DNA of 64,000 bases. Origin: Methanoculleus oceani (lineage in GTDB: Archaea; Halobacteriota; Methanomicrobia; Methanomicrobiales; Methanoculleaceae). The translations under genes and the position numbers were made by a program. Position 1 is the stretch's first letter. Each line of letters opens with the position of its first letter. The stretch is from contig NZ_QFDM01000002.1 in assembly GCF_023702065.1 (NCBI RefSeq), positions 496,001 through 560,000 of the forward strand, read 5' to 3'. Positions 1-64,000 of the stretch are shown here, piece after piece. The notes beneath the pieces are model-generated. The model did no database searches and was not told the DNA's origin. It was given only the letters and a program-made list of their open reading frames with translations.

Positions 1-1378
1 CCTTCTCGGGGATCGCTTCGGCCTGGCGCTCGCCGCGGAGGAACGACGGGGCGACGCTCGGGTAGAGGATGTAGGTGAGAACGTCTTCCTCACGGGTAAC
101 CAGGCCCTGCTCCGTCGCCTCCTTCCTCATCTGCTCGTAAATGGGTTCGAGAAGATCTGCCGGGCGAACCGTGACCGGCTCCTCGTCGCCGATGATCGTC
201 CTCCGGATCTCGGGGCTGATTGGGGCAGGAGAGCGACCGTAGAGGCCGCGGACGTAGTCCTTCACCTCTTTCGTCACGTTCCGGTAGCGCTCCCCGTCCA
301 TGAGGACGTTGAAGACCGCCTGGGTGCCCACGATCTGGCTCGTCGGCGTCACGAGCGGCGGGTAGCCGAGATCCTCCCTCACCCGGGGGATCTCGCGGAA
401 GACCTCTTCCAGGCGGTCGAGCGCGTCCTGCTCTTTGAGCTGCGAGACGAGGTTCGAGATCATCCCGCCGGGGAGCTGATAGATCAGCACGTCCGAGTCG
501 ACCCGGTCCGCGATGGAGTTGAAGAGCGGCTCGTACTTACCCCGCATCTCCCGGCAGATGTTCCTGACTTTCCGGAGCGGGAGAAGGTCGATCCCGGTGT
601 CGCGCGGCGTCCCGGCAACGCTTGCAACGACGCTCTCCGTCGGGGGCTGGGAGGTGCCGAGGGCGAACGGCGACATCGCCGTATCGAGGATGTCCACGCC
701 CGCATCGATCGCCGCCTGGTAACTCAGGGGGGCGACGCCGCTTGTGCAGTGGGAGTGGAGGCAGACCCTGACATCCGCCATCTTCTTGATCCCCGTGATA
801 AGGTCGCGGGCATCGTGCGGCATGATCAGACCGGCCATGTCCTTGATACAGATCGAGTCGCAGCCGAGCGCGTAGAGTTCCTCCGCCATCTCGATGAACG
901 TCGCGACGGAGTGGACGGGGCTCGTCGTGTAGGATATCGCGCCCTGCAGGTGCGCCCCGACGTTCCCGACCTCCTCCATCGCTTTTTTCATGTTCCGGAT
1001 ATCGTTCAGCGCATCGAAGACCCGGAAGATATCGACCCCGTTTTGCGCCGACGCCTCTACGAACTTCTCCACGACGTCGTCGGGATAGTGCCGGTAGCCC
1101 ACGAGGTTCTGGCCCCGCAGGAGCATCTGGATGGGAGTGCGTTTCAGTTCGGCCTTCAGCATGCGGAGGCGTTCCCAGGGATCGTCGTTGAGAAACCTGA
1201 TGCAGCTGTCAAAGGTCGCCCCGCCCCAGGCCTCGACAGAGAAGAAACCTACTTCATCGATGGCACGGGCAAGAGGGAGCATATCCTCAGTCCGGAGCCG
1301 GGTGGCGATGAGCGACTGATGCGCGTCCCTAAGCGTGGTATCGGTGATATTGAGTGAATCAAATTTGGCAGCACACAT
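1..1378 (-). CDS. pycB: Pyruvate carboxylase subunit B, carboxyltransferase subunit (partial; 3' end beyond the window)
   Basis: This is the carboxyltransferase subunit of the two-subunit archaeal pyruvate carboxylase, which makes oxaloacetate from pyruvate using a carboxylated biotin. The 459 visible codons start at ATG 1378 (MCAAKFDSLN) with GAGGTG about 10 nt upstream. The HMGL-like signature DTTLRDAHQSL lies at residues 13-23 and the metal-binding CLHSHCTSG near residue 205. The family is usually about 570-580 residues, so the C-terminal biotinyl-lysine region should lie past position 1. It sits just downstream of biotin uptake and ligation genes on the same strand, which fits its need for biotinylation. 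Methanogens use the product for amino acid and partial TCA-cycle biosynthesis. The related name oxaloacetate decarboxylase alpha subunit cannot be excluded from sequence alone. Confidence 0.93.
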   Translation of the reverse strand, partial: MCAAKFDSLNITDTTLRDAHQSLIATRLRTEDMLPLARAIDEVGFFSVEAWGGATFDSCIRFLNDDPWERLRMLKAELKRTPIQMLLRGQNLVGYRHYPDDVVEKFVEASAQNGVDIFRVFDALNDIRNMKKAMEEVGNVGAHLQGAISYTTSPVHSVATFIEMAEELYALGCDSICIKDMAGLIMPHDARDLITGIKKMADVRVCLHSHCTSGVAPLSYQAAIDAGVDILDTAMSPFALGTSQPPTESVVASVAGTPRDTGIDLLPLRKVRNICREMRGKYEPLFNSIADRVDSDVLIYQLPGGMISNLVSQLKEQDALDRLEEVFREIPRVREDLGYPPLVTPTSQIVGTQAVFNVLMDGERYRNVTKEVKDYVRGLYGRSPAPISPEIRRTIIGDEEPVTVRPADLLEPIYEQMRKEATEQGLVTREEDVLTYILYPSVAPSFLRGERQAEAIPEK

Positions 1379-1431
1379 CGAATTTTGCACCTCGAAGGGC
1401 TGAGAAGATATCGATAAAGCCTCTAAAAAAT

Positions 1432-2085
1432 TCATCCTACTAATATAAAAACGTCGCGAAGAGGCAGACAGGATAAAAACCCGGGTATTCCGGCCGTTAT
1501 GCAAGCCAGGACGTCCCGTGGATCCGCTTCAAATCGGGGGCATATCCGCCCCCCGATCGTGTATCCCCGTACCACGAGCAGCCGGGCAATCTCGTCGGCC
1601 CTCCTGATCTGGGTGACGATAAGGGTGACGGCGAGCGGCACGATCGAGCGCACACCGGGCCGGATTCCCTTCAGCGCCATTGCAATCCGCAGCTGGTCGA
1701 TCTCCTGCCGGATCACGGCAAGACCCGTAAGTCCCATCTCGGCGATGAGCCCCACCTCGAACCCCACCCGGTTCCCGAGGGCCCAGACCGCCACGCCGAG
1801 CACCTCGCCTTCCTCCGTCGCGGTATACGCCCACGCGGCGAGGAGAAGGAGCACGGTCATCCTGATGAAGTAAGAGAGCCCCGGGCCGCCCCCCCACGCC
1901 GAGACGAGCGCCGTTACGGCGATCATCCCGACGAGGGGGAGAAACACCCCCGGCTGCGGGAGGGCCTTCGTGCGCGGGGTAAAGAGCAGCCACCAGACCA
2001 GGGCGGCGACGGCTCCCGCCGTGCTCGCAAACGCGGCCGCCGAGAGGAGCACGGTGGCGAGCAGCCTCAGCCGCGGATCCTGCAT
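1432..2085 (-). CDS. bioN: ECF transporter transmembrane (T) subunit, probable biotin uptake
   Basis: This 217-residue membrane protein has about five hydrophobic segments, including residues 11-35, 48-62, 71-86 and 95-110. The C-terminal cytoplasmic loop carries two short motifs, ALKGI near residue 137 and VVRGY near 172, that match the ATPase-coupling helices of CbiQ/EcfT proteins. In ECF transporters this subunit links the ATPases to the substrate-binding S component. Its start overlaps the end of the preceding ATPase gene by 19 nt. The order bioY-ATPase-ATPase-T gives a complete biotin transporter. The symbol rests on the BioY partner; a shared T subunit serving other S components is possible. 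Confidence 0.85.
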   Translation of the reverse strand: MQDPRLRLLATVLLSAAAFASTAGAVAALVWWLLFTPRTKALPQPGVFLPLVGMIAVTALVSAWGGGPGLSYFIRMTVLLLLAAWAYTATEEGEVLGVAVWALGNRVGFEVGLIAEMGLTGLAVIRQEIDQLRIAMALKGIRPGVRSIVPLAVTLIVTQIRRADEIARLLVVRGYTIGGRICPRFEADPRDVLACITAGIPGFLSCLPLRDVFILVG

Positions 2086-2765
2086 AGCGCCTCCCGGGCG
2101 TCGGAAAGCCTGATGTTCTCCGGGCGGGCACCCTCTCTCAGGGCATACGCGAGGTACGGCGGGGCGTGCCGCCAGGAGGGGATCGCGTCGGGCACGCTGC
2201 CGCGGGCAGTCAGGACTCCATCCTCCATTTCCCAGACGGCATTCACCCGGGGCAGGACCGCGCGCTCGTGCGAGAAGATGATGGTGATGCCCTCTTCCCT
2301 CTCCTCGATCATCCTGCAGGCCTCCCTCTTCGCGGTGCAGTCGAGAGAACTGAACGGTTCGTCCAGCATCAGCAGGTCCGGGTTTTGCATGACGGCGCAG
2401 GCCAGGGTCAGCCTCCGGAGTTCACCGCGGGAGAGGTGGAACGGGTCGTCGCCGGCGCGCGCCGGGAGGTCCGCCCGCGCGAGCACGTCCTCCGGGGAAA
2501 GCCCCCAGGAACGGACCTCCTCGGCCACGGTCGGGCAGGTGATCTGGTGTTCGGGGAACTGCAGCAGGAGCAGCGCCGATGCAACATTGTGCCGCCGGAC
2601 GGCGCCGCTCGCGGGACGGAGCAGTTCGGCAAGCAGGAGAGCGAGCGTCGATTTCCCGCTTCCCACCGGCCCGCTGACCAGGTGCACGCCCTCTTCAAAG
2701 GTTCCGCTGCCCCGGAGGGTGAACGAACCGCGGGAGAAGCGGAGATCCTCGAGGTCGACCCTCAC
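2067..2765 (-). CDS. ECF transporter ATPase subunit (second of two)
   Basis: This 232-residue ABC ATPase energises the biotin ECF transporter. Visible motifs are Walker A GPVGSGKST (about residue 33), signature LSRGE (about 118) and Walker B LLMLDEP (about 139), followed by a switch histidine in IIFSHER. The start is taken as GTG 2765, whose GTGA overlaps the TGA of the upstream ATPase gene; the longer open frame upstream of it is antisense-like noise. It is paired with the 2762-3433 ATPase as the two different nucleotide-binding subunits expected for an ECF module. Translation is probably coupled through the 4-nt overlap. Confidence 0.88.
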   Translation of the reverse strand: MRVDLEDLRFSRGSFTLRGSGTFEEGVHLVSGPVGSGKSTLALLLAELLRPASGAVRRHNVASALLLLQFPEHQITCPTVAEEVRSWGLSPEDVLARADLPARAGDDPFHLSRGELRRLTLACAVMQNPDLLMLDEPFSSLDCTAKREACRMIEEREEGITIIFSHERAVLPRVNAVWEMEDGVLTARGSVPDAIPSWRHAPPYLAYALREGARPENIRLSDAREALCRIRG

Positions 2766-3433
2766 CGGCAAACCCTCCACATCGTGGGATAAAAGCACGT
2801 CTCCTCGAGCGCGGAGAAGACCTCTTCCGGCGTGCCGTGGTGCCGGACGAGACCGTTCTCCATGAAGATGACGTAGTCCGCCCCTGCCGCGGCATCCATC
2901 GACTGCGTGCACCAGAGCACGTGGGCTGCGGTGCTCTCCTGCACGACCCGCCGGACGCGCTCCGCCGTCACGGCATCCAGGTGCGAGTCGGCCTCGTCCA
3001 GGACGAGCACCTCGGGATCGCCGGCACAGGCCGCAGCCAGCGCGACGAGGGCCTTCTCGCCCCCGGAGATGGCCGAGACCTTCGCATCGAGGAGGTGCGA
3101 AATACCGACCCGGGCTGCGGCCGCCCTGACCCGCTCGTCCGTCTCGGGGCAGGGGTAGTGGCGGAACCGGGGAGTCGACGCGATCTCGTCGTAGACCCGG
3201 GAGAAGAGGAGCGTCCGGTCGGGGAACTCCCCCACCCACCCGACCTTCACGGCGGACGGCGGACGGCCGAGGAGCCGGACCGTTCCAGCGCCGGGCTCCT
3301 CGATGCCGGAGCAGACTGAAAGAAGCGTCGTCTTGCCGCTCCCGTTCGGCCCGATAACGGCGATGTGGCGCGCATCTACCGTAAGGTCGGGGATCTCGAC
3401 GATTCGGTGCCGGAGGCAGGAGATGCGGATCAT
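2762..3433 (-). CDS. ECF transporter ATPase subunit (first of two)
   Basis: This 223-residue ABC ATPase has Walker A GPNGSGKTT (about residue 29), signature ISGGE (about 118) and Walker B VLVLDEADSH (about 138). The D-loop carries an aspartate-serine-histidine instead of the commoner DEP. The switch position is WCTQSMD, so the usual H-loop histidine is replaced by glutamine or threonine; this may make it the less active half of the ATPase pair. ATG 3433 overlaps the bioY TGA (ATGA), so it follows bioY in one operon. It is BioM-like by context, but which of the two ATPases is the true BioM counterpart is not resolved. Confidence 0.87.
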   Translation of the reverse strand: MIRISCLRHRIVEIPDLTVDARHIAVIGPNGSGKTTLLSVCSGIEEPGAGTVRLLGRPPSAVKVGWVGEFPDRTLLFSRVYDEIASTPRFRHYPCPETDERVRAAAARVGISHLLDAKVSAISGGEKALVALAAACAGDPEVLVLDEADSHLDAVTAERVRRVVQESTAAHVLWCTQSMDAAAGADYVIFMENGLVRHHGTPEEVFSALEETCFYPTMWRVCR

Positions 3434-3930
3434 GCCACCCGCTTTCCTATGGCATAGGCAGCCGCGACCTTCACGACGGCACCGACGACGAACGGGGCGA
3501 CGCCGACCAGGATTGCCTGGGGAAGCGAGAGCGACGCCGACCAGGCGAGCCATGCGACACCGAAGACATACGTTACACAGGTCGCCGCGATCAGACCCGC
3601 GACCCGGGACTTCGGCGATTCATGCTCGTAGGCGAGCCCGACGACGAGGGCGGAGGGGATAAAGCCGGCCAGAAACCCCCCCGTGGGGCCGAGGAGCACC
3701 CCGAGGCCGGCCGTACCGTTATGAAAGACCGGGAGGCCGGCCGCCCCGAGGAGGACGTAGAGGGCGACGGGGATCACCGCATACCGCTTCATGACAATCC
3801 CGGAGAGAAGCACGAAGAGGGTCTGGAGCGTAAGCGGGACCGGGGGCAGCGGGATGGATATCCAGCTCCCGGCGGCGATCAGCGCGATGAACGTACCACT
3901 GTAAGCGAGGATCCGGGCTCGGTGCATCAT
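3430..3930 (-). CDS. bioY: Biotin transporter substrate-binding protein BioY
   Basis: BioY is the S component that binds biotin in the membrane. The 166-residue protein has about six hydrophobic helices and the family features TLQTLFVLLSG (about residue 37) and GPTGGFLAGF (about 79). I start it at the ATGATG at 3930/3927. An upstream ATG at 3939 and a longer open frame to 4020 are unlikely, because a perfect operator-like palindrome covers 3929-3960. It is the first gene of bioY-ATPase-ATPase-T, about 175 nt downstream of birA on the same strand. The palindrome strongly suggests direct repression by BirA when biotin is plentiful. Confidence 0.92.
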   Translation of the reverse strand: MMHRARILAYSGTFIALIAAGSWISIPLPPVPLTLQTLFVLLSGIVMKRYAVIPVALYVLLGAAGLPVFHNGTAGLGVLLGPTGGFLAGFIPSALVVGLAYEHESPKSRVAGLIAATCVTYVFGVAWLAWSASLSLPQAILVGVAPFVVGAVVKVAAAYAIGKRVA

Positions 3931-3960
3931 GTCAACCATCTTATTTTGGATGGTTGACAA
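3929..3960 (-). promoter_or_regulatory. BirA-type biotin operator at the bioY start
   Basis: On the minus strand the site reads TTGTCAACC, 14 nt, GGTTGACAT, with perfect 11-bp arms (3930-3940 and 3949-3959). The known bacterial/archaeal biotin operator consensus is TTGTAAACC-N14/15-GGTTTACAA, so spacing and half-sites match. It overlaps the probable transcription start and the start codon of bioY. The BirA encoded next door has the N-terminal helix-turn-helix needed to bind it. Confidence 0.85.
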
Positions 3961-4105
3961 GAAAAATCCTGTCGATGTTGAACGATGAATGATGGATAAC
4001 TCTAACGAACTGCTTCGCATAACCCCCAGGTAGTTCCGTTACCGATGGGGGGTCTTCTCTCCCAATGATCCAAAAAGTGTACGGGTGTTGACAGGGACCA
4101 GGAAG

Positions 4106-5092
4106 TTAGAGCTGGAAACAGTCGCCCGCGATGACCCGCTCGATCTTCCCGTTGTCCTTGCGGATGATCAGGGCGCCGTGCTCATCGATATCGATGGCCT
4201 CTCCCGAAAAGGTCTTGTTGATGGTCTTGATGGCCACCCGGTGGTCGAGCGTCAGGGAGAGGCTCTTCCACTCGCGGATGATGGGATCGTACTCTCCGTC
4301 CTCGAGCTGCTGGTAGCGCAGTTCGAACTCCCGCAGGACCCGGGCGAGAAGCGCCACGCGGTCGACCTCGCGGCCGACCTCCGCCTGGAGCGAGGTCACC
4401 GTATCCCTCAGGTTCGGCGAGAGTTCGTCGAGAGAGATATTCGCATCGATCCCGATCCCGAGGAGGCCGTAGTGCACGGTATCCGCCTCGGCAGTGAGTT
4501 CCAGGAGCAACCCGGCAACCTTCTTATCCCCGACGAAGATGTCGTTGGGCCACTTGATCAGCGCACTGATGTCGTACTCCTTCCGGATGGCACGGGCAAT
4601 CGCGACCGCCCCGGCCATGGTGATCATGAAGAGGTGGTCGAACGGGATCTTCGGTTTTAAGAGAATGGTGGCCCAGATACCCCCCGCAGGCGAGACCCAG
4701 GCGCGTCCGAGTCTGCCCACCCCGCCGGTCTGCTCTTCGGCGATGATCACCATGCCGTGCAGTCTTTCGGGATCGGTCTCTTCGGCGAGTTTCTTCCCGA
4801 TCCAGCCCGTGGAGGCGGTGCGGTCGAAGTGGCGGATCTGTCTCCCGATAAAGCGGGTGCGGAGCTGCTTGTGGATCTCGTACGGAAGGAGCCTGTCGGT
4901 CTTCGTCTCGAGGCGGTAGCCTTCCGCCCGTGACGACGATATGCCGTATCCCAGCCTCCGGAGTTCGCGTATCTGTTTCCAGACGGCCGATCGGGTGACG
5001 CCCAGCTGCTCTGCAATCCGTTCGCCCGATACCGGGCCGGGCGATTCTTCGAGAATCTTCAGTACGTTGATTGCCGTATCCTTCATGTCCAT
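4106..5092 (-). CDS. birA: Bifunctional biotin operon repressor / biotin--[carboxyl-carrier-protein] ligase
   Basis: BirA activates biotin to biotinyl-AMP, transfers it to the carrier lysine of biotin enzymes, and represses biotin genes when loaded. The 328 residues contain an N-terminal winged helix (about 1-62, VSGERIAEQLGVTRSAVWK), a ligase core and a C-terminal SH3-like part. Core motifs are EEQTGGVGRLGR (about 118-129; the usual GRGRxGR has a valine here), KWPNDI (about 176) and KVAGLLLEL (about 188). ATG 5092 overlaps the TAA of the upstream DUF2111 gene by one base. Neighbours are its target enzyme PycB and the BioY transporter, and the bioY operator fits its DNA-binding domain. Confidence 0.95.
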   Translation of the reverse strand: MDMKDTAINVLKILEESPGPVSGERIAEQLGVTRSAVWKQIRELRRLGYGISSSRAEGYRLETKTDRLLPYEIHKQLRTRFIGRQIRHFDRTASTGWIGKKLAEETDPERLHGMVIIAEEQTGGVGRLGRAWVSPAGGIWATILLKPKIPFDHLFMITMAGAVAIARAIRKEYDISALIKWPNDIFVGDKKVAGLLLELTAEADTVHYGLLGIGIDANISLDELSPNLRDTVTSLQAEVGREVDRVALLARVLREFELRYQQLEDGEYDPIIREWKSLSLTLDHRVAIKTINKTFSGEAIDIDEHGALIIRKDNGKIERVIAGDCFQL

Positions 5093-5538
5093 TACCTTTT
5101 CGCTGCAGGCGACTCAGTCGGGAGCGGACACGGATCCTCGCCGCAGACCTGCTTCCGGATATCCGCGTGCTGCTCCATAAAACCCGCCAGATCAAAGATG
5201 CCGGTCACATCGACGATGCCGATTGCGCCGATGGGCCTGCCGTCGTCGCCCCTCACCGGCGCCACCACTACCGGGATGCCCTTGTAAGGCCCGTTCGGGG
5301 GCCTGACCCTCAACGTGGCATTCTCAGCCAGGACCTCCTCGAGGACGGGACCCGTATAGGCCTCGTCGATGACCTTCCCGCCCTCGATCCGGACTCCGGG
5401 ATGGTCGCGGGATCGGGCCGTGACGGGCAGACGGCCAAGCAGATCATGGAGGCAGAGCATGACGGGAGCGAGATCGCGCGCGCTCGAAGAGACAGAGATG
5501 ATGTATTGCTCCATGGTCGTATCCCTACTGTTCATCAT
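5092..5538 (-). CDS. DUF2111 family protein
   Basis: This 148-residue soluble protein belongs to a family I associate with methanogens and whose function is unknown. The body (MEQYIISVSSSARDLAPVML onward) has alternating strands and helices, with a glycine-rich stretch PVRGDDGRPIGAIGIVD near residue 98 that resembles the core of PAS/GAF-like sensor domains; this is an impression from pattern only. The first ATG is 5538; ATG 5514 (MEQYIIS), preceded by AGGGA, is an alternative. The TAATG junction with birA suggests translational coupling. A role linked to biotin or carboxylase control is inference from position only. Confidence 0.72.
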   Translation of the reverse strand: MMNSRDTTMEQYIISVSSSARDLAPVMLCLHDLLGRLPVTARSRDHPGVRIEGGKVIDEAYTGPVLEEVLAENATLRVRPPNGPYKGIPVVVAPVRGDDGRPIGAIGIVDVTGIFDLAGFMEQHADIRKQVCGEDPCPLPTESPAAKR

Positions 5539-5545
5539 GGTTTAT

Positions 5546-6124
5546 CTAAAATAAGGTTTCCCTATCGCCGCAGGAGAACTCCTTCAAGAATTCGCGCGAC
5601 GGGTATTCATGGATGCTCGAGACCAGGATCATGCCGTCGCCGAGCGCCTTCCCGACGAGAAGCGCCTCGCCGGTAGCCGAGGCGGCAAGCGTTTCGCCGC
5701 CGTGGGCCGGGAACGAGCCGTCGCACTCGACGGCGGTGAGGTCGTAGCCGGAGAAGAGGGAGGCATAGTTGCTCTCCCCGACAAAGCGGACTGCACGCGG
5801 CCCGTACGAGAACGCGTAGGTCACCGGGAACGGGAGCCAGTCGTAGGCGTCCTCCCGGCAGCATCCCGCGCCGAAGACCAGCAGCCGCCCTCCGTTCTCG
5901 ACGAAACGCCGGATGCGCTCCTCTGCAGCCCGAAGAGCGGGGAGGAGGTTCGAGTAGTCCGGGTTCGCAAACCCCGTCGGCACGATGAGCGAGACGAATT
6001 TGCCGCGCCAGAAGGGTGATGCGAGCATGTAGGGGTTGACCGTCTCGCAGCAGGCCCCGCAGTCCTCGATGAGCCGCGAGAACATGAGGGGGCTGTCCCA
6101 GAGCAGCCCGGTCCTGCAGGTCAC
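5546..6124 (-). CDS. Uncharacterised protein, possibly class I glutamine-amidotransferase-like fold, coupled to RtcB
   Basis: I do not recognise this 192-residue protein by name. It has alternating beta/alpha segments (FVSLIVPTGF, GGRLLVFGAGCCRED), a cysteine right after a VFGAG strand-turn near residue 93, and a late histidine in VSSIHEYPS near residue 173. That arrangement resembles the cysteine elbow and His of ThuA/GATase1-like proteins, but catalysis is not shown. The start is GTG 6124, overlapping the rtcB TGA by 4 nt (GTGA), so it is probably translated with rtcB and archease. A role in RNA repair is inferred from context alone. Confidence 0.6.
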   Translation of the reverse strand: MTCRTGLLWDSPLMFSRLIEDCGACCETVNPYMLASPFWRGKFVSLIVPTGFANPDYSNLLPALRAAEERIRRFVENGGRLLVFGAGCCREDAYDWLPFPVTYAFSYGPRAVRFVGESNYASLFSGYDLTAVECDGSFPAHGGETLAASATGEALLVGKALGDGMILVSSIHEYPSREFLKEFSCGDRETLF

Positions 6125-7557
6125 CCCTTGATCACCCCGAGCGGTTCCAGCCGGACGACGATATTCGAGAGGCCCGCTTCGTGCACGACGCGCACTACTT
6201 CCCGGCTCGGCTTGTAGACTTCGGGCGCCTCCTCCGCGAGGGCGGAGTCGCTGTGAGCGCGCACCAGGATGCCTTCTCCTGCGAGGTGCTCCCGGAGTTC
6301 CTTCCCGCGGACCTCTTTCTTCGCCTTCGACCGGCTGAGCACTCTCCCCGCTCCGTGGCAGGTGCTCCCCCAGGTCTTCTGCATCGCGGTCGTCGTGCCG
6401 TGGAGGAGGAAGGAGGACGTCCCCATGCTCCCGGGGATGATCACCGGCTGCCCGACCCCGGCATACTCCCGGGGAATGCCCGGGGCTCCGGGACCGAACG
6501 CCCGCGTCGCGCCTTTGCGGTGGACACAGACCTCCGTCGACGCGCCGTCGACGTCGTGGCGCTCGAACTTGGCGACGTTATGCGCGACGTCGTAGATGAG
6601 CCGCATCGCATCGTAGTCGATCCCGAAGAGCTCCGCGAACACTTTTTTGGCCTCGTGCATGATGACCTGCCGGTTTGCCCAGGCATAGTTTGCGGCGCAG
6701 ACCATGCCGCCGTAGTAGGCGCGGCCTTCCGGGGAATCGATCGGGGCGCAGGCAAGCTGCCGGTCGGGGAGGTGTATCCGGTATCCGGCGAGCGCACTCT
6801 CGAGCGTCCGCAGGTGATCGGTGGCGACCTGGTGGCCGAGACCCCGTGAGCCGCAGTGGACCATGAAACAGACCTGCCCCTCGGCGATCCCAAAGACCTT
6901 CGCCGCTTCGGGATCGACGATCTCCCTCGCCACCTGGACCTCCAGGAAGTGGTTTCCCGCGCCGAGTGTCCCGATCTGCGGCACGCCCCGCTGGCGGGCT
7001 TTGGCACTGACCGCGTCGGGATCTGCGCCCGGCATCGCGCCTTCCGCCTCGCACCGGACGAGGTCCGCCCCGGTGCCGAACCCGCGTTCAACCGCCCACC
7101 GTGCGCCGTCGACCATGACCGCGGTCAGATCCTTGTTCGAGACCCGCAGGGCGCTTTTTGCACCGACACCGGTAGGCACGGCGCTAAAGAGCCTCTCGAT
7201 CAGTTCGCGTTTCTTGCCGGCGAGATCGGCCTCGGTCAGGGGCGTCGCGATCAGCCGGACGCCGCAGTTGATGTCGAACCCGACCCCGCCGGGAGAGATG
7301 ACCCCCTCGGTCATGTCGAATGCGGCGACACCGCCGATGGGGAACCCGTATCCCCAGTGGATATCGGGCATGGCAAGCGAATGCTTCACGATCCCGGGGA
7401 GCGTCGCGACGTTCGCGAGCTGGCGGACGGCCCCTTCCTCGAGGGTCTCCGCCAGCGCCCGGGAGAGGAAGAAACGTCCGGGCACCCGCATATCGGGGAC
7501 GTATCCAATGGGAACCTCCCATTCGAGGTCTCCGATCATATTGATTCCTTCAAGCAT
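6121..7557 (-). CDS. rtcB: RNA-splicing ligase RtcB (3'-phosphate/5'-hydroxyl nucleic acid ligase)
   Basis: RtcB joins the exon halves of spliced tRNAs and repairs broken RNA, using GTP and Mn2+ and a covalent GMP-histidine intermediate. The 478 residues include the metal-site motifs GGVGFDINCGVR (about 91-102), GTLGAGNHFLE (about 197) and HCGSRGLGHQ (about 229). The guanylylation region is GSMGTSSF (about 374) with THCHGAGR-like STCHGAGRVLSRS (about 399). ATG 7557 has GAGG 8 nt upstream and lies 10 nt after the archease gene. No intein is present, unlike in some archaeal RtcB genes. The intron-containing tRNA-Tyr in this window is a likely substrate. Confidence 0.96.
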   Translation of the reverse strand: MLEGINMIGDLEWEVPIGYVPDMRVPGRFFLSRALAETLEEGAVRQLANVATLPGIVKHSLAMPDIHWGYGFPIGGVAAFDMTEGVISPGGVGFDINCGVRLIATPLTEADLAGKKRELIERLFSAVPTGVGAKSALRVSNKDLTAVMVDGARWAVERGFGTGADLVRCEAEGAMPGADPDAVSAKARQRGVPQIGTLGAGNHFLEVQVAREIVDPEAAKVFGIAEGQVCFMVHCGSRGLGHQVATDHLRTLESALAGYRIHLPDRQLACAPIDSPEGRAYYGGMVCAANYAWANRQVIMHEAKKVFAELFGIDYDAMRLIYDVAHNVAKFERHDVDGASTEVCVHRKGATRAFGPGAPGIPREYAGVGQPVIIPGSMGTSSFLLHGTTTAMQKTWGSTCHGAGRVLSRSKAKKEVRGKELREHLAGEGILVRAHSDSALAEEAPEVYKPSREVVRVVHEAGLSNIVVRLEPLGVIKG

Positions 7558-7567
7558 AGGGATTCCC

Positions 7568-7975
7568 TCAGATATCGAAGATGATCTCCACCACATAGCC
7601 CTCTTCTTCTTTAACGATTTCGAGCCCGAAGTACGACACGCCCTTGACGAGCGATCCCGCGGAGTGCCGTGCAGGGTCGAAGGGCTCGCCCCTGAGAACG
7701 GCGGAGAGGCGGGTGCCCCGGATATCGACGTCGAAGGAGCAGAAGACGATGTTCTCGACATCGGTGATGAAGAGCAGTTCCGAGAGGTAATCGATGAGAA
7801 GGGATTCAAGGTTCTCCGCCTCAAGGGAGAACTGCCGTTCGATGCCCCGGTCCTCGCAGGGTCCGTACATCACGTGGAACATGGCCCGGCCTGCATCGGC
7901 AAAGATCTCGGCCAAGTCCGCGCCCCGCACCCGCATGAGGACGTCGGCGGTGTGTTCCAGCTCTTCAAAACTCAT
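7568..7975 (-). CDS. Archease (RtcB activator)
   Basis: Archease speeds guanylylation of RtcB and permits multiple turnover. This 135-residue protein matches the usual length and has the family N-terminus FEELEHTADVLMRVRG, carrying the metal-binding aspartate, and the C-terminal region SLVKGVSYFGLEIVKEE with KGVSYFG near residue 110. It lies 10 nt upstream of rtcB in the same operon and 3 nt after the small unknown gene 7979-8248. Pairing with RtcB is the usual genomic arrangement, so function is well supported. Confidence 0.93.
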   Translation of the reverse strand: MSFEELEHTADVLMRVRGADLAEIFADAGRAMFHVMYGPCEDRGIERQFSLEAENLESLLIDYLSELLFITDVENIVFCSFDVDIRGTRLSAVLRGEPFDPARHSAGSLVKGVSYFGLEIVKEEEGYVVEIIFDI

Positions 7976-7978
7976 GGT

Positions 7979-8248
7979 CTAGAAGTCTTCGTAGAATATC
8001 GGAATCATTCCCCTGTGGATGGATTCGATGTAGCGGGCCTGGTACTTCGAGATGTAGACGGTATAATCGCCGACCGGGACCTGCAGGTCGGTCGTCTTCG
8101 GCGGTTTGACCGAGGTCGGCAGGAGGATCGGTCCGCTGCAGGATGTGCTCACCCTGAAGTCACGTTTCCTCTGGAGAACATACGATCGGACGTCTTCCGT
8201 GACATATATGCCCCGTGATGGTCCTGACTCTCCAACGTCGCTCTGCAT
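7979..8248 (-). CDS. Small conserved protein upstream of archease/rtcB, unknown function
   Basis: This 89-residue soluble protein starts at ATG 8248. It has a mixed basic/beta pattern, one cysteine in STSCSGPILLPTS (about residue 38) and a C-terminal stretch VGDYTVYISKYQARYIESIH. I do not recognise a named family. It ends 3 nt before the archease start, so it is probably the first gene of the archease-rtcB operon. A run of T on the minus strand at 8278-8284 separates it from the upstream DUF2551 gene. Confidence 0.72.
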   Translation of the reverse strand: MQSDVGESGPSRGIYVTEDVRSYVLQRKRDFRVSTSCSGPILLPTSVKPPKTTDLQVPVGDYTVYISKYQARYIESIHRGMIPIFYEDF

Positions 8249-8277
8249 GGTAGTCCTCCATATTGGTTCTGGGTGTA

Positions 8278-8284
8278 AAAAAAG
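8278..8284 (-). terminator. Oligo-T terminator after the DUF2551 gene
   Basis: Seven consecutive T on the minus strand follow the 8303-8617 gene by about 19 nt. Archaeal RNA polymerase commonly stops at such runs. It lies before the start of the 7979-8248 operon. Confidence 0.55.
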
Positions 8285-8302
8285 AGGTATGGTTTTCGAG
8301 TG

Positions 8303-8617
8303 TTATGTTGTCCCGAGGATCTTCGCCACCACGTCCACGTACTGGTCTTTCAGCTCGTAGATGGAGTTCGTCCCCTCAGCGTTCCGCCTCACGTGCAGGA
8401 TCCCTATCCGGGAAGCAATGATGCCGACCATGGATGCGATGGAGTGGTAACTGATTGAGAACTGCTTCTGCAGCTTCTCGTAGATCTGAGGTATGGTGAG
8501 GGATTTTACCTTTACGAACAGGTTGAGCAGCTCATGCCGGATTCCGTCCCGATCCCGTGAGAGATAACCTTTGAGTCGAGCTTCTATCTCTTTTTTGAGC
8601 TCATAGGGTGATCTCAT
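8303..8617 (-). CDS. DUF2551 family winged-helix-like protein
   Basis: This 104-residue protein resembles DUF2551, small archaeal proteins predicted to be winged-helix regulators. It starts MRSPYELKKEIEARLKGYLS and has a helix-turn-helix-like region SLTIPQIYEKLQ...ISYHSIASMVGIIASRIGIL (about 39-75). A strong TATA element (minus strand, 8635-8650) is centred 26 nt upstream of ATG 8617, so the mRNA is probably leaderless. It is followed by an oligo-T terminator and is probably a single-gene unit. Its DNA target is not known. Confidence 0.8.
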   Translation of the reverse strand: MRSPYELKKEIEARLKGYLSRDRDGIRHELLNLFVKVKSLTIPQIYEKLQKQFSISYHSIASMVGIIASRIGILHVRRNAEGTNSIYELKDQYVDVVAKILGTT

Positions 8618-8634
8618 ATGTGCTTGTGATTCGG

Positions 8635-8650
8635 TATTTTATATATATCT
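8635..8650 (-). promoter_or_regulatory. TATA box of the DUF2551 gene
   Basis: Minus-strand GATATATATAAAAT is centred about 26 nt upstream of the ATG at 8617. The predicted transcription start therefore falls at or next to the start codon. Confidence 0.7.
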
Positions 8651-8883
8651 TTTCTTTTCAATCATTTAATCGGAGATTATGCCCAGAGGACGACAATTGT
8701 CTGACGAAATGAGATCAGGGGGGATATAACAACGCGGTTTACCAGAAAACGTGACATACGTAGCCAGATGCGTTTTTATGCAAAAATAATCCCGACTCCA
8801 TGACGCTCCCCTCCCCCCGCGACGGGCCTCTCTACGCGCAGCTGCAGCACCGCCCCATCTTGCACTCCGGGAACGGCGTTCGA

Positions 8884-9160
8884 GAAGGCCGAAGGCCTTC
8901 GCTGCGCGACTGTCGGAACGACAGGAGCGGGAGCACCGGGGGTGCGACTCGCGACGGAGGGCACACCCGGAGGAGGAGCACAGGAGGTGCGACTCGCGAC
9001 TGTCGGAACGACAGGAGCGGGAGCACCGGGGGTGCGACTCGCGACGGAGGGCACACCCGGAGGAGGAGCACAGGAGGTGCGACTCGCGACTGTCGGAACG
9101 ACAGGAGCGGGAGCACCGAAGGTGCGACGTGCGACGGAGGGTACGTCCGGAACCCGAGCA
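8884..9160. repeat. Hairpin-rich tandem repeat, 90-bp period built from 45-bp halves
   Basis: The word TGTCGGAACG recurs at 8911, 9001 and 9091, exactly 90 bp apart, and each unit splits into two related 45-bp halves ending in TGCGACTCGCGAC. Two full copies are identical and the third is diverged and incomplete. The units contain perfect mini-hairpins: GAAGGCC-GAA-GGCCTTC (8884-8900) and CTGTCG-GAA-CGACAG (8910-8924 and copies). It lies between the divergent DUF2551 and secF genes. Open frames across it on both strands are repeat artefacts. Confidence 0.85.
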
Positions 9161-9294
9161 CGATAAGGCGCTCCGGGGCCCCCTTCCTGCCGGGCAACTC
9201 CCGGGACATTCCGGCGCTATCCGGGTGAATTCCGATTCACGCCCTATATGCATGAGCAACCCTTTAACCTTTCACAATCGTACATTGATACAGC

Positions 9295-10149
9295 ATGGAA
9301 TTTGTCAGATACGACGTCAACAAATACTCTCCGCGGCAGATGGTAGCGCTGCCCCTCGTTCTTCTCCTCCTTGCCGGTGTCCTGCTTGGCTACACCATGC
9401 TCGCCACCGGCCTGCCCTTAACACCGGGCATCGACTTTGCGGGAGGAACGGCGGTCACCGTCTTCACATCCGACAGCAGGGAGACGATAGAGGCAAACCT
9501 CGCCGGATACCCGCTGTTATCGGTGGGTGAGGGGATCGGCGACGGGAAATACCTCCAGTTCGGTCCCATGGACGATGCCCGGTACCGGAGCCTTGTTACG
9601 CTCATCAACGAGAAGTACCCCGATGCGAAGATAGACCAGATCGGCGAGACGTTCGGAAAGACGCTCCAGGGCCAGGCCTTTCTTGCCCTGATCTTCTCGT
9701 TCATCGGGATGGCCGTCGTCGTCCTCATCGCGTTCCGGAACCTGGTGCCGGCGGGTGCGGTCGTCCTCTCCGCCTTCGCCGACATCGTCGTCACCGCCGG
9801 GATCATGCAGGTCATCGGCATCCCGCTCTCCCTCGGGACGACGGCGGCCCTGCTGATGCTGATCGGTTACTCCGTCGACAGCGACATCCTGCTGACCACG
9901 CGCCTCTTAAAGCGCAAGGGGAAACTCGACGAGAAACTCACCGGGGCCTTCAGGACCGGGATCATCATGACGACCACGACCCTCGCGGCCATCGCCGCCA
10001 TGTGGGCCGTCTCCACGGCAGGACAGATCCAGATCATCAGCGAGATCGCAAGCGTCCTCCTCATCGGACTCGTCGTCGACATGATGAACACCTGGATGCT
10101 GAACGCCGGAATACTCAAAGAATACATTCTTCGGGGGGGTAAGAAATGA
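9295..10149 (+). CDS. secF: Protein translocase subunit SecF
   Basis: SecF works with SecD to help move proteins through the SecYE channel using ion gradients. The 284 residues have six membrane helices with a large extracytoplasmic domain between helix 1 (about 18-40) and helix 2. Family motifs are GIDFAGGTAV (about 43-52) and, in helices 4-5, GYSVDSDILLTTRLL (about 197-211) containing the conserved aspartates. secF precedes secD, as is usual in Archaea, and the genes overlap (ATGA at 10146-10149). A TTTAACC element centred about 28 nt upstream of ATG 9295 may be its TATA box. Confidence 0.95.
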   Translation: MEFVRYDVNKYSPRQMVALPLVLLLLAGVLLGYTMLATGLPLTPGIDFAGGTAVTVFTSDSRETIEANLAGYPLLSVGEGIGDGKYLQFGPMDDARYRSLVTLINEKYPDAKIDQIGETFGKTLQGQAFLALIFSFIGMAVVVLIAFRNLVPAGAVVLSAFADIVVTAGIMQVIGIPLSLGTTAALLMLIGYSVDSDILLTTRLLKRKGKLDEKLTGAFRTGIIMTTTTLAAIAAMWAVSTAGQIQIISEIASVLLIGLVVDMMNTWMLNAGILKEYILRGGKK

Positions 10150-11606
10150 ACCGCGAAGCCATCAAGACCCTCATCAAAGATTGGCGGATTGCCCTGCTGC
10201 TCCTGCTGGTCGTCGGCTCCCTCGTAAGCATCTACCTCGCTCCCCCGAGTCCGGAGAGAGGGCTTGAGGGGAACCTCCAGTTCGGCCTCGACCTTGAGGG
10301 CGGCTCGTGGCTGCAGATGGAGTTCCAGTCCGTGGTCGTTGCCTATTCGACCGACGGATCGGTCGACGACCTCATACAGGACCTGCGCACAGGCCTCGAG
10401 GCGGAGGTCATCCAGATCGACCAGAACCATCTCGAGATCCGAAAGAGCGTCTCGCGTGCCGACCTTGAACCGATCTTTGCGGAATCGGGCGCCTCGATCG
10501 TCACCTACCAGGAGGGCGTATCGCCGTTCACCGCAGACGATGTAAAAAGGATCCTCAACGAGAAGGTGAACGCCCTCGGGATGCAGGACGCGAGGATCAA
10601 CCTGCTCACCCCGACGGGAAGCGAGTATCCGCAGTACGTGCGGATAGAACTTGCCGGCGTGGATATGGCGACGGCGCAGGAGATCGTCGGCAAACAGGGC
10701 ATGTTCGAGATCCGGGTCCAGACGACCGGGAACGAGACCGAGCACGTCCTCTACGGGGACCAGATCACCAGCGTCGGCGTTCCGCAGAGGGAACCCGGGA
10801 CCCAGCAATGGGGCGTCTCGTTCACGTTCTCCGAGACGGGTGCCCAGGCCTTCCGCGAGGCCGCCCTCGCATCCGGAGCGGTCGACAACCCTGAAGATCA
10901 CCACCTCGTGATGATCCTCGATAACGAGACCGTCTACAGCGCCCCCCTCGCCGGGACCCTTGTGACGGAGCTCCGCTCGGGCCCGGTCAGGTCGCTCTCG
11001 GCAAGCACCGGGACCGGCGATGCCGGGCTCGAGGATGCGATGACGCTCGAGATCCACCTGCGGGCAGGTGCCCTGCCGGTGAAGGTGGATATCGTCGGGT
11101 CGGGTTCCGTCCCGGCGGCGCTCGGCGAACAGTTCAAGATGACGGTCGTCATTGCCGGGCTGCTCGCGCTGCTCACGGTAGGGGTCGTCGTCTACTACCG
11201 CTACCGCGAACCTGCGATTGTTCTCCCGATGGTCGCGATCAACCTTGCAGAGATCATCATCCTGCTCGGGATCGCTCGATTCATCATCCAGCTCGATCTC
11301 GCCACCATCGCCGGCCTGATAGCGGTGGTGGGTACCGGCATCGACCAGCTCGTCATCATCACGGACGAGGTTCTCCACGAAGGGCGTGTCCCGTCGCCGA
11401 ACCTCTATATGAAGCGGTACGGGCGGGCGTTCGGCATCATCGCCGTGGCGGCGGCGACGGTCTTCATCGCCATGCTCCCGCTGGCGCTGATGGATCTCTC
11501 CACTCTTCGGGGCTTTGCCATCATCACCATACTCGGGGTCCTGATCGGCATCCTGGTCACGAGGCCCGCGTACGGAAAGATAATCATGGCGATCCTCTCA
11601 AAATAA
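10146..11606 (+). CDS. secD: Protein translocase subunit SecD
   Basis: This is the larger SecDF partner, 486 residues. Helix 1 spans about 13-30, followed by a long extracytoplasmic P1 domain with GLDLEGGSWLQM (about 48) and five C-terminal helices from about residue 327. The motif GTGIDQLVIITDEVL (about 397-411) corresponds to the functional aspartate region of helix 4. Archaeal SecD is shorter than bacterial SecD, and this length fits. Its ATG overlaps the secF stop. The next gene, thioredoxin, begins 61 nt downstream after a palindrome. Confidence 0.95.
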   Translation: MNREAIKTLIKDWRIALLLLLVVGSLVSIYLAPPSPERGLEGNLQFGLDLEGGSWLQMEFQSVVVAYSTDGSVDDLIQDLRTGLEAEVIQIDQNHLEIRKSVSRADLEPIFAESGASIVTYQEGVSPFTADDVKRILNEKVNALGMQDARINLLTPTGSEYPQYVRIELAGVDMATAQEIVGKQGMFEIRVQTTGNETEHVLYGDQITSVGVPQREPGTQQWGVSFTFSETGAQAFREAALASGAVDNPEDHHLVMILDNETVYSAPLAGTLVTELRSGPVRSLSASTGTGDAGLEDAMTLEIHLRAGALPVKVDIVGSGSVPAALGEQFKMTVVIAGLLALLTVGVVVYYRYREPAIVLPMVAINLAEIIILLGIARFIIQLDLATIAGLIAVVGTGIDQLVIITDEVLHEGRVPSPNLYMKRYGRAFGIIAVAAATVFIAMLPLALMDLSTLRGFAIITILGVLIGILVTRPAYGKIIMAILSK

Positions 11607-11629
11607 CAACCCTACAACAACCTTTATTG

Positions 11630-11658
11630 CCCCGTTCACACACAATGTTTGAACGGGG
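11630..11658. promoter_or_regulatory. Perfect inverted repeat before the thioredoxin gene
   Basis: Nine-base arms CCCCGTTCA and TGAACGGGG flank an 11-nt spacer and end 9 nt before ATG 11668. A TATA-like TTTATTG lies just upstream (11623-11629), so the repeat would cover the transcription start. That suits an operator. A secD transcript hairpin is the alternative. Confidence 0.5.
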
Positions 11659-11667
11659 TATAGTCTT

Positions 11668-11958
11668 ATGGAAAAACCGGTTTTAATGGACTTTTTTGCC
11701 GAGTGGTGCGGTCCGTGCCACCAGCAGACGCCAATCATCGACGAGCTCAAAGCAAAGATGGGCGACCGGGTCGATATCAGAAAGATCGATGTCGGTGTCG
11801 ATTCCGAACAGACGCGGCAGTACGCCGCGAAGTACGACATCCAGTTCGTACCGACGCTCGTCATCGAGAAGGCGGACGGGACTCTCGTCCGGAAACTGGT
11901 AGGAGTCCAGGACCTCGGTACGCTTGAGGGCATCCTGAAGCCTCTGGTGGAACCGTGA
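11668..11958 (+). CDS. Thioredoxin
   Basis: This 96-residue thioredoxin reduces protein disulfides. It has the active site AEWCGPCHQQ (Cys14 and Cys17) and the cis-proline loop FVPTLVIE (Pro at about 63). The start is ATG 11668; the protein lacks a signal peptide and is cytoplasmic. The next gene begins at GTG 11955, overlapping its stop, and encodes F420-dependent NADP oxidoreductase, so thioredoxin and NADPH supply may be co-expressed. No thioredoxin reductase is present nearby. A palindrome immediately upstream suggests separate regulation from secFD. Confidence 0.93.
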   Translation: MEKPVLMDFFAEWCGPCHQQTPIIDELKAKMGDRVDIRKIDVGVDSEQTRQYAAKYDIQFVPTLVIEKADGTLVRKLVGVQDLGTLEGILKPLVEP

Positions 11959-12605
11959 AGATCGGTATCGTTGGCGGAACCGGCGATATCGGGGAGGGGA
12001 TGGCGCTCCGGCTCTCTCCGAAGTACGACGTGATCGTGGGGTCCCGCGAGGAGGCAAAGGCTATCGCAACCTGCGAGACCTGCCGGGAGACCCTGCAGGA
12101 GCAGGGTCTGGCGTGCAGCCTGCTCGGCGTCTCCAACCAGCACGCGGTCGACGAGGCGGACGTCGTCGTCCTCGCGATACCGTTCAAGCACGCGGCTCCC
12201 ACCCTGAAGACCCTGACCGGGTTTGAGGAGAAGATCGTCGTCAGCCCCATCAACCCGATCGAGCGGACGACCTACTTCTACTACGCCCCTCCGCCGGAGG
12301 GGTCGGCGGCGATGATGATCAAGGGGATGCTTCCTCCGAGCGCGACCGTCTGCGCCGCGTTCAACAACATCGCCGCAAACAGGTGGCAGATGCTCGATGA
12401 GGAACTCGACTACTCGGTCGCCGTCTGCTGCGACGACGACGGCGCGAAGCAGAAGGTGATGGATATCATCAACAACGTCTCAAGCCTCCGTGCCTACGAT
12501 GCGGGGCCGCTTGCGGCCGCATCCATCGTCGAGAGCATCACACCCCTCCTCCTCAACATCGCCCGCTTCAATAAGATGAAGGACGTCGGCGTCAGGTTCG
12601 TATAA
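11955..12605 (+). CDS. npdG: F420H2:NADP oxidoreductase (8-hydroxy-5-deazaflavin:NADPH oxidoreductase)
   Basis: This enzyme passes hydride between coenzyme F420 and NADP, giving methanogens NADPH for biosynthesis. The 216-residue protein has an N-terminal Rossmann fold with GIVGGTGDIGEGMA (about 4-17), the NADP-binding SREE (about 31) and the family segment PINPIERTTYFYY (about 97). The GTG start overlaps the thioredoxin TGA by 4 nt. A run of nine T directly after the stop (12607-12615) ends the unit. It is one of the stronger indicators that the organism uses F420. Confidence 0.94.
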   Translation: MKIGIVGGTGDIGEGMALRLSPKYDVIVGSREEAKAIATCETCRETLQEQGLACSLLGVSNQHAVDEADVVVLAIPFKHAAPTLKTLTGFEEKIVVSPINPIERTTYFYYAPPPEGSAAMMIKGMLPPSATVCAAFNNIAANRWQMLDEELDYSVAVCCDDDGAKQKVMDIINNVSSLRAYDAGPLAAASIVESITPLLLNIARFNKMKDVGVRFV

Positions 12606-12606
12606 C

Positions 12607-12615
12607 TTTTTTTTT
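12607..12615 (+). terminator. Oligo-T terminator after npdG
   Basis: Nine consecutive T begin 2 nt after the npdG stop codon. No strong hairpin precedes it, which is normal for archaeal termination. Confidence 0.7.
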
Positions 12616-13068
12616 GGCGGGGCGGAAAGACCGAGTTCCGTGGGGGTTGGTTTGTGACTCCGGGATCTCGGGGTCTATTCCGGTGGCCGAAGATCTTTGA
12701 TGCCTGCACATACTCCGCTTGCTCTGCTTAAAATTCGGTAGTTGGATCTATTGCGCTCCCGAGCACGGCTTTCAGGTGGATATCGCCACGGGGGGTGGGG
12801 ACAGGGGAGGGGGGAGACCCCCCTCCCCTGCAACCCCTCCCCCATGGTGATTCCCCCACGGTCCACTGTACCGGGACTTTTCCTCGCTTTGATCACAGGG
12901 GCGTGAACTAAAACCGAGTAAATGATCAAACACCCGTTTTTCCGACAGTTAGAGATCTTTCAAACCCCACACCCATCCATCACCAACACCCCGCCCCCAT
13001 ACCCCAAGCGGCATGCACATATCCCGGTGCACGCCAAACCATTCTGTATCAAAATCAGGGTGCTGTGA
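12616..13068. other. Intergenic region with a GC palindrome and a C-rich tract; no gene seen
   Basis: About 450 bp between npdG and the aldolase gene. It holds a perfect 13-bp palindrome with a 3-nt AGA loop (arms 12802-12814 and 12818-12830) and a G-poor C-rich tract at about 12960-13007. Both elements recur, in the same order and orientation, between coaD and the gamma-carbonic anhydrase gene. Short open frames here have no protein-like features. Confidence 0.6.
12802..12830. repeat. Perfect GC-rich palindrome shared with 34974-34997
   Basis: Thirteen-base arms pair perfectly around AGA. The right arm CCCCCCTCCCCTG occurs again at 34985-34997 next to a shorter hairpin. Strand asymmetry is extreme on each arm. 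Confidence 0.75.
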
Positions 13069-13611
13069 ATGCTGGATCGGGAGTTCGAACGGATAGGAAA
13101 GCGGCTCTTCCAGGAAGGGCTGGTCGGAGCGAATTTCGGAAATATGAGCGTGCGGGGCGAGGACGGGTTCTTCATCACCCGGACCGGCGCGTACCTCGAC
13201 GCGGGGGAGATGCCGGTCCATGTGCCGGATGCGGGCGACGCCCCGCGCGAGGCCTCGAGCGAGTACCGGGTCCACCGGGCGGTCTACCGGGAGACGCCCC
13301 ATTCTGCGATCGTCCACGCCCACCCGGTCCACGCCGTCGCCGCCTCGCTTGATGCCGATCTCGTCCGGCCGGCCGACAGCGAGGGGGGGATGCTCTGTCC
13401 GGAGATCCCGGTCGTCACCGGGAGCCCGGGGACCGACGAGATCGCAGAGAACGTCGCCGGGGCGCTCCGCGACGGCCACATCGTCATCGTCCGGGGACAC
13501 GGGACGTTTACAGCCGGAAAAACGCTCGACGAGGCGTATATCTACACCTCGATCGGCGAGTACGCCTGCCGGATCCTCTTTCTATCGGGGAGGCTTCGGG
13601 GGGTTCTGTAA
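13069..13611 (+). CDS. Class II aldolase/adducin family protein (fuculose-phosphate-aldolase-like)
   Basis: This 180-residue protein fits the zinc-dependent class II aldolase family, which cleaves or forms sugar phosphates such as fuculose 1-phosphate. Zinc-ligand segments are IVHAHPVHAVAAS (about 81-93) and VRGHGTFTAG (about 142-151); GANFGNMSVR (about 19) is the family N-terminus. Methanogen homologues can make lactaldehyde for the F420 side chain, but substrate is not shown here. ATG 13069 has a weak GGTG site upstream. Its last 30 nt overlap the 3' end of the convergent glycosyltransferase gene. Confidence 0.86.
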   Translation: MLDREFERIGKRLFQEGLVGANFGNMSVRGEDGFFITRTGAYLDAGEMPVHVPDAGDAPREASSEYRVHRAVYRETPHSAIVHAHPVHAVAASLDADLVRPADSEGGMLCPEIPVVTGSPGTDEIAENVAGALRDGHIVIVRGHGTFTAGKTLDEAYIYTSIGEYACRILFLSGRLRGVL

Positions 13612-14508
13612 CTGCTCGATCTGGCGGGTGGTCTCGCGGTGAAACCCGAGCAGCATGTCGCTGATTACGCCGAACATGAAGATCTGAAAGCCCATGGTGA
13701 TCAGGAGGACCGTGAGGATGGTGAGCGGCAGGTGTTCGATGTTCTTGAGCCACTCGAGGACGACGTAGACGCCGATGATGCCCCCGACAAGCGATATGAA
13801 GAGGCCGATGATCCCGAAGTAAAAGATCGGGTTGTTCATCTTCGCGAGCCGGTATATGGTCGAGAAGATTCTGAGGCCGTCCTGGAACGGGTTTAGTTTG
13901 GTGACGGTGCCGGGCCTCGCGAGGTACCGGACCGGGACGACCGTGACCCGCTGTCCGTTCCTCACTGCCTCGACCGCCATCTCCGTCTCGATCTCGAACC
14001 CCGCCTCCTTGAGGGTCATCTGCCGGACCGAGTGAAGAGTAAAGGCGCGGTAGCCGGAGAGGATGTCGCTGAGGTCTTTTCCGTGCGCTATCCGGAACAT
14101 CACGTTGAGGATCTGGTTGCCGAGGAGGTTCAACCCCGTGAATGCTCCAGTCTCGGGGTTGACGAGGCGGTCACCGATGACGTGATCGAATCCCCGGCCG
14201 AGGGGTTCGAGCATCTTCTCCGCGTCTTCCGGCGAATAGGTGCCGTCGCCGTCGAGCATGAGCACGTAGGGCTCATCGATGATATCCATGGCCTCGATGA
14301 TGGCGTTGCCCTTTCCCTTTCCTGCCTGTGTCCGGACGACCGCCCCTGCGGACCGTGCGATATCGGGTGTTCCGTCGGTGCTGTTCCCGTCCATGACGAA
14401 GATATGACGAAAACCGCGCTGCCTGAACCCATCGATCAGCCCGGCGATCGTCGGGGCCTCGTTTAACGTGGGGATGAAGATACAGACCTCATCTCGCTCG
14501 ACGTTCAT
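13582..14508 (-). CDS. aglJ: AglJ-type dolichyl-phosphate glycosyltransferase (GT2 family)
   Basis: AglJ-like enzymes add the first sugar to dolichol phosphate for archaeal N-glycosylation of surface proteins. The 308-residue protein has a GT-A domain with FIPTLNEAPTIAGLIDGF (about 11), a DGxSxDGT motif DGNSTDGT (about 40) and the DxD-like LDGDGTY (about 85). Two hydrophobic helices follow at about 228-250 and 262-290. I place the start at ATG 14508 (MNVERDEV); the open frame extends upstream without conserved sequence. The promoter region is shared with the divergent DUF99 gene. Confidence 0.85.
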   Translation of the reverse strand: MNVERDEVCIFIPTLNEAPTIAGLIDGFRQRGFRHIFVMDGNSTDGTPDIARSAGAVVRTQAGKGKGNAIIEAMDIIDEPYVLMLDGDGTYSPEDAEKMLEPLGRGFDHVIGDRLVNPETGAFTGLNLLGNQILNVMFRIAHGKDLSDILSGYRAFTLHSVRQMTLKEAGFEIETEMAVEAVRNGQRVTVVPVRYLARPGTVTKLNPFQDGLRIFSTIYRLAKMNNPIFYFGIIGLFISLVGGIIGVYVVLEWLKNIEHLPLTILTVLLITMGFQIFMFGVISDMLLGFHRETTRQIEQLQNPPKPPR

Positions 14509-14547
14509 CGGTGTACTATATCCGATTGAGCAACATAAGGGCTTCGT

Positions 14548-15126
14548 ATGCACGTAGCCAAATCGGGGCTCCGTGCTCTCGGTATCGCCGAGAGTTATTC
14601 GGGGCGGGAGCAGTCCACCCTTGCCGGCGTCGTCATCCGAAAGGACCTCCGGATCGACGGGGCGGCATTCGCCCGGGTGACCGTCGGCGGATCGGACGCC
14701 ACCGATGCGGTCATCGGGATCTTCACCGGTCTTGCCCGCCGGGACATCAACCTCCTGATGATCAGCGGGAGCGTCATCGCCTGGTACAACATCATCGACC
14801 CGGCGGCGGTGCAGGACGCGACCGGTCTTCCCGTCATCATCGTCACCTACGAAGAGTCGGAGGGGCTCGAAGAGGAGATCCGCCGTCACTTCCCGGACGA
14901 TGCCGGGAGACTCGCGGCATACCGGCGGCTCGGCGGCCGGATTCCGGTTCTGCTGCATTCCGGGTATACGCTCTTCATCCGCCCCTATGGCCTCTCCCCG
15001 AGGGATGCTGCAAGGCTCTGCAACGACTTCACGCGTGAAGGCAGAGTGCCCGAACCGGTCAGGGTGGCGCGGCTCATCGCCCGGGGCGTCGTGAGGTCGT
15101 CAGCCCCTGACGACCATGACCGTTGA
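14548..15126 (+). CDS. DUF99 family protein (endonuclease V-like fold)
   Basis: This 192-residue protein matches the archaeal DUF99/UPF0215 family, structurally related to endonuclease V but of unproven activity. Conserved parts are GLRALGIAESY (about 7-17), LAGVVIRKDLRIDG (about 25) and NLLMISGSVIAWYNIID (about 68-84). A TATA-like CTATATCC at 14516-14523 is about 28 nt upstream of ATG 14548, suggesting a short or absent leader. The last 27 nt overlap the convergent uspA-like gene. A role in DNA repair or editing is inferred only from fold. Confidence 0.85.
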   Translation: MHVAKSGLRALGIAESYSGREQSTLAGVVIRKDLRIDGAAFARVTVGGSDATDAVIGIFTGLARRDINLLMISGSVIAWYNIIDPAAVQDATGLPVIIVTYEESEGLEEEIRRHFPDDAGRLAAYRRLGGRIPVLLHSGYTLFIRPYGLSPRDAARLCNDFTREGRVPEPVRVARLIARGVVRSSAPDDHDR

Positions 15127-15546
15127 CGTCGCATGATCGACGACGTAGGAACTGACGCTTCCGAGGAAGAAACGGTCGAGTCGGCCCCTGCCGTGCGACC
15201 CGACCACGGTCAGGTCGGCGCCGAGTTCCTGTGCAAGCGCGGTGATCTCCGCTCCCGGGTGCCCCCAGCGCTTGTAGACGGTCATCCGGATACCGGCGGC
15301 GGCCGCCTCCCGTTCCGCATCGGCGAGGAACTCATTTGCCTCCCGGTCGAGTGCATCGAGGAGCGCCTGCTGGGCGATATCCGGCGGTTCAAGCTCGCTC
15401 AAGATCAGCGTGGGATACGTGCCGGTCTGGACGACGTGTATGGCATGCACGGAGGCATCCATGACGCGGGCGACGGCCAGGGCCTCTTCGAGCGCCCGGT
15501 GACCGATCTCCGACCCGTCGACCGCCACGAGTATCGATTTGAACAT
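15100..15546 (-). CDS. Universal stress protein (UspA family), ATP-binding type
   Basis: This 148-residue UspA domain starts FKSILVAVDGSEIGHRALE and ends with the ATP-binding pattern GSHGRGRLDRFFLGSVSSYV (about 122-141), so it should bind ATP. The start is set at ATG 15546 (MFKSILV), because sequence before it is not conserved. Such proteins modulate stress survival; no specific partner is shown. Its 3' end overlaps that of the DUF99 gene by 27 nt, tail to tail. Confidence 0.92.
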   Translation of the reverse strand: MFKSILVAVDGSEIGHRALEEALAVARVMDASVHAIHVVQTGTYPTLILSELEPPDIAQQALLDALDREANEFLADAEREAAAAGIRMTVYKRWGHPGAEITALAQELGADLTVVGSHGRGRLDRFFLGSVSSYVVDHATSTVMVVRG

Positions 15547-15602
15547 ACCAGTCTCTAGGAGCGTTCCGGTACAAAAACATGGTTCTTTGCAGGCGGTCCG
15601 CC

Positions 15603-16199
15603 TCATGCCCTGACCGCATGTTTCGAGACCACCTTCCCGTCGCGTTTATCCACGATCTCCACCGTGACCTCGACTCCCGGGTAGAAGGTTCCGTCGGAGA
15701 GGTCCGCCGTCATCTCCTCGCCCGGGTTCCAGTAGGAGGTGCGGCAGCCGTCGCCCTCGAGGAACCTCACCCCGTAGTGGTGCGACGAGATGAGGAGGTG
15801 GCCGTTTAAGGTCTGGACGATGCAGACTTTCTGGCCGTTCTTGTAGAAGACTGCTCTCAGGCAGTCGTTCTCGTAGACCGTAGTGCCGTTGTTCTTGAGG
15901 GTGACCCTGCTTGCATAGGTCAGCTCCCCGGTATCCTCGCTCGTGTGCGCAATCCCGGTGATGACGATCGGGGGCTCTCCGGGCTCCGTCCACGACCAGG
16001 ACGGGACCATCGCGAGCAGCAGCAGCAGGACGAGAGCGGCAAGGATGATGGTTACGGCAACCATCAGGAACGTGCCGTGCGTATCCGAGAGAGCGCTTTC
16101 GCCCGCTTTCGTCCGCCTTACGAGGGCTCCCCGTGAGCCGGAGGGGTGCGGCGCCCTCCGCGCGGCGCGGGGCGGCCTGGCCCTAATACTCCATCCCAT
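15603..16199 (-). CDS. Pilin-like secreted protein with type IV pilin N-terminus
   Basis: This 198-residue protein has a long basic leader, then ESALSDTHGTFLMVAVTIILAALVLLLLL in outline (about 37-65), the pattern of archaeal type IV pilin-like proteins processed just before a hydrophobic helix. A beta-rich extracellular domain follows, with three cysteines (about 120-165). The only usable start is ATG 16199, which overlaps the transglutaminase gene by 17 nt and gives an unusually long leader. It is co-transcribed with that membrane transglutaminase. Cysteines and pairing suggest a cell-surface role. It resembles DUF1628-type proteins but is not firmly identified. Confidence 0.68.
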   Translation of the reverse strand: MGWSIRARPPRAARRAPHPSGSRGALVRRTKAGESALSDTHGTFLMVAVTIILAALVLLLLLAMVPSWSWTEPGEPPIVITGIAHTSEDTGELTYASRVTLKNNGTTVYENDCLRAVFYKNGQKVCIVQTLNGHLLISSHHYGVRFLEGDGCRTSYWNPGEEMTADLSDGTFYPGVEVTVEIVDKRDGKVVSKHAVRA

Positions 16200-17088
16200 A
16201 CGACTGAGCCAGGTTCCGGTAACGGCCGTATGTGTACTGGTCCAGTTCGGGGCCCATGCCCCGTATCTTGTTCCACTCGGCGGCGTCGGCATGCTCCCGC
16301 CAGATCCCCTCGAAGGAGTCTCCGTCCGCCACGACGAAGACCTTCGGGTTCGATGTCAGCTTCTCTCCGGTCCCCCCGTATTCCCCTCCGGCATCGGTCG
16401 GGATGGACGGTATCGTGGTCTCGATGAACGCGTACCCGGTCTTCCCGTAGCAGTACCGGTCGGGCGCCTTGATGCCCACGGCCATATGCGATTCCTGCTC
16501 GAACTCAAAGACCGCGACGCCGTACCCCAGGTCACGGAGAAGGTAGGCGAGCAGGAGCGACTTCTCGTCGCAGTCCCCGTTCTCGTGATAGAGCACGTGG
16601 TACGGATACTTGGCTGCCGTATCGTACGAGTAATCGGCGTACTCGATCTTCTGCACCATGCTGATCGCGGCCCGCACCTGGTTCTCGCGGTCGGCCTCGG
16701 CAGCCCGGATGTTCTCGGCCAGCTGCTTCAGGTACCGGTCCTGGATGCTTTCATTGATAAACTGGATCCAGTAATCGCGTTCGATGCGGAACGGGGTAGG
16801 ATACTTCGTGGACAGATAGTCGTTTACCCCCCGGTAGGCATCAAACCGGATCAGGCCCGTTTTGCCGCGGAGAACATACTGGTAGTTGATGGTCTTTGGT
16901 CCTTTCTCCAGGGTTTCGTTGGAGATCTCCGGTGAACTGAGGCCCGACGCTTCAAGCGTCCCGGTGACCGTCGTTCCTACCGACGAGACGATCTGCCCGC
17001 CCCAGATGGCGGCTATGCCGAGGACGACAAGAATGACGATCACCTTGCCGAGAGGGATTCTGTGCTGATGGTTCCGGTCGCCGGACAT
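16183..17088 (-). CDS. Membrane-anchored transglutaminase-like protein
   Basis: The 301 residues start with one hydrophobic helix (about 13-35) and an extracytoplasmic transglutaminase-like domain. The catalytic cysteine is in ENGDCDEKSLLLAYLLRDLGY (about 170-190), and the histidine is in EQESHMAVGI (about 198). Such domains act as cysteine proteases or cross-linkers; activity here is inferred. A TATA box (minus strand, 17107-17120) is centred 26 nt upstream of ATG 17088, so the mRNA is probably leaderless. The downstream pilin-like gene overlaps by 17 nt, so a surface protein substrate is plausible. Confidence 0.83.
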   Translation of the reverse strand: MSGDRNHQHRIPLGKVIVILVVLGIAAIWGGQIVSSVGTTVTGTLEASGLSSPEISNETLEKGPKTINYQYVLRGKTGLIRFDAYRGVNDYLSTKYPTPFRIERDYWIQFINESIQDRYLKQLAENIRAAEADRENQVRAAISMVQKIEYADYSYDTAAKYPYHVLYHENGDCDEKSLLLAYLLRDLGYGVAVFEFEQESHMAVGIKAPDRYCYGKTGYAFIETTIPSIPTDAGGEYGGTGEKLTSNPKVFVVADGDSFEGIWREHADAAEWNKIRGMGPELDQYTYGRYRNLAQSYGMEY

Positions 17089-17106
17089 ACGATGAGAAAT
17101 TCATCA

Positions 17107-17120
17107 CTAAATATATAAAG
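17107..17120 (-). promoter_or_regulatory. TATA box of the transglutaminase operon
   Basis: Minus-strand CTTTATATATTTAG is centred 26 nt before ATG 17088. The predicted start of transcription coincides with the start codon. Confidence 0.72.
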
Positions 17121-17372
17121 ATTTTTAAAATAATCTCATGACCGAAAAGGAGGTTCTGAGATAGTATCCAGGGAGATCGACGTTTGGCCTTAATGGCCCC
17201 GCAGTCTGCAAGGGGCTGCCCGCCCGGAACTCTTCGTCAACGCTTCCGGCTCGAGTCGCCGGGGCCCATGCTTCCCGCCGGTACGGCCGGGCATATCTGC
17301 CCTCCACAGCAGGAAGAGGCCTGCAGGCAGGGGAGGGGTAAACCTTCTTCTCCTTCAGGGCGAGGAGGGATC

Positions 17373-18311
17373 ATGGCAGAAGCAGAACGAACCCAGCTAC
17401 CCGGGTACGTACGCCTGTCCCGGAGCGGCGAACTGGAGGAGCGGGCGCGGCGGGCGCACGAGGTGCTCCGCGACTGTGTCGTCTGCCCCCAGGAGTGCCA
17501 CGTGAATCGTATCGAGGGCGAAGAGGGGTTCTGCCGGACCGGCCTCCTGCCGAAGGTCTCGAGTTACAGCCCGCATTTCGGTGAAGAGCCCCCGCTTGTG
17601 GGGAGGAACGGATCGGGGACGATATTCTTCTCCGGCTGCAACATGCGGTGCGAGTTCTGCCAGAACTTCGAGATCAGCCAGTGCGGGGTCGGCCACGCGG
17701 TCTCGTGCGAAGACCTCGCCGGGATCATGCTCCGCCTGCAGGAACGCCGGTGTCACAACATCAACCTCGTTTCCCCCTCGCACGTCGTCCCCCAGATCCT
17801 TCGTGCGGTCGCCCTCGCCGCCCCCCGGGGCCTCAACGTCCCCCTGGTCTATAACAGCGGGGGCTACGACGCCGTGGAGACCCTGCGGCTCCTCGACGGC
17901 GTCATCGACATCTACATGCCGGACGCGAAGTACGGGCGGGACGACGTGGCGCTGGAACTCTCCCATGCCCCCGGCTATACCGGTCGCATGCAGGCCGCCC
18001 TGAAAGAGATGCACCGGCAGGTCGGGGACCTGACGATCAGGGACGGTCTTGCGGTGCGGGGCATGATCATCAGGCACCTGGTGCTCCCAGGAAACCTCGC
18101 GAACAGCGAGATCGTGATGAAGTTCATCGCCGACGAACTGTCGCGGGACTCCTACGTGAACGTCATGGCGCAGTACCACCCGGCATGGAGGGCATCCGAA
18201 GGGGGGAGAAGCCCGGTGCTTGCGGCGCTGCAGCGCCCGATCACGGCGCGGGAGTACCGGTATGCCATCGACTGCGCAAAGGAGAACGGTCTCTCAAGGG
18301 GGTTCCCGTGA
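17373..18311 (+). CDS. Radical SAM protein, pyruvate-formate-lyase-activating-enzyme-like
   Basis: This 312-residue radical SAM protein carries FFSGCNMRCEFCQNFEIS (about 89-106), giving the CxxxCxxC iron-sulfur site. An N-terminal cysteine set (CVVCPQECHVNR, EGFCRTG, about 35-56) is typical of the PflX/COG1313 group of uncharacterised activating enzymes. ATG 17373 is preceded by GAGGAGG, which decides against the longer open frame. Its target glycyl radical enzyme or peptide is not in this window. The PP2C gene begins about 80 nt after its stop on the same strand. Confidence 0.87.
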   Translation: MAEAERTQLPGYVRLSRSGELEERARRAHEVLRDCVVCPQECHVNRIEGEEGFCRTGLLPKVSSYSPHFGEEPPLVGRNGSGTIFFSGCNMRCEFCQNFEISQCGVGHAVSCEDLAGIMLRLQERRCHNINLVSPSHVVPQILRAVALAAPRGLNVPLVYNSGGYDAVETLRLLDGVIDIYMPDAKYGRDDVALELSHAPGYTGRMQAALKEMHRQVGDLTIRDGLAVRGMIIRHLVLPGNLANSEIVMKFIADELSRDSYVNVMAQYHPAWRASEGGRSPVLAALQRPITAREYRYAIDCAKENGLSRGFP

Positions 18312-18391
18312 GAGACGGGCGGGCGCACTCCCGGGGAGAGGGGCCACCAAAAGAATATCCGCTCGAACGGAGAGAGAACTCTGGAGTGCAG

Positions 18392-19111
18392 GTGAGGAGA
18401 GAGTCGGGACCCCGGTACGCGGCGATGAGCGATACCGGGGGTCGGGAACGGAATGAGGACGCTTACTTTACCGGCCGGGTCAATGGGTATCACGTATTCG
18501 CCGTCGCGGACGGGCTCGGGGGGCATGCCTGCGGAGAGGTTGCAAGCAGGATGGCAGTCGAGATCCTTGAAGAGACCGCAGGCGAGGAGCTCCCGGCGAC
18601 CGGGCCTGCCGAAGTGCTCGAACGCGCATTCGAGCGCATCAACGCCGCAATATTCGATTATAACAGGGAGAACAGCCTGAACGCAGGAACGACGCTCTCG
18701 GCGGTGATCGTCGGTGAGTCGGGCAGGTGCTGGATCGGCACGGTGGGCGACAGCAGGACGCATATCGTCACGCCGTCGTCGGTCTGGCATACGCGCGACC
18801 AGAGTTACGTCCAGGGCCTGGTGGCATCGGGAGTCATCTCCCCTGCCGAGGCGATGCTCCACCCGAGAAAGAACGTCCTGACACAGGCGCTCGGGCTCGC
18901 AGCCCGGGTGCAGGTCGACCTCGACGAACAGGAACTCGCCGGAGGAGTCCTCGTCATCAGTTCGGACGGGCTTCACGACTACGTCCCGGAGAGCGTCATC
19001 CGGGAGATCGTGACGGCAAACGACCCCGATACGGCATGCCGGAGACTGATCGCTGCCGCAAGGGACGCGGCAAGCACCGACAACACCACGGTGATCGTCG
19101 CTCGAGCCTAA
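18392..19111 (+). CDS. PP2C-family serine/threonine protein phosphatase
   Basis: This metal-dependent phosphatase removes phosphate from Ser/Thr residues. The 239 residues show the PP2C motifs: RYAAMSDTGGRERNEDAYF (about 8-26), VADGLGGHACGEVAS (about 37-51), GTTLSAVIV (about 98), VGDSRTHIV (about 117), SSDGLHDYV (about 189) and STDNTTVIVA (about 229). I use GTG 18392, with GGAG 5 nt upstream; GTG 18386 is an alternative, and ATG 18425 would cut into the first strand. No partner kinase is adjacent. The downstream region is a hairpin repeat array. Confidence 0.88.
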   Translation: MRRESGPRYAAMSDTGGRERNEDAYFTGRVNGYHVFAVADGLGGHACGEVASRMAVEILEETAGEELPATGPAEVLERAFERINAAIFDYNRENSLNAGTTLSAVIVGESGRCWIGTVGDSRTHIVTPSSVWHTRDQSYVQGLVASGVISPAEAMLHPRKNVLTQALGLAARVQVDLDEQELAGGVLVISSDGLHDYVPESVIREIVTANDPDTACRRLIAAARDAASTDNTTVIVARA

Positions 19112-19420
19112 ACCCCGTCCGCGTTTCGCGGTGCTCATGCTCCGGCCCTTCCGCCAGTCGCACTACGCTCCCGCCAGTCGTTACTCGCACCTTCGGTGCT
19201 CGAACTCCGGCCCTTCGGCCCGTCGCATCCTACGGACCGTCGTTACTCGCACCTAACGGTGCTCGAACTCCGGCCCTTCGGCCCGTCGCATCCTACGGAC
19301 CATCGTTACTCGCACCTGCGGTGCTCGAACTCCGGCCCTTCGGCCCGTCGCATCCTACGGACCATCGTTACTCGCACCTAACGGTGCTCGAACTCCTGCC
19401 GCTCGCTACGCTCCCGCCCG
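19112..19420. repeat. Hairpin-rich tandem repeat array, about 62-63 bp period
   Basis: The word TTACTCGCACCT recurs at 19181, 19243, 19306 and 19368 (spacing 62, 63, 62). Each unit carries GCACC-loop-GGTGC with loop TTC, TAAC or TGC, then GGCC-CTTC-GGCC and TCC-TAC-GGA. It lies between the convergent PP2C and HEAT-repeat genes and supplies the last codons of the HEAT gene. Related arrays are at 8884-9160, 29327-29450 and 34690-35110. Confidence 0.85.
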
Positions 19421-19932
19421 TCGTTTTCCGCATCGTGGAGCGCCTCGAGGATCGCCGCCCGGACGCCTTCCGTCGCCTCACCCTCCAGGGCGGCACGCAG
19501 CGCCAGAACCGCATCCTCGCCGCCGATCATGCCGAGGGATCGGGCAGCACTCCGCTGCACGAACTCGTTCTCATCGCGTTGCATGAGGCGAAGGCGTGCA
19601 ACCGCCCGGGGATCGACGAGCAGCCCGAGCCCCTTCGCCGCCATGTAGCGGACATGGTCCTTTTCGTCGTCGAGGGCAGCGATGAGAGACGCATACGCCT
19701 CGCCGTCGCCGATCAGCCCGAGGACCTCCGCCGCACGATAGCGCACCTTCCAGTCGTCGTTCTGCAGCAGGGCAATACAGGCGGGTATGGCCGGTCGCCC
19801 GAGCGCCACGAGTCCGCGCATCGCTTCCACCCGCACCGCCTTGTCCGGGTCGGAGAGCCTTGAGATGAGAATCTGCAGGTCCCGGCTATTCAAACGATCG
19901 TCTTCCGGTTCAGGGGGTATACTCTGAGTCAT
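19378..19932 (-). CDS. HEAT-repeat protein
   Basis: This 184-residue soluble protein has about four HEAT repeats of about 31 residues, each resembling DxxVRxxAAxxLGxIGD, for example DDWKVRYRAAEVLGLIGDGE (about 59-78) and DHVRYMAAKGLGLLVDPRA (about 92-110). Such repeats form curved scaffolds; PBS-lyase-type HEAT proteins are common in methanogens. The start is ATG 19932 (MTQSIPPE). The tail after about residue 171 (NDGRERSERQEFEHR) is encoded by the adjacent hairpin repeat, so the original end was probably shorter. Partner unknown. Confidence 0.82.
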   Translation of the reverse strand: MTQSIPPEPEDDRLNSRDLQILISRLSDPDKAVRVEAMRGLVALGRPAIPACIALLQNDDWKVRYRAAEVLGLIGDGEAYASLIAALDDEKDHVRYMAAKGLGLLVDPRAVARLRLMQRDENEFVQRSAARSLGMIGGEDAVLALRAALEGEATEGVRAAILEALHDAENDGRERSERQEFEHR

Positions 19933-20058
19933 GGTTCCGTCACATCCGCGGTGTACGCCGGGGCGTAGATAAACGTTGAAGCGGCTGCGTAATAAGTTCT
20001 CAGGAGCGCCGGAGCTCGTTGCAGGCACCGAATCCCGGCGGCAGCCCCTGCCGTCAGG

Positions 20059-20184
20059 TCAGAGACCCGATGCGTAGAGGACCATGCCTGCAAAGATAAG
20101 AACGAGGATACCGGTCCCGAAGATGAGCGTCCCCAGAATATCGAACACGGGATCGCTCGTGATCCATTTTCCCAGAACATGCAT
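20059..20184 (-). CDS. Small single-helix membrane protein, 41 residues
   Basis: The predicted peptide MHVLGKWITSDPVFDILGTL continues into one hydrophobic helix of about 22 residues ending VLYASGL. A strong TATA box (minus strand, 20205-20219) is centred about 28 nt upstream of ATG 20184, which suggests a leaderless mRNA and supports this start. It is not part of an operon. No family is recognised. Confidence 0.62.
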   Translation of the reverse strand: MHVLGKWITSDPVFDILGTLIFGTGILVLIFAGMVLYASGL

Positions 20185-20204
20185 GAAAGCGCATACTTCA
20201 TCAA

Positions 20205-20219
20205 GGTATATATATTTTA
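20205..20219 (-). promoter_or_regulatory. TATA box of the 41-residue membrane protein gene
   Basis: Minus-strand TAAAATATATATACC is centred about 28 nt before ATG 20184. Confidence 0.65.
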
Positions 20220-20403
20220 CCTGAAGAATAAAAATAACATCTAACATATAATAATTTTCACTACCGATAATTCCAGAATTTCTGCCTCCCAGGATTATCG
20301 GCAAACTCAGGGGGCAGCACGGTTATTCCCGGCAGCCCGTGAGTTTATTACTCCCCGGCAGGGGGAACGGCTCCGCTGATACCTGGAAAATGAAAGAAAG
20401 TGA

Positions 20404-20476
20404 CGCCCAGGACGGAATTCGAATCCGTGTCGACGGCGTGACAGGCCGTCATGATAGGCCACTACACTACCTGGGC
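20404..20476 (-). tRNA. tRNA-Asp (anticodon GTC)
   Basis: The 73-nt minus-strand sequence folds as a cloverleaf: acceptor GCCCAGG/CCTGGGC with discriminator G, anticodon loop CTGTCAC and T-loop GTTCGAAT-like GATTCGAAT. The anticodon GTC reads aspartate codons. No CCA is encoded. It follows tRNA-Tyr by 18 nt in the same direction, and a T-rich stretch follows it. Confidence 0.96.
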
Positions 20477-20494
20477 ACTCAATGTTCGAGGGGA

Positions 20495-20601
20495 TCCCGC
20501 CTCCCGGATTCGAACCGGGGACATCGCGGTAGCCGCGCAGTTCGCCCGAGAGCGAAGACTATACTACAGCCGCGCACTCTACCAGTCTGAGTTAAGGCGG
20601 G
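20495..20601 (-). tRNA. tRNA-Tyr (anticodon GTA) with a 33-nt intron
   Basis: Acceptor CCCGCCT/AGGCGGG with discriminator A, and anticodon stem CGCGG/CCGCG. Exon 1 ends CTGTAG (20564-20569) and exon 2 begins ACCGCG (20530 downward), so the intron is 20531-20563, after position 37. This is the usual archaeal place, cut by the splicing endonuclease at a bulge-helix-bulge and joined by RtcB. Without the intron the tRNA is 74 nt. Confidence 0.95.
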
Positions 20602-20684
20602 TCTCTGCTCTAATAATGTTGTCGGGAGAGGTTATTATAGATTTCGTCGAATCCTCAAGGCATTGCACGACCCGGACGTTATTG

Positions 20685-20693
20685 TTTATATAC
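20685..20693 (+). promoter_or_regulatory. TATA box of the LeuA/CimA-type gene
   Basis: TTTATATAC is centred about 26 nt upstream of ATG 20715. This predicts transcription starting at that ATG, and so supports it as the original start codon even though its reading frame is closed at 20775. Confidence 0.65.
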
Positions 20694-20714
20694 GACCTCG
20701 GATAATGGGTAAGT

Positions 20715-22293
20715 ATGAACCCTACAAACGCTGAAGCACCCAGGAACGCTGAAGCGTACTGTCTTCTTCACCGATAGCCGTGCGAAAAAGAACGTCACTG
20801 TTTTCGACACCACACTGCGCGACGGTGAACAAACGCCGGGCATCTCCTTCACGCTGGAAGAGAAACTCGGTATTGCTGAACAGCTCTCCGGAATAGGAGT
20901 CCACGCCATCGAAGCGGGCTTTCCCGCATCCTCCGATGCCGAACGCCAGATCGTCAAGGCCATAAAAGGTCTCGGCCTCCCCACGCAGGTCTGCGGCCTT
21001 GCGCGGTCGCTCCCGGCCGACGTGGATGCGTGCATCGACTGCGACGTCGATATGGTCCATGTCTTCATCCCGACGTCCGACGTCCAGCGCGAGTACACCA
21101 TCAAAAAGACCCGCGAACAGGTCCTCGAAACCACCGGCGAGATCATCGCGTATACCCGCGACCATATCGGCCGGTGCATGTTCTCCGCGATGGACGCCAC
21201 GAGGACCGACCCCGATTACCTGATAGAGGTATACCGCATTGCGGTGGACGCCGGGGCCACGATCATCAACGTGCCCGACACGGTCGGCGTGATCACCCCG
21301 ACGGCCATGAAACGCCTCATCGAACGGATCGACCGGGAGGTGAACTGCCCGATCGACGTCCACTGCCACAACGACTTCGGGCTTGCGGTGGCGAACACCA
21401 TCGCAGCGGTCGAGAGCGGCGCCTCCCAGGTGCAGGTGACGGTGAACGGCCTCGGCGAGCGGGCGGGAAACGCCGATCTCGCACAGACGGTGATGGCTCT
21501 ATCCTCCATCTACGGGATCGACACCGGTATCCGGACGACGAGCCTTGTCGAGACCTCACGGCTTGTCTCGCGCTACGCGGGGATGAGCATCCCCGCCACG
21601 CAGCCGATCGTCGGCGAGAACGCTTTCGCCCACGAGAGCGGGATCCATTCCCACGGCGTCATCACCCGGTCGGATACGTTCGAGCCCGGGATCATGACGC
21701 CGGAGATGGTCGGCCACCGGCGCAGGCTGAAACTCGGCAAACACGCCGGCAGGCATGCGGTCAGGCAGATGCTCGCCGAGGTGCACATGGATCCCGCGGA
21801 CGCCCAGTTAGACGAGATCGTCCTGCGGGTGAAGGCGATTGCCGGCAAGGGCAAGCGGGTGACGGACGCGGATCTCTATGAGATCGCCGAAAGCGTCATG
21901 CAGCTCGCGCCCGACGAAAAGACCCTGAAACTCCAGGATGTCGCCATCATGACCGGCAACCACGTGATCCCGACAGCCAGTGTCCGGGCAACGGTCGACG
22001 GAGTCGAGCATTCCTTCTCGAGCATCGGCAACGGCCCGGTGGACGCGGCCGTGCGGGCGATCCTCGGGATCATCCCGGCCCCGGTTCACCTGAAGGAGTT
22101 CAATATCGAGGCAATCTCCGGGGGCACCGATGCACTGGGGCACGTTACTATCGCCGTCGAGGACGAGCAGGGCCGGGTCTTCGATGCCAGCGCCTCAAGC
22201 GACGACATCATCCTCGCATCCGTCGAGGCAGTGATCAACGCGATCAACCTCGTCTGCCGGACGCGAAAAAATGACCGCGAGCGGGAGGAGTGA
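20715..22293 (+). CDS. 2-isopropylmalate synthase / (R)-citramalate synthase family protein, apparent 5' frameshift
   Basis: The enzyme condenses acetyl-CoA with a 2-oxo acid for leucine or isoleucine synthesis. The long open frame begins VTVFDTTLRDGEQTPG at about 20794, with the metal site VHCHNDFGLA near 21355 and NGLGERAGN near 21445, and ends with a LeuA-type allosteric domain. That domain argues against AksA and for LeuA or CimA. No ATG, GTG or TTG occurs in this frame between the stop at 20716-20718 and GTG 21022, which lies inside the catalytic barrel. ATG 20715 is in another frame (MNPTNAEAPRNAEAYCLLHR, then TAG 20775-20777). One surplus base near 20763-20770 would join the two. Sequencing error, CTG start or real frameshift are all open. 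Confidence 0.85.
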
Positions 22294-22305
22294 GCACCTC
22301 ACTCC
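22287..22305. terminator. Hairpin between the convergent leuA-like and prefoldin genes
   Basis: GGAGTGAG-CAC-CTCACTCC is a perfect 8-bp stem over the stop codon of the leuA-like gene, followed by ATTTTCGTTT. It could stop transcription from both sides. Confidence 0.55.
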
Positions 22306-22329
22306 ATTTTCGTTTAACAAAAAGGAGTT

Positions 22330-22701
22330 TCAGGCGGGGCCGGAAGGCTGCTGTTTTCCTTCCAGCGCTCCCCTGATCTGTGAGGATAATTGTTCGAACC
22401 TGCCCTGCAGGGCCTTCTCCTGTTTCTCGAGCGACTTAACCCGGAGTTCGAGCGTCTCGATGCGCTCGTTTAAGGAAGCAAGCACCTGCTCCTTGTTCTT
22501 CTGCATCATGACGCTGCCGACGTTCATGAAGACCGCCGCATCCTCGGAGACGTCGGCCAGATCCTCGACCGCCCGCCTGGCTTCGCGGATCGTCAGTTCG
22601 TACTGCGCTTTCTGTGAGACCACGGTCTGCAGCTGCTGCTGCATCTGCTGAAGCATCGCCAGCTGGTTCTGTACTTTCGGTGGGATGTTTTCCATATTCA
22701 T
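22330..22701 (-). CDS. pfdB: Prefoldin subunit beta
   Basis: Prefoldin is a hexamer (two alpha, four beta) that captures unfolded proteins and hands them to the thermosome. The 123 residues form two long coiled-coil helices (about 10-50 and 75-112) around the short beta region DVSEDAAVFMNVGSVMM (about 56-72), as in the family. ATG 22701 has GAGGAG 5 nt upstream; the next ATG (22695) is less well placed. It is the distal gene of the archaeal translation/RNA-processing superoperon, behind pcc1. Confidence 0.95.
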   Translation of the reverse strand: MNMENIPPKVQNQLAMLQQMQQQLQTVVSQKAQYELTIREARRAVEDLADVSEDAAVFMNVGSVMMQKNKEQVLASLNERIETLELRVKSLEKQEKALQGRFEQLSSQIRGALEGKQQPSGPA

Positions 22702-22852
22702 CAACACTCCTCGAATGGGACGAAGATCGGTAACAATATTTCGGGTGGCGGACAGGGGGCCTTCCCGGCCCTCCGCCCTTTCTCTACATGGTAGGGGCGT
22801 GGAACCCATAAAATGTGAGGGTTCGCGGCAGAGAACTTCGTCGCGCCCGTTC

Positions 22853-23116
22853 TCAGGCCGCCCGGGGACAATCATCCCCCGGGGCGGCGATCTCCCGCAT
22901 CTCGACTGCTATGGTGATCAGCCGCAGCCAGGTGTTGAGGGCCGCACGGAGCGCGGGTATATCGGTGGCGGTCACCTCGAGGACGAGCGTATCGTCGTCC
23001 GCGAGCCTTACACGGGCCGACGACCGGCCCCCCACGTCGCCCATCTCCTGACGGACGGAGTGGTAGAGGGCACGGGCATCGCCGGTGGTGAACCGGAAGA
23101 CCGCCGTATGCATCAT
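22853..23116 (-). CDS. pcc1: KEOPS complex subunit Pcc1
   Basis: Pcc1 is the dimerisation subunit of KEOPS, which makes N6-threonylcarbamoyl-adenosine in tRNAs. The 87-residue protein fits the family, with a VRLADDDTLVLEVTATDIPALRAALNTWLRLI pattern in outline: strands followed by a long helix. The ATGATG start at 23116 overlaps the stop of the Brix gene (ATGA). The Kae1/Bud32 and Cgi121 subunits are not in the window. Confidence 0.88.
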   Translation of the reverse strand: MMHTAVFRFTTGDARALYHSVRQEMGDVGGRSSARVRLADDDTLVLEVTATDIPALRAALNTWLRLITIAVEMREIAAPGDDCPRAA

Positions 23117-23517
23117 GGGACAACCTTTAAGGTGTAGCGCTTCCGCTGCGTCCCGTCAAAGACGATCCGGTGCTCCGGGAGGGTCTCACCGGCAAACGCG
23201 ACGTCGATGTGATCCTTGAGCGCCTCGTATACGGCGCGGTCCGAGACGAAGAGCCCGCGGGCGATCGCTCCGGCCCGCTCCTGGACGGAAAACGACCTGA
23301 CAGGGATCTCCGTCACCGGTTCTCCGCTTGAAAAAACCTGGATGAGAAAAAAAGGACCCGATCTGGAGACGATCAGAACCGGCTCGTCAAGGGAGAGGAG
23401 ATCGCCCATGCCCGCCTTGCCACGGGTGATATACTCCCCGCCGATTGAGAACGCCAGATCCCGGGAGAGGGAGCGCACCTCCGGGACCGGTTTGCGTGAC
23501 GTCGTGACGACCGTCAT
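23113..23517 (-). CDS. Brix domain-containing ribosome biogenesis protein (archaeal, short)
   Basis: This 134-residue protein begins [20 protein letters not shown], the N-terminus of the Brix domain, and has the conserved RGKAGMGDL (about 32) and the [12 protein letters not shown] end. Brix proteins help assemble the large ribosomal subunit. It overlaps the rpo12 stop at its 5' end (ATGA) and pcc1 at its 3' end, so three genes are coupled by 4-nt overlaps. The position in the superoperon is usual for Archaea. Confidence 0.87.
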
Positions 23518-23645
23518 CGAGCCTTCAGGTCTTTTATTGCGGCGCCGCGTTCCTTGAAGAGGATGCGGTGTCCACAGTAGGGACAGCGTATATTGACGTC
23601 GATTTCGACTTTTTGTTTACAACGAGCGCACTTATAGGCAGCCAC
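23514..23645 (-). CDS. DNA-directed RNA polymerase subunit Rpo12 (RpoP)
   Basis: This 43-residue zinc protein starts at GTG 23645: [18 protein letters not shown], then [14 protein letters not shown]. The CxxC pairs at residues 6/9 and 21/24 bind zinc as in Rpb12. It is a core subunit of archaeal RNA polymerase. It lies 6 nt after the L37Ae gene and overlaps the Brix start. It is shorter than 60 residues and easily missed. Confidence 0.93.
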
Positions 23646-23651
23646 GACCGA

Positions 23652-23942
23652 TTAACCCTCCTTCTGCAGCGAGCGCTCGATGCTCCGTGCAGCGACGCGC
23701 ATCGCCGGCGTCTCCGGAACATAGCTGCCGCCTGCAAACTTAAACCCGCACTTGCGGCACGACCAGATACCCGTTCCCTCGCGCTTGACCGCGTCCTGGT
23801 CGCAACGCGGGCAGACGTGGCTCGCACGGGAGACCTTCTCGATCTGGTTCACTCTCTTCCGGATAAACCGGCCATACCTCGGACCGAAACGTCCGGAACT
23901 TCCGACTACCCTGCCCTTGGCTCTCTGTTTGCGATTTGCCAT
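23652..23942 (-). CDS. 50S ribosomal protein L37Ae
   Basis: This 96-residue protein has the zinc finger CPRCDQDAVKREGTGIWSCRKC in outline (Cys at about 44, 47, 62 and 65), basic tails and the family segment FGPRYGRFIRKRV (about 19-31). It binds 23S rRNA in the large subunit. It is followed 6 nt later by rpo12. Upstream, only 55 nt separate it from SBDS, where many Archaea place the exosome genes. Confidence 0.95.
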   Translation of the reverse strand: MANRKQRAKGRVVGSSGRFGPRYGRFIRKRVNQIEKVSRASHVCPRCDQDAVKREGTGIWSCRKCGFKFAGGSYVPETPAMRVAARSIERSLQKEG

Positions 23943-23997
23943 TTCGCGTACCTCTGATATGTCCTCTAATTTTTGTGCTGTCGATTAATATAGTTAC

Positions 23998-24699
23998 TCA
24001 CGACATGCGTTCGATGATCCGGGTCTCCGCATTTCCCCTGGAGATCTTGTTAACCAGGTCGTAGAACTCTTCCTGGATGCCTGCCGGAATCCTGACGACC
24101 CCAATCCAGGAACCATCCTTCTGCCACTCGTCCTGTTCGAGCGTCCCCGCGGTCTTGATCTCGTAGGCCCTCGCGGTATAATCCGCCGGAATCTTCACGG
24201 CGATGCGGACCTCCTCGAACCGGATGGGGAGAATGGGGCGGAGTGCTTTGACCACCTCTTTGACCTGCTCCTCGACGGATTTGAAGGGATCGATGCTCAC
24301 CCTCGCCTCTTCCATGGCAAGCTCGATGCGCTGCGGCGGGTGAGGGAACCCGGACTGCGGATTGACGGCGTTCCTTGAGATGAACGTGACGACCCGGTTC
24401 CGCTTCTCTGCAATAAGGTGGCGGCGCTGTTCGGATGTGAGATGGATCTCTCCCTTCTTGATGATCCGGAGCGCGGCCGGTTCGAACTCGGTCGTCTTGA
24501 AGACCTTCAGGAGAGCCTCGTCGGAGGCCCGCTCGGCATGGGCGGCGTTCGAGAAGACGGAGTCGGCAGCAACAACCTCCTCCAGGTCGACGTCCTCCCC
24601 CTGCCGGATGCGCATGGCCTGATCGGGGTCGACAAGCACTTCAAACCGCTCTCCGTAGCTCTCAAGCCGCGCTACGACTGCCTGGTCCAGGGGTATCAT
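23998..24699 (-). CDS. Ribosome maturation protein SBDS
   Basis: SBDS helps release the anti-association factor aIF6 from 60S-type subunits. The 233 residues have the FYSH domain (about 1-85, with LDQAVVARLESYGERFEVLVDP), the EQRRHLIAEKRNRVVTFISRNAVNP linker (about 111-135) and a C-terminal ferredoxin-like domain (about 160-233). It lies 9 nt after psmA. In many Archaea it is followed by rrp4-rrp41-rrp42, which are absent here. Confidence 0.95.
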   Translation of the reverse strand: MIPLDQAVVARLESYGERFEVLVDPDQAMRIRQGEDVDLEEVVAADSVFSNAAHAERASDEALLKVFKTTEFEPAALRIIKKGEIHLTSEQRRHLIAEKRNRVVTFISRNAVNPQSGFPHPPQRIELAMEEARVSIDPFKSVEEQVKEVVKALRPILPIRFEEVRIAVKIPADYTARAYEIKTAGTLEQDEWQKDGSWIGVVRIPAGIQEEFYDLVNKISRGNAETRIIERMS

Positions 24700-24708
24700 A
24701 CGGGTGGC

Positions 24709-25431
24709 TCACTCTTCGAACTGGTCGACGTAAATCTTCACTTCGTCCTTCTCCAGCTTCCGGAACTCCCGGGTCTCGATGGAGACGACGCCGATCTCGA
24801 TGGCGCTCACGTCGAGCTTACCCTCTGTCGCGGCATGCAGGGCTTTGATACCGAGTTTGATGGCGCCGGCGAAGTCCGCATCTTCCTGGTACTCGTCCTC
24901 GAAGACCTTCATGACCGCAGGCCGGCCCGTGCCGATCCCCGTCGCCTTGTACTCGAGCAGCGTGCCGCTCGGATCGGTCTCGAACAACCGGGCCTCCCCG
25001 TCGCTGACCCCTGCGATCAGGAGAGCGGTCCCGTAAGGGCGCGCCCCGCCGAACTGGGTGTAGGTCTGCATGTGGTCGCAGAGTTTTTTGGCCAGGATCT
25101 CGACGTTGATCGGCTCGTTGTAGGAGACCCGGTTGATCTGGGACTCGACCCGGGCCCTGTCCACGAGGGACCGCGCATCGCCGACGAGGCCGGAGGACGC
25201 CACACCGATATGCGTGTCGATCTTGAAGATCTTCTCGATGGAGACCGGTTCGAGGAGACGGGACGTCACCCTTTTATCAACGATCAGCACGACGCCTTCG
25301 CTGCACTTGATTCCGACGGCTGTCGTGCCCCTTTTCACCGCTTCTCTGGCGTACTCGACCTGGTAAAGCCTTCCGTCCGGGCTGAACACCGTGATCGCCC
25401 GGTCGTATCCCATCTGATATTGTGGTTGCAT
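24709..25431 (-). CDS. psmA: Proteasome subunit alpha
   Basis: Alpha subunits form the outer rings of the 20S proteasome and gate substrate entry. The 240 residues include YDRAITVFSPDGRLYQVEYAREAV-type N-terminal sequence (about 8-32) with the gating YDR motif, and GVSDGEARLFETDPSG (about 131). ATG 25431 shares one base with the Pop5 stop (TAATG). Residues such as KAIGTG appear as YKATGIGTG (about 149). The beta subunit is not in this window. Confidence 0.96.
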   Translation of the reverse strand: MQPQYQMGYDRAITVFSPDGRLYQVEYAREAVKRGTTAVGIKCSEGVVLIVDKRVTSRLLEPVSIEKIFKIDTHIGVASSGLVGDARSLVDRARVESQINRVSYNEPINVEILAKKLCDHMQTYTQFGGARPYGTALLIAGVSDGEARLFETDPSGTLLEYKATGIGTGRPAVMKVFEDEYQEDADFAGAIKLGIKALHAATEGKLDVSAIEIGVVSIETREFRKLEKDEVKIYVDQFEE

Positions 25432-25913
25432 TATCGTTCCTCCAAATCGGATTCGGTGAAAAACAATGACTTCTGATGCTTAATACCTTTTTCAACCAAA
25501 TCAACCTTTTGACGGGGATAGCGGTACACCGCAAAATAAGTTTCCCCGAGCTTCACTTCTCCGGCCTCGGAAACGGGCAGGATCGGTTTCATCCGGCGTC
25601 TCAGTGCATGGATGGTCCCGGAGGTGGCGACCGTCCGGAGTGCGGCCCGCTCGTCGGCGATCGCGTTGACCGTTGCAAGAGCGGTGGCGATATCCTTCTC
25701 CGTTCCTCGCCGGCACCGGACGACAACGTACCCCCCGTCGCAGAAGACCACCGCCGGCTGTGCAAGACCAACGGCCGCATCGCCCCAGAGGGAGGTCGCG
25801 GCCTCGATGACCGAGAGGTACACCTGCTTCTGGTCCATTGTCACCCCGTACGGGAGGATCCGCGCCAGGATATAACGCCGCTTTGCCCGCATTGCCGGGG
25901 GTCTCGGCTTCAT
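25431..25913 (-). CDS. rnp2: Ribonuclease P protein component 2 (Pop5-like)
   Basis: Pop5 pairs with Rpp30 to position the RNase P RNA that trims tRNA 5' leaders. The 160-residue protein has the N-terminal KPRPPAMRAKRRYILARI segment and a ferredoxin-like core (VVRCRRGTEKDIATALA, about 70). The acidic/basic tail after about residue 125 is less conserved. Its 3' end touches psmA (TAATG), and its start overlaps the rnp3 stop (25910-25913). Confidence 0.92.
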   Translation of the reverse strand: MKPRPPAMRAKRRYILARILPYGVTMDQKQVYLSVIEAATSLWGDAAVGLAQPAVVFCDGGYVVVRCRRGTEKDIATALATVNAIADERAALRTVATSGTIHALRRRMKPILPVSEAGEVKLGETYFAVYRYPRQKVDLVEKGIKHQKSLFFTESDLEER

Positions 25914-26554
25914 CGGACCACCCTCACGGGCCGGTGCGGTTCGACGATCCGGTCGACGGACGAGAGGGCTTCACTCACTTCCGCCCCCGTCATGCCGAAG
26001 AGCGCACAGAGGCCCCGGACCTCGCGGACCGATCGCTGCTCGAGGATCGAGCGTGCACCCGACGATATCGTCAGGGGAAAGCCGTAGCGCCGCTGCAGCG
26101 AGAGAATATCCGCGTACCGCTGCAGCGCCCTCTGGCGCTTCGTCCCGCGGAGGTGGATGATGGGAGCCATCGAGATATCCACCGCCACGCCGTGCTCCGC
26201 CGCCGACCGTGCGGCGACGTGATCGAAGGCGTTCCTCCGGGTGGCATGGATGTTCCTGACGACGTGCACCTCTTTGACCGCGACAACGGCCCGGTTGAAG
26301 GAGATCTCCCCTGCGTTGACGAAGACCACGTCGGCACGCCGGACGGCGGGGTCGCGCACCTGCCTGAGGACCTCCTTATGGGATGCAGCACCGATCACGG
26401 CACCCCGGAGAACCTCGACGCCGGGAGACTGACGCCCGACATCTCCGATAGCGACGACGCTGTCGAACCCGAGCCCTGCTGCCTCGACCGTCATCCGTGC
26501 AAGCGTCGAGTCACCGGCAGGATAGGGATGTATACTGGCGTCTGTGATCTTCAT
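25910..26554 (-). CDS. rnp3: Ribonuclease P protein component 3 (Rpp30-like)
   Basis: Rpp30 has a TIM-barrel-like fold and works with Pop5 in RNase P. The 214 residues show DASIHPYPAGDS (about 5), AGEISFNRAVVAVKEVHVVRNIH in outline (about 81-103), AFDHVAARSAAEHGVAVDI (about 108) and PLTISSGARS (about 160), all usual. ATG 26554 follows the L15e gene by 30 nt. Overlap with rnp2 is 4 nt, which suits equimolar synthesis. Confidence 0.92.
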   Translation of the reverse strand: MKITDASIHPYPAGDSTLARMTVEAAGLGFDSVVAIGDVGRQSPGVEVLRGAVIGAASHKEVLRQVRDPAVRRADVVFVNAGEISFNRAVVAVKEVHVVRNIHATRRNAFDHVAARSAAEHGVAVDISMAPIIHLRGTKRQRALQRYADILSLQRRYGFPLTISSGARSILEQRSVREVRGLCALFGMTGAEVSEALSSVDRIVEPHRPVRVVR

Positions 26555-26584
26555 CGTGGGTAGGCCGTATAAAAAAAGAAATAT

Positions 26585-27175
26585 TTATTTGCCGCGGTTC
26601 GCATGGGAACGAAGGCTCGGGCGTGTCTTCTCGGTTCCACGTCCGCGCGTCCGCATCCCGCGCCCCTTCATGCCGGCAGAGGTCTTGCCGCGCTCTGCCC
26701 GGCCCCGGTGAACCGGATCGGCCAGCCATGCGAGGTTGCGGTCGCTCCGGATCGACGGGTGGTGACCGTCGACCAGGATAACCTCAAACCACCTGGACCG
26801 TCCGTCCTCTCCGACCCAGTAGGAGTTCAGAGCCTCCATGTTCGGGAACTTGCGGGACGCACGCTCTTCGGCCATGCGCTGCAGGCTCTTTGCCGGGGTC
26901 ATCCGGCGCATGCCCATGCGTGCGGACCTGCGCCCGCGGATGTAGCGGGGCTTCCTCCGGCCACCGCGGCGGATCTTGACCCGCACGACGACGATTCCCT
27001 GCTTGGCCTTGTACCCGAGCGAGCGGGCCCGGTCGATCCGGGTCGGGTGCTCCACGCGTACGATACTTCCCTCGCGCCGCCACGTCTGGAGACGCTCCCA
27101 GAGGAGGCCTTTCACCTCGGACCGATCAGGCCGCTTCCATGCCTCGCGAACGTAGGCATACATTGACTTTGCCAT
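26585..27175 (-). CDS. 50S ribosomal protein L15e
   Basis: This 196-residue basic protein starts [21 protein letters not shown]. It has the family segments [18 protein letters not shown]-like [20 protein letters not shown] (about 59-78), [20 protein letters not shown] (about 91-110) and SYWVGEDG (about 118). It starts at ATG 27175 with GAGGTGA about 9 nt upstream and is the first gene of the superoperon. The leader holds a small CGGGA-TACG-TCCCG hairpin. Confidence 0.95.
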
Positions 27176-27303
27176 TTTTTAAATCACCTCAGGTTCAGCG
27201 TTTCCGCCACATTCCTTTCCGGGACGTATCCCGTGGTTCCTAACAGGTTGACGAGAGCGCTAATAAAGGATTCCTTTTGCCGGCCCCGGGGCCGCAGGAG
27301 GAC

Positions 27304-27798
27304 CTAGACACCCTTGCGCTTCTCCACGACCCGGATGGCATCCATCCGGGTGACGGGATACTGTCCGTTCTCGTCCTTCTCTGCCGACTTGACCATGTCC
27401 CAGACGGTGAGAAGGGCAACGGAGACGCCGGTGAGCGCTTCCATCTCGACGCCCGTCTTGCCGTAGGACTTCACGCGGGCGGTCGCCTCGATGTAGCCGT
27501 CGCCCTCCTCGAAATCGACGGTGATCCCACCGAGGGGTATGGGGTGGCACATGGGGATGATGCGCGGCGTCTCTTTCACCGCGAGGGTTGCCGCCACCCG
27601 TGCCGTCGCGAGGACGTTGCCCTTGACCGCGGTTCCCTCCCGGATGGCCCGGAGGGTTTCGCTCCGGAGGTAGATCCTGCCGCTCGCAACCGCTTCCCGG
27701 ACGACCTCGGGCTTTGCCGAGACGTCCACCATCTGCGCGCGATCATTCTCGATGTGGGTGAAGACCGGGGTCTTGCCGTGTTCGCCGGACTCGTTCAT
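27304..27798 (-). CDS. moaC: Cyclic pyranopterin monophosphate synthase MoaC
   Basis: MoaC makes cyclic pyranopterin monophosphate in molybdopterin/tungstopterin synthesis, needed for methanogen formylmethanofuran dehydrogenase. The 164-residue protein has IPMCHPIPLGGI (about 78-89), ARVKSYGKTGVEMEALTGVSVA in outline (about 103-124) and the catalytic DMVKSAEKD (about 130-138). The start is ATG 27798 (MNESGEHG). It lies 58 nt downstream of the NAD(P)HX repair gene on the same strand. Confidence 0.94.
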   Translation of the reverse strand: MNESGEHGKTPVFTHIENDRAQMVDVSAKPEVVREAVASGRIYLRSETLRAIREGTAVKGNVLATARVAATLAVKETPRIIPMCHPIPLGGITVDFEEGDGYIEATARVKSYGKTGVEMEALTGVSVALLTVWDMVKSAEKDENGQYPVTRMDAIRVVEKRKGV

Positions 27799-27856
27799 GT
27801 GTATCGCAGAAGATCTTCTGTTTCTGTCGGGATAAAAGAGGGCGTCTTCGGGCAGG

Positions 27857-29260
27857 TCACTCCGGCGCGGAGCGCCGGAAGAGTTCCTGCGGAATGTAGT
27901 CCGGCATATCGGTGGCGAGCATTCCGTTCCCCCGTTCCTCCGCGGCACGCATGCCGGCCCTGCCATTTACATACGCGGCGATGCAGGCGGCCTCGAACGC
28001 GGGGAGATGGCAGAAGAGCGCCCCCGTGACGCCGGCGAGCAGGTCGCCCGTCCCCCCGACGGTCATGGCGGGGGTTCCGGTCCGGTTGAACCTGACCCTT
28101 CTCCCATCGGATACGACGTCGACCGGGCCCTTGAGCAGGATGGTCCCCGCCGTTGCGGCGGCCTTCACGCACCGCCCGCGCGCCGCAAGATCCGCCGGGG
28201 GTTCCGCTCCGATCATCCGGGCGAACTCGCCCGCGTGCGGGGTGTAGATCGTCTCTTTCGCCACCGGCAGGGGGCGGGAGAGCGCATCGGCATCAAAGAC
28301 CGCCCTCCTCGCCGCCTCCGCGACGGCAAGCACGACGCCGTGGCTCTCCTTCCCGAGGCCCATCCCGCAGACGACCACGTCCGCCCGGTCGACGAGCGAA
28401 AGAATCGTCTCCAGGTGGTCGGCCGTGATCGCGCCCCCCTCCAGGCGCTCGTAGATCAGGTCGGGCATGGGGATGTACGCGGGGGAGGCGATCCGCACGA
28501 TATCGGCGCCGGCACGAAGCGCTCCCATCGCCGCGATGTAGGGGGCCCCCTGGTAGGGCCCGCCTCCGACGACGAGCACCTCGCCGCCGGCGCCCTTGTG
28601 GGCTCCGGATGCCCGGGCCGGGACGAGCGCAAGGTCGCCGGGGCCGGTGAATATCTCCGCTTCGAGCGGGATACCGATATCAACGACGTCCGCGCCCTCC
28701 ACCTTGGGCCGGTGGAACGATATGACCCGGCTCGCCCGGATGCCGGGGGTGGGGATATCGACGGCGACGACCGGCGCGCCGCTTCCATTCGCCCGGGCGA
28801 CGAGGGTCGCAAGCGGCTCCCGCACCGCGCCCGAGGCCCCGGTGCCGAGCATCGCATCGACGATGATGTCTGCTTCGCCAAACAGGCAGGAGAGCGCCTC
28901 GACGTCGGCGGCGCACCGGATCGGGTGGAGGGCGACGGAGCAGTGCCGGAGGAGGGAGGCCTGGGCGGCGGCCGAGGAGGTCGTCGAACCGCAGTCGGGG
29001 TAGACGACGTCGACCGAATCAAGGTGCCGGAGGTAGCGGGCCGCCACCATCCCGTCGCCGCCGTTGTTCCCCCTCCCGCAGAGGACGAGGACGCGGGAGA
29101 CGCCGCGGGCGAGGACGGCATCCGCAACCGCCCGCCCGGCGCTCTCCATCATCGAAAGCGACGGGTGGCCGAGCGCGACGGCGTTCCCCTCGACCGCCCG
29201 CATCCGGCCGGCGTCGATCACGCCGGTCTCCAGAAACTCCCGCATATCGTTTGTCGTCAT
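27857..29260 (-). CDS. nnr: Bifunctional NAD(P)H-hydrate epimerase / ADP-dependent dehydratase
   Basis: This fused enzyme repairs hydrated NAD(P)H. The N-terminal YjeF-N epimerase half (about 10-210) has LCGRGNNGGDGMVAARYL (about 60-77) and DAMLGTGASG (about 132). The C-terminal kinase-like dehydratase half (about 220-467) has EVLVVGGGPYQGAPYIAAMGALRAGAD in outline, TPHAGEFARM (about 360) and GGTGDLLAGVTGA (about 416). ATG 29260 has GGAGGGG 7 nt upstream; the longer frame upstream enters hairpin repeats and is rejected. The 467-residue length fits bacterial and archaeal fusions. Confidence 0.93.
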   Translation of the reverse strand: MTTNDMREFLETGVIDAGRMRAVEGNAVALGHPSLSMMESAGRAVADAVLARGVSRVLVLCGRGNNGGDGMVAARYLRHLDSVDVVYPDCGSTTSSAAAQASLLRHCSVALHPIRCAADVEALSCLFGEADIIVDAMLGTGASGAVREPLATLVARANGSGAPVVAVDIPTPGIRASRVISFHRPKVEGADVVDIGIPLEAEIFTGPGDLALVPARASGAHKGAGGEVLVVGGGPYQGAPYIAAMGALRAGADIVRIASPAYIPMPDLIYERLEGGAITADHLETILSLVDRADVVVCGMGLGKESHGVVLAVAEAARRAVFDADALSRPLPVAKETIYTPHAGEFARMIGAEPPADLAARGRCVKAAATAGTILLKGPVDVVSDGRRVRFNRTGTPAMTVGGTGDLLAGVTGALFCHLPAFEAACIAAYVNGRAGMRAAEERGNGMLATDMPDYIPQELFRRSAPE

Positions 29261-29326
29261 GTACCGCCCCTCCAGGGGTGTTGTATGATCGGTGCTTGGC
29301 GTTTCTTTCTTAGATAGTTTTTCGAA

Positions 29327-29450
29327 TGCGACGGACGGTACGTCCGGAGCGTGAGAAAACGCTTCGCGTTTTCGAGTGCGACGGGCCGAAGGGTGCGACG
29401 GACAACGTCCGGGAGCTTGAGAAGCCATCAGGCTTCGAGCCGGAGCTTGA
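29327..29450. repeat. Hairpin-rich dispersed repeat, third locus
   Basis: It contains GAAAACGC-TTC-GCGTTTTC (perfect, 29355-29373), GGAC-AAC-GTCC, AAGCC-ATCA-GGCTT and the connector GTGCGACGG, shared with the other arrays. It lies between the divergent NAD(P)HX repair and RecJ-like genes. Open frames across it are artefacts. Confidence 0.75.
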
Positions 29451-29485
29451 GATGCCGGACAATGATGTAGTTCCGTGCTCGCATG

Positions 29486-29494
29486 GATTTATTG
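29486..29494 (+). promoter_or_regulatory. TATA-like element of the RecJ-like operon
   Basis: GATTTATTG is centred 24 nt upstream of ATG 29514, again predicting transcription starting close to the start codon. Confidence 0.5.
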
Positions 29495-29513
29495 ACACTC
29501 ACGACGCACTACT

Positions 29514-30917
29514 ATGGAGATGAGCCTCGATAACGATGTGCGGAGAGCGGCAGATATCATCTGCAATGCGGAGTCGGTGACGATCATCTCCCACATCGAC
29601 GCCGACGGCATCAGCACGGAGGCTATCCTCTCGCAGGCGCTCACCCGGGAGGGCATGGCCGTAGACTCGGTCTTCGTCCGCCAGCTCGAGCCGATGGCGA
29701 TGCGCCACGTCCAAAAAGACGACTCGCTAAAACTCTTCACCGACCTCGGGGCCGGCCAGCAGAACCTCCTTGAGGATCACGGCCTCTGTGCGGACGAGGT
29801 CCTGATCCTCGATCACCACGTCGGCCAGCCCTGCGGCACGGCCTACCCCCAGGTGAACTGCCTGGACCACGGGTTCACCCGGATGAGCGCCGCCGGGCTC
29901 GCCTACCTGGTTGCAAAGGCGATCGACCCGACAGGCACCGATCTCGCCAAACTCGCCGTGGTCGGGAACGTCGGGGACATGATGGCCCGGGAGAACTGCG
30001 GGCTGGTCGGCCCGGCGCGCGAGATCGTCCAGGACGGCGTGGAGTACGGCAACATCGTCGTGCAGAAACCGGACTTGAACTGCTACGGCACGTCTACCCG
30101 CCCGGTCCACGTCTGCCTCGGCTACTGCGACGACCCCTACATCGACGGGATCTCGAACAGCACGAGCGGCGCGCTCAGGTTCCTCGAGCGGCTCGGTGTC
30201 GAGCTGAAGACGCCCCGGGGCGGCTGGCTCGTCTGGGAGGAACTCCCGTTCGAGGACCGGCGAAAGATCATCAGCGCCCTTGCCCAGCAGCTCATCGCAC
30301 ACGGGAGGGAGACCGACCGCCTGCTCGCCGAGACCTACACCTTCCCCGACGAGCCGGAGCGGACGCCGCTCCGGAACGCCTCCGAGTACGCCACCCTGCT
30401 CAATGCCTGCGGCCGGTGGGCGAAGCCCCGGATCGGGGGCAGCATCTGCCGCGGGGACCGCGGAGACGCCTACCGCGACGCGGAGCACATGCTCGCCCAT
30501 CACCGGACGGTCATCCGCGACCTGCTCCAGTACATCCTTGAAGCCGGGGTGACCGAGTTATCCCACCTCCAGTACATCCACACCGGCGACCGGTTCCCCG
30601 ACACCATCGTCGGGATCGGGGCGGGCATGGCGCTCTCCAAACTGAACTGGAAGAAACCGATGATGGTGCTGAGCGCGATGGTGGACGAACCGGAGGTCAC
30701 CAAGGTCTCGATGCGGACGAACGAGTGGGCGCTCGCCCGGGGGGTCGACCTCCAGGAGGCGCTCGTCGAGGCGTCGGCAGAGGTGGGCGGCGCAGGCGGC
30801 GGGCACCGGATCGCGGCCGGGGCGTTTATCCCCCACGATAAAGAAGAGGAGTTTGTTGATAGTGTCAACCGAATACTCAAACGACAGTTCGCTTCGGCGG
30901 ATCCGGACAATAGCTGA
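29514..30917 (+). CDS. DHH-family exonuclease, RecJ-like (GAN/RecJ homologue)
   Basis: This 467-residue DHH phosphoesterase resembles archaeal RecJ/GAN, a 5'-3' exonuclease associated with the replisome. Motifs are SHIDADGISTEAI (about 26-38), ILDHHVG (about 101), VGNVGDMMA (about 153) and the C-terminal DHHA1 GGAGGGHRIAAGAFI (about 427-441). RecJ-type substrate choice is inferred from family. The next gene, a PUA protein, starts inside its last 56 nt, and NAC and TrmI follow in overlapping order, so the operon mixes DNA and translation functions. Confidence 0.88.
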   Translation: MEMSLDNDVRRAADIICNAESVTIISHIDADGISTEAILSQALTREGMAVDSVFVRQLEPMAMRHVQKDDSLKLFTDLGAGQQNLLEDHGLCADEVLILDHHVGQPCGTAYPQVNCLDHGFTRMSAAGLAYLVAKAIDPTGTDLAKLAVVGNVGDMMARENCGLVGPAREIVQDGVEYGNIVVQKPDLNCYGTSTRPVHVCLGYCDDPYIDGISNSTSGALRFLERLGVELKTPRGGWLVWEELPFEDRRKIISALAQQLIAHGRETDRLLAETYTFPDEPERTPLRNASEYATLLNACGRWAKPRIGGSICRGDRGDAYRDAEHMLAHHRTVIRDLLQYILEAGVTELSHLQYIHTGDRFPDTIVGIGAGMALSKLNWKKPMMVLSAMVDEPEVTKVSMRTNEWALARGVDLQEALVEASAEVGGAGGGHRIAAGAFIPHDKEEEFVDSVNRILKRQFASADPDNS

Positions 30918-31359
30918 CTTCCAGTTCGGCGCCGGGGCGGGAGTTGCGATATTTCCCGATGAATGCACCTTCCAGTTCTCGACGACGGGGCGTATCCGCC
31001 AGGTGCGCATCGGAAAGGAGAGGCTTGCGACCGTTCGCGCACAGGACGGCCGCCTGACCCTCGGGATCGTCGGAGCGGCACGCCTCGCCGCCCATCTTGC
31101 CCCCCCGGCCTACCGGGTGACGGTGCAGGAGGATGTGGCCCCGTTCGTTGCGGACGGGAAGAACGCGATGGCAAAACACGTCGTCGCCGCCGACGAGGGC
31201 ATCCGTGCAGGGGATGAAGTGCTGGTGGTGACCGGCGACGACGTGCTCCTCGCCACCGGGGCGGCTTTGCTCTCCGGACGGGAGATGCTGGCATTTAATT
31301 ACGGTGTAGCGGTAAAAGTACGGCAGGGGAGAGGATCCGAATGTTTCCAGGAAAAGTAA
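30862..31359 (+). CDS. PUA domain-containing RNA-binding protein
   Basis: This 165-residue protein ends in a PUA domain (about 85-160): VTVQEDVAPFVADGKNAMAKHVV, then RAGDEVLVVTGDDVLLATGAALLSG. It is preceded by a small domain seen in archaeosine/pseudouridine-type proteins. I place the start at GTG 30862, 10 nt after GAGGAG; TTG 30853 is possible. It overlaps RecJ at its start and NAC by 19 nt at its end. No catalytic domain is visible, so it is probably a tRNA- or rRNA-binding factor. Confidence 0.82.
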   Translation: MSTEYSNDSSLRRIRTIADFQFGAGAGVAIFPDECTFQFSTTGRIRQVRIGKERLATVRAQDGRLTLGIVGAARLAAHLAPPAYRVTVQEDVAPFVADGKNAMAKHVVAADEGIRAGDEVLVVTGDDVLLATGAALLSGREMLAFNYGVAVKVRQGRGSECFQEK

Positions 31360-31682
31360 ACCCGAAAAAGATGAAGCAGATGATGAAGCAGATGGGCATG
31401 GAGATGGAGGAGATCGAGGGCGTGGAGAAGGTTGTCATCTATACGCCCGCGGGGAACTACGTCTTTGACGATGCCCAGGTCGTCGCTACCACCATGCAGG
31501 GAGTCACCAGTTACCAGCTCACGGGAGAGGCCCGGTTCGAGGAGGCGGTCCCGGAGATCCCCGACGACGACGTCGCCCTCGTCGCATCGCAGGCCGGGGC
31601 AACCGAGGAGGCCGCGAGGGCGGCGCTCGTCGAGACCCGTGGCGACATCGCCGAAGCGATCCTGAAACTCGCGCAGCAATGA
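31341..31682 (+). CDS. nac: Nascent polypeptide-associated complex protein (archaeal NAC)
   Basis: Archaeal NAC is a homodimer that binds ribosomes near the exit tunnel. The 113 residues have a methionine/lysine-rich start (KVNPKKMKQMMKQMGMEM), the NAC beta-barrel segment VEKVVIYTPAGNYVFDDAQV (about 28-47) and a C-terminal UBA domain (about 72-113; VALVASQAGATEEAARAALV). Both ends overlap neighbouring genes. Its placement with a PUA protein and TrmI is common in methanogens. Confidence 0.95.
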   Translation: MFPGKVNPKKMKQMMKQMGMEMEEIEGVEKVVIYTPAGNYVFDDAQVVATTMQGVTSYQLTGEARFEEAVPEIPDDDVALVASQAGATEEAARAALVETRGDIAEAILKLAQQ

Positions 31683-32404
31683 TCGAGATTGGCGAACGCC
31701 TCCTGCTCGTCGGGGAGAAGCGCGAGTACTTCGTGAAGGCAGGCGAGGGGCAGTTCTCCACCGACCGGGGGATGATCGATCTTACGGCGCTCGCGGGCAT
31801 GAAGTCCGGGGACGAGATCAGGACCCACCTCGACGTCCCGTTCACCGTCCTTCGCCCCCGGCCGACCGACTTCTTTGTCCACGCAAAAAGGAGCGGGGCG
31901 CCCATGCTCCCGAAAGACATCGGGATGGTGATCGCCTACACGGGCATGAACCGCGAGGACCGTGTCCTCGACGCCGGGACCGGGAGCGGCGTCGCCGCGA
32001 TCTACTTCGGGAATATCGCCCGCGAGGTGAAGACCTACGAGGTGCGCCCGGAGTTCGCCAGACTTGCGGAGAAGAACATCAGAAACGCCCGCCTCGAGAA
32101 CGTCGAGGTGGTCGCGGCCGATATGCTCGAGGCGACCGGCGAGTTCGACGTCGTCCACCTCGACCTGACGATAACGCCGGCGCACGTGGAGCACGCCTTC
32201 TCGCTCCTTTCTCCCGGCGGCTATCTCTCCTGCTACACGCCGTTCCTCGAGCATACGTTCGTCGCGCTCGATACCGCAGGGCCGCTCTTCCGCGACGTCC
32301 ACTGCTACGAGTGCATGGAACGGGAACTGACGCGCTCCGCCCGGGGGACGCGCCCGTCAACCAGGGTCGGCCACAGCGGCTACGTCACGATCGCGCGAAA
32401 ATAG
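31679..32404 (+). CDS. trmI: tRNA (adenine-57/58-N1) methyltransferase TrmI
   Basis: TrmI methylates A57/A58 in the tRNA T-loop using S-adenosylmethionine. The 241-residue protein has an N-terminal beta domain (GERLLLVGEKREYFVK) and a Rossmann domain with VLDAGTGSGVAAIYFG (about 98-113), EVRPEFARLAEKN (about 122) and HLDLTITP (about 161), where the family often has DLP. ATG 31679 overlaps the NAC stop by 4 nt. The end SARGTRPSTRVGHSGYVTIARK is typical. Confidence 0.92.
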   Translation: MIEIGERLLLVGEKREYFVKAGEGQFSTDRGMIDLTALAGMKSGDEIRTHLDVPFTVLRPRPTDFFVHAKRSGAPMLPKDIGMVIAYTGMNREDRVLDAGTGSGVAAIYFGNIAREVKTYEVRPEFARLAEKNIRNARLENVEVVAADMLEATGEFDVVHLDLTITPAHVEHAFSLLSPGGYLSCYTPFLEHTFVALDTAGPLFRDVHCYECMERELTRSARGTRPSTRVGHSGYVTIARK

Positions 32405-32408
32405 AGAG

Positions 32409-32597
32409 TTAGTATTCCTTCAGCGGGCGCTCCCACCCGGTGTAACCGCAGTAGATGCAGCAGTCCCCGTCGCAGTGCCTGCACTTCTGCGAGGGCTGCG
32501 GTACCATCACGGTACCCTTTTTGTTGCAGTATAAACATCCAAGCCCCCCGCAGTGACAGCAGACTTCGGGAGCATACTCTTCTTTCTCCTCGGACAT
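32409..32597 (-). CDS. Small cysteine-rich zinc-binding protein, 62 residues
   Basis: This 62-residue protein has CCHCGGLGCLYCNKKG (about 13-28) and CRHCDGDCCIYCGYTG (about 39-54), two DnaJ-like CxxCxxGxC units that should bind zinc. ATG 32597 has AGGAGGAG 5 nt upstream, so translation signals are strong. It converges on TrmI with 4 nt between stops. No family name is recognised; DnaJ central-domain-like fold is inference. Confidence 0.8.
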   Translation of the reverse strand: MSEEKEEYAPEVCCHCGGLGCLYCNKKGTVMVPQPSQKCRHCDGDCCIYCGYTGWERPLKEY

Positions 32598-32751
32598 GAT
32601 TCTCCTCCTGAAATAGTATGGGGCGGGCGGAGGTGACAAAGGTTGTCATGGGGGTAGGGCACGCACCCGGAAAAAAGGTATTTAGTGGGTGCGAGGTGAA
32701 TCATTATTCAGGAGAGAAGAGGGGCGGAATGATCCGGGCGCCCGCACGCCT

Positions 32752-32759
32752 GATTAAAA
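32752..32759 (+). promoter_or_regulatory. TATA-like element of pyrBI
   Basis: GATTAAAA is centred about 25 nt upstream of ATG 32781, with no ribosome-binding site between, so the pyrB mRNA is probably leaderless. Confidence 0.55.
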
Positions 32760-32780
32760 ACCCCGGAAGGTAGCCGCACG

Positions 32781-33677
32781 ATGTACCACATTATCTCTAT
32801 CCGCGATTTTGAAAGGAGCGATCTCGATTACCTGCTGGACCGGGCACGGGAGTTCGATACCGGCGAGTATCGGCCGGCGATGCTTGACGATAAACTCGTG
32901 GCCCTTCTCTTCTTTGAGCCCAGCACCAGAACAAGGATGTCGTTTGCGACGGCCATGGCACGGCTCGGCGGGCGGTCGATCGGCGTCGACTCCGTGGAGG
33001 CAAGCTCCATCGTCAAAGGAGAGACGCTCGCCGACACCATCCGGGTGGTGAGCGGCTACGCGGATGCCATCGTGCTCCGCCACCCAAAGGAGGGGGCGGC
33101 CCGGCTGGCGAGCGAATTCGCCTCGGTGCCGGTCATCAACGCCGGCGACGGCGCGGGGCAGCACCCGAGCCAGACGCTGCTCGACCTTTACACCATCAGG
33201 CAATCGATACCGATCGACGGGACCAACGTCGGGCTTCTCGGGGATCTCCGCTACGGCAGGACCGCGCATTCGCTGGCGCTCGCCCTCTCCCTCTACGGCG
33301 TCACCCTGCACACGATCGCGCCCGGGGGGCTCGAGATGCCGGCGAACATCGCCCTCGAACTCCGGGAGCGCGGCATGGAGGTCGTCGAGCACGCGAACGT
33401 CGAAGAGGCGATCCGGGAACTCGACGTCCTCTACGTGACGAGGATCCAGCGCGAACGGTTCCCGGACTCGGCGTCGTACTACAACGTCGCGTCAAGTTAC
33501 CGGATCACGCCCGACCTGCTCGACGGCGTGAAAGAGCGCCTGATGATCCTCCACCCGCTCCCGCGCGCCGGGGAGATCGACCCGGCGGTGGACCGCACGC
33601 CGTATGCGCGCTACTTCGAGCAGGCGAGGAACGGCGTGCCCATCAGGATGGCGCTCCTCCACGAGGTGATGAAATGA
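32781..33677 (+). CDS. pyrB: Aspartate carbamoyltransferase, catalytic subunit
   Basis: PyrB joins carbamoyl phosphate and aspartate in the first committed step of pyrimidine synthesis. The 298 residues include the carbamoyl-phosphate loop FEPSTRTRMSF (about 48-58), the second-site loop with KGETLADT (about 80), GDGAGQHPSQTLLDLYTI (about 125-142) and HPLPRAGEID (about 256). The regulatory subunit gene overlaps its stop by 4 nt (ATGA 33674). Confidence 0.96.
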   Translation: MYHIISIRDFERSDLDYLLDRAREFDTGEYRPAMLDDKLVALLFFEPSTRTRMSFATAMARLGGRSIGVDSVEASSIVKGETLADTIRVVSGYADAIVLRHPKEGAARLASEFASVPVINAGDGAGQHPSQTLLDLYTIRQSIPIDGTNVGLLGDLRYGRTAHSLALALSLYGVTLHTIAPGGLEMPANIALELRERGMEVVEHANVEEAIRELDVLYVTRIQRERFPDSASYYNVASSYRITPDLLDGVKERLMILHPLPRAGEIDPAVDRTPYARYFEQARNGVPIRMALLHEVMK

Positions 33678-34141
33678 GCACCAAAGACCCGTCACGAGGA
33701 CTGCTCGTCAGCCCTATCAGGAACGGCACCGTCATCGACCATATCACGGCCGGCGAGGCCCTGAACGTCCTGCGGATACTCGGCATCACCGGATCGACCC
33801 CCGAGTGCCTGAGCATCGCGACGAACGTCGAGAGCAAACGGATGGGGAAGAAGGATATCGTCAAGATAGAGAACCGGGAACTCCGCACGGAGGAGGTCGA
33901 CCGGATCGCCCTGCTTGCGCCGCAGGCAAAGATCAACATCATCCGGGAATACAAGGTCGTGGAGAAGAAAGGCGTGGAGATCCCGGAGGTCCTCAGGGGC
34001 GTGGTCAGGTGCCCGAACCCCGGCTGCATCACGAACACGAACGAGCCGGTGGAGAGCACGTTCGAGGTGCTTCCAAAAGGGCTGCACTGCCTCTACTGCG
34101 ACTGGCTGATCAAGGACGATATCGCAAACCACATCATCTGA
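33674..34141 (+). CDS. pyrI: Aspartate carbamoyltransferase, regulatory subunit
   Basis: PyrI binds nucleotides and zinc and confers allosteric control on PyrB. The 155 residues carry the nucleotide domain (LLVSPIRNGTVIDHITAGEAL, about 9-29) and the zinc site CPNPGCIT (about 112-119) with CLYCD (about 140-144). Translation is coupled to pyrB by a 4-nt overlap. Its last 8 nt overlap the convergent coaD gene. Confidence 0.96.
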   Translation: MSTKDPSRGLLVSPIRNGTVIDHITAGEALNVLRILGITGSTPECLSIATNVESKRMGKKDIVKIENRELRTEEVDRIALLAPQAKINIIREYKVVEKKGVEIPEVLRGVVRCPNPGCITNTNEPVESTFEVLPKGLHCLYCDWLIKDDIANHII

Positions 34142-34592
34142 TCAGGCGCCCCTGCCGGTCGATCTCCCCCCGGCAGATCCGGGTGCTCGAGATCCGCCGG
34201 CCGTCTTCGGCGAGGACGCACGAGATCTCGTGGAGGTCCACTTTTCTTCGCCCCCGTTCACGCCGGAGTTCGTTGATCTCCACGGCAACAGGGAAGGTCT
34301 CCTCGGAGACGACGAGGATATCGAAGTCCGCGTCAAGGGCGCTGCCGTAGCGGTCGGCGAGCGGCTCGACCCTCCATGCGGCGGCATAACCGCGCTCCCG
34401 GATAAAAGACGTGATGGTTTCCAGCCGTTCCCGGTAGGAGTGGACGGGGTGCACCTTTACGCCGGCAAACTCATCGGTCGTCAACCCGATGGTCACCTCC
34501 CCATCAGGCCCGGCAAGTTCGAAGGAACGGGCGAGGAGTTTCCGGTGCCCGGCATGCAGGGGATCGAACGTCCCCCCGACCATCACTTTCAT
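34134..34592 (-). CDS. coaD: Phosphopantetheine adenylyltransferase (archaeal PPAT)
   Basis: This enzyme transfers AMP to phosphopantetheine in coenzyme A synthesis. The 152-residue protein starts KVMVGGTFDPLHAGHRKLL with the nucleotidyltransferase GTFDxxHxGH motif (about 6-15) and has ISSTRICRGEID near the end, replacing the usual ISST(K/R)I. ATG 34592 is used because upstream codons fall into non-conserved sequence. The long region upstream is repeat-rich with no gene. Confidence 0.9.
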   Translation of the reverse strand: MKVMVGGTFDPLHAGHRKLLARSFELAGPDGEVTIGLTTDEFAGVKVHPVHSYRERLETITSFIRERGYAAAWRVEPLADRYGSALDADFDILVVSEETFPVAVEINELRRERGRRKVDLHEISCVLAEDGRRISSTRICRGEIDRQGRLIR

Positions 34593-35326
34593 TCGGAGGC
34601 GTTTGCCGCGAGGAGTTTTATGGGTAGCGATCGGTGTTTGGGGGGGTGAGGGGCCGAAGGATTTCAGGTGGAAGGACGGGGAACCACAGGAGACTGCACA
34701 CCTCGCACCTCCGGTGCTCAAACTCCGTTCCTCGCACCTCCGGTGCTCACGTTCGCTTTCGCTCACGCCTCGAAACCCTTCGAGTTTCTCGAACTTCTGT
34801 CCTTCGGACAGTCGTTCCTACCGGAACGTCGTTCTCCGGTGCTCGTGCTCCTGCCCTTCAAATCTGCCAATTCCTTGTGGTTACACATAGCACGGCTTCC
34901 GTGGGGATATCGCGACTGGGGTGGGGCTGACGGGGAGTGCGAGCGTAGCGAGCTTGAGCACCGGAGGTGCGAAGGGGGGAGCATCCCCCCTCCCCTGTCT
35001 CCACCACATAAGCTGACGCCTACAACCCCCACCCCGCCCGGCCTTCGGCCTCCTCCTCCGCACCTTCGGCGCTCAAACTCCTGCTGTTCCAGCAGTCGTT
35101 CCCCGCCCCAGGGGGCGGGGGCAGTCATGGCGATACCCGGTGGAAAGCCGTGCACGGGTTGCACGATCTATGAGCAAGCCGCACCGGCGCCAACTTACTG
35201 CCTGAACCCCAGGTCCCACCCCCAAACCGCGCACCGTCGCCTCCCATCCCTCACCAACCCCCCCCGTCCCTTCCTCACCTTCGAGGGAGAACATTTTGTA
35301 TCGCCGCCGCCAATAGTAGACGTACT
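34593..35326. repeat. Repeat-rich intergenic region: hairpin array, GC palindrome and C-rich tract
   Basis: This 734-bp stretch has no convincing gene. At 34690-35110 it holds hairpins of the dispersed family: CTGTCC-TTC-GGACAG (34797-34811), CGTTCC-TACC-GGAACG (34813-34828), CTGCTG-TTC-CAGCAG (35081-35095) and several GCACC-TCC-GGTGC. At 34974-34997 it has a GC hairpin, and at 35243-35270 a C-rich tract; both match elements at 12802-12830 and 12972-12998. Confidence 0.78.
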
Positions 35327-35818
35327 ATGGAGAGTGGATCGGTTGTGGGGGACCGTGTCTTTATTGCGGAGAACGCAACAGTCATCGGAGACGTGACGCT
35401 CGCCGACGACGTGAACATATGGTTCGGCGCCGTGGTCCGGGGGGACCGGGATACAATCACGGTGGGGGCCGGCTCGAACATCCAGGACAACGCCGTCGTC
35501 CACACCACGATCGGGTTCCCGGTCGGGATCGGGGCGGATGTCTCGGTCGGCCACGGCGCCATCCTGCACGGCTGCACCATCCGTGACCGGGTGCTCGTCG
35601 GGATGGGTGCCGTCGTCCTGAACGGCGCGGTGGTGGGAGAGGGGTCCATCATCGGCGCCGGTGCCGTGGTGACCGAAGGAAAGGAGATCCCGGCGCACTC
35701 GCTGGTCCTCGGCGTGCCCGGCAAAGCCGTCAGGGAGACGACGCCCGAGCAGCAGGAGGGTATCGTCCACAACGCGCGCGAATACGTCAAGCTCGCAGGG
35801 AGGTACCGAAATGGCTGA
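35327..35818 (+). CDS. Gamma-class carbonic anhydrase-like protein
   Basis: This left-handed beta-helix protein of 163 residues matches gamma carbonic anhydrases/acetyltransferase-like hexapeptide proteins. Zinc ligands expected from the family are visible in NAVVHTTIG (about 63) and SVGHGAILHGC (about 78-88), giving three histidines. It starts MESGSVVGDRVFIAENATVIGDV. It overlaps the HdrA-like gene by 8 nt and leads a four-gene operon. CO2/bicarbonate conversion is likely but not proved; some family members lack activity. Confidence 0.85.
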   Translation: MESGSVVGDRVFIAENATVIGDVTLADDVNIWFGAVVRGDRDTITVGAGSNIQDNAVVHTTIGFPVGIGADVSVGHGAILHGCTIRDRVLVGMGAVVLNGAVVGEGSIIGAGAVVTEGKEIPAHSLVLGVPGKAVRETTPEQQEGIVHNAREYVKLAGRYRNG

Positions 35819-37085
35819 CGTCGTGGTCATCGGCGCCGGGGTCGCGGGCATCCAGGCAGCGCTCGACCTTGCCGGCCATAACATCCACGTCCACCTCATC
35901 GAACGCGAACCGACCATCGGGGGGCACATGGCCCAGCTCGACAAGACGTTCCCCACCAACGACTGCTCGATGTGCATCCTCTCCCCGAAGACGGTGGAGG
36001 TGGCCCGGCACCCGAATATTACCATCCACACCTGCTCCGAGGTCGAGTCGGTCGAGGGAGAGGTGGGGAGCTTCCTCGTCCGGGTCAAAAAGCACCCCCG
36101 CTACATCATCGAGGACGAGTGCAACGGGTGCGGGGACTGCATCCGGATCTGCCCTGTGGAGGTCTACAACCGGTTCGACGCCGGCATCGGGGTGCGGAAG
36201 GCAATCTATAAACCCCATGCACAGGCGGTCCCCGATATCGTCGTCAAAGACCGGGAGCACTGCATCGAATGCGGCCTCTGCTACGACGTCTGCGGCAGGG
36301 AGGCGATCCTCCGCGAGGACGAGGAGCGCCTGCTTGAGATAGAGGCGGCGAGCATCGTCGTCGCTACCGGATACCGGACATTTGACGCCCGGAATAAGGC
36401 ACAACTGCGCTATCTCGTCATCCCCGACGTGATCACGAGCCTCGAGTTCGAGCGGATGATCAACGCGAGCGGCCCGACGGGGGGCAAACTGAGGCGCCTC
36501 TCGAACGGCAAACCGCCCCGGAGCATAGCGTTCGTCCAGTGTGTCGGCTCCCGCGACCTCTCCGTCGACCGCCCCTACTGCTCCGGGGTCTGCTGCATGT
36601 ACGCGATGAAGAACGCCATGCTCATCCGGGAGAAGAACCCCGATATCGAGGTCACCGTATTCTACAACGACATCCGGGCTTACGGCAAGGGTTACGAGGA
36701 ATACTACGAGCGGGCGAGGAGCCTCGGGGTCAGGTTCGTCCGCGGGTTCCCGGGCGAAGTGCTCGAAGAGAACGACCACCTGATGATGGTCGCGGAGAAC
36801 ACCGAGACCCGTGAGGTGGAGACGTTCCACCCGGACCTGGTGGTGCTCTCCGTCGGGCTCGAACCGGCCGATGGAGCGGAGGATATCGGCCGGATGCTCG
36901 GTATCCCGAGAGACGAGTCCGGGTTCTTCGGCATTGCCGACCAGAAGACCGGGCCGGTGCTCACGGTGAAGCCCGGGATCTACGTGGCCGGGACGGCCAC
37001 CGCGCCGAGGGATATCCCCGACTCCGTCGCCATGGGCGGGGCGGCGGCGATGCGGGCGTATCTCGACGCGATCAGGGTGGGATGA
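35811..37085 (+). CDS. HdrA-like FAD/iron-sulfur oxidoreductase (short form)
   Basis: This 424-residue protein is related to HdrA, the flavin subunit of heterodisulfide reductase that bifurcates electrons. It has an N-terminal FAD motif VVIGAGVAGIQAALDLA (about 4-20), the HdrA-specific TIGGHMAQLDKTFPTNDCSMCI region (about 38-59), two ferredoxin sites CNGCGDCIRICP (about 104-115) and CIECGLCYDVCG (about 149-160), and FVQCVGSRD (about 242). It is shorter than full HdrA (about 650 residues) and lacks the C-terminal ferredoxin part. No HdrB/C neighbours occur. It is overlapped by carbonic anhydrase and mtnA genes; the acceptor is unknown. Confidence 0.87.
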   Translation: MADVVVIGAGVAGIQAALDLAGHNIHVHLIEREPTIGGHMAQLDKTFPTNDCSMCILSPKTVEVARHPNITIHTCSEVESVEGEVGSFLVRVKKHPRYIIEDECNGCGDCIRICPVEVYNRFDAGIGVRKAIYKPHAQAVPDIVVKDREHCIECGLCYDVCGREAILREDEERLLEIEAASIVVATGYRTFDARNKAQLRYLVIPDVITSLEFERMINASGPTGGKLRRLSNGKPPRSIAFVQCVGSRDLSVDRPYCSGVCCMYAMKNAMLIREKNPDIEVTVFYNDIRAYGKGYEEYYERARSLGVRFVRGFPGEVLEENDHLMMVAENTETREVETFHPDLVVLSVGLEPADGAEDIGRMLGIPRDESGFFGIADQKTGPVLTVKPGIYVAGTATAPRDIPDSVAMGGAAAMRAYLDAIRVG

Positions 37086-38140
37086 GCATGCCGGCGAGGG
37101 AAGAGCCCTACACCATCGCGTGGGATGCAGAGACCGACTGCATCGTCTACATCGACCAGACCCTCCTCCCGGACCGTTATGAGCAGATGCGGTGCGCAAC
37201 CGTCGACGACCTCGCCCGGGCGATCGGGAGGCTTGAGATCCGGGGAGCACCGGCGCTCGGGATCGCCGGTGCGATGGGCGTGGCGCTCGCGGCCGTCCGG
37301 AGCACCGAGAAGGACCTCGGGCGGTTCCTCGACGATATCGGCCGGGCCGCCGCTCTGCTCAGGAGCACCCGCCCGACCGCGGTGAACCTTGCATGGGGGA
37401 TCGACCGCGTGAAAAGAAAGGTGGCGATGGCCGCATCGGTTGCCGAGGCGAAAGCACTCGCGGTCGCGGAGGCGATCGCCGTCGCAGAAGAGGACGAACT
37501 GACCTGCCGGAGGCTCGGCGCGTTCGGGGAAGAACTCTTCCCGACCGATTGTACGGTGCTCACCCACTGCAACGCAGGAGCGCTCGCCTGCCGGTGCTGG
37601 GGAACGGCGCTCGGAGCGATCCGGTCGGCGGTCGCGGCCGGAAAGAGCGTGCGGGTGATCGCCTGCGAGACCCGGCCGCTGAACCAGGGGTCGAGGCTCA
37701 CCTGCTGGGAACTTGCCCGGGATGGGATCGACGTGACCCTCATTCCCGATTCGTCGGCGGCATACCTGATGCGGAAGGGAAAGATCGATCTCGTCGTCGT
37801 CGGTGCGGATCGGATCACGAAAGATGCGGTCTTCAACAAGATCGGGACCTACATGCACGCCGTCGCCGCCCGTCACCACGGGATCCCGTTCTACGTCGCG
37901 GCACCGGTCTCCACGTTCGACCTTGGCCGGACTGAGAAGGATATCACCGTCGAGGAGCGGGACCGCTTCGAACTCGCATACTGCGGTGACCGGCAGCTCG
38001 TGCCCGACGACGTGAAGGTGCTCAACTACGCCTTCGACGCCACCCCGCTCGACCTCGTCGATGCGATCGTCACCGAGATCGGGGTGCTCCGACCTCCGTA
38101 CGCCGAGTCGTTCCGGCTTGTCAAAGAGAGGGAGGCCTGA
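37082..38140 (+). CDS. mtnA: S-methyl-5-thioribose-1-phosphate isomerase (MtnA family)
   Basis: MtnA isomerises methylthioribose 1-phosphate in methionine salvage; related archaeal isomerases act on ribose 1,5-bisphosphate. The 352 residues include LEIRGAPALGIAGAMGVALA (about 51-70), the catalytic-cysteine segment LTHCNAGALAC (about 160-170), ETRPLNQGSRLTCWEL (about 198-213) and the catalytic aspartate in VGADRITKDA (about 240). The length and MtnA-type NQGSRLT fit methylthioribose specificity. ATG 37082 overlaps the HdrA-like stop. No other salvage genes are adjacent. Confidence 0.9.
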   Translation: MSMPAREEPYTIAWDAETDCIVYIDQTLLPDRYEQMRCATVDDLARAIGRLEIRGAPALGIAGAMGVALAAVRSTEKDLGRFLDDIGRAAALLRSTRPTAVNLAWGIDRVKRKVAMAASVAEAKALAVAEAIAVAEEDELTCRRLGAFGEELFPTDCTVLTHCNAGALACRCWGTALGAIRSAVAAGKSVRVIACETRPLNQGSRLTCWELARDGIDVTLIPDSSAAYLMRKGKIDLVVVGADRITKDAVFNKIGTYMHAVAARHHGIPFYVAAPVSTFDLGRTEKDITVEERDRFELAYCGDRQLVPDDVKVLNYAFDATPLDLVDAIVTEIGVLRPPYAESFRLVKEREA

Positions 38141-38142
38141 CC

Positions 38143-38847
38143 ATGAGTTTCTTCGATTCCGAGATCTGGATCCAGCTGATGACCATCATCGGGGAGATGA
38201 CGTTCTTCCTCATCCTCGGGATGCTGCTTGCCGCGGTAGCCCTCGCAATCATCGCTGCCGCCTCGATCACCAATGGAAAGTTCTACCTACCGAGGATCCT
38301 GATACCCGGCATGGTCCTCCTGGAGGGGCTCGTGAAGGCGTTCTGCAAGCTCCTCGGGCTGGACGACAAGGATCTCATAACGTTCTTCATAACGCTCAGG
38401 AACACCATGAACACGAAGGCGTTCTCGGAGACTCCTGTGGAGCAGCGGGCGGTCTTCCTGCCCCAGTGCCTGCGGTCGGCCCAGTGTCCGGCACACCTGA
38501 CCCCGGAAGGCCTGAAATGCCGGAACTGCGGCCGTTGTTCTGTCGGGGAGAACGCCGTGTGGCTGGAGCATCTCGGGTACCGCGTCTTCATCGTCCCGGG
38601 CTCGACGTTCATAAAGCGGATGGTCAAAAAGTATCGTCCGCGGGCGATCATCGGCGTCGGCTGCCTCATGGAGGTGAAGGACGGGATCGATATGTCCGAT
38701 CGGATAGGGATCATCGCCATCGGCGTCGTGAACTTGAAAGACGGGTGCGTGGAGACGATAGCGGACTGGACCGGGGTGAGGGATGCCGCCCTGCTCGGCG
38801 TCGTGTCCCCGTCAGGTGCCGTAGACTTTCACGGCCCTGCCGAATAG
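38143..38847 (+). CDS. DUF116 family membrane protein
   Basis: The 234 residues start with two hydrophobic helices (about 11-42) and then a cytoplasmic cysteine-rich domain typical of DUF116: LPQCLRSAQCPAHLTPEGLKCRNCGRCSVG in outline (about 106-135), with VGCLMEVKDGI (about 172). The cysteine pattern suggests a metal or iron-sulfur site. Two nt separate it from mtnA, so it ends the operon. Its last 36 nt overlap the convergent bactofilin-like gene. Function unknown. Confidence 0.83.
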   Translation: MSFFDSEIWIQLMTIIGEMTFFLILGMLLAAVALAIIAAASITNGKFYLPRILIPGMVLLEGLVKAFCKLLGLDDKDLITFFITLRNTMNTKAFSETPVEQRAVFLPQCLRSAQCPAHLTPEGLKCRNCGRCSVGENAVWLEHLGYRVFIVPGSTFIKRMVKKYRPRAIIGVGCLMEVKDGIDMSDRIGIIAIGVVNLKDGCVETIADWTGVRDAALLGVVSPSGAVDFHGPAE

Positions 38848-39222
38848 GCGCTCGCTGGTGACCTTGCCGTAGACGAAGATCGTCTCGGCACTGTTCACGT
38901 CGCCGACCCTGACACCCGGCCGGAGGGTGATGTTGCCTCCCGCCTGGATAGAATGGAGACATGCGTTGTCGCAGACGGTGGCGGTCTCCAGGACCCGGAG
39001 CGGCCCTTTTACCCTGACGTCGTGGCCGATGACGATGCTCTCGGCCTCGATGAAACCACCGACCGTTGAGCCCGGCCCGAGTTCGAGGCGGCCGGCAACT
39101 ATCACGTTGCCCCAGATGTGCGTCTCCGGAGGGGTGATGAAATTCCCATCTATCTTCACGTTTCCGTCAAAAAAGGAACCTTTCGGTGCTATGTATGTGT
39201 CCCCGTGCCGGTAAACTTTCAT
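38812..39222 (-). CDS. Bactofilin-like (polymer-forming cytoskeletal) beta-helix protein
   Basis: This 136-residue protein is nearly all beta-helix, with repeated G-x-I/V turns such as GNVKIDGNFI, GNVIVAGRLELGPGS and GGNITLRPGVRVGDV. That is the pattern of bactofilins and related polymer-forming proteins. It starts at ATG 39222 with AGGAG about 6 nt upstream. The 3' end overlaps DUF116 by 36 nt on the other strand. Filament formation is inferred from the family; a generic right-handed beta-helix protein is the alternative. Confidence 0.72.
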   Translation of the reverse strand: MKVYRHGDTYIAPKGSFFDGNVKIDGNFITPPETHIWGNVIVAGRLELGPGSTVGGFIEAESIVIGHDVRVKGPLRVLETATVCDNACLHSIQAGGNITLRPGVRVGDVNSAETIFVYGKVTSERLFGRAVKVYGT

Positions 39223-39387
39223 GAAGATCTCCTGGATAACAACTCGATCCGTAACCAGATAAAATTATCATTACTCATGTCGGGAGGCCGTGCCGGGTAG
39301 TTGCCCCGGTTGAAGGTAAACCCGGGCTCTCCGGGAGGGGGGCCGGAAGAGTTGCGCTTCCGGTCCGCCTCAAGAGGCACGGTTCGA

Positions 39388-40227
39388 TCATATCACGGCG
39401 GCAACCGCAAAAACCGCGAGCGCGGCGAACATTCCTATCCGCAGGATCGATGTCGCCCCGGACTCCCGGACACAGTCCGATGTCGTGCATCTAAGACCCC
39501 GGGAGGCTCCGACGAGGATGACGATATCCACAACCGCGATGGCGGCGAGATAGAAGAGACCCCACCAGTCGCCGAAGGGGAGGATGCTCACGAGCACGGC
39601 GGCGCAGGCGCAGGCGAACGCGAGCATCCCCGTCCGCCGGATACCGATGATCATCGGAAGGGTGCGTGCGCCTCCCGCCGCATCTCCGTCCACGTCCTCC
39701 GCGTCCTTCAAGATCTCCCGCGCGATGGTCGCAAGGAACGTGATCGCCGCGAGCGAGAGGTTCTGGACGAGCCCCTCGATGCCCGCGAACGCTCCGCCGA
39801 AGAGGAACACACTGGCAGTCAGGTAGGCGACGGCCATGTTGCCGAGGAGCGGGGTCCGTTTCAGCCGGACGGCGTATGCGATGAGGACAACCGAGTTTGC
39901 GAGGGCAAACGCAAGGCAGAGCGGCGTCGTCAGGGTGGCGACGAGAAGCCCGCCGGCAAAGAGCGCCGCCGTGTACGCCTTTGCACCGGCAGGGCTGATC
40001 TCTCCTGCCGGTATGGGTCTTTTGGGCCGGTTGATCCGGTCGATCTCGACGTCATAGACGTCGTTGATCACGTTCCCGCCGGCGGTGATGAGCGCGACGA
40101 CCACGGCAAGCAGGAGCGACGGCGGCGTGAGCGTCCCGGTGGCGATGAGGTACCCGACGAGCGCGGTAAGGCCGGCAACGACGGCGTTGTGCGGGCGGGT
40201 AATCCTGACGAAGGCGGAAGCGCTCAT
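39388..40227 (-). CDS. UbiA-family prenyltransferase, probable digeranylgeranylglyceryl phosphate synthase
   Basis: This enzyme would add the second geranylgeranyl chain in archaeal ether-lipid synthesis. The 279-residue membrane protein has about eight helices and the two aspartate-rich motifs NVINDVYDVEIDRINRPKRP (about 51-70) and REILKDAEDVDGDAAGG (about 165-181). The first motif plus RPIPAGEIS is the family signature. The start is ATG 40227 (MSASAFVRITRPHN). Other UbiA functions are possible, but this is the usual single-copy DGGGP synthase form. Confidence 0.87.
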   Translation of the reverse strand: MSASAFVRITRPHNAVVAGLTALVGYLIATGTLTPPSLLLAVVVALITAGGNVINDVYDVEIDRINRPKRPIPAGEISPAGAKAYTAALFAGGLLVATLTTPLCLAFALANSVVLIAYAVRLKRTPLLGNMAVAYLTASVFLFGGAFAGIEGLVQNLSLAAITFLATIAREILKDAEDVDGDAAGGARTLPMIIGIRRTGMLAFACACAAVLVSILPFGDWWGLFYLAAIAVVDIVILVGASRGLRCTTSDCVRESGATSILRIGMFAALAVFAVAAVI

Positions 40228-40299
40228 TCTCGAAGAGTTAGGTTCTCGGGCGGAAGATAAATAACCAGAGGTTCTCCGGGGCGGCATTTTGAAAAACGA

Positions 40300-40374
40300 C
40301 GGGCTTGGGGGGATTCGAACCCCCGGTATTCAGCTTAGGAGGCTGACGCCATATCCTGGCTAGGCCACAAGCCC
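40300..40374 (-). tRNA. tRNA-Arg (anticodon CCT)
   Basis: A 75-nt minus-strand cloverleaf: acceptor GGGCTTG/CAAGCCC with discriminator G, anticodon loop CTCCTAA giving CCT, and T-arm GGGGGTTCGAATCCCCC. No intron. Five T on the minus strand just downstream (40292-40296) may end the transcript. Confidence 0.95.
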
Positions 40375-40443
40375 ATACACTGGAATAGAAATATTATTCA
40401 TGAGAAGGTATAAGGGTATCGAGCATCCACCTTTTCCGGAAGC

Positions 40444-41559
40444 ATGGATGTTGTTGAGGTTACTGAAGGGAAAACCCGGTTTTTTGTGCCCAGGCAGGAT
40501 CCTCACCTCCAGTTCCCGCCGGGAAGCGGCCCGGTCTTTTACAACTCTCGCATGGAGCTGAACCGCGATACCACCGTCCTCCTGCTCGCCGCGCTAAGGC
40601 CGGAGAGTTACCTCGACGCCATGGGGGCGTCCGGCGTGCGGGGGCTACGGGTGGCTCACGAAGTCGGGATACCGGTGACGATCAACGACCGGAACGCGAA
40701 GGCGGTCGATCTCGCCCGTCAGAACGTGGAGGCGCTGGGTCTCGCCGCCGAGGTGACCCACGGGGATGCGAACGCGCTGATGAGCGAGAGAAAGTTCGAT
40801 GCCGTCGACCTCGACCCCTTCGGGACACCGGCGCCGTTCGTCGATTCCGCAGCCCGGAGCGCCGGGAACTACCTCTTCGTCACCGCCACCGACACCGCAC
40901 CGCTCTGCGGAGCGCACCTGAAAGCCGGCATGCGCCGCTACTTCTCCCGTCCCCGGAACACCGAGTATCATGCCGAGGTCGGCCTCCGGACGCTGATGGG
41001 GTTTGTGGCGCGCGAGGTGATCAAGTACGACCGGGGCGTAGAACCCCTCTTCTGCTACGCGCACGAGCACTTCCACCGCCTGCACCTCAAACTCCGGTAC
41101 GGGGCGGCGGCGGCCGACCGGACGCTTGCGCGGATCGGCTACGTGATGCAGTGTCCGCACTGCCTCTACCGCTCGGAGCAGGCCGGGATGCTCCCTGAAC
41201 CGGAGGAGTGCCCGCTCTGCGGCGCGGACCTCGTGCCGGTCGGCCCCCTCTGGACGGGGAGGATCAACGACGATGGGACACTCTCTGCGATGCAGGAGGC
41301 ATTGCCGTCGGTCACGGCCGGAACAGGGCCGCGAATCGCGCGGCTGCTCGAGACCTGCCGTCAGGAACTGGAGACCTCGAGCCACTACGACTACCACGTC
41401 ATCGCGAAATCGTTGCGGGTCTCCCCCGGCGGCATCGGAACGGTCATCGGGCAGTTACAGGCCCTCGGTTACCGGGCAAGCCGCGCACACTACTCGGGAA
41501 CGGCCATAAAGACCGATGCGCCTCTCCCGGTCCTGAAAAAAGCGATCAGCGGCGGGTGA
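40444..41559 (+). CDS. trm1: tRNA (guanine(26)-N2)-dimethyltransferase
   Basis: Trm1 makes dimethylguanosine at position 26 of tRNAs. The 371 residues have PPGSGPVFYNSRMELNRD (about 25-42), the SAM site YLDAMGASGVRGLR (about 56-69), VDLDPFGTPAPF (about 119-130) and a zinc-ribbon-like CPHCLYR...CPLCG (about 239-261). TATA-like TATAAGG lies about 32 nt upstream of ATG 40444. The last 14 nt overlap the convergent DRG GTPase gene. Confidence 0.95.
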   Translation: MDVVEVTEGKTRFFVPRQDPHLQFPPGSGPVFYNSRMELNRDTTVLLLAALRPESYLDAMGASGVRGLRVAHEVGIPVTINDRNAKAVDLARQNVEALGLAAEVTHGDANALMSERKFDAVDLDPFGTPAPFVDSAARSAGNYLFVTATDTAPLCGAHLKAGMRRYFSRPRNTEYHAEVGLRTLMGFVAREVIKYDRGVEPLFCYAHEHFHRLHLKLRYGAAAADRTLARIGYVMQCPHCLYRSEQAGMLPEPEECPLCGADLVPVGPLWTGRINDDGTLSAMQEALPSVTAGTGPRIARLLETCRQELETSSHYDYHVIAKSLRVSPGGIGTVIGQLQALGYRASRAHYSGTAIKTDAPLPVLKKAISGG

Positions 41560-42661
41560 CGACGGTGAGGACGTCCCCGTCCGCGAGTTTGTGGGTGATC
41601 CCGACACGCTGCGCGTTGTGCTTGGCCGAGTTGCCCCAGACTTTCGCGTACCTGAACTTGTCCGCGAAGTCACGGTGGAGGCGGTTGCAGACGTCCTCGA
41701 CCGTCGCCGGACTCCGGATGATCAACGGCTCGTCCATATCCGCAGGGCCGCCGACCGGCTTCAAGTAGACCCGCATGAATCCCAGGTTCTCGAATATGGC
41801 GTCTTTGAGGTCTTCGATACGGTAGCCGCTGTGCGCCGAGACCATGATGGGCGGCTCGCCGAACCGCCCGACCAGTTCTTTCTCTATCTCCGCCCCGGTC
41901 TTCTCGTCCACCAGGTCGACCTTGTTGACCGCGATGAACGCGGGGACGTAGACCCGGTTGCCGATCATGGCGTCGATGAAGTCGTCCTGGGTGACCCCGT
42001 CGCGGATGAGAACATCCGCGTTGACGATCTTATTCTCCGCGAGGATCGAGCGGATCTCCTCGATGTCGAGATCGACGGCGCCGACGGTGTTCAGCCTGAT
42101 ACCGCCGCATCCGGCCTTTTTAATGGTGATATCGGGTTTCGGCCTGTTGATCCGGATACCGGCGTCGTAGAGCTCGCGGAGAAGGACGTCCGTATGCTGT
42201 TCGTTGAAGACGTCGACTAAAACAAGGATCAGGTCGGCGCTCCGCACGACCGCGATGACCTCTTTCCCGCGGCCCTTGCCCATGGCGGCGCCGGCGATCA
42301 GGCCGGGGATATCCAGGATCTGGATCTTCGCGCCCCGGTGCTCCATCGAGCCCGGGATCACGGAGACGGTCGTGAAGGCATATGACGCCGTTTCGCTTAT
42401 ATCCGAGCCGGTGAGCCTGTTGAGCAGCGTACTCTTTCCAACGGACGGGAAGCCGACAAGAACGACGGTGGCGTCTCCCGACTTCTTCACGGAGTAGCCC
42501 TCGCCCCCTCCGGCGGAGGCCATGGCCCGGGCTACCGCTTCGTCACGAATTTTCGCGAGTTTCGCCTTGAGGCGGCCGATGTGCTTGGAGGTCGCCTTGT
42601 TGTACGGTGTATTCTTGAGTTCGTCCTCTATTTCCCGTATCTGCTCTTCGACACTGCTCAT
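41546..42661 (-). CDS. DRG-family GTP-binding protein with TGS domain
   Basis: DRG GTPases associate with ribosomes. The 371 residues carry G1 GFPSVGKST (about 69-77), G3 DIPGLIAGAAMGKGRGKE (about 115), G4 NKVD (about 243) and a C-terminal TGS domain (about 290-371) ending in DGDVLTVVTRR. An N-terminal helix of KATSKHIGRLKAKLAKIRDE is DRG-typical. A TATA-like element lies about 33 nt upstream. It has no operon partner. Confidence 0.94.
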   Translation of the reverse strand: MSSVEEQIREIEDELKNTPYNKATSKHIGRLKAKLAKIRDEAVARAMASAGGGEGYSVKKSGDATVVLVGFPSVGKSTLLNRLTGSDISETASYAFTTVSVIPGSMEHRGAKIQILDIPGLIAGAAMGKGRGKEVIAVVRSADLILVLVDVFNEQHTDVLLRELYDAGIRINRPKPDITIKKAGCGGIRLNTVGAVDLDIEEIRSILAENKIVNADVLIRDGVTQDDFIDAMIGNRVYVPAFIAVNKVDLVDEKTGAEIEKELVGRFGEPPIMVSAHSGYRIEDLKDAIFENLGFMRVYLKPVGGPADMDEPLIIRSPATVEDVCNRLHRDFADKFRYAKVWGNSAKHNAQRVGITHKLADGDVLTVVTRR

Positions 42662-42802
42662 TGCTGCCGGTACACGTATGCTGGGAAGCTACTTATTGGT
42701 GTCTGTGATGAAAATCACGAAGCGAAGAGAAAATTCGGGCCCGTATAGGCCTCGGATTGTCCGGTTGCCGGCAGGGCCGGTGACGGGGGGGCTCAAGACA
42801 GA

Positions 42803-42812
42803 TTTAAATAAA
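42803..42812 (+). promoter_or_regulatory. TATA box of tRNA-Glu
   Basis: TTTAAATAAA lies about 41 nt upstream of the mature 5' end. This predicts a short leader removed by RNase P. Confidence 0.6.
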
Positions 42813-42848
42813 AGAAACTCCAATAATTTAGAGCACGTTGGTGCATGC

Positions 42849-42923
42849 GCTGCTATAGTGTAGACCGGCCAATCATGAGGGACTCTCACTCCCTCGACTG
42901 GGGTTCGAATCCCCATAGCAGCA
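42849..42923 (+). tRNA. tRNA-Glu (anticodon CTC)
   Basis: A 75-nt cloverleaf: acceptor GCTGCTA/TAGCAGC with discriminator A, anticodon stem AGGGA/TCCCT with loop CTCTCAC, and T-arm CTGGGGTTCGAATCCCCAT. It reads GAG codons. The MFS gene begins 46 nt downstream. Confidence 0.95.
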
Positions 42924-42969
42924 TCCTGTTCTTCAACATCCGATTCCGCAACGCAGTCGAGATGCTCCC

Positions 42970-44178
42970 ATGGACCATTCCCCCGACCGAGCCCGAAAAT
43001 CCCAGAAATATCTCGGTGATCGGGGCCTCATCGTCCTTATCGCGCTGCTCTCCGCCTTCGTCCCGCTCTCGACCGATCTCTACCTTCCCGCCCTTCCCGG
43101 CATGGGAGACTACTTCGGCGTCTCCGCCGGCCTCACCAACCTGACCCTGATCCTCTTCTTTCTCTTCTTCAGTCTCGGGCTGCTCTTCTGGGGGCCGCTC
43201 TCCGACAGGTACGGCCGCCGGCCCGTCCTGCTGGCGGGGCTTGCCATATACATCGCCGCAAGCGCAGGATGCGCCCTATCGTGGAATATCCGGCTCCTGA
43301 TCGTCTTCCGCATCCTCCAGGCGGTCGGTGGCAGCGCCGCCTCCGCGGTCGCGATGGCGATGGTCAAGGATTTGTACGACGGGCGAAAGAGGGAGTCGGT
43401 GCTCGCGCTCGTCCAGTCCATGGTCGTCATCTCGCCCGCCGTCGCCCCGGTCCTCGGGGCGTTCATGCTCCCCTACACCTCGTGGCGGGGCCTCTTTGCG
43501 ACGCTCGCATTCATCGGCGTCGTCTCGATGAGCGGCGGCCTCCTCCTCGAAGAGACCGTTCCCTCGCGGTATGCCGGCACCGTGACGCAGTCCGTCCGCA
43601 GGCTCGGGGCCGTGCTCAGGAACCCCGGTTTTGCCTCGCTCCTCGTCGTATTCTCGCTCGTGAGCACCGCTTCCTTAGCGTTCGTCTCCGCGTCGTCGTA
43701 TATCTACCAGGGGGGATTCGGCCTCTCGGAGCAGTGGTACAGTTTCTACTTCGCCCTCAACGCCGTCGCCCTGATATCAGGCCCGTTCTTCTACCTCTGG
43801 CTCTCCCGTCACGTTGGCCGCAGGTCGATCATCGGAGCCGGATTTGCCGTCATGGTCGCTGCAGGCCTGCTCGTCTGTCTCTTCGGGAGCCTGGGGCCCC
43901 TCTTCTTTGCCTTTGCCCTCTTCCCGGCCTCCCTGATGGCGAGCTGTGTGCGGCCTCCCGGTGCGTTCCTGATGCTCGACCAGCAGAAGGAGGATACCGG
44001 GTCCGCATCCGCCCTGATCAACTGCTCGAGCCTCGTCTTCGGCAGCGCCGGGATGATCCTGGTCTTCCTCGACGGGAGCAACCTCGTCTTCAGCCTCGGG
44101 GCGATCAACGTGGCGGTCGGGGTTGCGTGCCTTCTGGGGTGGACGGCGATCGGAAGGCGGGGGCTGGTGAGGTTCTGA
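42970..44178 (+). CDS. MFS multidrug exporter, Bcr/CflA-like
   Basis: This 402-residue transporter has twelve hydrophobic helices. The start of helix 1 has STDLYLPALPGM (about 35-46) and loop 2-3 has GPLSDRYGRRPVLL (about 77-90), both signatures of drug:H+ antiporter subfamilies such as Bcr/CflA. A loop 8-9 sequence LSRHVGRRSIIGAG (about 278) repeats the motif. It is a single gene directly after tRNA-Glu. Substrate is unknown. Placement next to a tRNA and the toxin-antitoxin patch suggests the region has been open to insertions. Confidence 0.88.
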   Translation: MDHSPDRARKSQKYLGDRGLIVLIALLSAFVPLSTDLYLPALPGMGDYFGVSAGLTNLTLILFFLFFSLGLLFWGPLSDRYGRRPVLLAGLAIYIAASAGCALSWNIRLLIVFRILQAVGGSAASAVAMAMVKDLYDGRKRESVLALVQSMVVISPAVAPVLGAFMLPYTSWRGLFATLAFIGVVSMSGGLLLEETVPSRYAGTVTQSVRRLGAVLRNPGFASLLVVFSLVSTASLAFVSASSYIYQGGFGLSEQWYSFYFALNAVALISGPFFYLWLSRHVGRRSIIGAGFAVMVAAGLLVCLFGSLGPLFFAFALFPASLMASCVRPPGAFLMLDQQKEDTGSASALINCSSLVFGSAGMILVFLDGSNLVFSLGAINVAVGVACLLGWTAIGRRGLVRF

Positions 44179-44203
44179 GAGGTCCTGCCGGCGATGAGAG
44201 GAT

Positions 44204-44211
44204 CTAAATAC
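44204..44211 (+). promoter_or_regulatory. TATA-like element of vapBC
   Basis: CTAAATAC is centred about 27 nt upstream of ATG 44234. Repeated CACATACA words lie between it and the start. Confidence 0.5.
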
Positions 44212-44233
44212 ATGCACATACACATACACAGGC

Positions 44234-44473
44234 ATGGGAACCAGGACGATCAGCATCAGCGACGACGCATACGAGAGGCTTTCCCGGCTAAAAGGTCCCT
44301 CGAATATGAGCTTTTCCGAAGTGATCCTGAAGTACACCCCGCAAAAGAAGAAACTCTCGGAGATCCTCAAAGAATTCGGGCCGAACCCCGCGCTGGCCGC
44401 CTCAGTCGCGGAAGCCTCGCGCGAAATGAGAAAATCTTCGATGCGAAAGGTCGACTTCGATGCCGACACTTGA
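44234..44473 (+). CDS. vapB: VapB-type antitoxin (UPF0330/DUF217-like)
   Basis: This 79-residue protein has a ribbon-helix-helix-like start, MGTRTISISDDAYERLSRLK, then a variable C-terminus rich in Lys, Met and Ser that would wrap the toxin. It overlaps the PIN-domain toxin gene by 14 nt, the usual TA arrangement. It would neutralise VapC and repress its own promoter. The start at ATG 44234 is preceded by a TATA-like element. Confidence 0.87.
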   Translation: MGTRTISISDDAYERLSRLKGPSNMSFSEVILKYTPQKKKLSEILKEFGPNPALAASVAEASREMRKSSMRKVDFDADT

Positions 44474-44852
44474 TACGTCCCTGCTCATCGACCTGATCCG
44501 GCACGACCCGGAGGCGATGAGAACGCTCGAGGAGATGGAGCGGGAAGGGCTGCCGCTTGCAACCACGGCGATCAACGCCCTCGAACTCTACCGCGGTGCG
44601 TTCCTCTCGGCATCGGTGCAGGAGAATCGCCGGGAAGTCGAGGCGATCTTGCGGGCTCTGATCGAACTCCCGATCACCGACGAGACCTACAGGATCTTCG
44701 GCACCCTCGCTGCCGAACTCCAGGGAAGCGGCAGCCGGATAGGCGATTTCGATGAGGTGATCGCCGCGATCACGCTCGCAGGCGACGGCGAGATCGTCAC
44801 CCGGGACAGTCACTTCACCCGGGTTCCGGGGCTGAAGGTCAGGACGTATTAG
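44460..44852 (+). CDS. vapC: VapC-type toxin, PIN-domain ribonuclease
   Basis: PIN toxins cut RNA, often initiator tRNA or rRNA. The 130-residue protein has the acidic residues expected: Asp5 in TLDTSLLIDLI, Glu in INALELYRGA (about 42), Asp in IGDFDEVIAA (about 98) and Asp in VTRDSHFTRV (about 116-120). All four positions are intact, so it should be active. It overlaps the antitoxin gene. Confidence 0.92.
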   Translation: MPTLDTSLLIDLIRHDPEAMRTLEEMEREGLPLATTAINALELYRGAFLSASVQENRREVEAILRALIELPITDETYRIFGTLAAELQGSGSRIGDFDEVIAAITLAGDGEIVTRDSHFTRVPGLKVRTY

Positions 44853-45064
44853 AGGATCTGCCGGACGGTTCCGCCGTTCGCGTAGAAACTGGAGTTCTGG
44901 AGAGGGGTGGAGTAGCACGTCGCCGGCCCTGTTTGGCCTGTGCTTGAACCGCCTTATTGCCCCCCTCAAGGAGGGCACGCTTGGCCTTGCGGTCGACAGA
45001 TTCTCACGTGATGATTACGAATCCGGTCACTGCCGGCCGCGAGACGGGCCAGGAGAAGTCGCTC
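44853..45064. other. Short intergenic stretch with a possible gene remnant
   Basis: On the minus strand a 34-codon frame after a TAA reads as a plausible protein C-terminus ending NSSFYANGGTVRQIL, then TAA at 44849-44851 region. It has no start. A hairpin of GCCCTCCTTGAGGGGGGC lies at about 44957-44974. I recognise no family and see nothing else. Confidence 0.3.
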
Positions 45065-45301
45065 TTACAATCGCTCGTACACCCGCAGGAACTCTTCTCG
45101 TGGAATCCCTGCCTGCGTGCAGATGGTTCGCAGGGTAGAACCTTTGAGTTTTGGGTGATTCGGCATCGTAAGCGGTGTCGTTGTGCCGTCCGGATTGCGG
45201 CGGACAAGTGCGATGTGGTTGCCCGTCCTGACGATCGTAAACCCGAATGCCTCCAGTGTTTTCAGCACCTTCCTCTGAGGAGCATCGTGCGGGAATTTCA
45301 T
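45065..45301 (-). CDS. hicA: HicA-type mRNA interferase toxin
   Basis: This 78-residue double-stranded-RNA-binding-fold toxin has the HicA pattern: APQRKVLKTLEAFGFTIVRTGNHIALVRR (about 7-35), where the histidine in GNHIAL is the catalytic candidate, then TPLTMPNHPKLKGSTLRTIC (about 41-60). It starts directly after the hicB stop with no gap. It is somewhat long but complete. It should degrade mRNA when not bound by HicB. Confidence 0.88.
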   Translation of the reverse strand: MKFPHDAPQRKVLKTLEAFGFTIVRTGNHIALVRRNPDGTTTPLTMPNHPKLKGSTLRTICTQAGIPREEFLRVYERL

Positions 45302-45517
45302 CTAGACGGCAACCTCGGCAACGAAGGTCTCCACGACATCGTTGTTCTCGAATGCGTCGTTCCCGAAGGTTTCTATATGGAATTGCACGGCCGATTTTAC
45401 CTCGGCAAGAGCTTCTTCATAGGTGTCCCCTTCTGCGACGACAACTCCTTTCAAGCCCAGAGGATAGGCGACATAGCCGTCCGGGTGCTTCTCAACGATG
45501 ATCTTTAACGTTCTCAT
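45302..45517 (-). CDS. hicB: HicB-type antitoxin
   Basis: This 71-residue protein begins MRTLKIIVEKHPDGYVAYPL and has the HicB core GVVVAEGDTYEEALAEVKSAV, a degraded RNase H-like fold that binds HicA. It lacks the C-terminal DNA-binding domain seen in some HicB, as is common for short forms. ATG 45517 has GGAG 7 nt upstream; the longer frame from 45589 is less likely. A TATA-like AAGTATATTG sits near 45588-45597. hicB precedes hicA here, the reverse of the E. coli order. Confidence 0.85.
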   Translation of the reverse strand: MRTLKIIVEKHPDGYVAYPLGLKGVVVAEGDTYEEALAEVKSAVQFHIETFGNDAFENNDVVETFVAEVAV

Positions 45518-45609
45518 GAGTATCTCCTCTTCCAGACCGTATGCGGTGAAGATGCCGGCAATTAGTCTGTCATTTAATTTCTTCATCAATATACTTTAGC
45601 CCGGAACGT

Positions 45610-45954
45610 TCGGACCCCCGGTTCACGTACTCGAAGGCTGCAACTTTCGCTCTGGCAGATCTCTACCAGATGTACGCGTATGCAGCGAAGACCAACGCCG
45701 GGAGGTGCATGCTCCTCTATCCGGAAGTGCTCCTCGAACAGGAGCGGGACTTCGTCCTCACAGTGCGCTCCCCGGAGGGGACGAACGCGGACGTTTTACT
45801 CATGATCCGGGCTGTCCGGCTCTCCCACGACCTCAACCGGCGGGAGGGATGGGAAGCGTTCTGTAGCGAGCTCCGGGAGATTGTCAGGCCGCTTATCGCA
45901 GAGCTGGACCTGCGGGCAGCAACGGAACCGGGCAGGGCTGAAGCAGAGGTATGA
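45610..45954 (+). pseudogene. C-terminal remnant of a McrC-like restriction component
   Basis: The frame from about 45610 reads RFTYSKAATFALADLYQMYA, then KTNAGRCMLLYPEVLLEQER. The ADLYQMYAYA...LLYP pattern is the conserved end of the McrC family, the nuclease partner of McrB. The rest of McrC and any mcrB gene are absent upstream, where hicBA lies in opposite orientation. An ATG exists at 45670 (94 codons), so a short product could be made, but this is most simply a truncated gene left by deletion or TA insertion. Confidence 0.55.
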
Positions 45955-46324
45955 CCGCTGGATGCCAGTGGACGGCAGAGATCATCCGCAACAGAAGGAA
46001 GGCGGCCTGCCGCTCCCACGAGCCTGAAACGGGGTTCATGTCCCATGGACCGTCGACCGAAACTTCCGGAGAAGATTTGATAACCCTTCGAACACCACGA
46101 TGAATTACTATGTCCCGTTGCTTTTCTCTGTTCTCCGGAGATCTCCGGACGGGACCGGTCGTTACAACCGCACCTACAGAACGCATGCCAATCCGGGCGA
46201 GTTGCAGGGGTATGGATTCCCACGCGGACTTCCGGCGATGCCGGGAGAAGACCGTCCCGGAGGAACCCGCCGGCGGTTATAGCGCACGGCAAAGAGCGGG
46301 CCGCCTGCAGAGAGGAGATCGGGC
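45955..46324. other. Intergenic region, no gene seen
   Basis: 370 bp between the McrC remnant and the CheB-CheR fusion gene. Several short frames lack protein-like features. GATTTGATAACC at about 46075-46086 may be a weak TATA region. Nothing else stands out. Confidence 0.5.
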
Positions 46325-49303
46325 ATGAGAGACGGAGAAATGGACAATTCACAGGAAGAAGAGAACGGACGTGAAGAGACTTCCGCGGTCCCGGCCCCCG
46401 AGGCTCCCCGCGCCATCGTTGGGATAGGGGCATCCGCAGGAGGGCTTGATGCGCTCGAACAGTTCTTCACGCACATGCCGGCGGATACCGGGATGGCATT
46501 CGTGCTGGTCACGCACATGGACCCGAGCCAGAAAGGCATGCTCCCGGAACTCATCCAGCGGGTGACGGCGATGCCGGTGACGTGGGCCGAGGACGGCACG
46601 GCGGTCAGGCCGAACGCCGTCTACGTCAAACCGGCGAACGCCGACCTCGCCATCCTGCACGGCGCCCTCAACCTCCTGGAGCCGGTGGCGACACGGGTGA
46701 GCCGGACGCCCATCGACCTCTTCTTCCGTTATCTCGCCGACGACCAGAACGGCAAAGCAGTCGGCATCGTTCTCTCCGGGATGGGGCACGACGGAGCCCA
46801 GGGCATCCGGGCAATCAAAGAGCGGTCGGGGACGGTGCTGGTACAGGAACCCTCCTCCGCACCGTACAGCAGTATGCCGGAGAACGCCATCGGCACCGGG
46901 CTTGCCGACTACGTCGCTCCGGTGGCCGAGCTCCCGCACCTGCTCGTGACCTACATCCGCTCCGCAGATACCATCGCCCGGGAACCGGCAGTCCCGACGA
47001 GAACGGTGGTAGACGGGCTGAAGAAGGTCTTTATCCTCATCCGAACCCGGACCGGCCAGGACTTCTCGATGTACAAGCAGAGCACGATCCGGCGCCGTGT
47101 CGAACGCCGGATGGGGCTGCACCAGTTGACCCGGATCGAGGATTACGTCCGCTACCTCCAGGAGAACCCTCAGGAGATTAACATCCTGGCAAAAGAACTG
47201 CTCATCGGCGTGACCCGGTTCTTCCGCGACCCCGAAGCCTGGCAGGCCTTAGAGGAGAAGGCGATCCGCGATCTCGTCCGCAGCGCGCCGGAGGGGAGCG
47301 TGATCCGGGTCTGGGTGGCGGGGTGCTCCACCGGGGAGGAGGCCTACACCATGGCGATCGTGCTCCGGGAGTGCCTGAACAACCTGGACCGCTACGGAGA
47401 GATCCGCTACCAGATCTTCGCAACCGACCTTGACCCGGAGGCTATCGAGGTTGCACGGCACGGCCGGTACGTCGCCTCCATCGCAGCAGACGTCTCTTCG
47501 GAACGCCTGGAACGCTACTTCGTCAAAGAAGACGAGCACTACCGGATCCGCCAGGAGATCCGTGAGAGCATCGTCTTCGCCCAGCAGAACGTCATCACAG
47601 CTCCCCCGTTCATCCACCTCGACATCCTCTGCTGCCGGAACCTGCTCATCTACCTCTCCGGGGAACTGCAGGAGCAGCTCATCCCCGTCTTCCACTACGC
47701 GCTCAAACCCGGCGGGGTGCTCTTCCTCGGAACGGCAGAAACGATCGGCGGGTATGGCGAGCTCTTCAAGACCGTCGACGGCAGGCAGAAGATCTTCCGG
47801 CGCCGGGAGACGTCCGCCCCCGCCATCGACCGGATCAATATCCCCGTCGCCTTCACCCCGCAACCGGCCGGTACCGCCGGCACCCACAAGAGGCGCCCCA
47901 CCGCTGTCGACGAACTCGCACCACGGGCGCTGCTCGAGCGGTTTGTCCCTCCCGCGGTGATCGTCAACGAGAACGGGGACATCCTGTACATCCACGGCAA
48001 GACAGGGAAGTACCTGGAGCCGTCTCCGGGCAGGGCGAACCTGAACATCCATGCAATGGTCCGGGAAGGACTCGGTTACCCGTTGATTGCGGCTCTCCGC
48101 TCCGCACGGCAGGAGAAGAAAGAAGCCGTAACGGAGCCCGTATCCGTGAAGACCAACGGCGATTTTCAGAAGATCCGCCTGACCGTCGCACCGCTCGAGC
48201 GGCCTTCCGGAGCGGAAGACCTCTTCCTGATCGCCTTTGAGGATCTCGAGGAGACGGAGACGAAGCAGGCCCGCGAGGCATCGGAGGGGGTGCGGGACGA
48301 TGCCCGGTGCGCCGAACTCGAGCGGGACCTCACCGTAACCAGAGCACAGCTCCAGAGCACCATCGAAGAGATGCAGGCCTCGCAGGAGGAGGAGAAATCG
48401 ATGAACGAGGAGCTTCAGTCGATGAACGAAGAGCTCCAGTCGACGAACGAGGAGATGACCACCTCCAAGGAAGAGCTCCAGTCGCTCAACGAGGAGCTTC
48501 TCACGGTGAACACCGAACTCCAGGCCAAGATCGACGAGCTCTCCATGACGACCGACGACCTGCAGAACCTCCTCCGGGGCACCGGGATCCCCATGCTCTT
48601 CCTGGACGGCAATCTCCGGGTGCGCCGGTTCACCAGGGCCGCCACGGAGATCATCAGCCTGCGATCGGCCGACCTCGACCGGCCGGTCACCGATCTCGCC
48701 GTCAGCCTCCGGGACGAGCCGCTCGTCGAGGATGTCAGGGAGGTGCTCGATACCCTGCTGCCCCTGGAGAAGCAGGTGCAGACGATAGACGGGCGGTGGT
48801 TCCAGATGCGGATCCTGCCCTACCGGACGGCGAGCAACCAGATCGACGGGGTGGTCGTCACGTTCGTCGAGATCACCCGGATCAAAGACCTCGAGCAGTC
48901 GCTCCGAAACGCCCGCACCTATGCGGAGAACATCATCGAGACGATCCGGGAGCCGCTTGTCGTCCTCGACGCCGATCTCCGGGTCATCTCAGCGAACCGG
49001 TCGTTCTACCAGACGTTCCGGGTCACGCCCGGCGAGACCGAAGGGGTACTCCTCTACGCGCTCGGGAGCGGGCAGTGGGATATCCCCGACCTGCGCAGGC
49101 TGCTCGAGGATATCCTCCCTGAGAAGGTGCAGTTTGAAGGGTTCGAGATGAAACACGACTTCCCGGAGATCGGGCAGAAGAAGATGCGTCTCAACGCACG
49201 GCGGATCGTTTCCGGGACAGGACCCGACCTGATCCTGCTCGCCATCGAAGACGTCACCGATCGTCCGGGATCAGAGACCCGCGTTGAGACCGCCCCCAAA
49301 TAA
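46325..49303 (+). CDS. CheB-CheR fusion protein with coiled coil and PAS domains
   Basis: The 992 residues join a methylesterase, a methyltransferase and sensors. CheB (about 30-215) has GIGASAGGLDALEQFF, the THMDP histidine (about 61) and LSGMGHDGAQG (about 153). CheR (about 235-495) has TRFFRD (about 300), VAGCSTGEEAYTMAI (about 328) and CRNLLIYL (about 437). A long coiled coil of EELQSMNEELQSTNEE type (about 660-745) is followed by two PAS-like domains (about 750-990). No receiver domain is present. ATG 46325 follows AGGAG. It is co-transcribed with a PAS histidine kinase, not a classical che operon, so it probably serves another signalling path. Confidence 0.92.
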   Translation: MRDGEMDNSQEEENGREETSAVPAPEAPRAIVGIGASAGGLDALEQFFTHMPADTGMAFVLVTHMDPSQKGMLPELIQRVTAMPVTWAEDGTAVRPNAVYVKPANADLAILHGALNLLEPVATRVSRTPIDLFFRYLADDQNGKAVGIVLSGMGHDGAQGIRAIKERSGTVLVQEPSSAPYSSMPENAIGTGLADYVAPVAELPHLLVTYIRSADTIAREPAVPTRTVVDGLKKVFILIRTRTGQDFSMYKQSTIRRRVERRMGLHQLTRIEDYVRYLQENPQEINILAKELLIGVTRFFRDPEAWQALEEKAIRDLVRSAPEGSVIRVWVAGCSTGEEAYTMAIVLRECLNNLDRYGEIRYQIFATDLDPEAIEVARHGRYVASIAADVSSERLERYFVKEDEHYRIRQEIRESIVFAQQNVITAPPFIHLDILCCRNLLIYLSGELQEQLIPVFHYALKPGGVLFLGTAETIGGYGELFKTVDGRQKIFRRRETSAPAIDRINIPVAFTPQPAGTAGTHKRRPTAVDELAPRALLERFVPPAVIVNENGDILYIHGKTGKYLEPSPGRANLNIHAMVREGLGYPLIAALRSARQEKKEAVTEPVSVKTNGDFQKIRLTVAPLERPSGAEDLFLIAFEDLEETETKQAREASEGVRDDARCAELERDLTVTRAQLQSTIEEMQASQEEEKSMNEELQSMNEELQSTNEEMTTSKEELQSLNEELLTVNTELQAKIDELSMTTDDLQNLLRGTGIPMLFLDGNLRVRRFTRAATEIISLRSADLDRPVTDLAVSLRDEPLVEDVREVLDTLLPLEKQVQTIDGRWFQMRILPYRTASNQIDGVVVTFVEITRIKDLEQSLRNARTYAENIIETIREPLVVLDADLRVISANRSFYQTFRVTPGETEGVLLYALGSGQWDIPDLRRLLEDILPEKVQFEGFEMKHDFPEIGQKKMRLNARRIVSGTGPDLILLAIEDVTDRPGSETRVETAPK

Positions 49304-49316
49304 CGGTAACGATATC

Positions 49317-50555
49317 ATGCAGACCCCTGACCCGGACCCGGACCTCCGACGGCGCGCCGAGGATGAAGCACGGAAGAGAGGGCACGCCGCACACCTCCCG
49401 GAGCAGGACTTGCGGAGACTCTGTCACGAGCTCGAGGTGCACCAGGTCGAGCTCGAGCTCCAGAACGAGGCGCTGCGGGAGCTGCAGCACAACCTGCAGA
49501 TCTCCGAAGAGAAGTATCGCGACCTCTATGACTTCGCCCCCATCGGCTACATCACCCTGGATGCTGACGGGCGGATCATTGAAACGAACCTGATGACTGC
49601 TTCACTGCTCGGGGAGCCCCGGGCGTCCCTGACGAACCAGCGGTTCCAGTACTTCCTGGAACAGGAGAGCATCCGGGACTTCATTGCATTCCGTGACCGG
49701 GTGCTTGCAGCCGGGGGGAGAGAGACCGTCGTGGTGCGGCTCAGGGCGACACGGGAATCCGAGTCCGCCTGGGTTCTGATCGAGGGGAAAGCCGAAGAGG
49801 GGCAGACGTTCCGGGCCGCCCTGATCGACATTACCAGGCGAAAACAGGCGGAAGAAGCGCTTATGCGCCGGACCGACGACCTCGTCAGGAAGAGCGCGGA
49901 GGTCGAAGCGGCACGCGACGAGGCGCACCTGTACCTCGACATAATGGCCCACGATGTCCGGAACGCGAACAACGTCTCGGGCATGTACGCTGACCTCCTG
50001 ATCGACCTGGCGCAAGGAGACCTGAAGGCATACGCAGAGAAGCTGCATGACAGCATCCAGCGGAGCACCGAGATCCTCAGAAACGTCGCCACCTTCCGGC
50101 GGACTCAGCAGGAAGCCGTCAGCCTTGTGCCGGTGAACCTCGATGCGGTCATCCGGGCTGAAATCGGCACCTTCACCCGGGCATCGATCCGGTACCGGGA
50201 CGCTCCCGTCGAGGTCATAGCAGACAGTCTCCTCTCGACCATCTTCAACAACCTCATCGGGAACGCCGTCAAGTTCGGGGGCCCGGCGGTCGAGATCACC
50301 ATCCGGGTCGAGGAGGACGGAGAGGAGGTACTCGTCTCGATCGAGGACACCGGCCCGGGTGTTTCGGACGAGGTGAAGAGAAAACTCTTCACCCGGTTCG
50401 AGCGGGGCATGGCCAGTGGGAGCGGCGAGGGACTCGGGCTCTTCATCGTCCGGACACTCGTCAAGCGCTACGGCGGTGCCATATGGGTGGAGGACCGGGT
50501 GCCGGATCGCCCCGAGCGCGGGACGGCGTTCCGGTTCACGCTGAAGAAGGCGTGA
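49317..50555 (+). CDS. PAS-domain sensor histidine kinase
   Basis: The 412-residue soluble kinase has an N-terminal coiled coil (about 15-65), a PAS domain (about 66-190, KYRDLYDFAPIGYITLDADG), an H-box LYLDIMAHDVRNANNVSGMY (about 203-222) and a HATPase domain with N-box NNLIGNAVKF (about 315), G1 EDTGPGVS (about 343) and G2 GEGLGLFIV (about 372). The HDVRNANN H-box is typical of methanogen kinases. ATG 49317 is 13 nt after the CheB-CheR stop; TTG 49284 is an alternative. No response regulator is nearby. Confidence 0.9.
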   Translation: MQTPDPDPDLRRRAEDEARKRGHAAHLPEQDLRRLCHELEVHQVELELQNEALRELQHNLQISEEKYRDLYDFAPIGYITLDADGRIIETNLMTASLLGEPRASLTNQRFQYFLEQESIRDFIAFRDRVLAAGGRETVVVRLRATRESESAWVLIEGKAEEGQTFRAALIDITRRKQAEEALMRRTDDLVRKSAEVEAARDEAHLYLDIMAHDVRNANNVSGMYADLLIDLAQGDLKAYAEKLHDSIQRSTEILRNVATFRRTQQEAVSLVPVNLDAVIRAEIGTFTRASIRYRDAPVEVIADSLLSTIFNNLIGNAVKFGGPAVEITIRVEEDGEEVLVSIEDTGPGVSDEVKRKLFTRFERGMASGSGEGLGLFIVRTLVKRYGGAIWVEDRVPDRPERGTAFRFTLKKA

Positions 50556-50885
50556 GATGCGGGTAAAGCCGGCTGTTTCCAGCAACCCGCGGCTACCGGA
50601 GATCGGGATACCGGACGGGGTCCCTTCCGCGAGCAACCGACAAGGCGTCCCTGCGATCAGGCGGCCCGGGGAATCAACAACGGCATTCTAACGGCAGAAA
50701 ACTCTTTCTGGCGATTTATCATGTTAAATCGCTGCAAATTCTATAAAATGGGTATGAAACCCACACTGTAAGGTACTTTCCACTTATTGGTTTGAACTTC
50801 CAGGAGACGGTTCACCTGTCAGGGAACACAAACCGCAGAAACAGAGGGACGTTCGAAGAAGCGTCCACAGCATGAGGAGACAATC
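50556..50885. other. Promoter region of the acyl-CoA synthetase gene
   Basis: 330 bp without a gene. The first 150 bp show nothing notable. At 50711-50732 a palindrome stands directly before a TATA box (50741-50749), and a leader of about 110 nt follows with GAGGAG before ATG 50886. Confidence 0.6.
50711..50749 (+). promoter_or_regulatory. Palindrome plus TATA box upstream of the acyl-CoA synthetase gene
   Basis: GCGATTTA-TCATGT-TAAATCGC is a perfect 8-bp inverted repeat ending 8 nt before CTATAAAAT. This is where an activator or repressor touching the BRE region would bind. Confidence 0.6.
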
Positions 50886-52928
50886 ATGGCAAAGAGAATG
50901 CTGAGCGAATTCGAATCGTACAATCTCCTGAAACAGTACGGTGTACCGGTTCCCGATCACGCAATCGTCCAGACCGCTGCCGAGGCCGGCAAAGCGGCAG
51001 AGAAGATCGGTTTTCCGGTCGTCATGAAGATCCATTCGCCCCAGATTATCCATAAGAGCGACGCGGGCGGCGTCATCGTCAGCATCGGATCGAAGCAGGC
51101 CGCTGAGGAGGCGTTCGCTAAGATCGTCGGGAACGCCAAGGCGTACAACCCCGAAGCCGAGATCCGGGGCGTCATCGTCGAGCAGCAGGCGGCGCCGGGG
51201 CTCGAGCTGATCATCGGCGGGAAGACCGACCCGGCGTTCGGGAAGGTGCTCACCTTCGGTATGGGAGGCACCCTCGTCGAGTTGATGAAGGACGTCACCC
51301 TGCGGATCCTGCCGGTCTCCGAGGAGGCAATCCGGAAGATGGTCAGGGAGATCCACGGCTACCCGATCATCCAGGGCTACCGGGGCATGAAGCCGAGAGA
51401 CGAGGAGACGCTCGTAAAAGTCATGTGGGCGATCAACCGCTTCTTTTCCGAGAACACCAGCGTCGTGGAGTTCGACATCAACCCGATCCGGCTCTACGAG
51501 TCCGGTGCCTGCATCGTCGACGCCCGGATCTTCGTCGACGACGAAGCGGTCGAAAAGACGGTGAAAGAGCGGCCGTTCGTGCCGATCGAGTACTTCACGC
51601 CCCGGTCGATAGCGGTCATCGGGGCCTCGTCCGAACCCAGGAAGATGGGCTACGCCGTGATGCACAACCTCCTCCACTTCCCGGGACAACTCTACCCGGT
51701 GAACAACAAGCGCTCCGAGATACAGGGACTCAAGGCATATCCTTCCATCCTTGATATCCCGAGCCCCGTCGATATGGCGGTCATCACCGTCCCGGCAAAA
51801 CACGTGCCCGGCGTCATCGAGGAGTGCGGGCAGAAGGGAGTGGCGATGGCGGTCATCATCACCGCCGGCTTTCGGGAGACGGGAGAGGGAGGAAAGGCGC
51901 TCGAGGATCGAGTCCTCGAGATCGCAAAAGGCTACGGCACGCGGATCGTGGGCCCGAACTGCCTCGGGATGATCATTCCCCCGAAGGGCATCGATACCAC
52001 CTACGTTCACGAGTCGCCCAAACCCGGCAACATCGCATTCATCTCCCAGAGCGGCGCCATCATCAACACGGTGGTCGACTGGAGCATCGCGCAGGATATC
52101 GGCTTTTCAGCCGTCGTCTCGGTGGGCAACCAGGCGGACCTCAACTTCATCGATTACCTCAGGTTCGTGGAGCGCGACCCCAGGACCAAGGGTATCATCC
52201 TCTACATCGAGGAAGTCCAGGACGGCAGGACCTTCATGAAGGTGGTCGGCGAGGTCTCGAAGACCAAACCCGTCGTGGCGATCAAGTCCGGTTCTTCGGC
52301 GAGAGGCCAGCAGGCGGCCTCGTCCCACACGGGTTCGCTCTCCGGGTCGTACGACGTCTACATGGAAGCATTCCGCGAGTCCGGCGTGATCCCCGTCCAC
52401 ACCCTGACCGGCGCGTTCCAGGTCGCAGAGATGCTGGCGCTCCCGAAAGGCTACCCCCGCGGCAAGCGGGCGGTCGTGATCACGAACGCCGGCGGGTTCT
52501 CCGTGCTCTCCTCCGACTACGCCGAACGTTACGGCATCGACCTGATCGGCCTGCCGCCGAAGGTCCTCAAGGAATTAAACGACCTCCTCCCCGATTTCTG
52601 GAACAAGGGCAATCCGATCGACCTCCTCGGCGATGCCGGTGAGAAGCGGTTCGAGCAGGTGTTCAGCGTCCTCGCCAATCACCAGGACTGCTGGGACATC
52701 GCCTTCGTCGTCGGGTTCCCGAACCTCGTCATCGGGTCGGATCAGCTTGCAAACCAGATCATCCGGTTCTCGGAGAAGACCGGGAACATGATCGTCGGGA
52801 CGCTGCTCGGCGGCGACTCCATGGAGCGGGGCCGCAAGATCCTCAAGGAAAACGGCATCCCGATCTTCGAGGAGCTCGACTTCACCTTCCGGGTGGTGGG
52901 AAGAATCCTCTGGCAGAGATTCCGCTAA
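50886..52928 (+). CDS. ADP-forming acetate/acyl-CoA synthetase, beta-alpha fusion
   Basis: This enzyme couples acyl-CoA cleavage to ATP formation, or the reverse. The 680 residues begin with an ATP-grasp (beta) domain: KQYGVPVPDHAIVQTAAEAG (about 16), KIHSPQIIHKSDAGGV (about 48), GLELIIGGKTDPAFGKVLTFG in outline (about 105) and VEFDINPIRL (about 196). The CoA-binding/ligase (alpha) part follows from about residue 235 (PRSIAVIGASSEPRKMGY), with the phospho-histidine in AASSHTGSLSGSYD (about 476-489). This beta-alpha order is the reverse of the more familiar alpha-beta fusions. It is a single gene with its own promoter palindrome. Confidence 0.9.
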   Translation: MAKRMLSEFESYNLLKQYGVPVPDHAIVQTAAEAGKAAEKIGFPVVMKIHSPQIIHKSDAGGVIVSIGSKQAAEEAFAKIVGNAKAYNPEAEIRGVIVEQQAAPGLELIIGGKTDPAFGKVLTFGMGGTLVELMKDVTLRILPVSEEAIRKMVREIHGYPIIQGYRGMKPRDEETLVKVMWAINRFFSENTSVVEFDINPIRLYESGACIVDARIFVDDEAVEKTVKERPFVPIEYFTPRSIAVIGASSEPRKMGYAVMHNLLHFPGQLYPVNNKRSEIQGLKAYPSILDIPSPVDMAVITVPAKHVPGVIEECGQKGVAMAVIITAGFRETGEGGKALEDRVLEIAKGYGTRIVGPNCLGMIIPPKGIDTTYVHESPKPGNIAFISQSGAIINTVVDWSIAQDIGFSAVVSVGNQADLNFIDYLRFVERDPRTKGIILYIEEVQDGRTFMKVVGEVSKTKPVVAIKSGSSARGQQAASSHTGSLSGSYDVYMEAFRESGVIPVHTLTGAFQVAEMLALPKGYPRGKRAVVITNAGGFSVLSSDYAERYGIDLIGLPPKVLKELNDLLPDFWNKGNPIDLLGDAGEKRFEQVFSVLANHQDCWDIAFVVGFPNLVIGSDQLANQIIRFSEKTGNMIVGTLLGGDSMERGRKILKENGIPIFEELDFTFRVVGRILWQRFR

Positions 52929-52953
52929 GGTTCTCTCCGAACGAACCTTTTTT
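52927..52953 (+). terminator. Hairpin and T-run after the acyl-CoA synthetase gene
   Basis: AAGGTTC and GAACCTT form a 7-bp stem around a 9-nt loop, overlapping the TAA stop and followed by four more T. Confidence 0.65.
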
Positions 52954-52989
52954 CCCCTGGAGAGCCCGTTCGGCCCTTACCGGCGCCGG

Positions 52990-54540
52990 TCAGTCAGTAC
53001 TGCCTCCGGGCACCCGTCCGGCATCCCACCGCCAGACTACCAGAAACGACGAGAGAACGGCGAGCGTATAGCAGGCCCAGAAGAGCGGGATTGCCGTGCC
53101 GGAATCCGGCCCCACGGAGACGAACCGCATGATGCCGACAGCCATCGATACCAGGACGGCCGCAATCACGAGGAGGACCGGCGCTATCCTGACGCGGGAC
53201 CGGCCCGCGGGCCCCGCGGCCACTTTCGGCGTCACGACGAACGGCAGGTGTTTTCCGGAGACGGCATACCAGATCGCACGGGCATATACAAAGGCGAGCG
53301 TGTTGAAGATCGCCTGCGAGAACGCGAGGTCGCGCAGGGAGTACTGCCGCTCGCGGACGCTGATGACGACCTGGATCCCGATCACCACTGCGAGCACCAC
53401 GGCAAAGACCGGAGGGAGCCATACGGGGAGGATCGGGATACCGAAGATCAGCGTGGCGACGGGGAGGAGGAAGAGCGCCACGTTCACCCCGCCAAGCAGG
53501 TAGATCGAGACGATCACAATGAACTCAAGCCAGTGCAGCGAGGTCATGCTTCCGGGGTGCGCTACGAGTTGCCTGAGGATGGTCCCGAGGAGCTGGGTGT
53601 TTCCGTATGCCCAGCGAAACTGCTGCGTGAAGTACGCAGCAAGGTTCGGCGGCGCGATTCCCTCCGCGTAGACGGTATCGAGAAAGATCCCCCGGCACCC
53701 CCGGAGATGGAACGTAAAGGAAGTGGCGATGTCTTCGGCGATGCACGTCTCGTCCATCCCTCCGATGGCAACGAGATGGTTCACCCGGAAGATGCAGTTC
53801 GAGCCGGTCAGCATGGCGGTGTGGTTGACGGAGAGCCCCCTGCAGACATGCTTGTTATAGATGTGCTGCTGGTAGGAGAACGTGACGCTGATCGGATCGT
53901 GGGGTTCCGAGCGGAAGAACTGGGGAGTCTGGATGAAGGATAACTCTGGATCGGCCTCAAGGACCGGGATGAGGTCGGCGATGATCGACGGTTTCACCTT
54001 CTGGTCGGCATCGATGACCAGGAGATACGGCGTATCGCCGTCGAGAAGGGAGAGGGCATGGTTGATCGCTCCCGCCTTGAACCCCCCCCGATGGTCGCGG
54101 TGGATATACCGGAGGTTGTACCGGCGGCATATATCCTGCATTGCCGTGCGTTTCCGCGCATCCGTGGAGTCATCGAGGATGAAGACACAGAGATCCGGGT
54201 AGGCGATCGCCGTGCATGCCCGGACACAGGACTCGACCACATCGGGCTCCTCGTTGTAGACGGGGATGAAGACCGCGACACGACAGGTGGATGCACCCCT
54301 CTCCCGCGGCGCAATGGGCTGTTCCCGGTAGGCATAGAGCGACCGCAGGAGGTGGTCGGCGTAACTCATGAACTGGATCACCCCGAATGCGGTGACAGCG
54401 ACCAGGAAGAGAGAGAGGACCCTCGCAACAAGACTCCATCCGGCCCCGGTGAGTATGAGGTGCAGGTCACGGAAGAGGACGAACGCGAGCAGCATCATGA
54501 GCGTGGCGGTAAAGAGTGAGATACGTGCTGCAGTCTTCAT
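52990..54540 (-). CDS. Membrane glycosyltransferase, family 2 (cellulose-synthase-like)
   Basis: This 516-residue enzyme has two N-terminal helices (about 7-62), a cytoplasmic GT-A domain and five or more C-terminal helices (about 345-505). Motifs of processive synthases are present: VFIPVYNEEPDVVESCV (about 90), DDSTD (about 124), DADQK (about 178), ETCIAEDIATSF (about 277) and QQFRWAYGNTQ (about 322), matching D,D,D,Q(Q/R)xRW. It would build a beta-linked polysaccharide at the membrane. The start is ATG 54540, with GGTGG before it. A TATA element TTTAAATAAG lies at about 54678-54688, giving a leader over 100 nt. No partner subunits are adjacent. Confidence 0.88.
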   Translation of the reverse strand: MKTAARISLFTATLMMLLAFVLFRDLHLILTGAGWSLVARVLSLFLVAVTAFGVIQFMSYADHLLRSLYAYREQPIAPRERGASTCRVAVFIPVYNEEPDVVESCVRACTAIAYPDLCVFILDDSTDARKRTAMQDICRRYNLRYIHRDHRGGFKAGAINHALSLLDGDTPYLLVIDADQKVKPSIIADLIPVLEADPELSFIQTPQFFRSEPHDPISVTFSYQQHIYNKHVCRGLSVNHTAMLTGSNCIFRVNHLVAIGGMDETCIAEDIATSFTFHLRGCRGIFLDTVYAEGIAPPNLAAYFTQQFRWAYGNTQLLGTILRQLVAHPGSMTSLHWLEFIVIVSIYLLGGVNVALFLLPVATLIFGIPILPVWLPPVFAVVLAVVIGIQVVISVRERQYSLRDLAFSQAIFNTLAFVYARAIWYAVSGKHLPFVVTPKVAAGPAGRSRVRIAPVLLVIAAVLVSMAVGIMRFVSVGPDSGTAIPLFWACYTLAVLSSFLVVWRWDAGRVPGGSTD

Positions 54541-54925
54541 GGTGAGTCCACCGTTGTCCGGATAGTATCGTACAGGGATGCCTCGTGGTTGTACGGACGC
54601 CCGTAAGCCCGGATACCGGAGTCGGCCCGGGTGCAACGGAACGTGCGAGGCGGTTCGGATACCATCCATCATACCGACTTATTTAAAGGTTACTGACATG
54701 GCTGCGCCGCAACCCCGTGAGTCCCGAAAAGGTCTATGCTGATGCTCCATCTGCTGAAAGTAACCGTCTTTAACCCTCCCGGGGAGCCCTGCGTCCGGAG
54801 ATGACCGGATAGGCCCGCATCCGGACTGCACGCGGCGGCTGAAGGCGTAAAAGAGAAGTCTGCCGCACGACCGCCGGGAACCGACACTATGAAATAGATC
54901 GCATCCCTTCTGACGATTGATCATT

Positions 54926-55558
54926 ATGGCTGTACAGAAGATGGCAACCGCACCGTTGAAGAAGTATGAACTGCCGCCCCTGCCTTACGCACCTGACGCC
55001 CTCGAGCCGCATATCTCGAAGGAACAACTCTCCCTCCACCACGATAAGCACCACCAGGCTTACGTAACCGGGGCGAACGCCGACCTCGAGAAACTGGAGA
55101 AGGCACGGCAGGAAGGCACCGAAGTCGATATGAAAGCGCTGTTGAAAGAACTCTCGTTCAACATCGGCGGCCACGTCCTGCACGACCTCTTCTGGCCGAC
55201 CATGGCCCCGGCAGGGAAGGGCGGCGGCGGAACCCCGGGCGGCGCCCTCGCGGACCTGATCGACGGGGAATGGGGGTCCTTCGACCGGTTCAAGGCGGAG
55301 TTCACGAAGACGGCCGCGAGTGTCGAGGGATCCGGATGGGCGGCGCTGGCGTACTGCACCATGACGGACCGCCCCATGATCATGCAGATCGAGAAGCACA
55401 ACAACCATGTCTACCCCACGTTCCGCATCCTGATGGTGCTCGACGTCTGGGAGCACGCCTATTACGTCGATCACAGGAACAACCGGGCAGGGTTCATCGA
55501 AGCGTTCTGGAACGTCGCCAACTGGGATACGGTGAACAAAAGACTGGAGAACCTGTAA
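54926..55558 (+). CDS. sod: Superoxide dismutase (Fe/Mn family)
   Basis: It dismutates superoxide to protect an anaerobe during oxygen exposure. The 210-residue protein has the metal ligands in [13 protein letters not shown] (His about 38), [15 protein letters not shown] (His about 90) and [12 protein letters not shown] (Asp about 172, His about 176). GGGGTPGG (about 101) lies where Fe/Mn type residues sit, so the metal is uncertain. ATG 54926 is used; TTG 54917 is possible. A T-run follows the stop. Confidence 0.95.
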
Positions 55559-55565
55559 CCCTCTC

Positions 55566-55571
55566 TTTTTT
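55566..55571 (+). terminator. Oligo-T terminator after sod
   Basis: Six T begin 8 nt after the sod stop, inside a pyrimidine-rich stretch. Confidence 0.55.
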
Positions 55572-55839
55572 ACTCCACCGGAATCCCTGCAGGCCGCAGG
55601 GAATACGTGCGTTTACGGTCCCGGGGGAGAGGCACAGCTCCCCGTTGATTTACGGCCTTTCCGCATCCTCCTGGGGGCGGGAAGGGGGAAACAGCCGCTC
55701 CCGGTGAGATCCCGGTAGGATCCCGGTAGCCGTCAGGGTCCGTTGACCTCACCGGCGACGTTCGACTTCCCCCTATCCAAACTATTAAGTAGTCATCGCA
55801 AGAGGGGTATCCGACGACATTATCAGGAGGGGGGAAGGA
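55572..55839. other. Intergenic region, promoter of the HdrC-HdrB operon
   Basis: 270 bp with no gene. It has a short direct repeat GATCCCGGTA at about 55709-55729 and an AT patch AACTATTAAGTAG at about 55778-55790, the best TATA candidate for the downstream genes. Confidence 0.45.
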
Positions 55840-56052
55840 ATGGATCGATACCGCAGGTTGTATACCCTTAGTTCCGGCTGTGCTTACTCTCCGGAGGGAG
55901 AGCCGACCACCTGTTCTCACGTGCATGGAGCACTGGCCCGAGAGATGATCCCGGGGTTCATCCCTCCTGGACGGGCCTGCCCCCGGCCGTATCGCCCTCC
56001 GGACCAGCTGCACGTGTATCCGGCCGGCGCAGGGATCAGCCATGCTCGGTAG
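55840..56052 (+). CDS. Possible small protein leading the HdrC-HdrB gene, 70 residues
   Basis: The frame starts at ATG 55840, right after a strong AGGAGGGGGG ribosome-binding site, and encodes MDRYRRLYTLSSGCAYSPEG and onward with two cysteines, a histidine pair and a proline/arginine-rich tail. It overlaps the HdrC-HdrB gene start by 11 nt, as a coupled leader would. No family is recognised, and composition after residue 40 looks like random GC-rich sequence. Treat as possible. Confidence 0.35.
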   Translation: MDRYRRLYTLSSGCAYSPEGEPTTCSHVHGALAREMIPGFIPPGRACPRPYRPPDQLHVYPAGAGISHAR

Positions 56053-57490
56053 AGCCCTCCCTGAGCCGGACCTGGTAACTATCCGGGATGCGATCACGGA
56101 GGGGGTTATCGATCGTCTGCTGCACGAGGAAGACCCGCGATTCCGGAACTTCCAGCTCTGCAACGCCTGTGGTTCCTGCACGCCGTACTGCCCGGCACAG
56201 ATCAACGATCCCGAGACGCCCGGAGACCGGGGGTACCTCGCACGGAAGGTGACCGCGGCCCTCCAGGCAGGCAGGCGCCCGGAGATCGACCTCTCCGACT
56301 GCGTCCAGTGCTACTCCTGCGAGACGGTCTGCCCGCGATCCGTCAGCATCGGCGGGATCATCAATGCCGTATACGAGATGGAACACTTGCAGCCGGTCTT
56401 CAGGAGGATGCTTCTCGACCGCGGCGGCCTCCCTCCTTACGCTTTTCTCCCGCTGTACACCGGCAGGGGCCAGTTCAGGAAGTTCGCCGCAAAGGCCATC
56501 CGGCACCCGTATCCGGTGGACGAAAGAGCGGTAGACGAAGTCCGGAGGCTGTTGCTCCACCCCCTCAAGGCGTCGGTCTTCTCCCCGCCCGGACACCCCG
56601 CACCGAAACGACCGCTCACACGTCCGGACCGGGTCTTTCATCTCAACTCCTGCTGCGCCTTCAATTATCCCGGAGCAGACCTCTCGCAGAAGAAGATCCT
56701 TGCCGCGCTCGGCGTCAGGTATGAGACCTCGAGGCTGCAGACCTGTTGCGGCGGTGCTCCTCACTACATGGGCGGCGCCGGCTTTGCGGACCGCCTGCTC
56801 CTCACCGCCCGGAACCTCAGCGTCATCCGGGACGCGTTCGAACCGGACGACAACGTCGCCATCACCGGGATCTGCCCGACCTGCAGCGACTCGTATGCGT
56901 CCACCCTGGAACTGCTCGCCGGGAGCGCCAACAGATCCGTGGTGAACGAAGCGCTGGGCCGGATCGGGCGGGAGGTGAGTGACCCGGAGACGTTTTCGGT
57001 GGCAAACGTCCTCGACCTCTACCCTCTCTACCTCGACGAACTCAGGCAGCTCGTCGAGACGCGGCTCTCGGGGCTGCGCGTCGGAATGCACGTCAGTTGC
57101 CATTACCGGAAGATGAACGGCACCCTCGCCATCCCGCCGGGGCTGCAGAACCTCACGGCGGTCACCGGGGCGAGGGTCGTCGGGAGCGTGATGGAGCACT
57201 ACTGCTGCGGCGGGGTCAAGAACCTTTTCGACCGGCACCAGAAAGGCCGTCCTCTTGAACTCTCCCGGCTGAACCGGCTTGTCTACCAGGATTTTATGCA
57301 CCACCGCCTGGACATGATGGTCGTCGACTGCCCGGGGTGCGAACTGGTGTACGACCACATGGGGGTGCCGGTGCTTCATATCACCGAGCTCCTGGCGCTC
57401 GCGATGGGCGCGGATCCCCATGAGACGGTCTACATTCGGGGCCACATGACATCGCTGAAACCGGCACTCGGCCGGATCGGCCTTCTTTAG
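56042..57490 (+). CDS. HdrC-HdrB fusion (HdrD-like heterodisulfide-reductase-type protein)
   Basis: This 482-residue protein joins an HdrC half with two 4Fe-4S sites, CNACGSCTPYCP (about 40-51) and CVQCYSCETVCP (about 88-99), to an HdrB half with two CCG domains: CCAFNYPG...TCCGG...CPTC (about 204-284) and CHYRKM...CCGG...CPGC (about 353-434). All cysteines for the non-cubane cluster look intact. HdrD of Methanosarcina has the same layout and pairs with a membrane cytochrome, but no HdrE is adjacent here. Glycolate-oxidase-type or thiol:fumarate-type partners are alternatives. It stands alone except for a small possible leader gene. Confidence 0.88.
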   Translation: MLGRALPEPDLVTIRDAITEGVIDRLLHEEDPRFRNFQLCNACGSCTPYCPAQINDPETPGDRGYLARKVTAALQAGRRPEIDLSDCVQCYSCETVCPRSVSIGGIINAVYEMEHLQPVFRRMLLDRGGLPPYAFLPLYTGRGQFRKFAAKAIRHPYPVDERAVDEVRRLLLHPLKASVFSPPGHPAPKRPLTRPDRVFHLNSCCAFNYPGADLSQKKILAALGVRYETSRLQTCCGGAPHYMGGAGFADRLLLTARNLSVIRDAFEPDDNVAITGICPTCSDSYASTLELLAGSANRSVVNEALGRIGREVSDPETFSVANVLDLYPLYLDELRQLVETRLSGLRVGMHVSCHYRKMNGTLAIPPGLQNLTAVTGARVVGSVMEHYCCGGVKNLFDRHQKGRPLELSRLNRLVYQDFMHHRLDMMVVDCPGCELVYDHMGVPVLHITELLALAMGADPHETVYIRGHMTSLKPALGRIGLL

Positions 57491-57778
57491 GTGCTTACAG
57501 GAGGAAACCCTGCAGCGGGGTGGCCCGGGGGAGACGGAAGGGTGCGCGCTCCCCTCCCCGCGGAAGAGGGAGGCGGCTCCGCAGCAGGGGTGTCGGACGT
57601 GAGATGCAAAAACCCGGGTGCGGTCTCCGACACGTCCACAGACATATTTGTGCGGCCGGCGTTGTTGCAGGCAGTCCGGCTTCGCCCGGGTTGTCACCGC
57701 AAATCACTTATTACCCGGGATATGATTTGATTATATAATTTTTACAAGATAATAACCTCAAGGGGGCAAGATAATCAG
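57491..57778. other. Intergenic region with an inverted repeat and TATA box
   Basis: 288 bp without a gene. GTGTCGGA (57590-57597) and TCCGACAC (57626-57633) form a perfect 8-bp inverted repeat with a 28-nt spacer. TTATATAATT at 57731-57740 is the probable TATA box of the kinase gene, giving a leader of roughly 15-20 nt. Confidence 0.6.
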
Positions 57779-59386
57779 ATGAATAGAGTGGATTCGAGAT
57801 CTATCCAACTACGAGAGACGTTCCGGATCCTTGACGAGCCCGGCGCAGGCATCATCGTAATCGACCGGGATCTGCAGGTGGTCTGGGCAAACACCTGCGC
57901 CACGGATATCCTCTCGACCACCGAGAAGGAGATCCTGGGATTCGATGTCGATCAGGTTCTCGATACACACCTGATGCCGCTCCTGCAGGGGGAAGAAGAT
58001 ACCCGGAGACTCCTCGCCGCGATGCGTGACGGGAACGAGGTATCCGGTCTCGACGTCTCGGTGCAGAGCTCCCGGGGAGAAGAACGGCGGTTCGTCTACT
58101 CCAGCCGGAAGGTACGGCATGAACCGTTCGCCGGGATGTGGGTGCTGTGCATGCGGGACGTCACCGAACGGAAACAGACGAACGAAGGGTTGCTCTCCTC
58201 GAACAGGCAACTTCTGGTCCTCAACCAGATCATGGGGGTATCTGCGTCGTCCCTCTCGCTCGACGAACTGCTCGAGGCATCGCTCTCAAAGACCCTGGAC
58301 CTGCTTGGCTTCGATCTCGGACTGACGTATCTCTTAAATCCGGAACGGACAATGGCACTCACGCGTTACCACCACGCCGTCCCGGAGAACTACCTCGCCC
58401 GCAACAGGACCATCAAGGTCCATCACTGGCCCTGGAACTTTGTCTTCGTTGCCGGACAGCCGCGCTACCTTGAACTGCGGGGCGAGACGGGTACGGTCGA
58501 GGAAGAGATCCTCGCGTCGCTCGGGGTCTCCACGCTCGCCTGCATCCCGATTCTTGCAGAGTCGGTCGTGGTCGGCGCGCTCTTTCTCGGGAGCAGGAAG
58601 ATGGAGGGGCTTGGCGACGAAGAGCGCCGTCTCCTCGAAGCGATCGGGCGGGAGATCGGTTCGGGTGTCCTCCGGAGCATGCTCCACAAACGGCTGGAGG
58701 CAGCTCACCGCGAGACGAACCTCTACCTGGACGTCATGACCCACGACATCAAGAACGCGGAGAACGTCGCGAACCTCTACTGCGATCTCTTACTCGATCT
58801 GCTGGAGGGAGACGCCGCGCAGTATGCGAGGAAACTCAAGGAAAGCGTCAGGAAGAGCACCGGCATCCTCCAGAACGTCTCGACCATCCGCCGCATTCAC
58901 CAGGAGCCGCCCGACCTTAAACCGGTCCACCTCAGCCACGTGATCAGGACCGGGCTCGAACGGACTCCGGAAGCGGATATCTCTTTTGAAGGTACTTCTG
59001 CGGAGGTCTGGGCCGACGATCTGCTCCCCGAGATCTTCGCAAACCTCATCGGCAACGCCGTCAAGTTCGGCGGACCGGATGCCGGGATCGCGATCCGGGT
59101 GGAGGATTGTCCCGAAGAGGACCACACCGTGGTGGTGACCGTGGAGGATACCGGCCCCGGCATCCCTGACGGGATGAAGGAGTCAATCTTCCAGCGGTTC
59201 AGGCAGGGCAAGAACCAGGGGTGCGGGGAAGGACTCGGCCTCTACATCGTCGGGACGCTTATCGAGCGCTACGGCGGCCGGATCTGGGTCGAGGACCGCG
59301 TCTGCGGGAGGCCGGACCTCGGAGCATCGTTCAAGTTCACGCTGCGCGAAGTGGTGCATGCAGGGGCCGACGGGTATGAGGATTGA
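57779..59386 (+). CDS. PAS-GAF sensor histidine kinase
   Basis: The 535-residue soluble kinase has PAS (about 12-125, GAGIIVIDRDLQVVWAN), GAF (about 140-300, with LGVSTLACIPILAESVVVGAL), an H-box LYLDVMTHDIKNAENVANLY (about 317-336) and HATPase with NLIGNAVKFGGP (about 423), EDTGPGIPD (about 456) and GEGLGLYIVG (about 481). The HDIKNAEN H-box is close to that of the 49317 kinase, so both belong to one expanded methanogen group. No response regulator is nearby. Its neighbour is the HdrC-HdrB fusion, but a redox input is inference. A perfect hairpin overlaps its stop. Confidence 0.9.
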   Translation: MNRVDSRSIQLRETFRILDEPGAGIIVIDRDLQVVWANTCATDILSTTEKEILGFDVDQVLDTHLMPLLQGEEDTRRLLAAMRDGNEVSGLDVSVQSSRGEERRFVYSSRKVRHEPFAGMWVLCMRDVTERKQTNEGLLSSNRQLLVLNQIMGVSASSLSLDELLEASLSKTLDLLGFDLGLTYLLNPERTMALTRYHHAVPENYLARNRTIKVHHWPWNFVFVAGQPRYLELRGETGTVEEEILASLGVSTLACIPILAESVVVGALFLGSRKMEGLGDEERRLLEAIGREIGSGVLRSMLHKRLEAAHRETNLYLDVMTHDIKNAENVANLYCDLLLDLLEGDAAQYARKLKESVRKSTGILQNVSTIRRIHQEPPDLKPVHLSHVIRTGLERTPEADISFEGTSAEVWADDLLPEIFANLIGNAVKFGGPDAGIAIRVEDCPEEDHTVVVTVEDTGPGIPDGMKESIFQRFRQGKNQGCGEGLGLYIVGTLIERYGGRIWVEDRVCGRPDLGASFKFTLREVVHAGADGYED

Positions 59387-59400
59387 ACTCCTCATACCCG
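59371..59400. terminator. Perfect hairpin between convergent kinase and MATE genes
   Basis: Twelve-base arms (59371-59382 and 59389-59400) pair perfectly around a 6-nt loop TTGAAC, covering the kinase stop codon and ending 6 nt before the MATE stop. It may end transcription from both sides. Confidence 0.65.
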
Positions 59401-59406
59401 GGGGTT

Positions 59407-60828
59407 TCACGCCGCCGTCGCCGCAGCCTGCCCGATGATGAGCCCTGCCGAATACCGGCGTGCCCAGACGTACCCGAGCACCGCGCCGATCGCGTTCCCT
59501 GCGGCAACCCCCCACCAGACGCCGGAGAGGCCGAGCCCGAGTTCGATCGCGAGTACCCAGACGAAGAAGATCGAGAGAACGACGTTCTGCAGGACCGTGA
59601 TCGTGAGAGACCGTGCGCCGAGGCCGGTCCCCTGGAAGAACGACGACGAGAAGAGCCCGAACCCGACCATGGGGTAGACGAGACTCATAACCCGGAGGTA
59701 CGTCGTCAACTCCGGCGCGATCCCCGATGCGTCGCCCGATGCCGTGAAGATTGCAGCAATCTGGGGGGCAAAGGCAAACGTGCCTGCGGCGAGACCGAGA
59801 CCGATGCCGAGCCCGAGTCTCGCGGCGAAACGGAGTGCGGACTCCATCTTGGCATACGCCCGGGCGCCGTAGGTGGCGCCGGTGACCGCGACCACCGCCG
59901 ACGATATGGCGAGGATCGGTGTTAAGCCGATGCTCACGACCCGCCACCCGACCGAGTAGACTGCGACGCCGTCGGTACTCGATATCAGGACGATGACGCC
60001 GTTCAAGACCAGGGCCATCAGCGCGAGCGCCAGCTGCTCGGCGGCGGCGGGGAGGCCGACCTGCAGGACGTCCCGTACGACCGCAGGGTCGGGGGAGAAT
60101 TTCCGGAGGTGGAGGGAGACGTAGGTATCTCTCTTCACGAAGAGCCAGTAGACCATCGGGACGGCGGCGATGACCTCGGCGAGGATGGTCGCCCAGGCTG
60201 CGCCGGCAATCCCCATATGAAGCGTGTAGATCAGGATCGGGTCGAGGACGATGTTTGCCACCGCTCCTGCCGCCATCGCGTACATGGTCCGCTTTGCGTC
60301 TCCTTCCCCGTGCATGAGCGCGTAGGCGACCTCGCCGAAGAGCAGGGCGAACGTCCCCATAAAGAGGATCCGGGCATACTCGGCGGCGAGGCCGGCGGCG
60401 CTGCCCGCTCCCATGAGGACGAAGAGGTCCCCGGCGAAGAGAGAGAGCGGGACGGTGACGGCGACGGCAAGGACGGTCATCAGGAGGATCGTGTGCATGG
60501 CGACGCTGCTCGCGCCGGCCCTGTCGCGGGCGCCGATCATCCGCGAGAGTGCCGCTTCTCCGCCGGTGCCGAGCCCGCTCGCTAACCCGATGGTTATGAT
60601 GAAGAGCGGGAATGAGAACCCGACGGCGGCAAGAGCGTCTGCACCGAGCCCCGAGACCCAGAACGCGTCGACGACGTTGTAGAGGGTCATGAGGGTCATC
60701 GCGACCATCATCGGCAGGGACAGCCTGAGGATCGCGGTCTTCGGATCGGCGAGGAGTATCTTTGTTCCTTCTGTTTCTTTCTGGTTACTATTTGAGGGTG
60801 TGTCGTCTTCTGATTCACTTGTCGGCAT
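59407..60828 (-). CDS. MATE family efflux transporter
   Basis: This 473-residue transporter has twelve helices in two similar halves, starting after a polar N-terminus at about residue 37 (LSLPMMVAMTLMTLYNVVDAFWVSGLG). It exports drugs or metabolites in exchange for H+ or Na+. Residues around GLASGLGTGGEAALSRMIGA (about 82-101) and FSFPLFI match the family. I start it at ATG 60828 (MPTSESEDD). The upstream 386 bp are intergenic. Substrate unknown. Confidence 0.9.
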   Translation of the reverse strand: MPTSESEDDTPSNSNQKETEGTKILLADPKTAILRLSLPMMVAMTLMTLYNVVDAFWVSGLGADALAAVGFSFPLFIITIGLASGLGTGGEAALSRMIGARDRAGASSVAMHTILLMTVLAVAVTVPLSLFAGDLFVLMGAGSAAGLAAEYARILFMGTFALLFGEVAYALMHGEGDAKRTMYAMAAGAVANIVLDPILIYTLHMGIAGAAWATILAEVIAAVPMVYWLFVKRDTYVSLHLRKFSPDPAVVRDVLQVGLPAAAEQLALALMALVLNGVIVLISSTDGVAVYSVGWRVVSIGLTPILAISSAVVAVTGATYGARAYAKMESALRFAARLGLGIGLGLAAGTFAFAPQIAAIFTASGDASGIAPELTTYLRVMSLVYPMVGFGLFSSSFFQGTGLGARSLTITVLQNVVLSIFFVWVLAIELGLGLSGVWWGVAAGNAIGAVLGYVWARRYSAGLIIGQAAATAA

Positions 60829-61214
60829 ACATATCGCCTGCTGGCGTGCCCACGCCGCGGGCTCCCGGTGCAATCGGGGAGCGTTTAGAGATCGGGTGGG
60901 ACGTCGTGCCAATCTGCTGATTCTGATTGCCGAATGTGTCCGGTATAGGTGGGCGAACTGAAAACGGCCGGTTAATGGTCGTTTCAATTCTCAGATTTCC
61001 GGGCAGTATAGGGCAATACAAGACAAATATGGGCGCTGATTGGTAGATATAGCTTCGCTCCGGGCGAGCGGAAGCGGGCGGTCGACCGTCCTGCTCCGGC
61101 GGCTACGCCCACAATCGAGGGGTATCCGGGCTCTCGACCGGCCGGCAGGGCGCCGCCTCATGCCGAATCGACGAAAGCCGCGGCATCGAATTCTGATCGA
61201 AAAAAGAGACGAGA
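60829..61214. other. Intergenic region, no gene seen
   Basis: 386 bp between MATE and the ATP-cone gene. Six T on the minus strand (61201-61206) follow the ATP-cone stop and probably end that transcript. A short direct repeat, minus-strand GTATTGCCC/TATACTGCCC (about 60997-61017), lies in the probable MATE promoter zone. No protein-like frame. Confidence 0.5.
61201..61206 (-). terminator. Oligo-T terminator after the ATP-cone gene
   Basis: Six T on the minus strand begin about 9 nt after the stop codon. Confidence 0.5.
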
Positions 61215-61505
61215 TCAGCGGGCGGGAATTCCGGCAGCCGCCTCCACCCCGCGTTTCTTCACGGCACGGTCGTACACGAGCCAGTTCTCCTCCCACTCAG
61301 GGTTCCGGGCGCGGAGCTGCTCGAGCACCTGCCGCCGGATCTCGCCGGAGGGCATCCCGTCGTAGGCGGCCCGTTCGACGGCTTCCCCGATCGCCCTGGC
61401 CTCTTCCGGCGGCGCTCCGGATTTAAGCGCACTCACGGTCACCTTCTCCCGCACGAACGGCTCTCTGCGGCCGTCCTGTTTGACAACATCGACCAGTTCA
61501 CTCAC
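61215..61505 (-). CDS. ATP-cone domain protein
   Basis: The 96-residue protein is one ATP-cone domain, the nucleotide-sensing fold found in ribonucleotide reductases and NrdR: VVKQDGRREPFVREKVTVSALKSGAP (about 5-30, in outline) and RNPEWEENWLVYDRAVKKRG (about 72-91). I use GTG 61505 (MSELVDVV after initiation), since a TATA-like CTTATAAC at about 61541-61548 lies upstream; ATG 61559 would add 18 residues. It stands alone, without a reductase gene. It may be a free regulatory subunit or nucleotide sensor. Confidence 0.78.
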   Translation of the reverse strand: MSELVDVVKQDGRREPFVREKVTVSALKSGAPPEEARAIGEAVERAAYDGMPSGEIRRQVLEQLRARNPEWEENWLVYDRAVKKRGVEAAAGIPAR

Positions 61506-61600
61506 CTCCCGGTGGGGTGACACCGGTTCGCCCGGAGTTATAAGGATTCCGGTTCGCATCCCCGTGGAGGCGTGCAACCCCGGGCACGGTCCGGCACCCG

Positions 61601-62683
61601 TCAGCGCCCCCGGAGGCCGCCGAAGACGATAACGTTTCGAATGCCGCGGCCGCCGAGCAGGTTCATGGCCCGCTCGAGCAGAAAGTCGGAGCCGAGAATC
61701 CGGTCGGCCATCCTCTTCGTTCTCGCGGCGGCGAGAAGTTCGCGGCCTATCGCCGAGCGCCACTCCCGCTCGTAGGCCGCGAGGGGCTCGCCGTGCAGCA
61801 GGTGCTTCGCCGCCGCAAGCCCGGCGAGCCTCCCGCAGATCATTGCAGGTGCAATCCCACCCCCGTTGGAGGCGACGACGTGGCCCGCAGCGTCGCCGAC
61901 GGCAAGGACGTTCTCACGGACGGTCTCACCGATGGGGCCGGAGACGGGGACGAACCCCGCCTGGACGTCCCGGGCGGCAAAGCCGTATCCAGCGAGGAAT
62001 GCTCTCAGGAGAACGGGAACCGGGGTGCCTCTTCCCTGCACCCCGAGCCCGACGTTTGCACACCCCTGTTTCGGGAAGAGCCATGCATACCCTCCCGGGG
62101 CAACACGGTTCCCGAAGGAGAACCGGAGACGGTCGCCGAACTCCCCCTCCACCCGGCAGGTGATGGCGGGGGCGAGGACGGCGCAACGCTCCATCCCGGC
62201 CGAGCGGCAGACCGGAGAGAGCGGGCCGTCCGCGGCGACCACGACACCCGCCTCGACCTCGCCCCTGCTGGTCGTGACCCGGCGGCCTTCCCGGCCGAGG
62301 AATTTCGTCTCCACCGAGAGCACGGCGCCCTCACGAACGGCCGCATCCGCGAGGTGCCGGTCGAACGCATCCCTATCAACGGTGTAACCGGCAAGATCGA
62401 ACTCGTACTCCCGGCCGCCGGGGGAGACGGCGACGGCACCCCGGATCCCCCGCCGGACGAGCCCGGGATCGACGGGGAAGAGTTCGTCGAGCCCGGGGGC
62501 GTTCGGGAGCGCTTCGGCAAGCACCGCCGGATCGGCGTTGAACTCCCCGCAACAGACAGGAACGCCAACCTCTCTGCGCTTATCGATCAGGAGGACGTCC
62601 AGCCCCGCCTCCGCCGCGTAGCGTGCGGCGGTGCTGCCGGCGGGGCCCGCACCGACGACGACCACGTCATACCGGTTCCGCAT
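61601..62683 (-). CDS. Geranylgeranyl reductase family FAD protein
   Basis: These enzymes saturate the isoprenoid chains of archaeal lipids. The 360 residues have the FAD dinucleotide motif YDVVVVGAGPAGSTAARYAAEAG (about 5-27, in outline), CCGEFNAD (about 43), the PxxYxWxFP-type segment GGYAWLFPKQG (about 207-217) and VGDAAGHVVASNGGGIAPAM (about 277-296). The start is ATG 62683. Digeranylgeranylglycerophospholipid reductase is the likeliest role, with a UbiA prenyltransferase elsewhere in the window; menaquinone-type or other prenyl reduction is possible. Confidence 0.9.
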   Translation of the reverse strand: MRNRYDVVVVGAGPAGSTAARYAAEAGLDVLLIDKRREVGVPVCCGEFNADPAVLAEALPNAPGLDELFPVDPGLVRRGIRGAVAVSPGGREYEFDLAGYTVDRDAFDRHLADAAVREGAVLSVETKFLGREGRRVTTSRGEVEAGVVVAADGPLSPVCRSAGMERCAVLAPAITCRVEGEFGDRLRFSFGNRVAPGGYAWLFPKQGCANVGLGVQGRGTPVPVLLRAFLAGYGFAARDVQAGFVPVSGPIGETVRENVLAVGDAAGHVVASNGGGIAPAMICGRLAGLAAAKHLLHGEPLAAYEREWRSAIGRELLAAARTKRMADRILGSDFLLERAMNLLGGRGIRNVIVFGGLRGR

Positions 62684-62741
62684 CAGTGCTTCCGTAAGGA
62701 GGGGAAGGGTAAAAAGAGATGGGTGACGACGGCGGGCGGGG

Positions 62742-62987
62742 TTACTCCCCGCCCCGTCTCCGCAACCGCTCGATCCTCTCCGCCACCCGCTCTCTCGCCT
62801 CCGCCGTCGCCGCGACGTCCCGGCGGATCGCGACCTCCAGGATATCGCCCTCCCGGGCATCGGAGGGGAGGAGGGAGCGGGGGAGCGTAAAGCGGATCGA
62901 CTCGTCCTCGCGGAGGAGGAGGACGGCGAGACCCTCCTCTACCCGGTCGAGGCTCGCCCGGAAGGCCGACTCATTCTGCATGGTCAC
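62742..62987 (-). CDS. DUF3006 family protein
   Basis: This 81-residue protein fits DUF3006: RASLDRVEEGLAVLLLREDE and IRFTLPRSLLPSDAREGDILEVAIRRD, a small beta-barrel-like domain with an arginine-rich helical tail. The GTG start at 62987 overlaps the stop of the metallo-beta-lactamase gene by 4 nt (GTGA). DUF3006 is often placed next to secreted ComEC-like beta-lactamase proteins, as here. Function unknown. Confidence 0.82.
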   Translation of the reverse strand: MTMQNESAFRASLDRVEEGLAVLLLREDESIRFTLPRSLLPSDAREGDILEVAIRRDVAATAEARERVAERIERLRRRGGE

Positions 62988-64000
62988 CGCTCCAGGGTGC
63001 TGACGACCGTGCCGTTCGCGTCTGCGAGCGTGGCGAGGTCGCCGTCGTTGTTCCAGACCCCCGTTCCCCGGCCCCAGTAGAGGTCGGTCACGGTGTCGTT
63101 GCCCTCCCCGGAGTGAACGGTGACGTCTGCGCCCGGATCAAGGGTGAAGACCGGGAAGGTATAGGTGTTCCGCGTCCCCTCGTCGGTGACCGTCCAGCCG
63201 GTGAGGTTGACCGCTGTCGCATCCGCATTCGCGACGGTGATCCGCTCGTCCTGGACGTCAAGGTCGGCGATGTATACGCCGGAGGAGGGAGCGGTCGTGG
63301 GCGGCGGCGTGCTCAGGGTTGTTGCCGGCATGGTTGCCGGCGTCGTGGCCCCGGCCGTCACGGTGGCGGACGGTGCCCCGCCGGCCGCAACGGTAAGCGC
63401 CCGGCCGTCGGTGGCGACGATGACGGTCCCGTCAAGGTCGGTCCGGTAGATGCGCGAGCCGGTTGCCTCGATGCGTTCGACCGCCTCCTCGTGGGGATGG
63501 CCGTAGTCGTTCCCCTCACCGACCGGAATGACGCTGATCGCAGGGCTGACCGCGGCCAGGAAGTCCGCCGAGGATGCGTACCGGCTCGCGTGGTGGCCGA
63601 CCTTCAGGACGTCGGCGTCGAGGTCGAGCCCGGCCTCTATCATACTCTCTTCCGCCGGGTTTCCGGCATCGCTCGTGAAGAGGTAGGAGATGTCCCCGTA
63701 CGTCACCTTCAGGACGACCGAGTCCTCGTTTATGTCGCCGAGCGGCTGCGGGGTCGGGTTTAAGATCAGTATTTCGAGGTCGGGATCGAGGGCGATCGCC
63801 TGCCCGCGTTCCGCTGCCGTATACGGTATCCCCTGCTCCTCGACCAGGACGAGCAGGTTCTCGTAGGTCGCCGTGGGATGCGGCTGCGCGGCATCGACGA
63901 ACCGGCCGACCGGGTAGGCGGATACGACGTCGTAAAGGCCGCCGATATGGTCGGAGTGCGCGTGGGTCGCGACAACCACGTCGAGTCTCTCGACGTTCCT
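62984..64000 (-). CDS. Secreted metallo-beta-lactamase/ComEC-like protein with lamin-tail domain (partial; 5' end beyond the window)
   Basis: The visible 338 codons continue past position 64000. The MBL metal site is THAHSDHIGGLYD (HxHxDH), with later ligands in FTSDAGNPAEESM and KVGHHASRY. A Thr/Pro/Ala-rich linker (TTPATMPATTLSTPPPTTAP, about 215-240 of the visible part) precedes a lamin-tail domain (VYIADLDVQDERITVANADA; LTGWTVTD). Such proteins are usually exported and act on phosphodiesters or nucleic acids. DUF3006 is coupled downstream by overlap. The signal peptide, if any, is outside the window. Confidence 0.9.
   Translation of the reverse strand, partial: RNVERLDVVVATHAHSDHIGGLYDVVSAYPVGRFVDAAQPHPTATYENLLVLVEEQGIPYTAAERGQAIALDPDLEILILNPTPQPLGDINEDSVVLKVTYGDISYLFTSDAGNPAEESMIEAGLDLDADVLKVGHHASRYASSADFLAAVSPAISVIPVGEGNDYGHPHEEAVERIEATGSRIYRTDLDGTVIVATDGRALTVAAGGAPSATVTAGATTPATMPATTLSTPPPTTAPSSGVYIADLDVQDERITVANADATAVNLTGWTVTDEGTRNTYTFPVFTLDPGADVTVHSGEGNDTVTDLYWGRGTGVWNNDGDLATLADANGTVVSTLER

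Follow-up and report, generated by a model that had tools for sequence, protein, structure and literature searches.

The fused gene and its product

The window, the whole stretch of DNA that was analysed, comprises 64,000 nucleotides of Methanoculleus oceani, and all coordinates given for the host locus are window positions. The gene under study, here called hdrCB, is an ATG-initiated reading frame of 482 uninterrupted codons. It lies between genes for a superoxide dismutase and a sensor histidine kinase, as originally described from the window. The genes and encoded domains are listed below.

54917-55558, superoxide dismutase gene (sod), upstream neighbour of hdrCB
56042..57490, + strand, hdrCB, encoding a fused HdrC-HdrB-like iron-sulfur protein of 482 aa (reading frame, Pfam and profile matches, fold model)
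56147..56344, + strand, HdrC-like ferredoxin part, residues 36-101, with two CxxCxxCxxxC sets, C40-C50 and C87-C97 (Pfam, alignment)
56630..56890, + strand, first CCG domain, residues 197-283, with C204, C235/236, C278, C281 and an extra C205 (Pfam, phmmer, alignment)
57080..57346, + strand, second CCG domain, residues 347-435, with C353, C388/389, C430 and C433 (best Pfam CCG stretch, alignment)
57779-59386, sensor histidine kinase gene (PAS-GAF), downstream neighbour of hdrCB

Pfam recognised two stretches of the CCG domain PF02754 in the protein (56.6 bits against a gathering cut-off of 20.6) together with Fer4-type dicluster domains, 2x[4Fe-4S]. The protein contains 19 cysteines: C40, C43, C46 and C50; C87, C90, C93 and C97; C204, C205, C235, C236, C278 and C281; and C353, C388, C389, C430 and C433. 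Eighteen are canonical, eight in the ferredoxin part and ten in the CCG domains (five per domain), and C205 is an extra residue beside the first CCG ligand. All 19 were invariant in 19/19 distinct full-length Methanoculleus sequences, and each ligand cysteine was matched in alignment with HdrB/HdrC, HdrD and TfrB. The first ligand of HdrB fell opposite S203 in the phmmer alignment, one residue off, and at C204 in the multiple alignment of all groups. The predicted HdrC-HdrB fusion, with complete cysteine sets for two ferredoxin clusters and for both CCG domains, is thus borne out.

An AlphaFold2 model built from a 20-sequence alignment (mean pLDDT 79.4, pTM 0.86) gave HdrB chains as its best fold matches, with 7bkb_B at E 1e-12 and a target TM of 0.80. 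No likely membrane segment was seen in the protein: the most hydrophobic 19-residue stretch scored 1.28. The nearest profile matches were also HdrB models, at scores far short of their cut-offs (TIGR03288, 64.5 of 345.15 bits; NF041780, 75.8 of 450 bits), and the HdrC model likewise scored far under its cut-off.

Weak matches were obtained to subunits of catabolic dehydrogenases (LdhH 66 bits, GlpC 59, GlcF 46), and GlcF-type proteins at 25-27% identity were the only matches in plasmid records among the 15 of 62 matches listed. An iron-sulfur subunit of the GlcF, GlpC or LutA/LdhH type could account for these similarities, but every score was far under its cut-off and no FAD-oxidase_C gene was detected in the host genome by a search positive in 11/14 control genomes. 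We consider this assignment very improbable, and a GlcF/LutA-type catabolic subunit was rejected on the missing FAD-oxidase_C gene.

Lineage and the redox gene set of the host genome

The placement of hdrCB was examined in a careful maximum-likelihood tree of 38 rows, which covered archaeal relatives only and had long branches. Two 41%-identical proteins from another Methanomicrobiales genus grouped with the Methanoculleus proteins. The sister of this lineage was a set of 13 HdrCB fusions drawn from three further families in the phylum (support 98/94.7). Forced grouping with HdrD was rejected by the AU test (p 9.0e-6), and forced grouping with HdrC+HdrB was marginally rejected (p 0.038). BLASTP of the hdrCB protein against the ORFs of 30 HdrE-family loci gave no match at E<=1e-3; six of these loci carry the HdrD genes used in the tree. 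Judged from the phylogeny and profile scores, hdrCB is an HdrC-HdrB fusion lineage of its own: it is neither HdrD nor a recognised HdrB, and it is separate from the HdrB/HdrC that belong to the main hdrABC complex.

One of the two 41%-identical relatives is followed, about 140 bp downstream, by a NapH-like polytopic iron-sulfur gene (L076 1059-2297, - strand). An A/T-rich promoter-like stretch separates the two genes, and the contig of the second relative ends inside the gene; a membrane partner for these relatives is therefore a lead only.

The host genome is assembled into 3 contigs at 99.24% completeness. Three CCG proteins were found in it: HdrB, TfrB and the hdrCB protein. HdrB sits in an HdrA-HdrB-HdrC-MvhD-like set, so that the full hdrABC set, for which the original prediction had proposed a search, is present. 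TfrB adjoins TfrA. The HdrE-type cytochrome PF02665 gave no match at E<=1 in the host genome, with Methanosarcina acetivorans as positive control, and the absence of HdrE noted for the region extends to this near-complete genome. Matches occurred in 42 genomes of a 148-genome phylum sample, none of them from the Methanoculleus genus, family or order. The accompanying statement that Methanomicrobiales lack cytochromes holds for the host by PF02665 but is not absolute, since extracts of PMC9478090 list the order among those in which HdrDE is found.

The protein had been described as cysteine-complete in the manner of cytochrome-linked HdrD. This likeness extends to domain order, but not to the tree, the AU test or the BLASTP comparison. 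A genuine HdrD paired with a cytochrome that escaped recognition would fit the shared order and cysteines, and extracts of PMC3146512 describe HdrD in Methanocella paludicola, which does not have HdrE; with forced HdrD grouping rejected and no PF02665 gene in the genome, we regard it as extremely improbable. HdrD identity was rejected by the tree and the AU test, under the model used, and by the absence of HdrE.

A different possibility is suggested by a short HdrA-like orphan gene in the window (35811-37085), located directly before mtnA. Its 424-aa product shares 44% identity with the main HdrA of the genome across 408 aa and lacks the N- and C-terminal portions of that protein. The hdrCB protein might act as an alternative HdrBC module docking on HdrA, either the main protein or the orphan, to form a second Hdr complex, bifurcating or not. 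HdrB models are its closest profile matches, in agreement with such a role, yet these scores and that of HdrC are far under the cut-offs and the orphan gene is not adjacent, lying about 19 kb from hdrCB. The short HdrA gene also occurs in G038 (L138 4615-3350, 82%), a genome that does not carry hdrCB, indicating that pairing of hdrCB with this HdrA is not obligatory. An HdrBC-type module is a serious alternative, although an unlikely one.

Gene neighbourhood in Methanoculleus and in related families

hdrCB was present in 21/35 genomes of the genus and in 0/5 other genomes of the family. Among genus genomes at least 90% complete with at most 5% contamination, it was found in 18/24. The usual gene order in loci long enough to judge was acs-GT-sod-hdrCB-PAS-MATE; several of the 14 loci were cut by contig ends.

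The adjacent superoxide dismutase and PAS-GAF kinase genes had been taken as a hint of an oxidative or redox-sensing role. An oxidative-stress enzyme tied to these neighbours would be consistent with their adjacency in every long hdrCB-bearing genus locus examined, and extracts of PMC12713407 connect oxidant resistance in Methanosarcina with deletion of hdrABC and with the thiol state of CoM. However, the adjacency reflects general synteny: sod and the kinase gene remain nearby in three genomes that do not carry hdrCB (G013, G030 and G002). G013 retains about 50 bases from the 3' end of hdrCB, next to a flank that otherwise matches, the signature of a clean deletion. Because only these last bases are left, hdrCB is dispensable, and because it was deleted while sod and the kinase gene stayed, an oxidative role based on neighbours is unsupported. 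hdrCB and the kinase gene also have an A/T-rich promoter-like block each, a further point against this link. The stress reading is improbable, and an oxidative-stress island deduced from the neighbours was rejected, the gene order being genus-wide and surviving hdrCB loss.

Two loci that do not carry hdrCB (L134 and L135) have a different gene between sod and the kinase gene, probably encoding a small lipoprotein, with an opposite-strand start in L135.

Outside the genus, 27 genomes of the phylum sample matched hdrCB at E<=1e-22, and wider context was taken for 13. In 7/13 of these cousin loci the next same-strand downstream gene was MMP16 (CoM synthase ComF), which extracts of PMC12068725 describe as the primary CoM synthase of M. 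acetivorans. The MMP16-linked HdrCB loci are as follows.

L078, L080, L082, L083, L086, L087 and L088

The gap between HdrCB and MMP16 was -14 to 28 bp in six loci and 234 bp in one. Beyond MMP16 lay cysteate synthase in four loci and ComA + ComB in three. Curated NCBIfam cut-offs were passed by all four cysteate synthases and by four MMP16s; the other three MMP16s (L080, L086, L087) were identified by PF01837 and tblastn. The linked fusions belong to families f10 and f28. Of the remaining six loci, three (f12) were free of such genes over the stretch read, one contig ended soon after the HdrCB gene, and two had none in reach. No description of the HdrCB-MMP16 link was found in the literature searched, as judged by titles and the starts of abstracts. 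A search of the PMC12068725 text for Hdr or heterodisulfide returned hdrABC only, the gene-neighbourhood supplement being outside that search.

This arrangement points to the HdrCB family at large as a good candidate redox partner for CoM synthase. By extension, the Methanoculleus protein might supply electrons to, or reduce a persulfide for, MMP16/ComF, as its cousins probably do elsewhere. Its sister position to the cousin set agrees with this, and extracts of PMC12068725 describe as unclear how many electrons the CoM synthase step takes and which sulfur source and species it uses. In Methanoculleus, by contrast, hdrCB and MMP16 lie on different contigs. In the 24 genus genomes MMP16 was over its cut-off in 17/18 hdrCB-bearing and 5/6 hdrCB-less genomes, indicating no hdrCB-MMP16 linkage in the genus, and G007 carries hdrCB with no MMP16 over the cut-off. 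A simple MMP16 partnership within Methanoculleus was rejected for want of co-distribution, and we judge a service to CoM synthase in this genus distinctly unlikely.

The first CCG domain was degenerate in six aligned cousins: the last cysteine was lost in 6/6 and one of the CC pair in 5/6. Methanoculleus hdrCB, unlike those cousins, keeps all cysteines of this domain, suggesting that the chemistry may differ.

Two Methanoculleus genomes that are 99% complete, G011 and G007, had no MMP16 over the cut-off, which suggests CoM auxotrophy or another CoM synthase in these organisms.

Upstream reading frame, proposed function and known systems

A genus-wide upstream ORF whose stop overlaps the hdrCB start is the new observation at this locus. 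The features upstream of hdrCB are listed below.

55775..55794, + strand, block ATCCAAAC(T/C)ATTAAGTAGTC, conserved in the 21-locus alignment, a probable BRE/TATA-type promoter of the upstream ORF and hdrCB
55826..55839, + strand, G/A-rich ribosome-binding-site-like run directly before the upstream ORF, its G-rich run conserved in the 21-locus alignment
55840..56052, + strand, upstream ORF of 70 codons, with a TAG stop at +8 of the hdrCB ATG and an 11-base overlap, found in 21/21 distinct genus loci

The promoter-like block usually lay 52-64 bases before the upstream ATG. Across the 21 distinct loci the ORF ranged from 39 to 70 codons, began with M(D/N/S)(R/Q)(Y/H) and was preceded by the G-rich run. 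In 21/21 its stop (TAG in 18, TAA in 3) lay 8 bases downstream of the A that opens the hdrCB start codon. Across the loci, 0 stops interrupted the frame of the ORF, whereas the two remaining forward frames contained 31 and 26; under a first-order Markov null, the chance of the ORF being open in every locus was about 10^-12 if the loci were independent, though they are not. The third base of hdrCB codon 3 was T in 21/21 even though the codon encodes Gly, Asp, Ser or Ala, and the T share in such codons of eleven hdrCB genes was 9%. This pattern indicates that the stop is under selection inside hdrCB codons 3-4.

The pN/pS of the ORF was about 0.78 over 204 pairs. Frame and stop are better conserved than the peptide; a conserved functional peptide was rejected, because this ratio and the variable length argue against strong peptide constraint. 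We also considered that the conserved first codons might hide a DNA operator (ATACCGC-AG-GCGGTAT-like), a pattern picked out by eye and imperfect in the window and most loci. The upstream ORF probably controls hdrCB translation by translational coupling. hdrCB would have its own transcript, on which the short ORF would be translated first, and termination 8 bases past the hdrCB start would hand ribosomes to a weak hdrCB start.

The reading we favour, tentatively, is that hdrCB encodes a soluble, cytochrome-independent HdrC-HdrB fusion acting as an auxiliary thiol/disulfide (or persulfide) reductase whose translation is coupled to the upstream ORF. The intact main hdrABC, the missing HdrE and FAD-oxidase_C partners and the lack of a strongly hydrophobic stretch count for a soluble auxiliary enzyme. 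A soluble one-electron donor, either ferredoxin or the orphan HdrA-like flavoprotein (35811-37085), would reduce the two ferredoxin clusters of hdrCB. From these, electrons would reach the non-cubane clusters at the two CCG sites, where a disulfide or persulfide belonging to the CoM/CoB thiol pool would be cleaved by reduction. The role would be one of auxiliary, dispensable thiol maintenance rather than energy conservation. We agree with the original prediction that the electron donor and disulfide substrate are unclear.

A bolder proposal, which is speculative and which we think unlikely, joins the two sets of genes: freestanding HdrCB fusions would be the missing redox partner of CoM synthase, and the Methanoculleus protein a freed thiol-repair relative with a supply-sensing leader ORF. 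In other families HdrCB would share one operon with MMP16/ComF and the cysteate or phosphosulfolactate branch, giving electrons (or persulfide reduction) for the last step of CoM synthesis. Ribosome movement along the leader ORF may allow it to sense the supply of cysteine, sulfide or arginine.

Setting aside which proposal holds, a CCG-type protein encoded directly before CoM synthase in several archaeal genera is a concrete candidate for the sulfur and electron question left open in extracts of PMC12068725, and the arrangement precedes either of two alternative CoM pathways. Methanoculleus hdrCB illustrates that heterodisulfide-reductase-like fusions occur outside the HdrABC and HdrDE systems, which calls for caution in naming such genes hdrD. 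The genus-wide leader ORF, with a stop under selection within the coding region for an iron-sulfur enzyme, provides a case in which translational coupling can be tested in a methanogen.

Several known systems resemble hdrCB in part. TfrB of the CoM/CoB fumarate reductase, present in the host with TfrA, has CCG domains as in hdrCB; it differs in its SdhB-type N-terminal part, its flavoprotein partner and its separate branch. HdrD of HdrDE shares the HdrC-HdrB order and two CCG domains with hdrCB but forms a separate branch (AU p 9.0e-6), and HdrE is missing from the host. The Methanocella paludicola genome resembles that of the host in having an HdrD-like gene and no HdrE; extracts of PMC3146512 present its HdrD as a homologue keeping Methanosarcina features, a comparison with hdrCB by description only. 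HdrC and HdrB of soluble HdrABC (PDB 7bkb, 5odc) are the best sequence and fold matches and, like hdrCB, comprise a ferredoxin part and two CCG domains. hdrCB differs from them in being one fused chain of about 24-28% identity with no hdrA adjoining, and in having CCGGVKN for CCGAGGG and SCC for GC at the first ligand. The MMP16-linked fusions (f10, f28) have a degenerate first CCG domain in those aligned and lie beside CoM biosynthesis genes, neither of which applies to Methanoculleus hdrCB; they are nevertheless its sister group (98/94.7) and have the SC, CHY(R/T)K and (L/A)AMGADP features in common with it.
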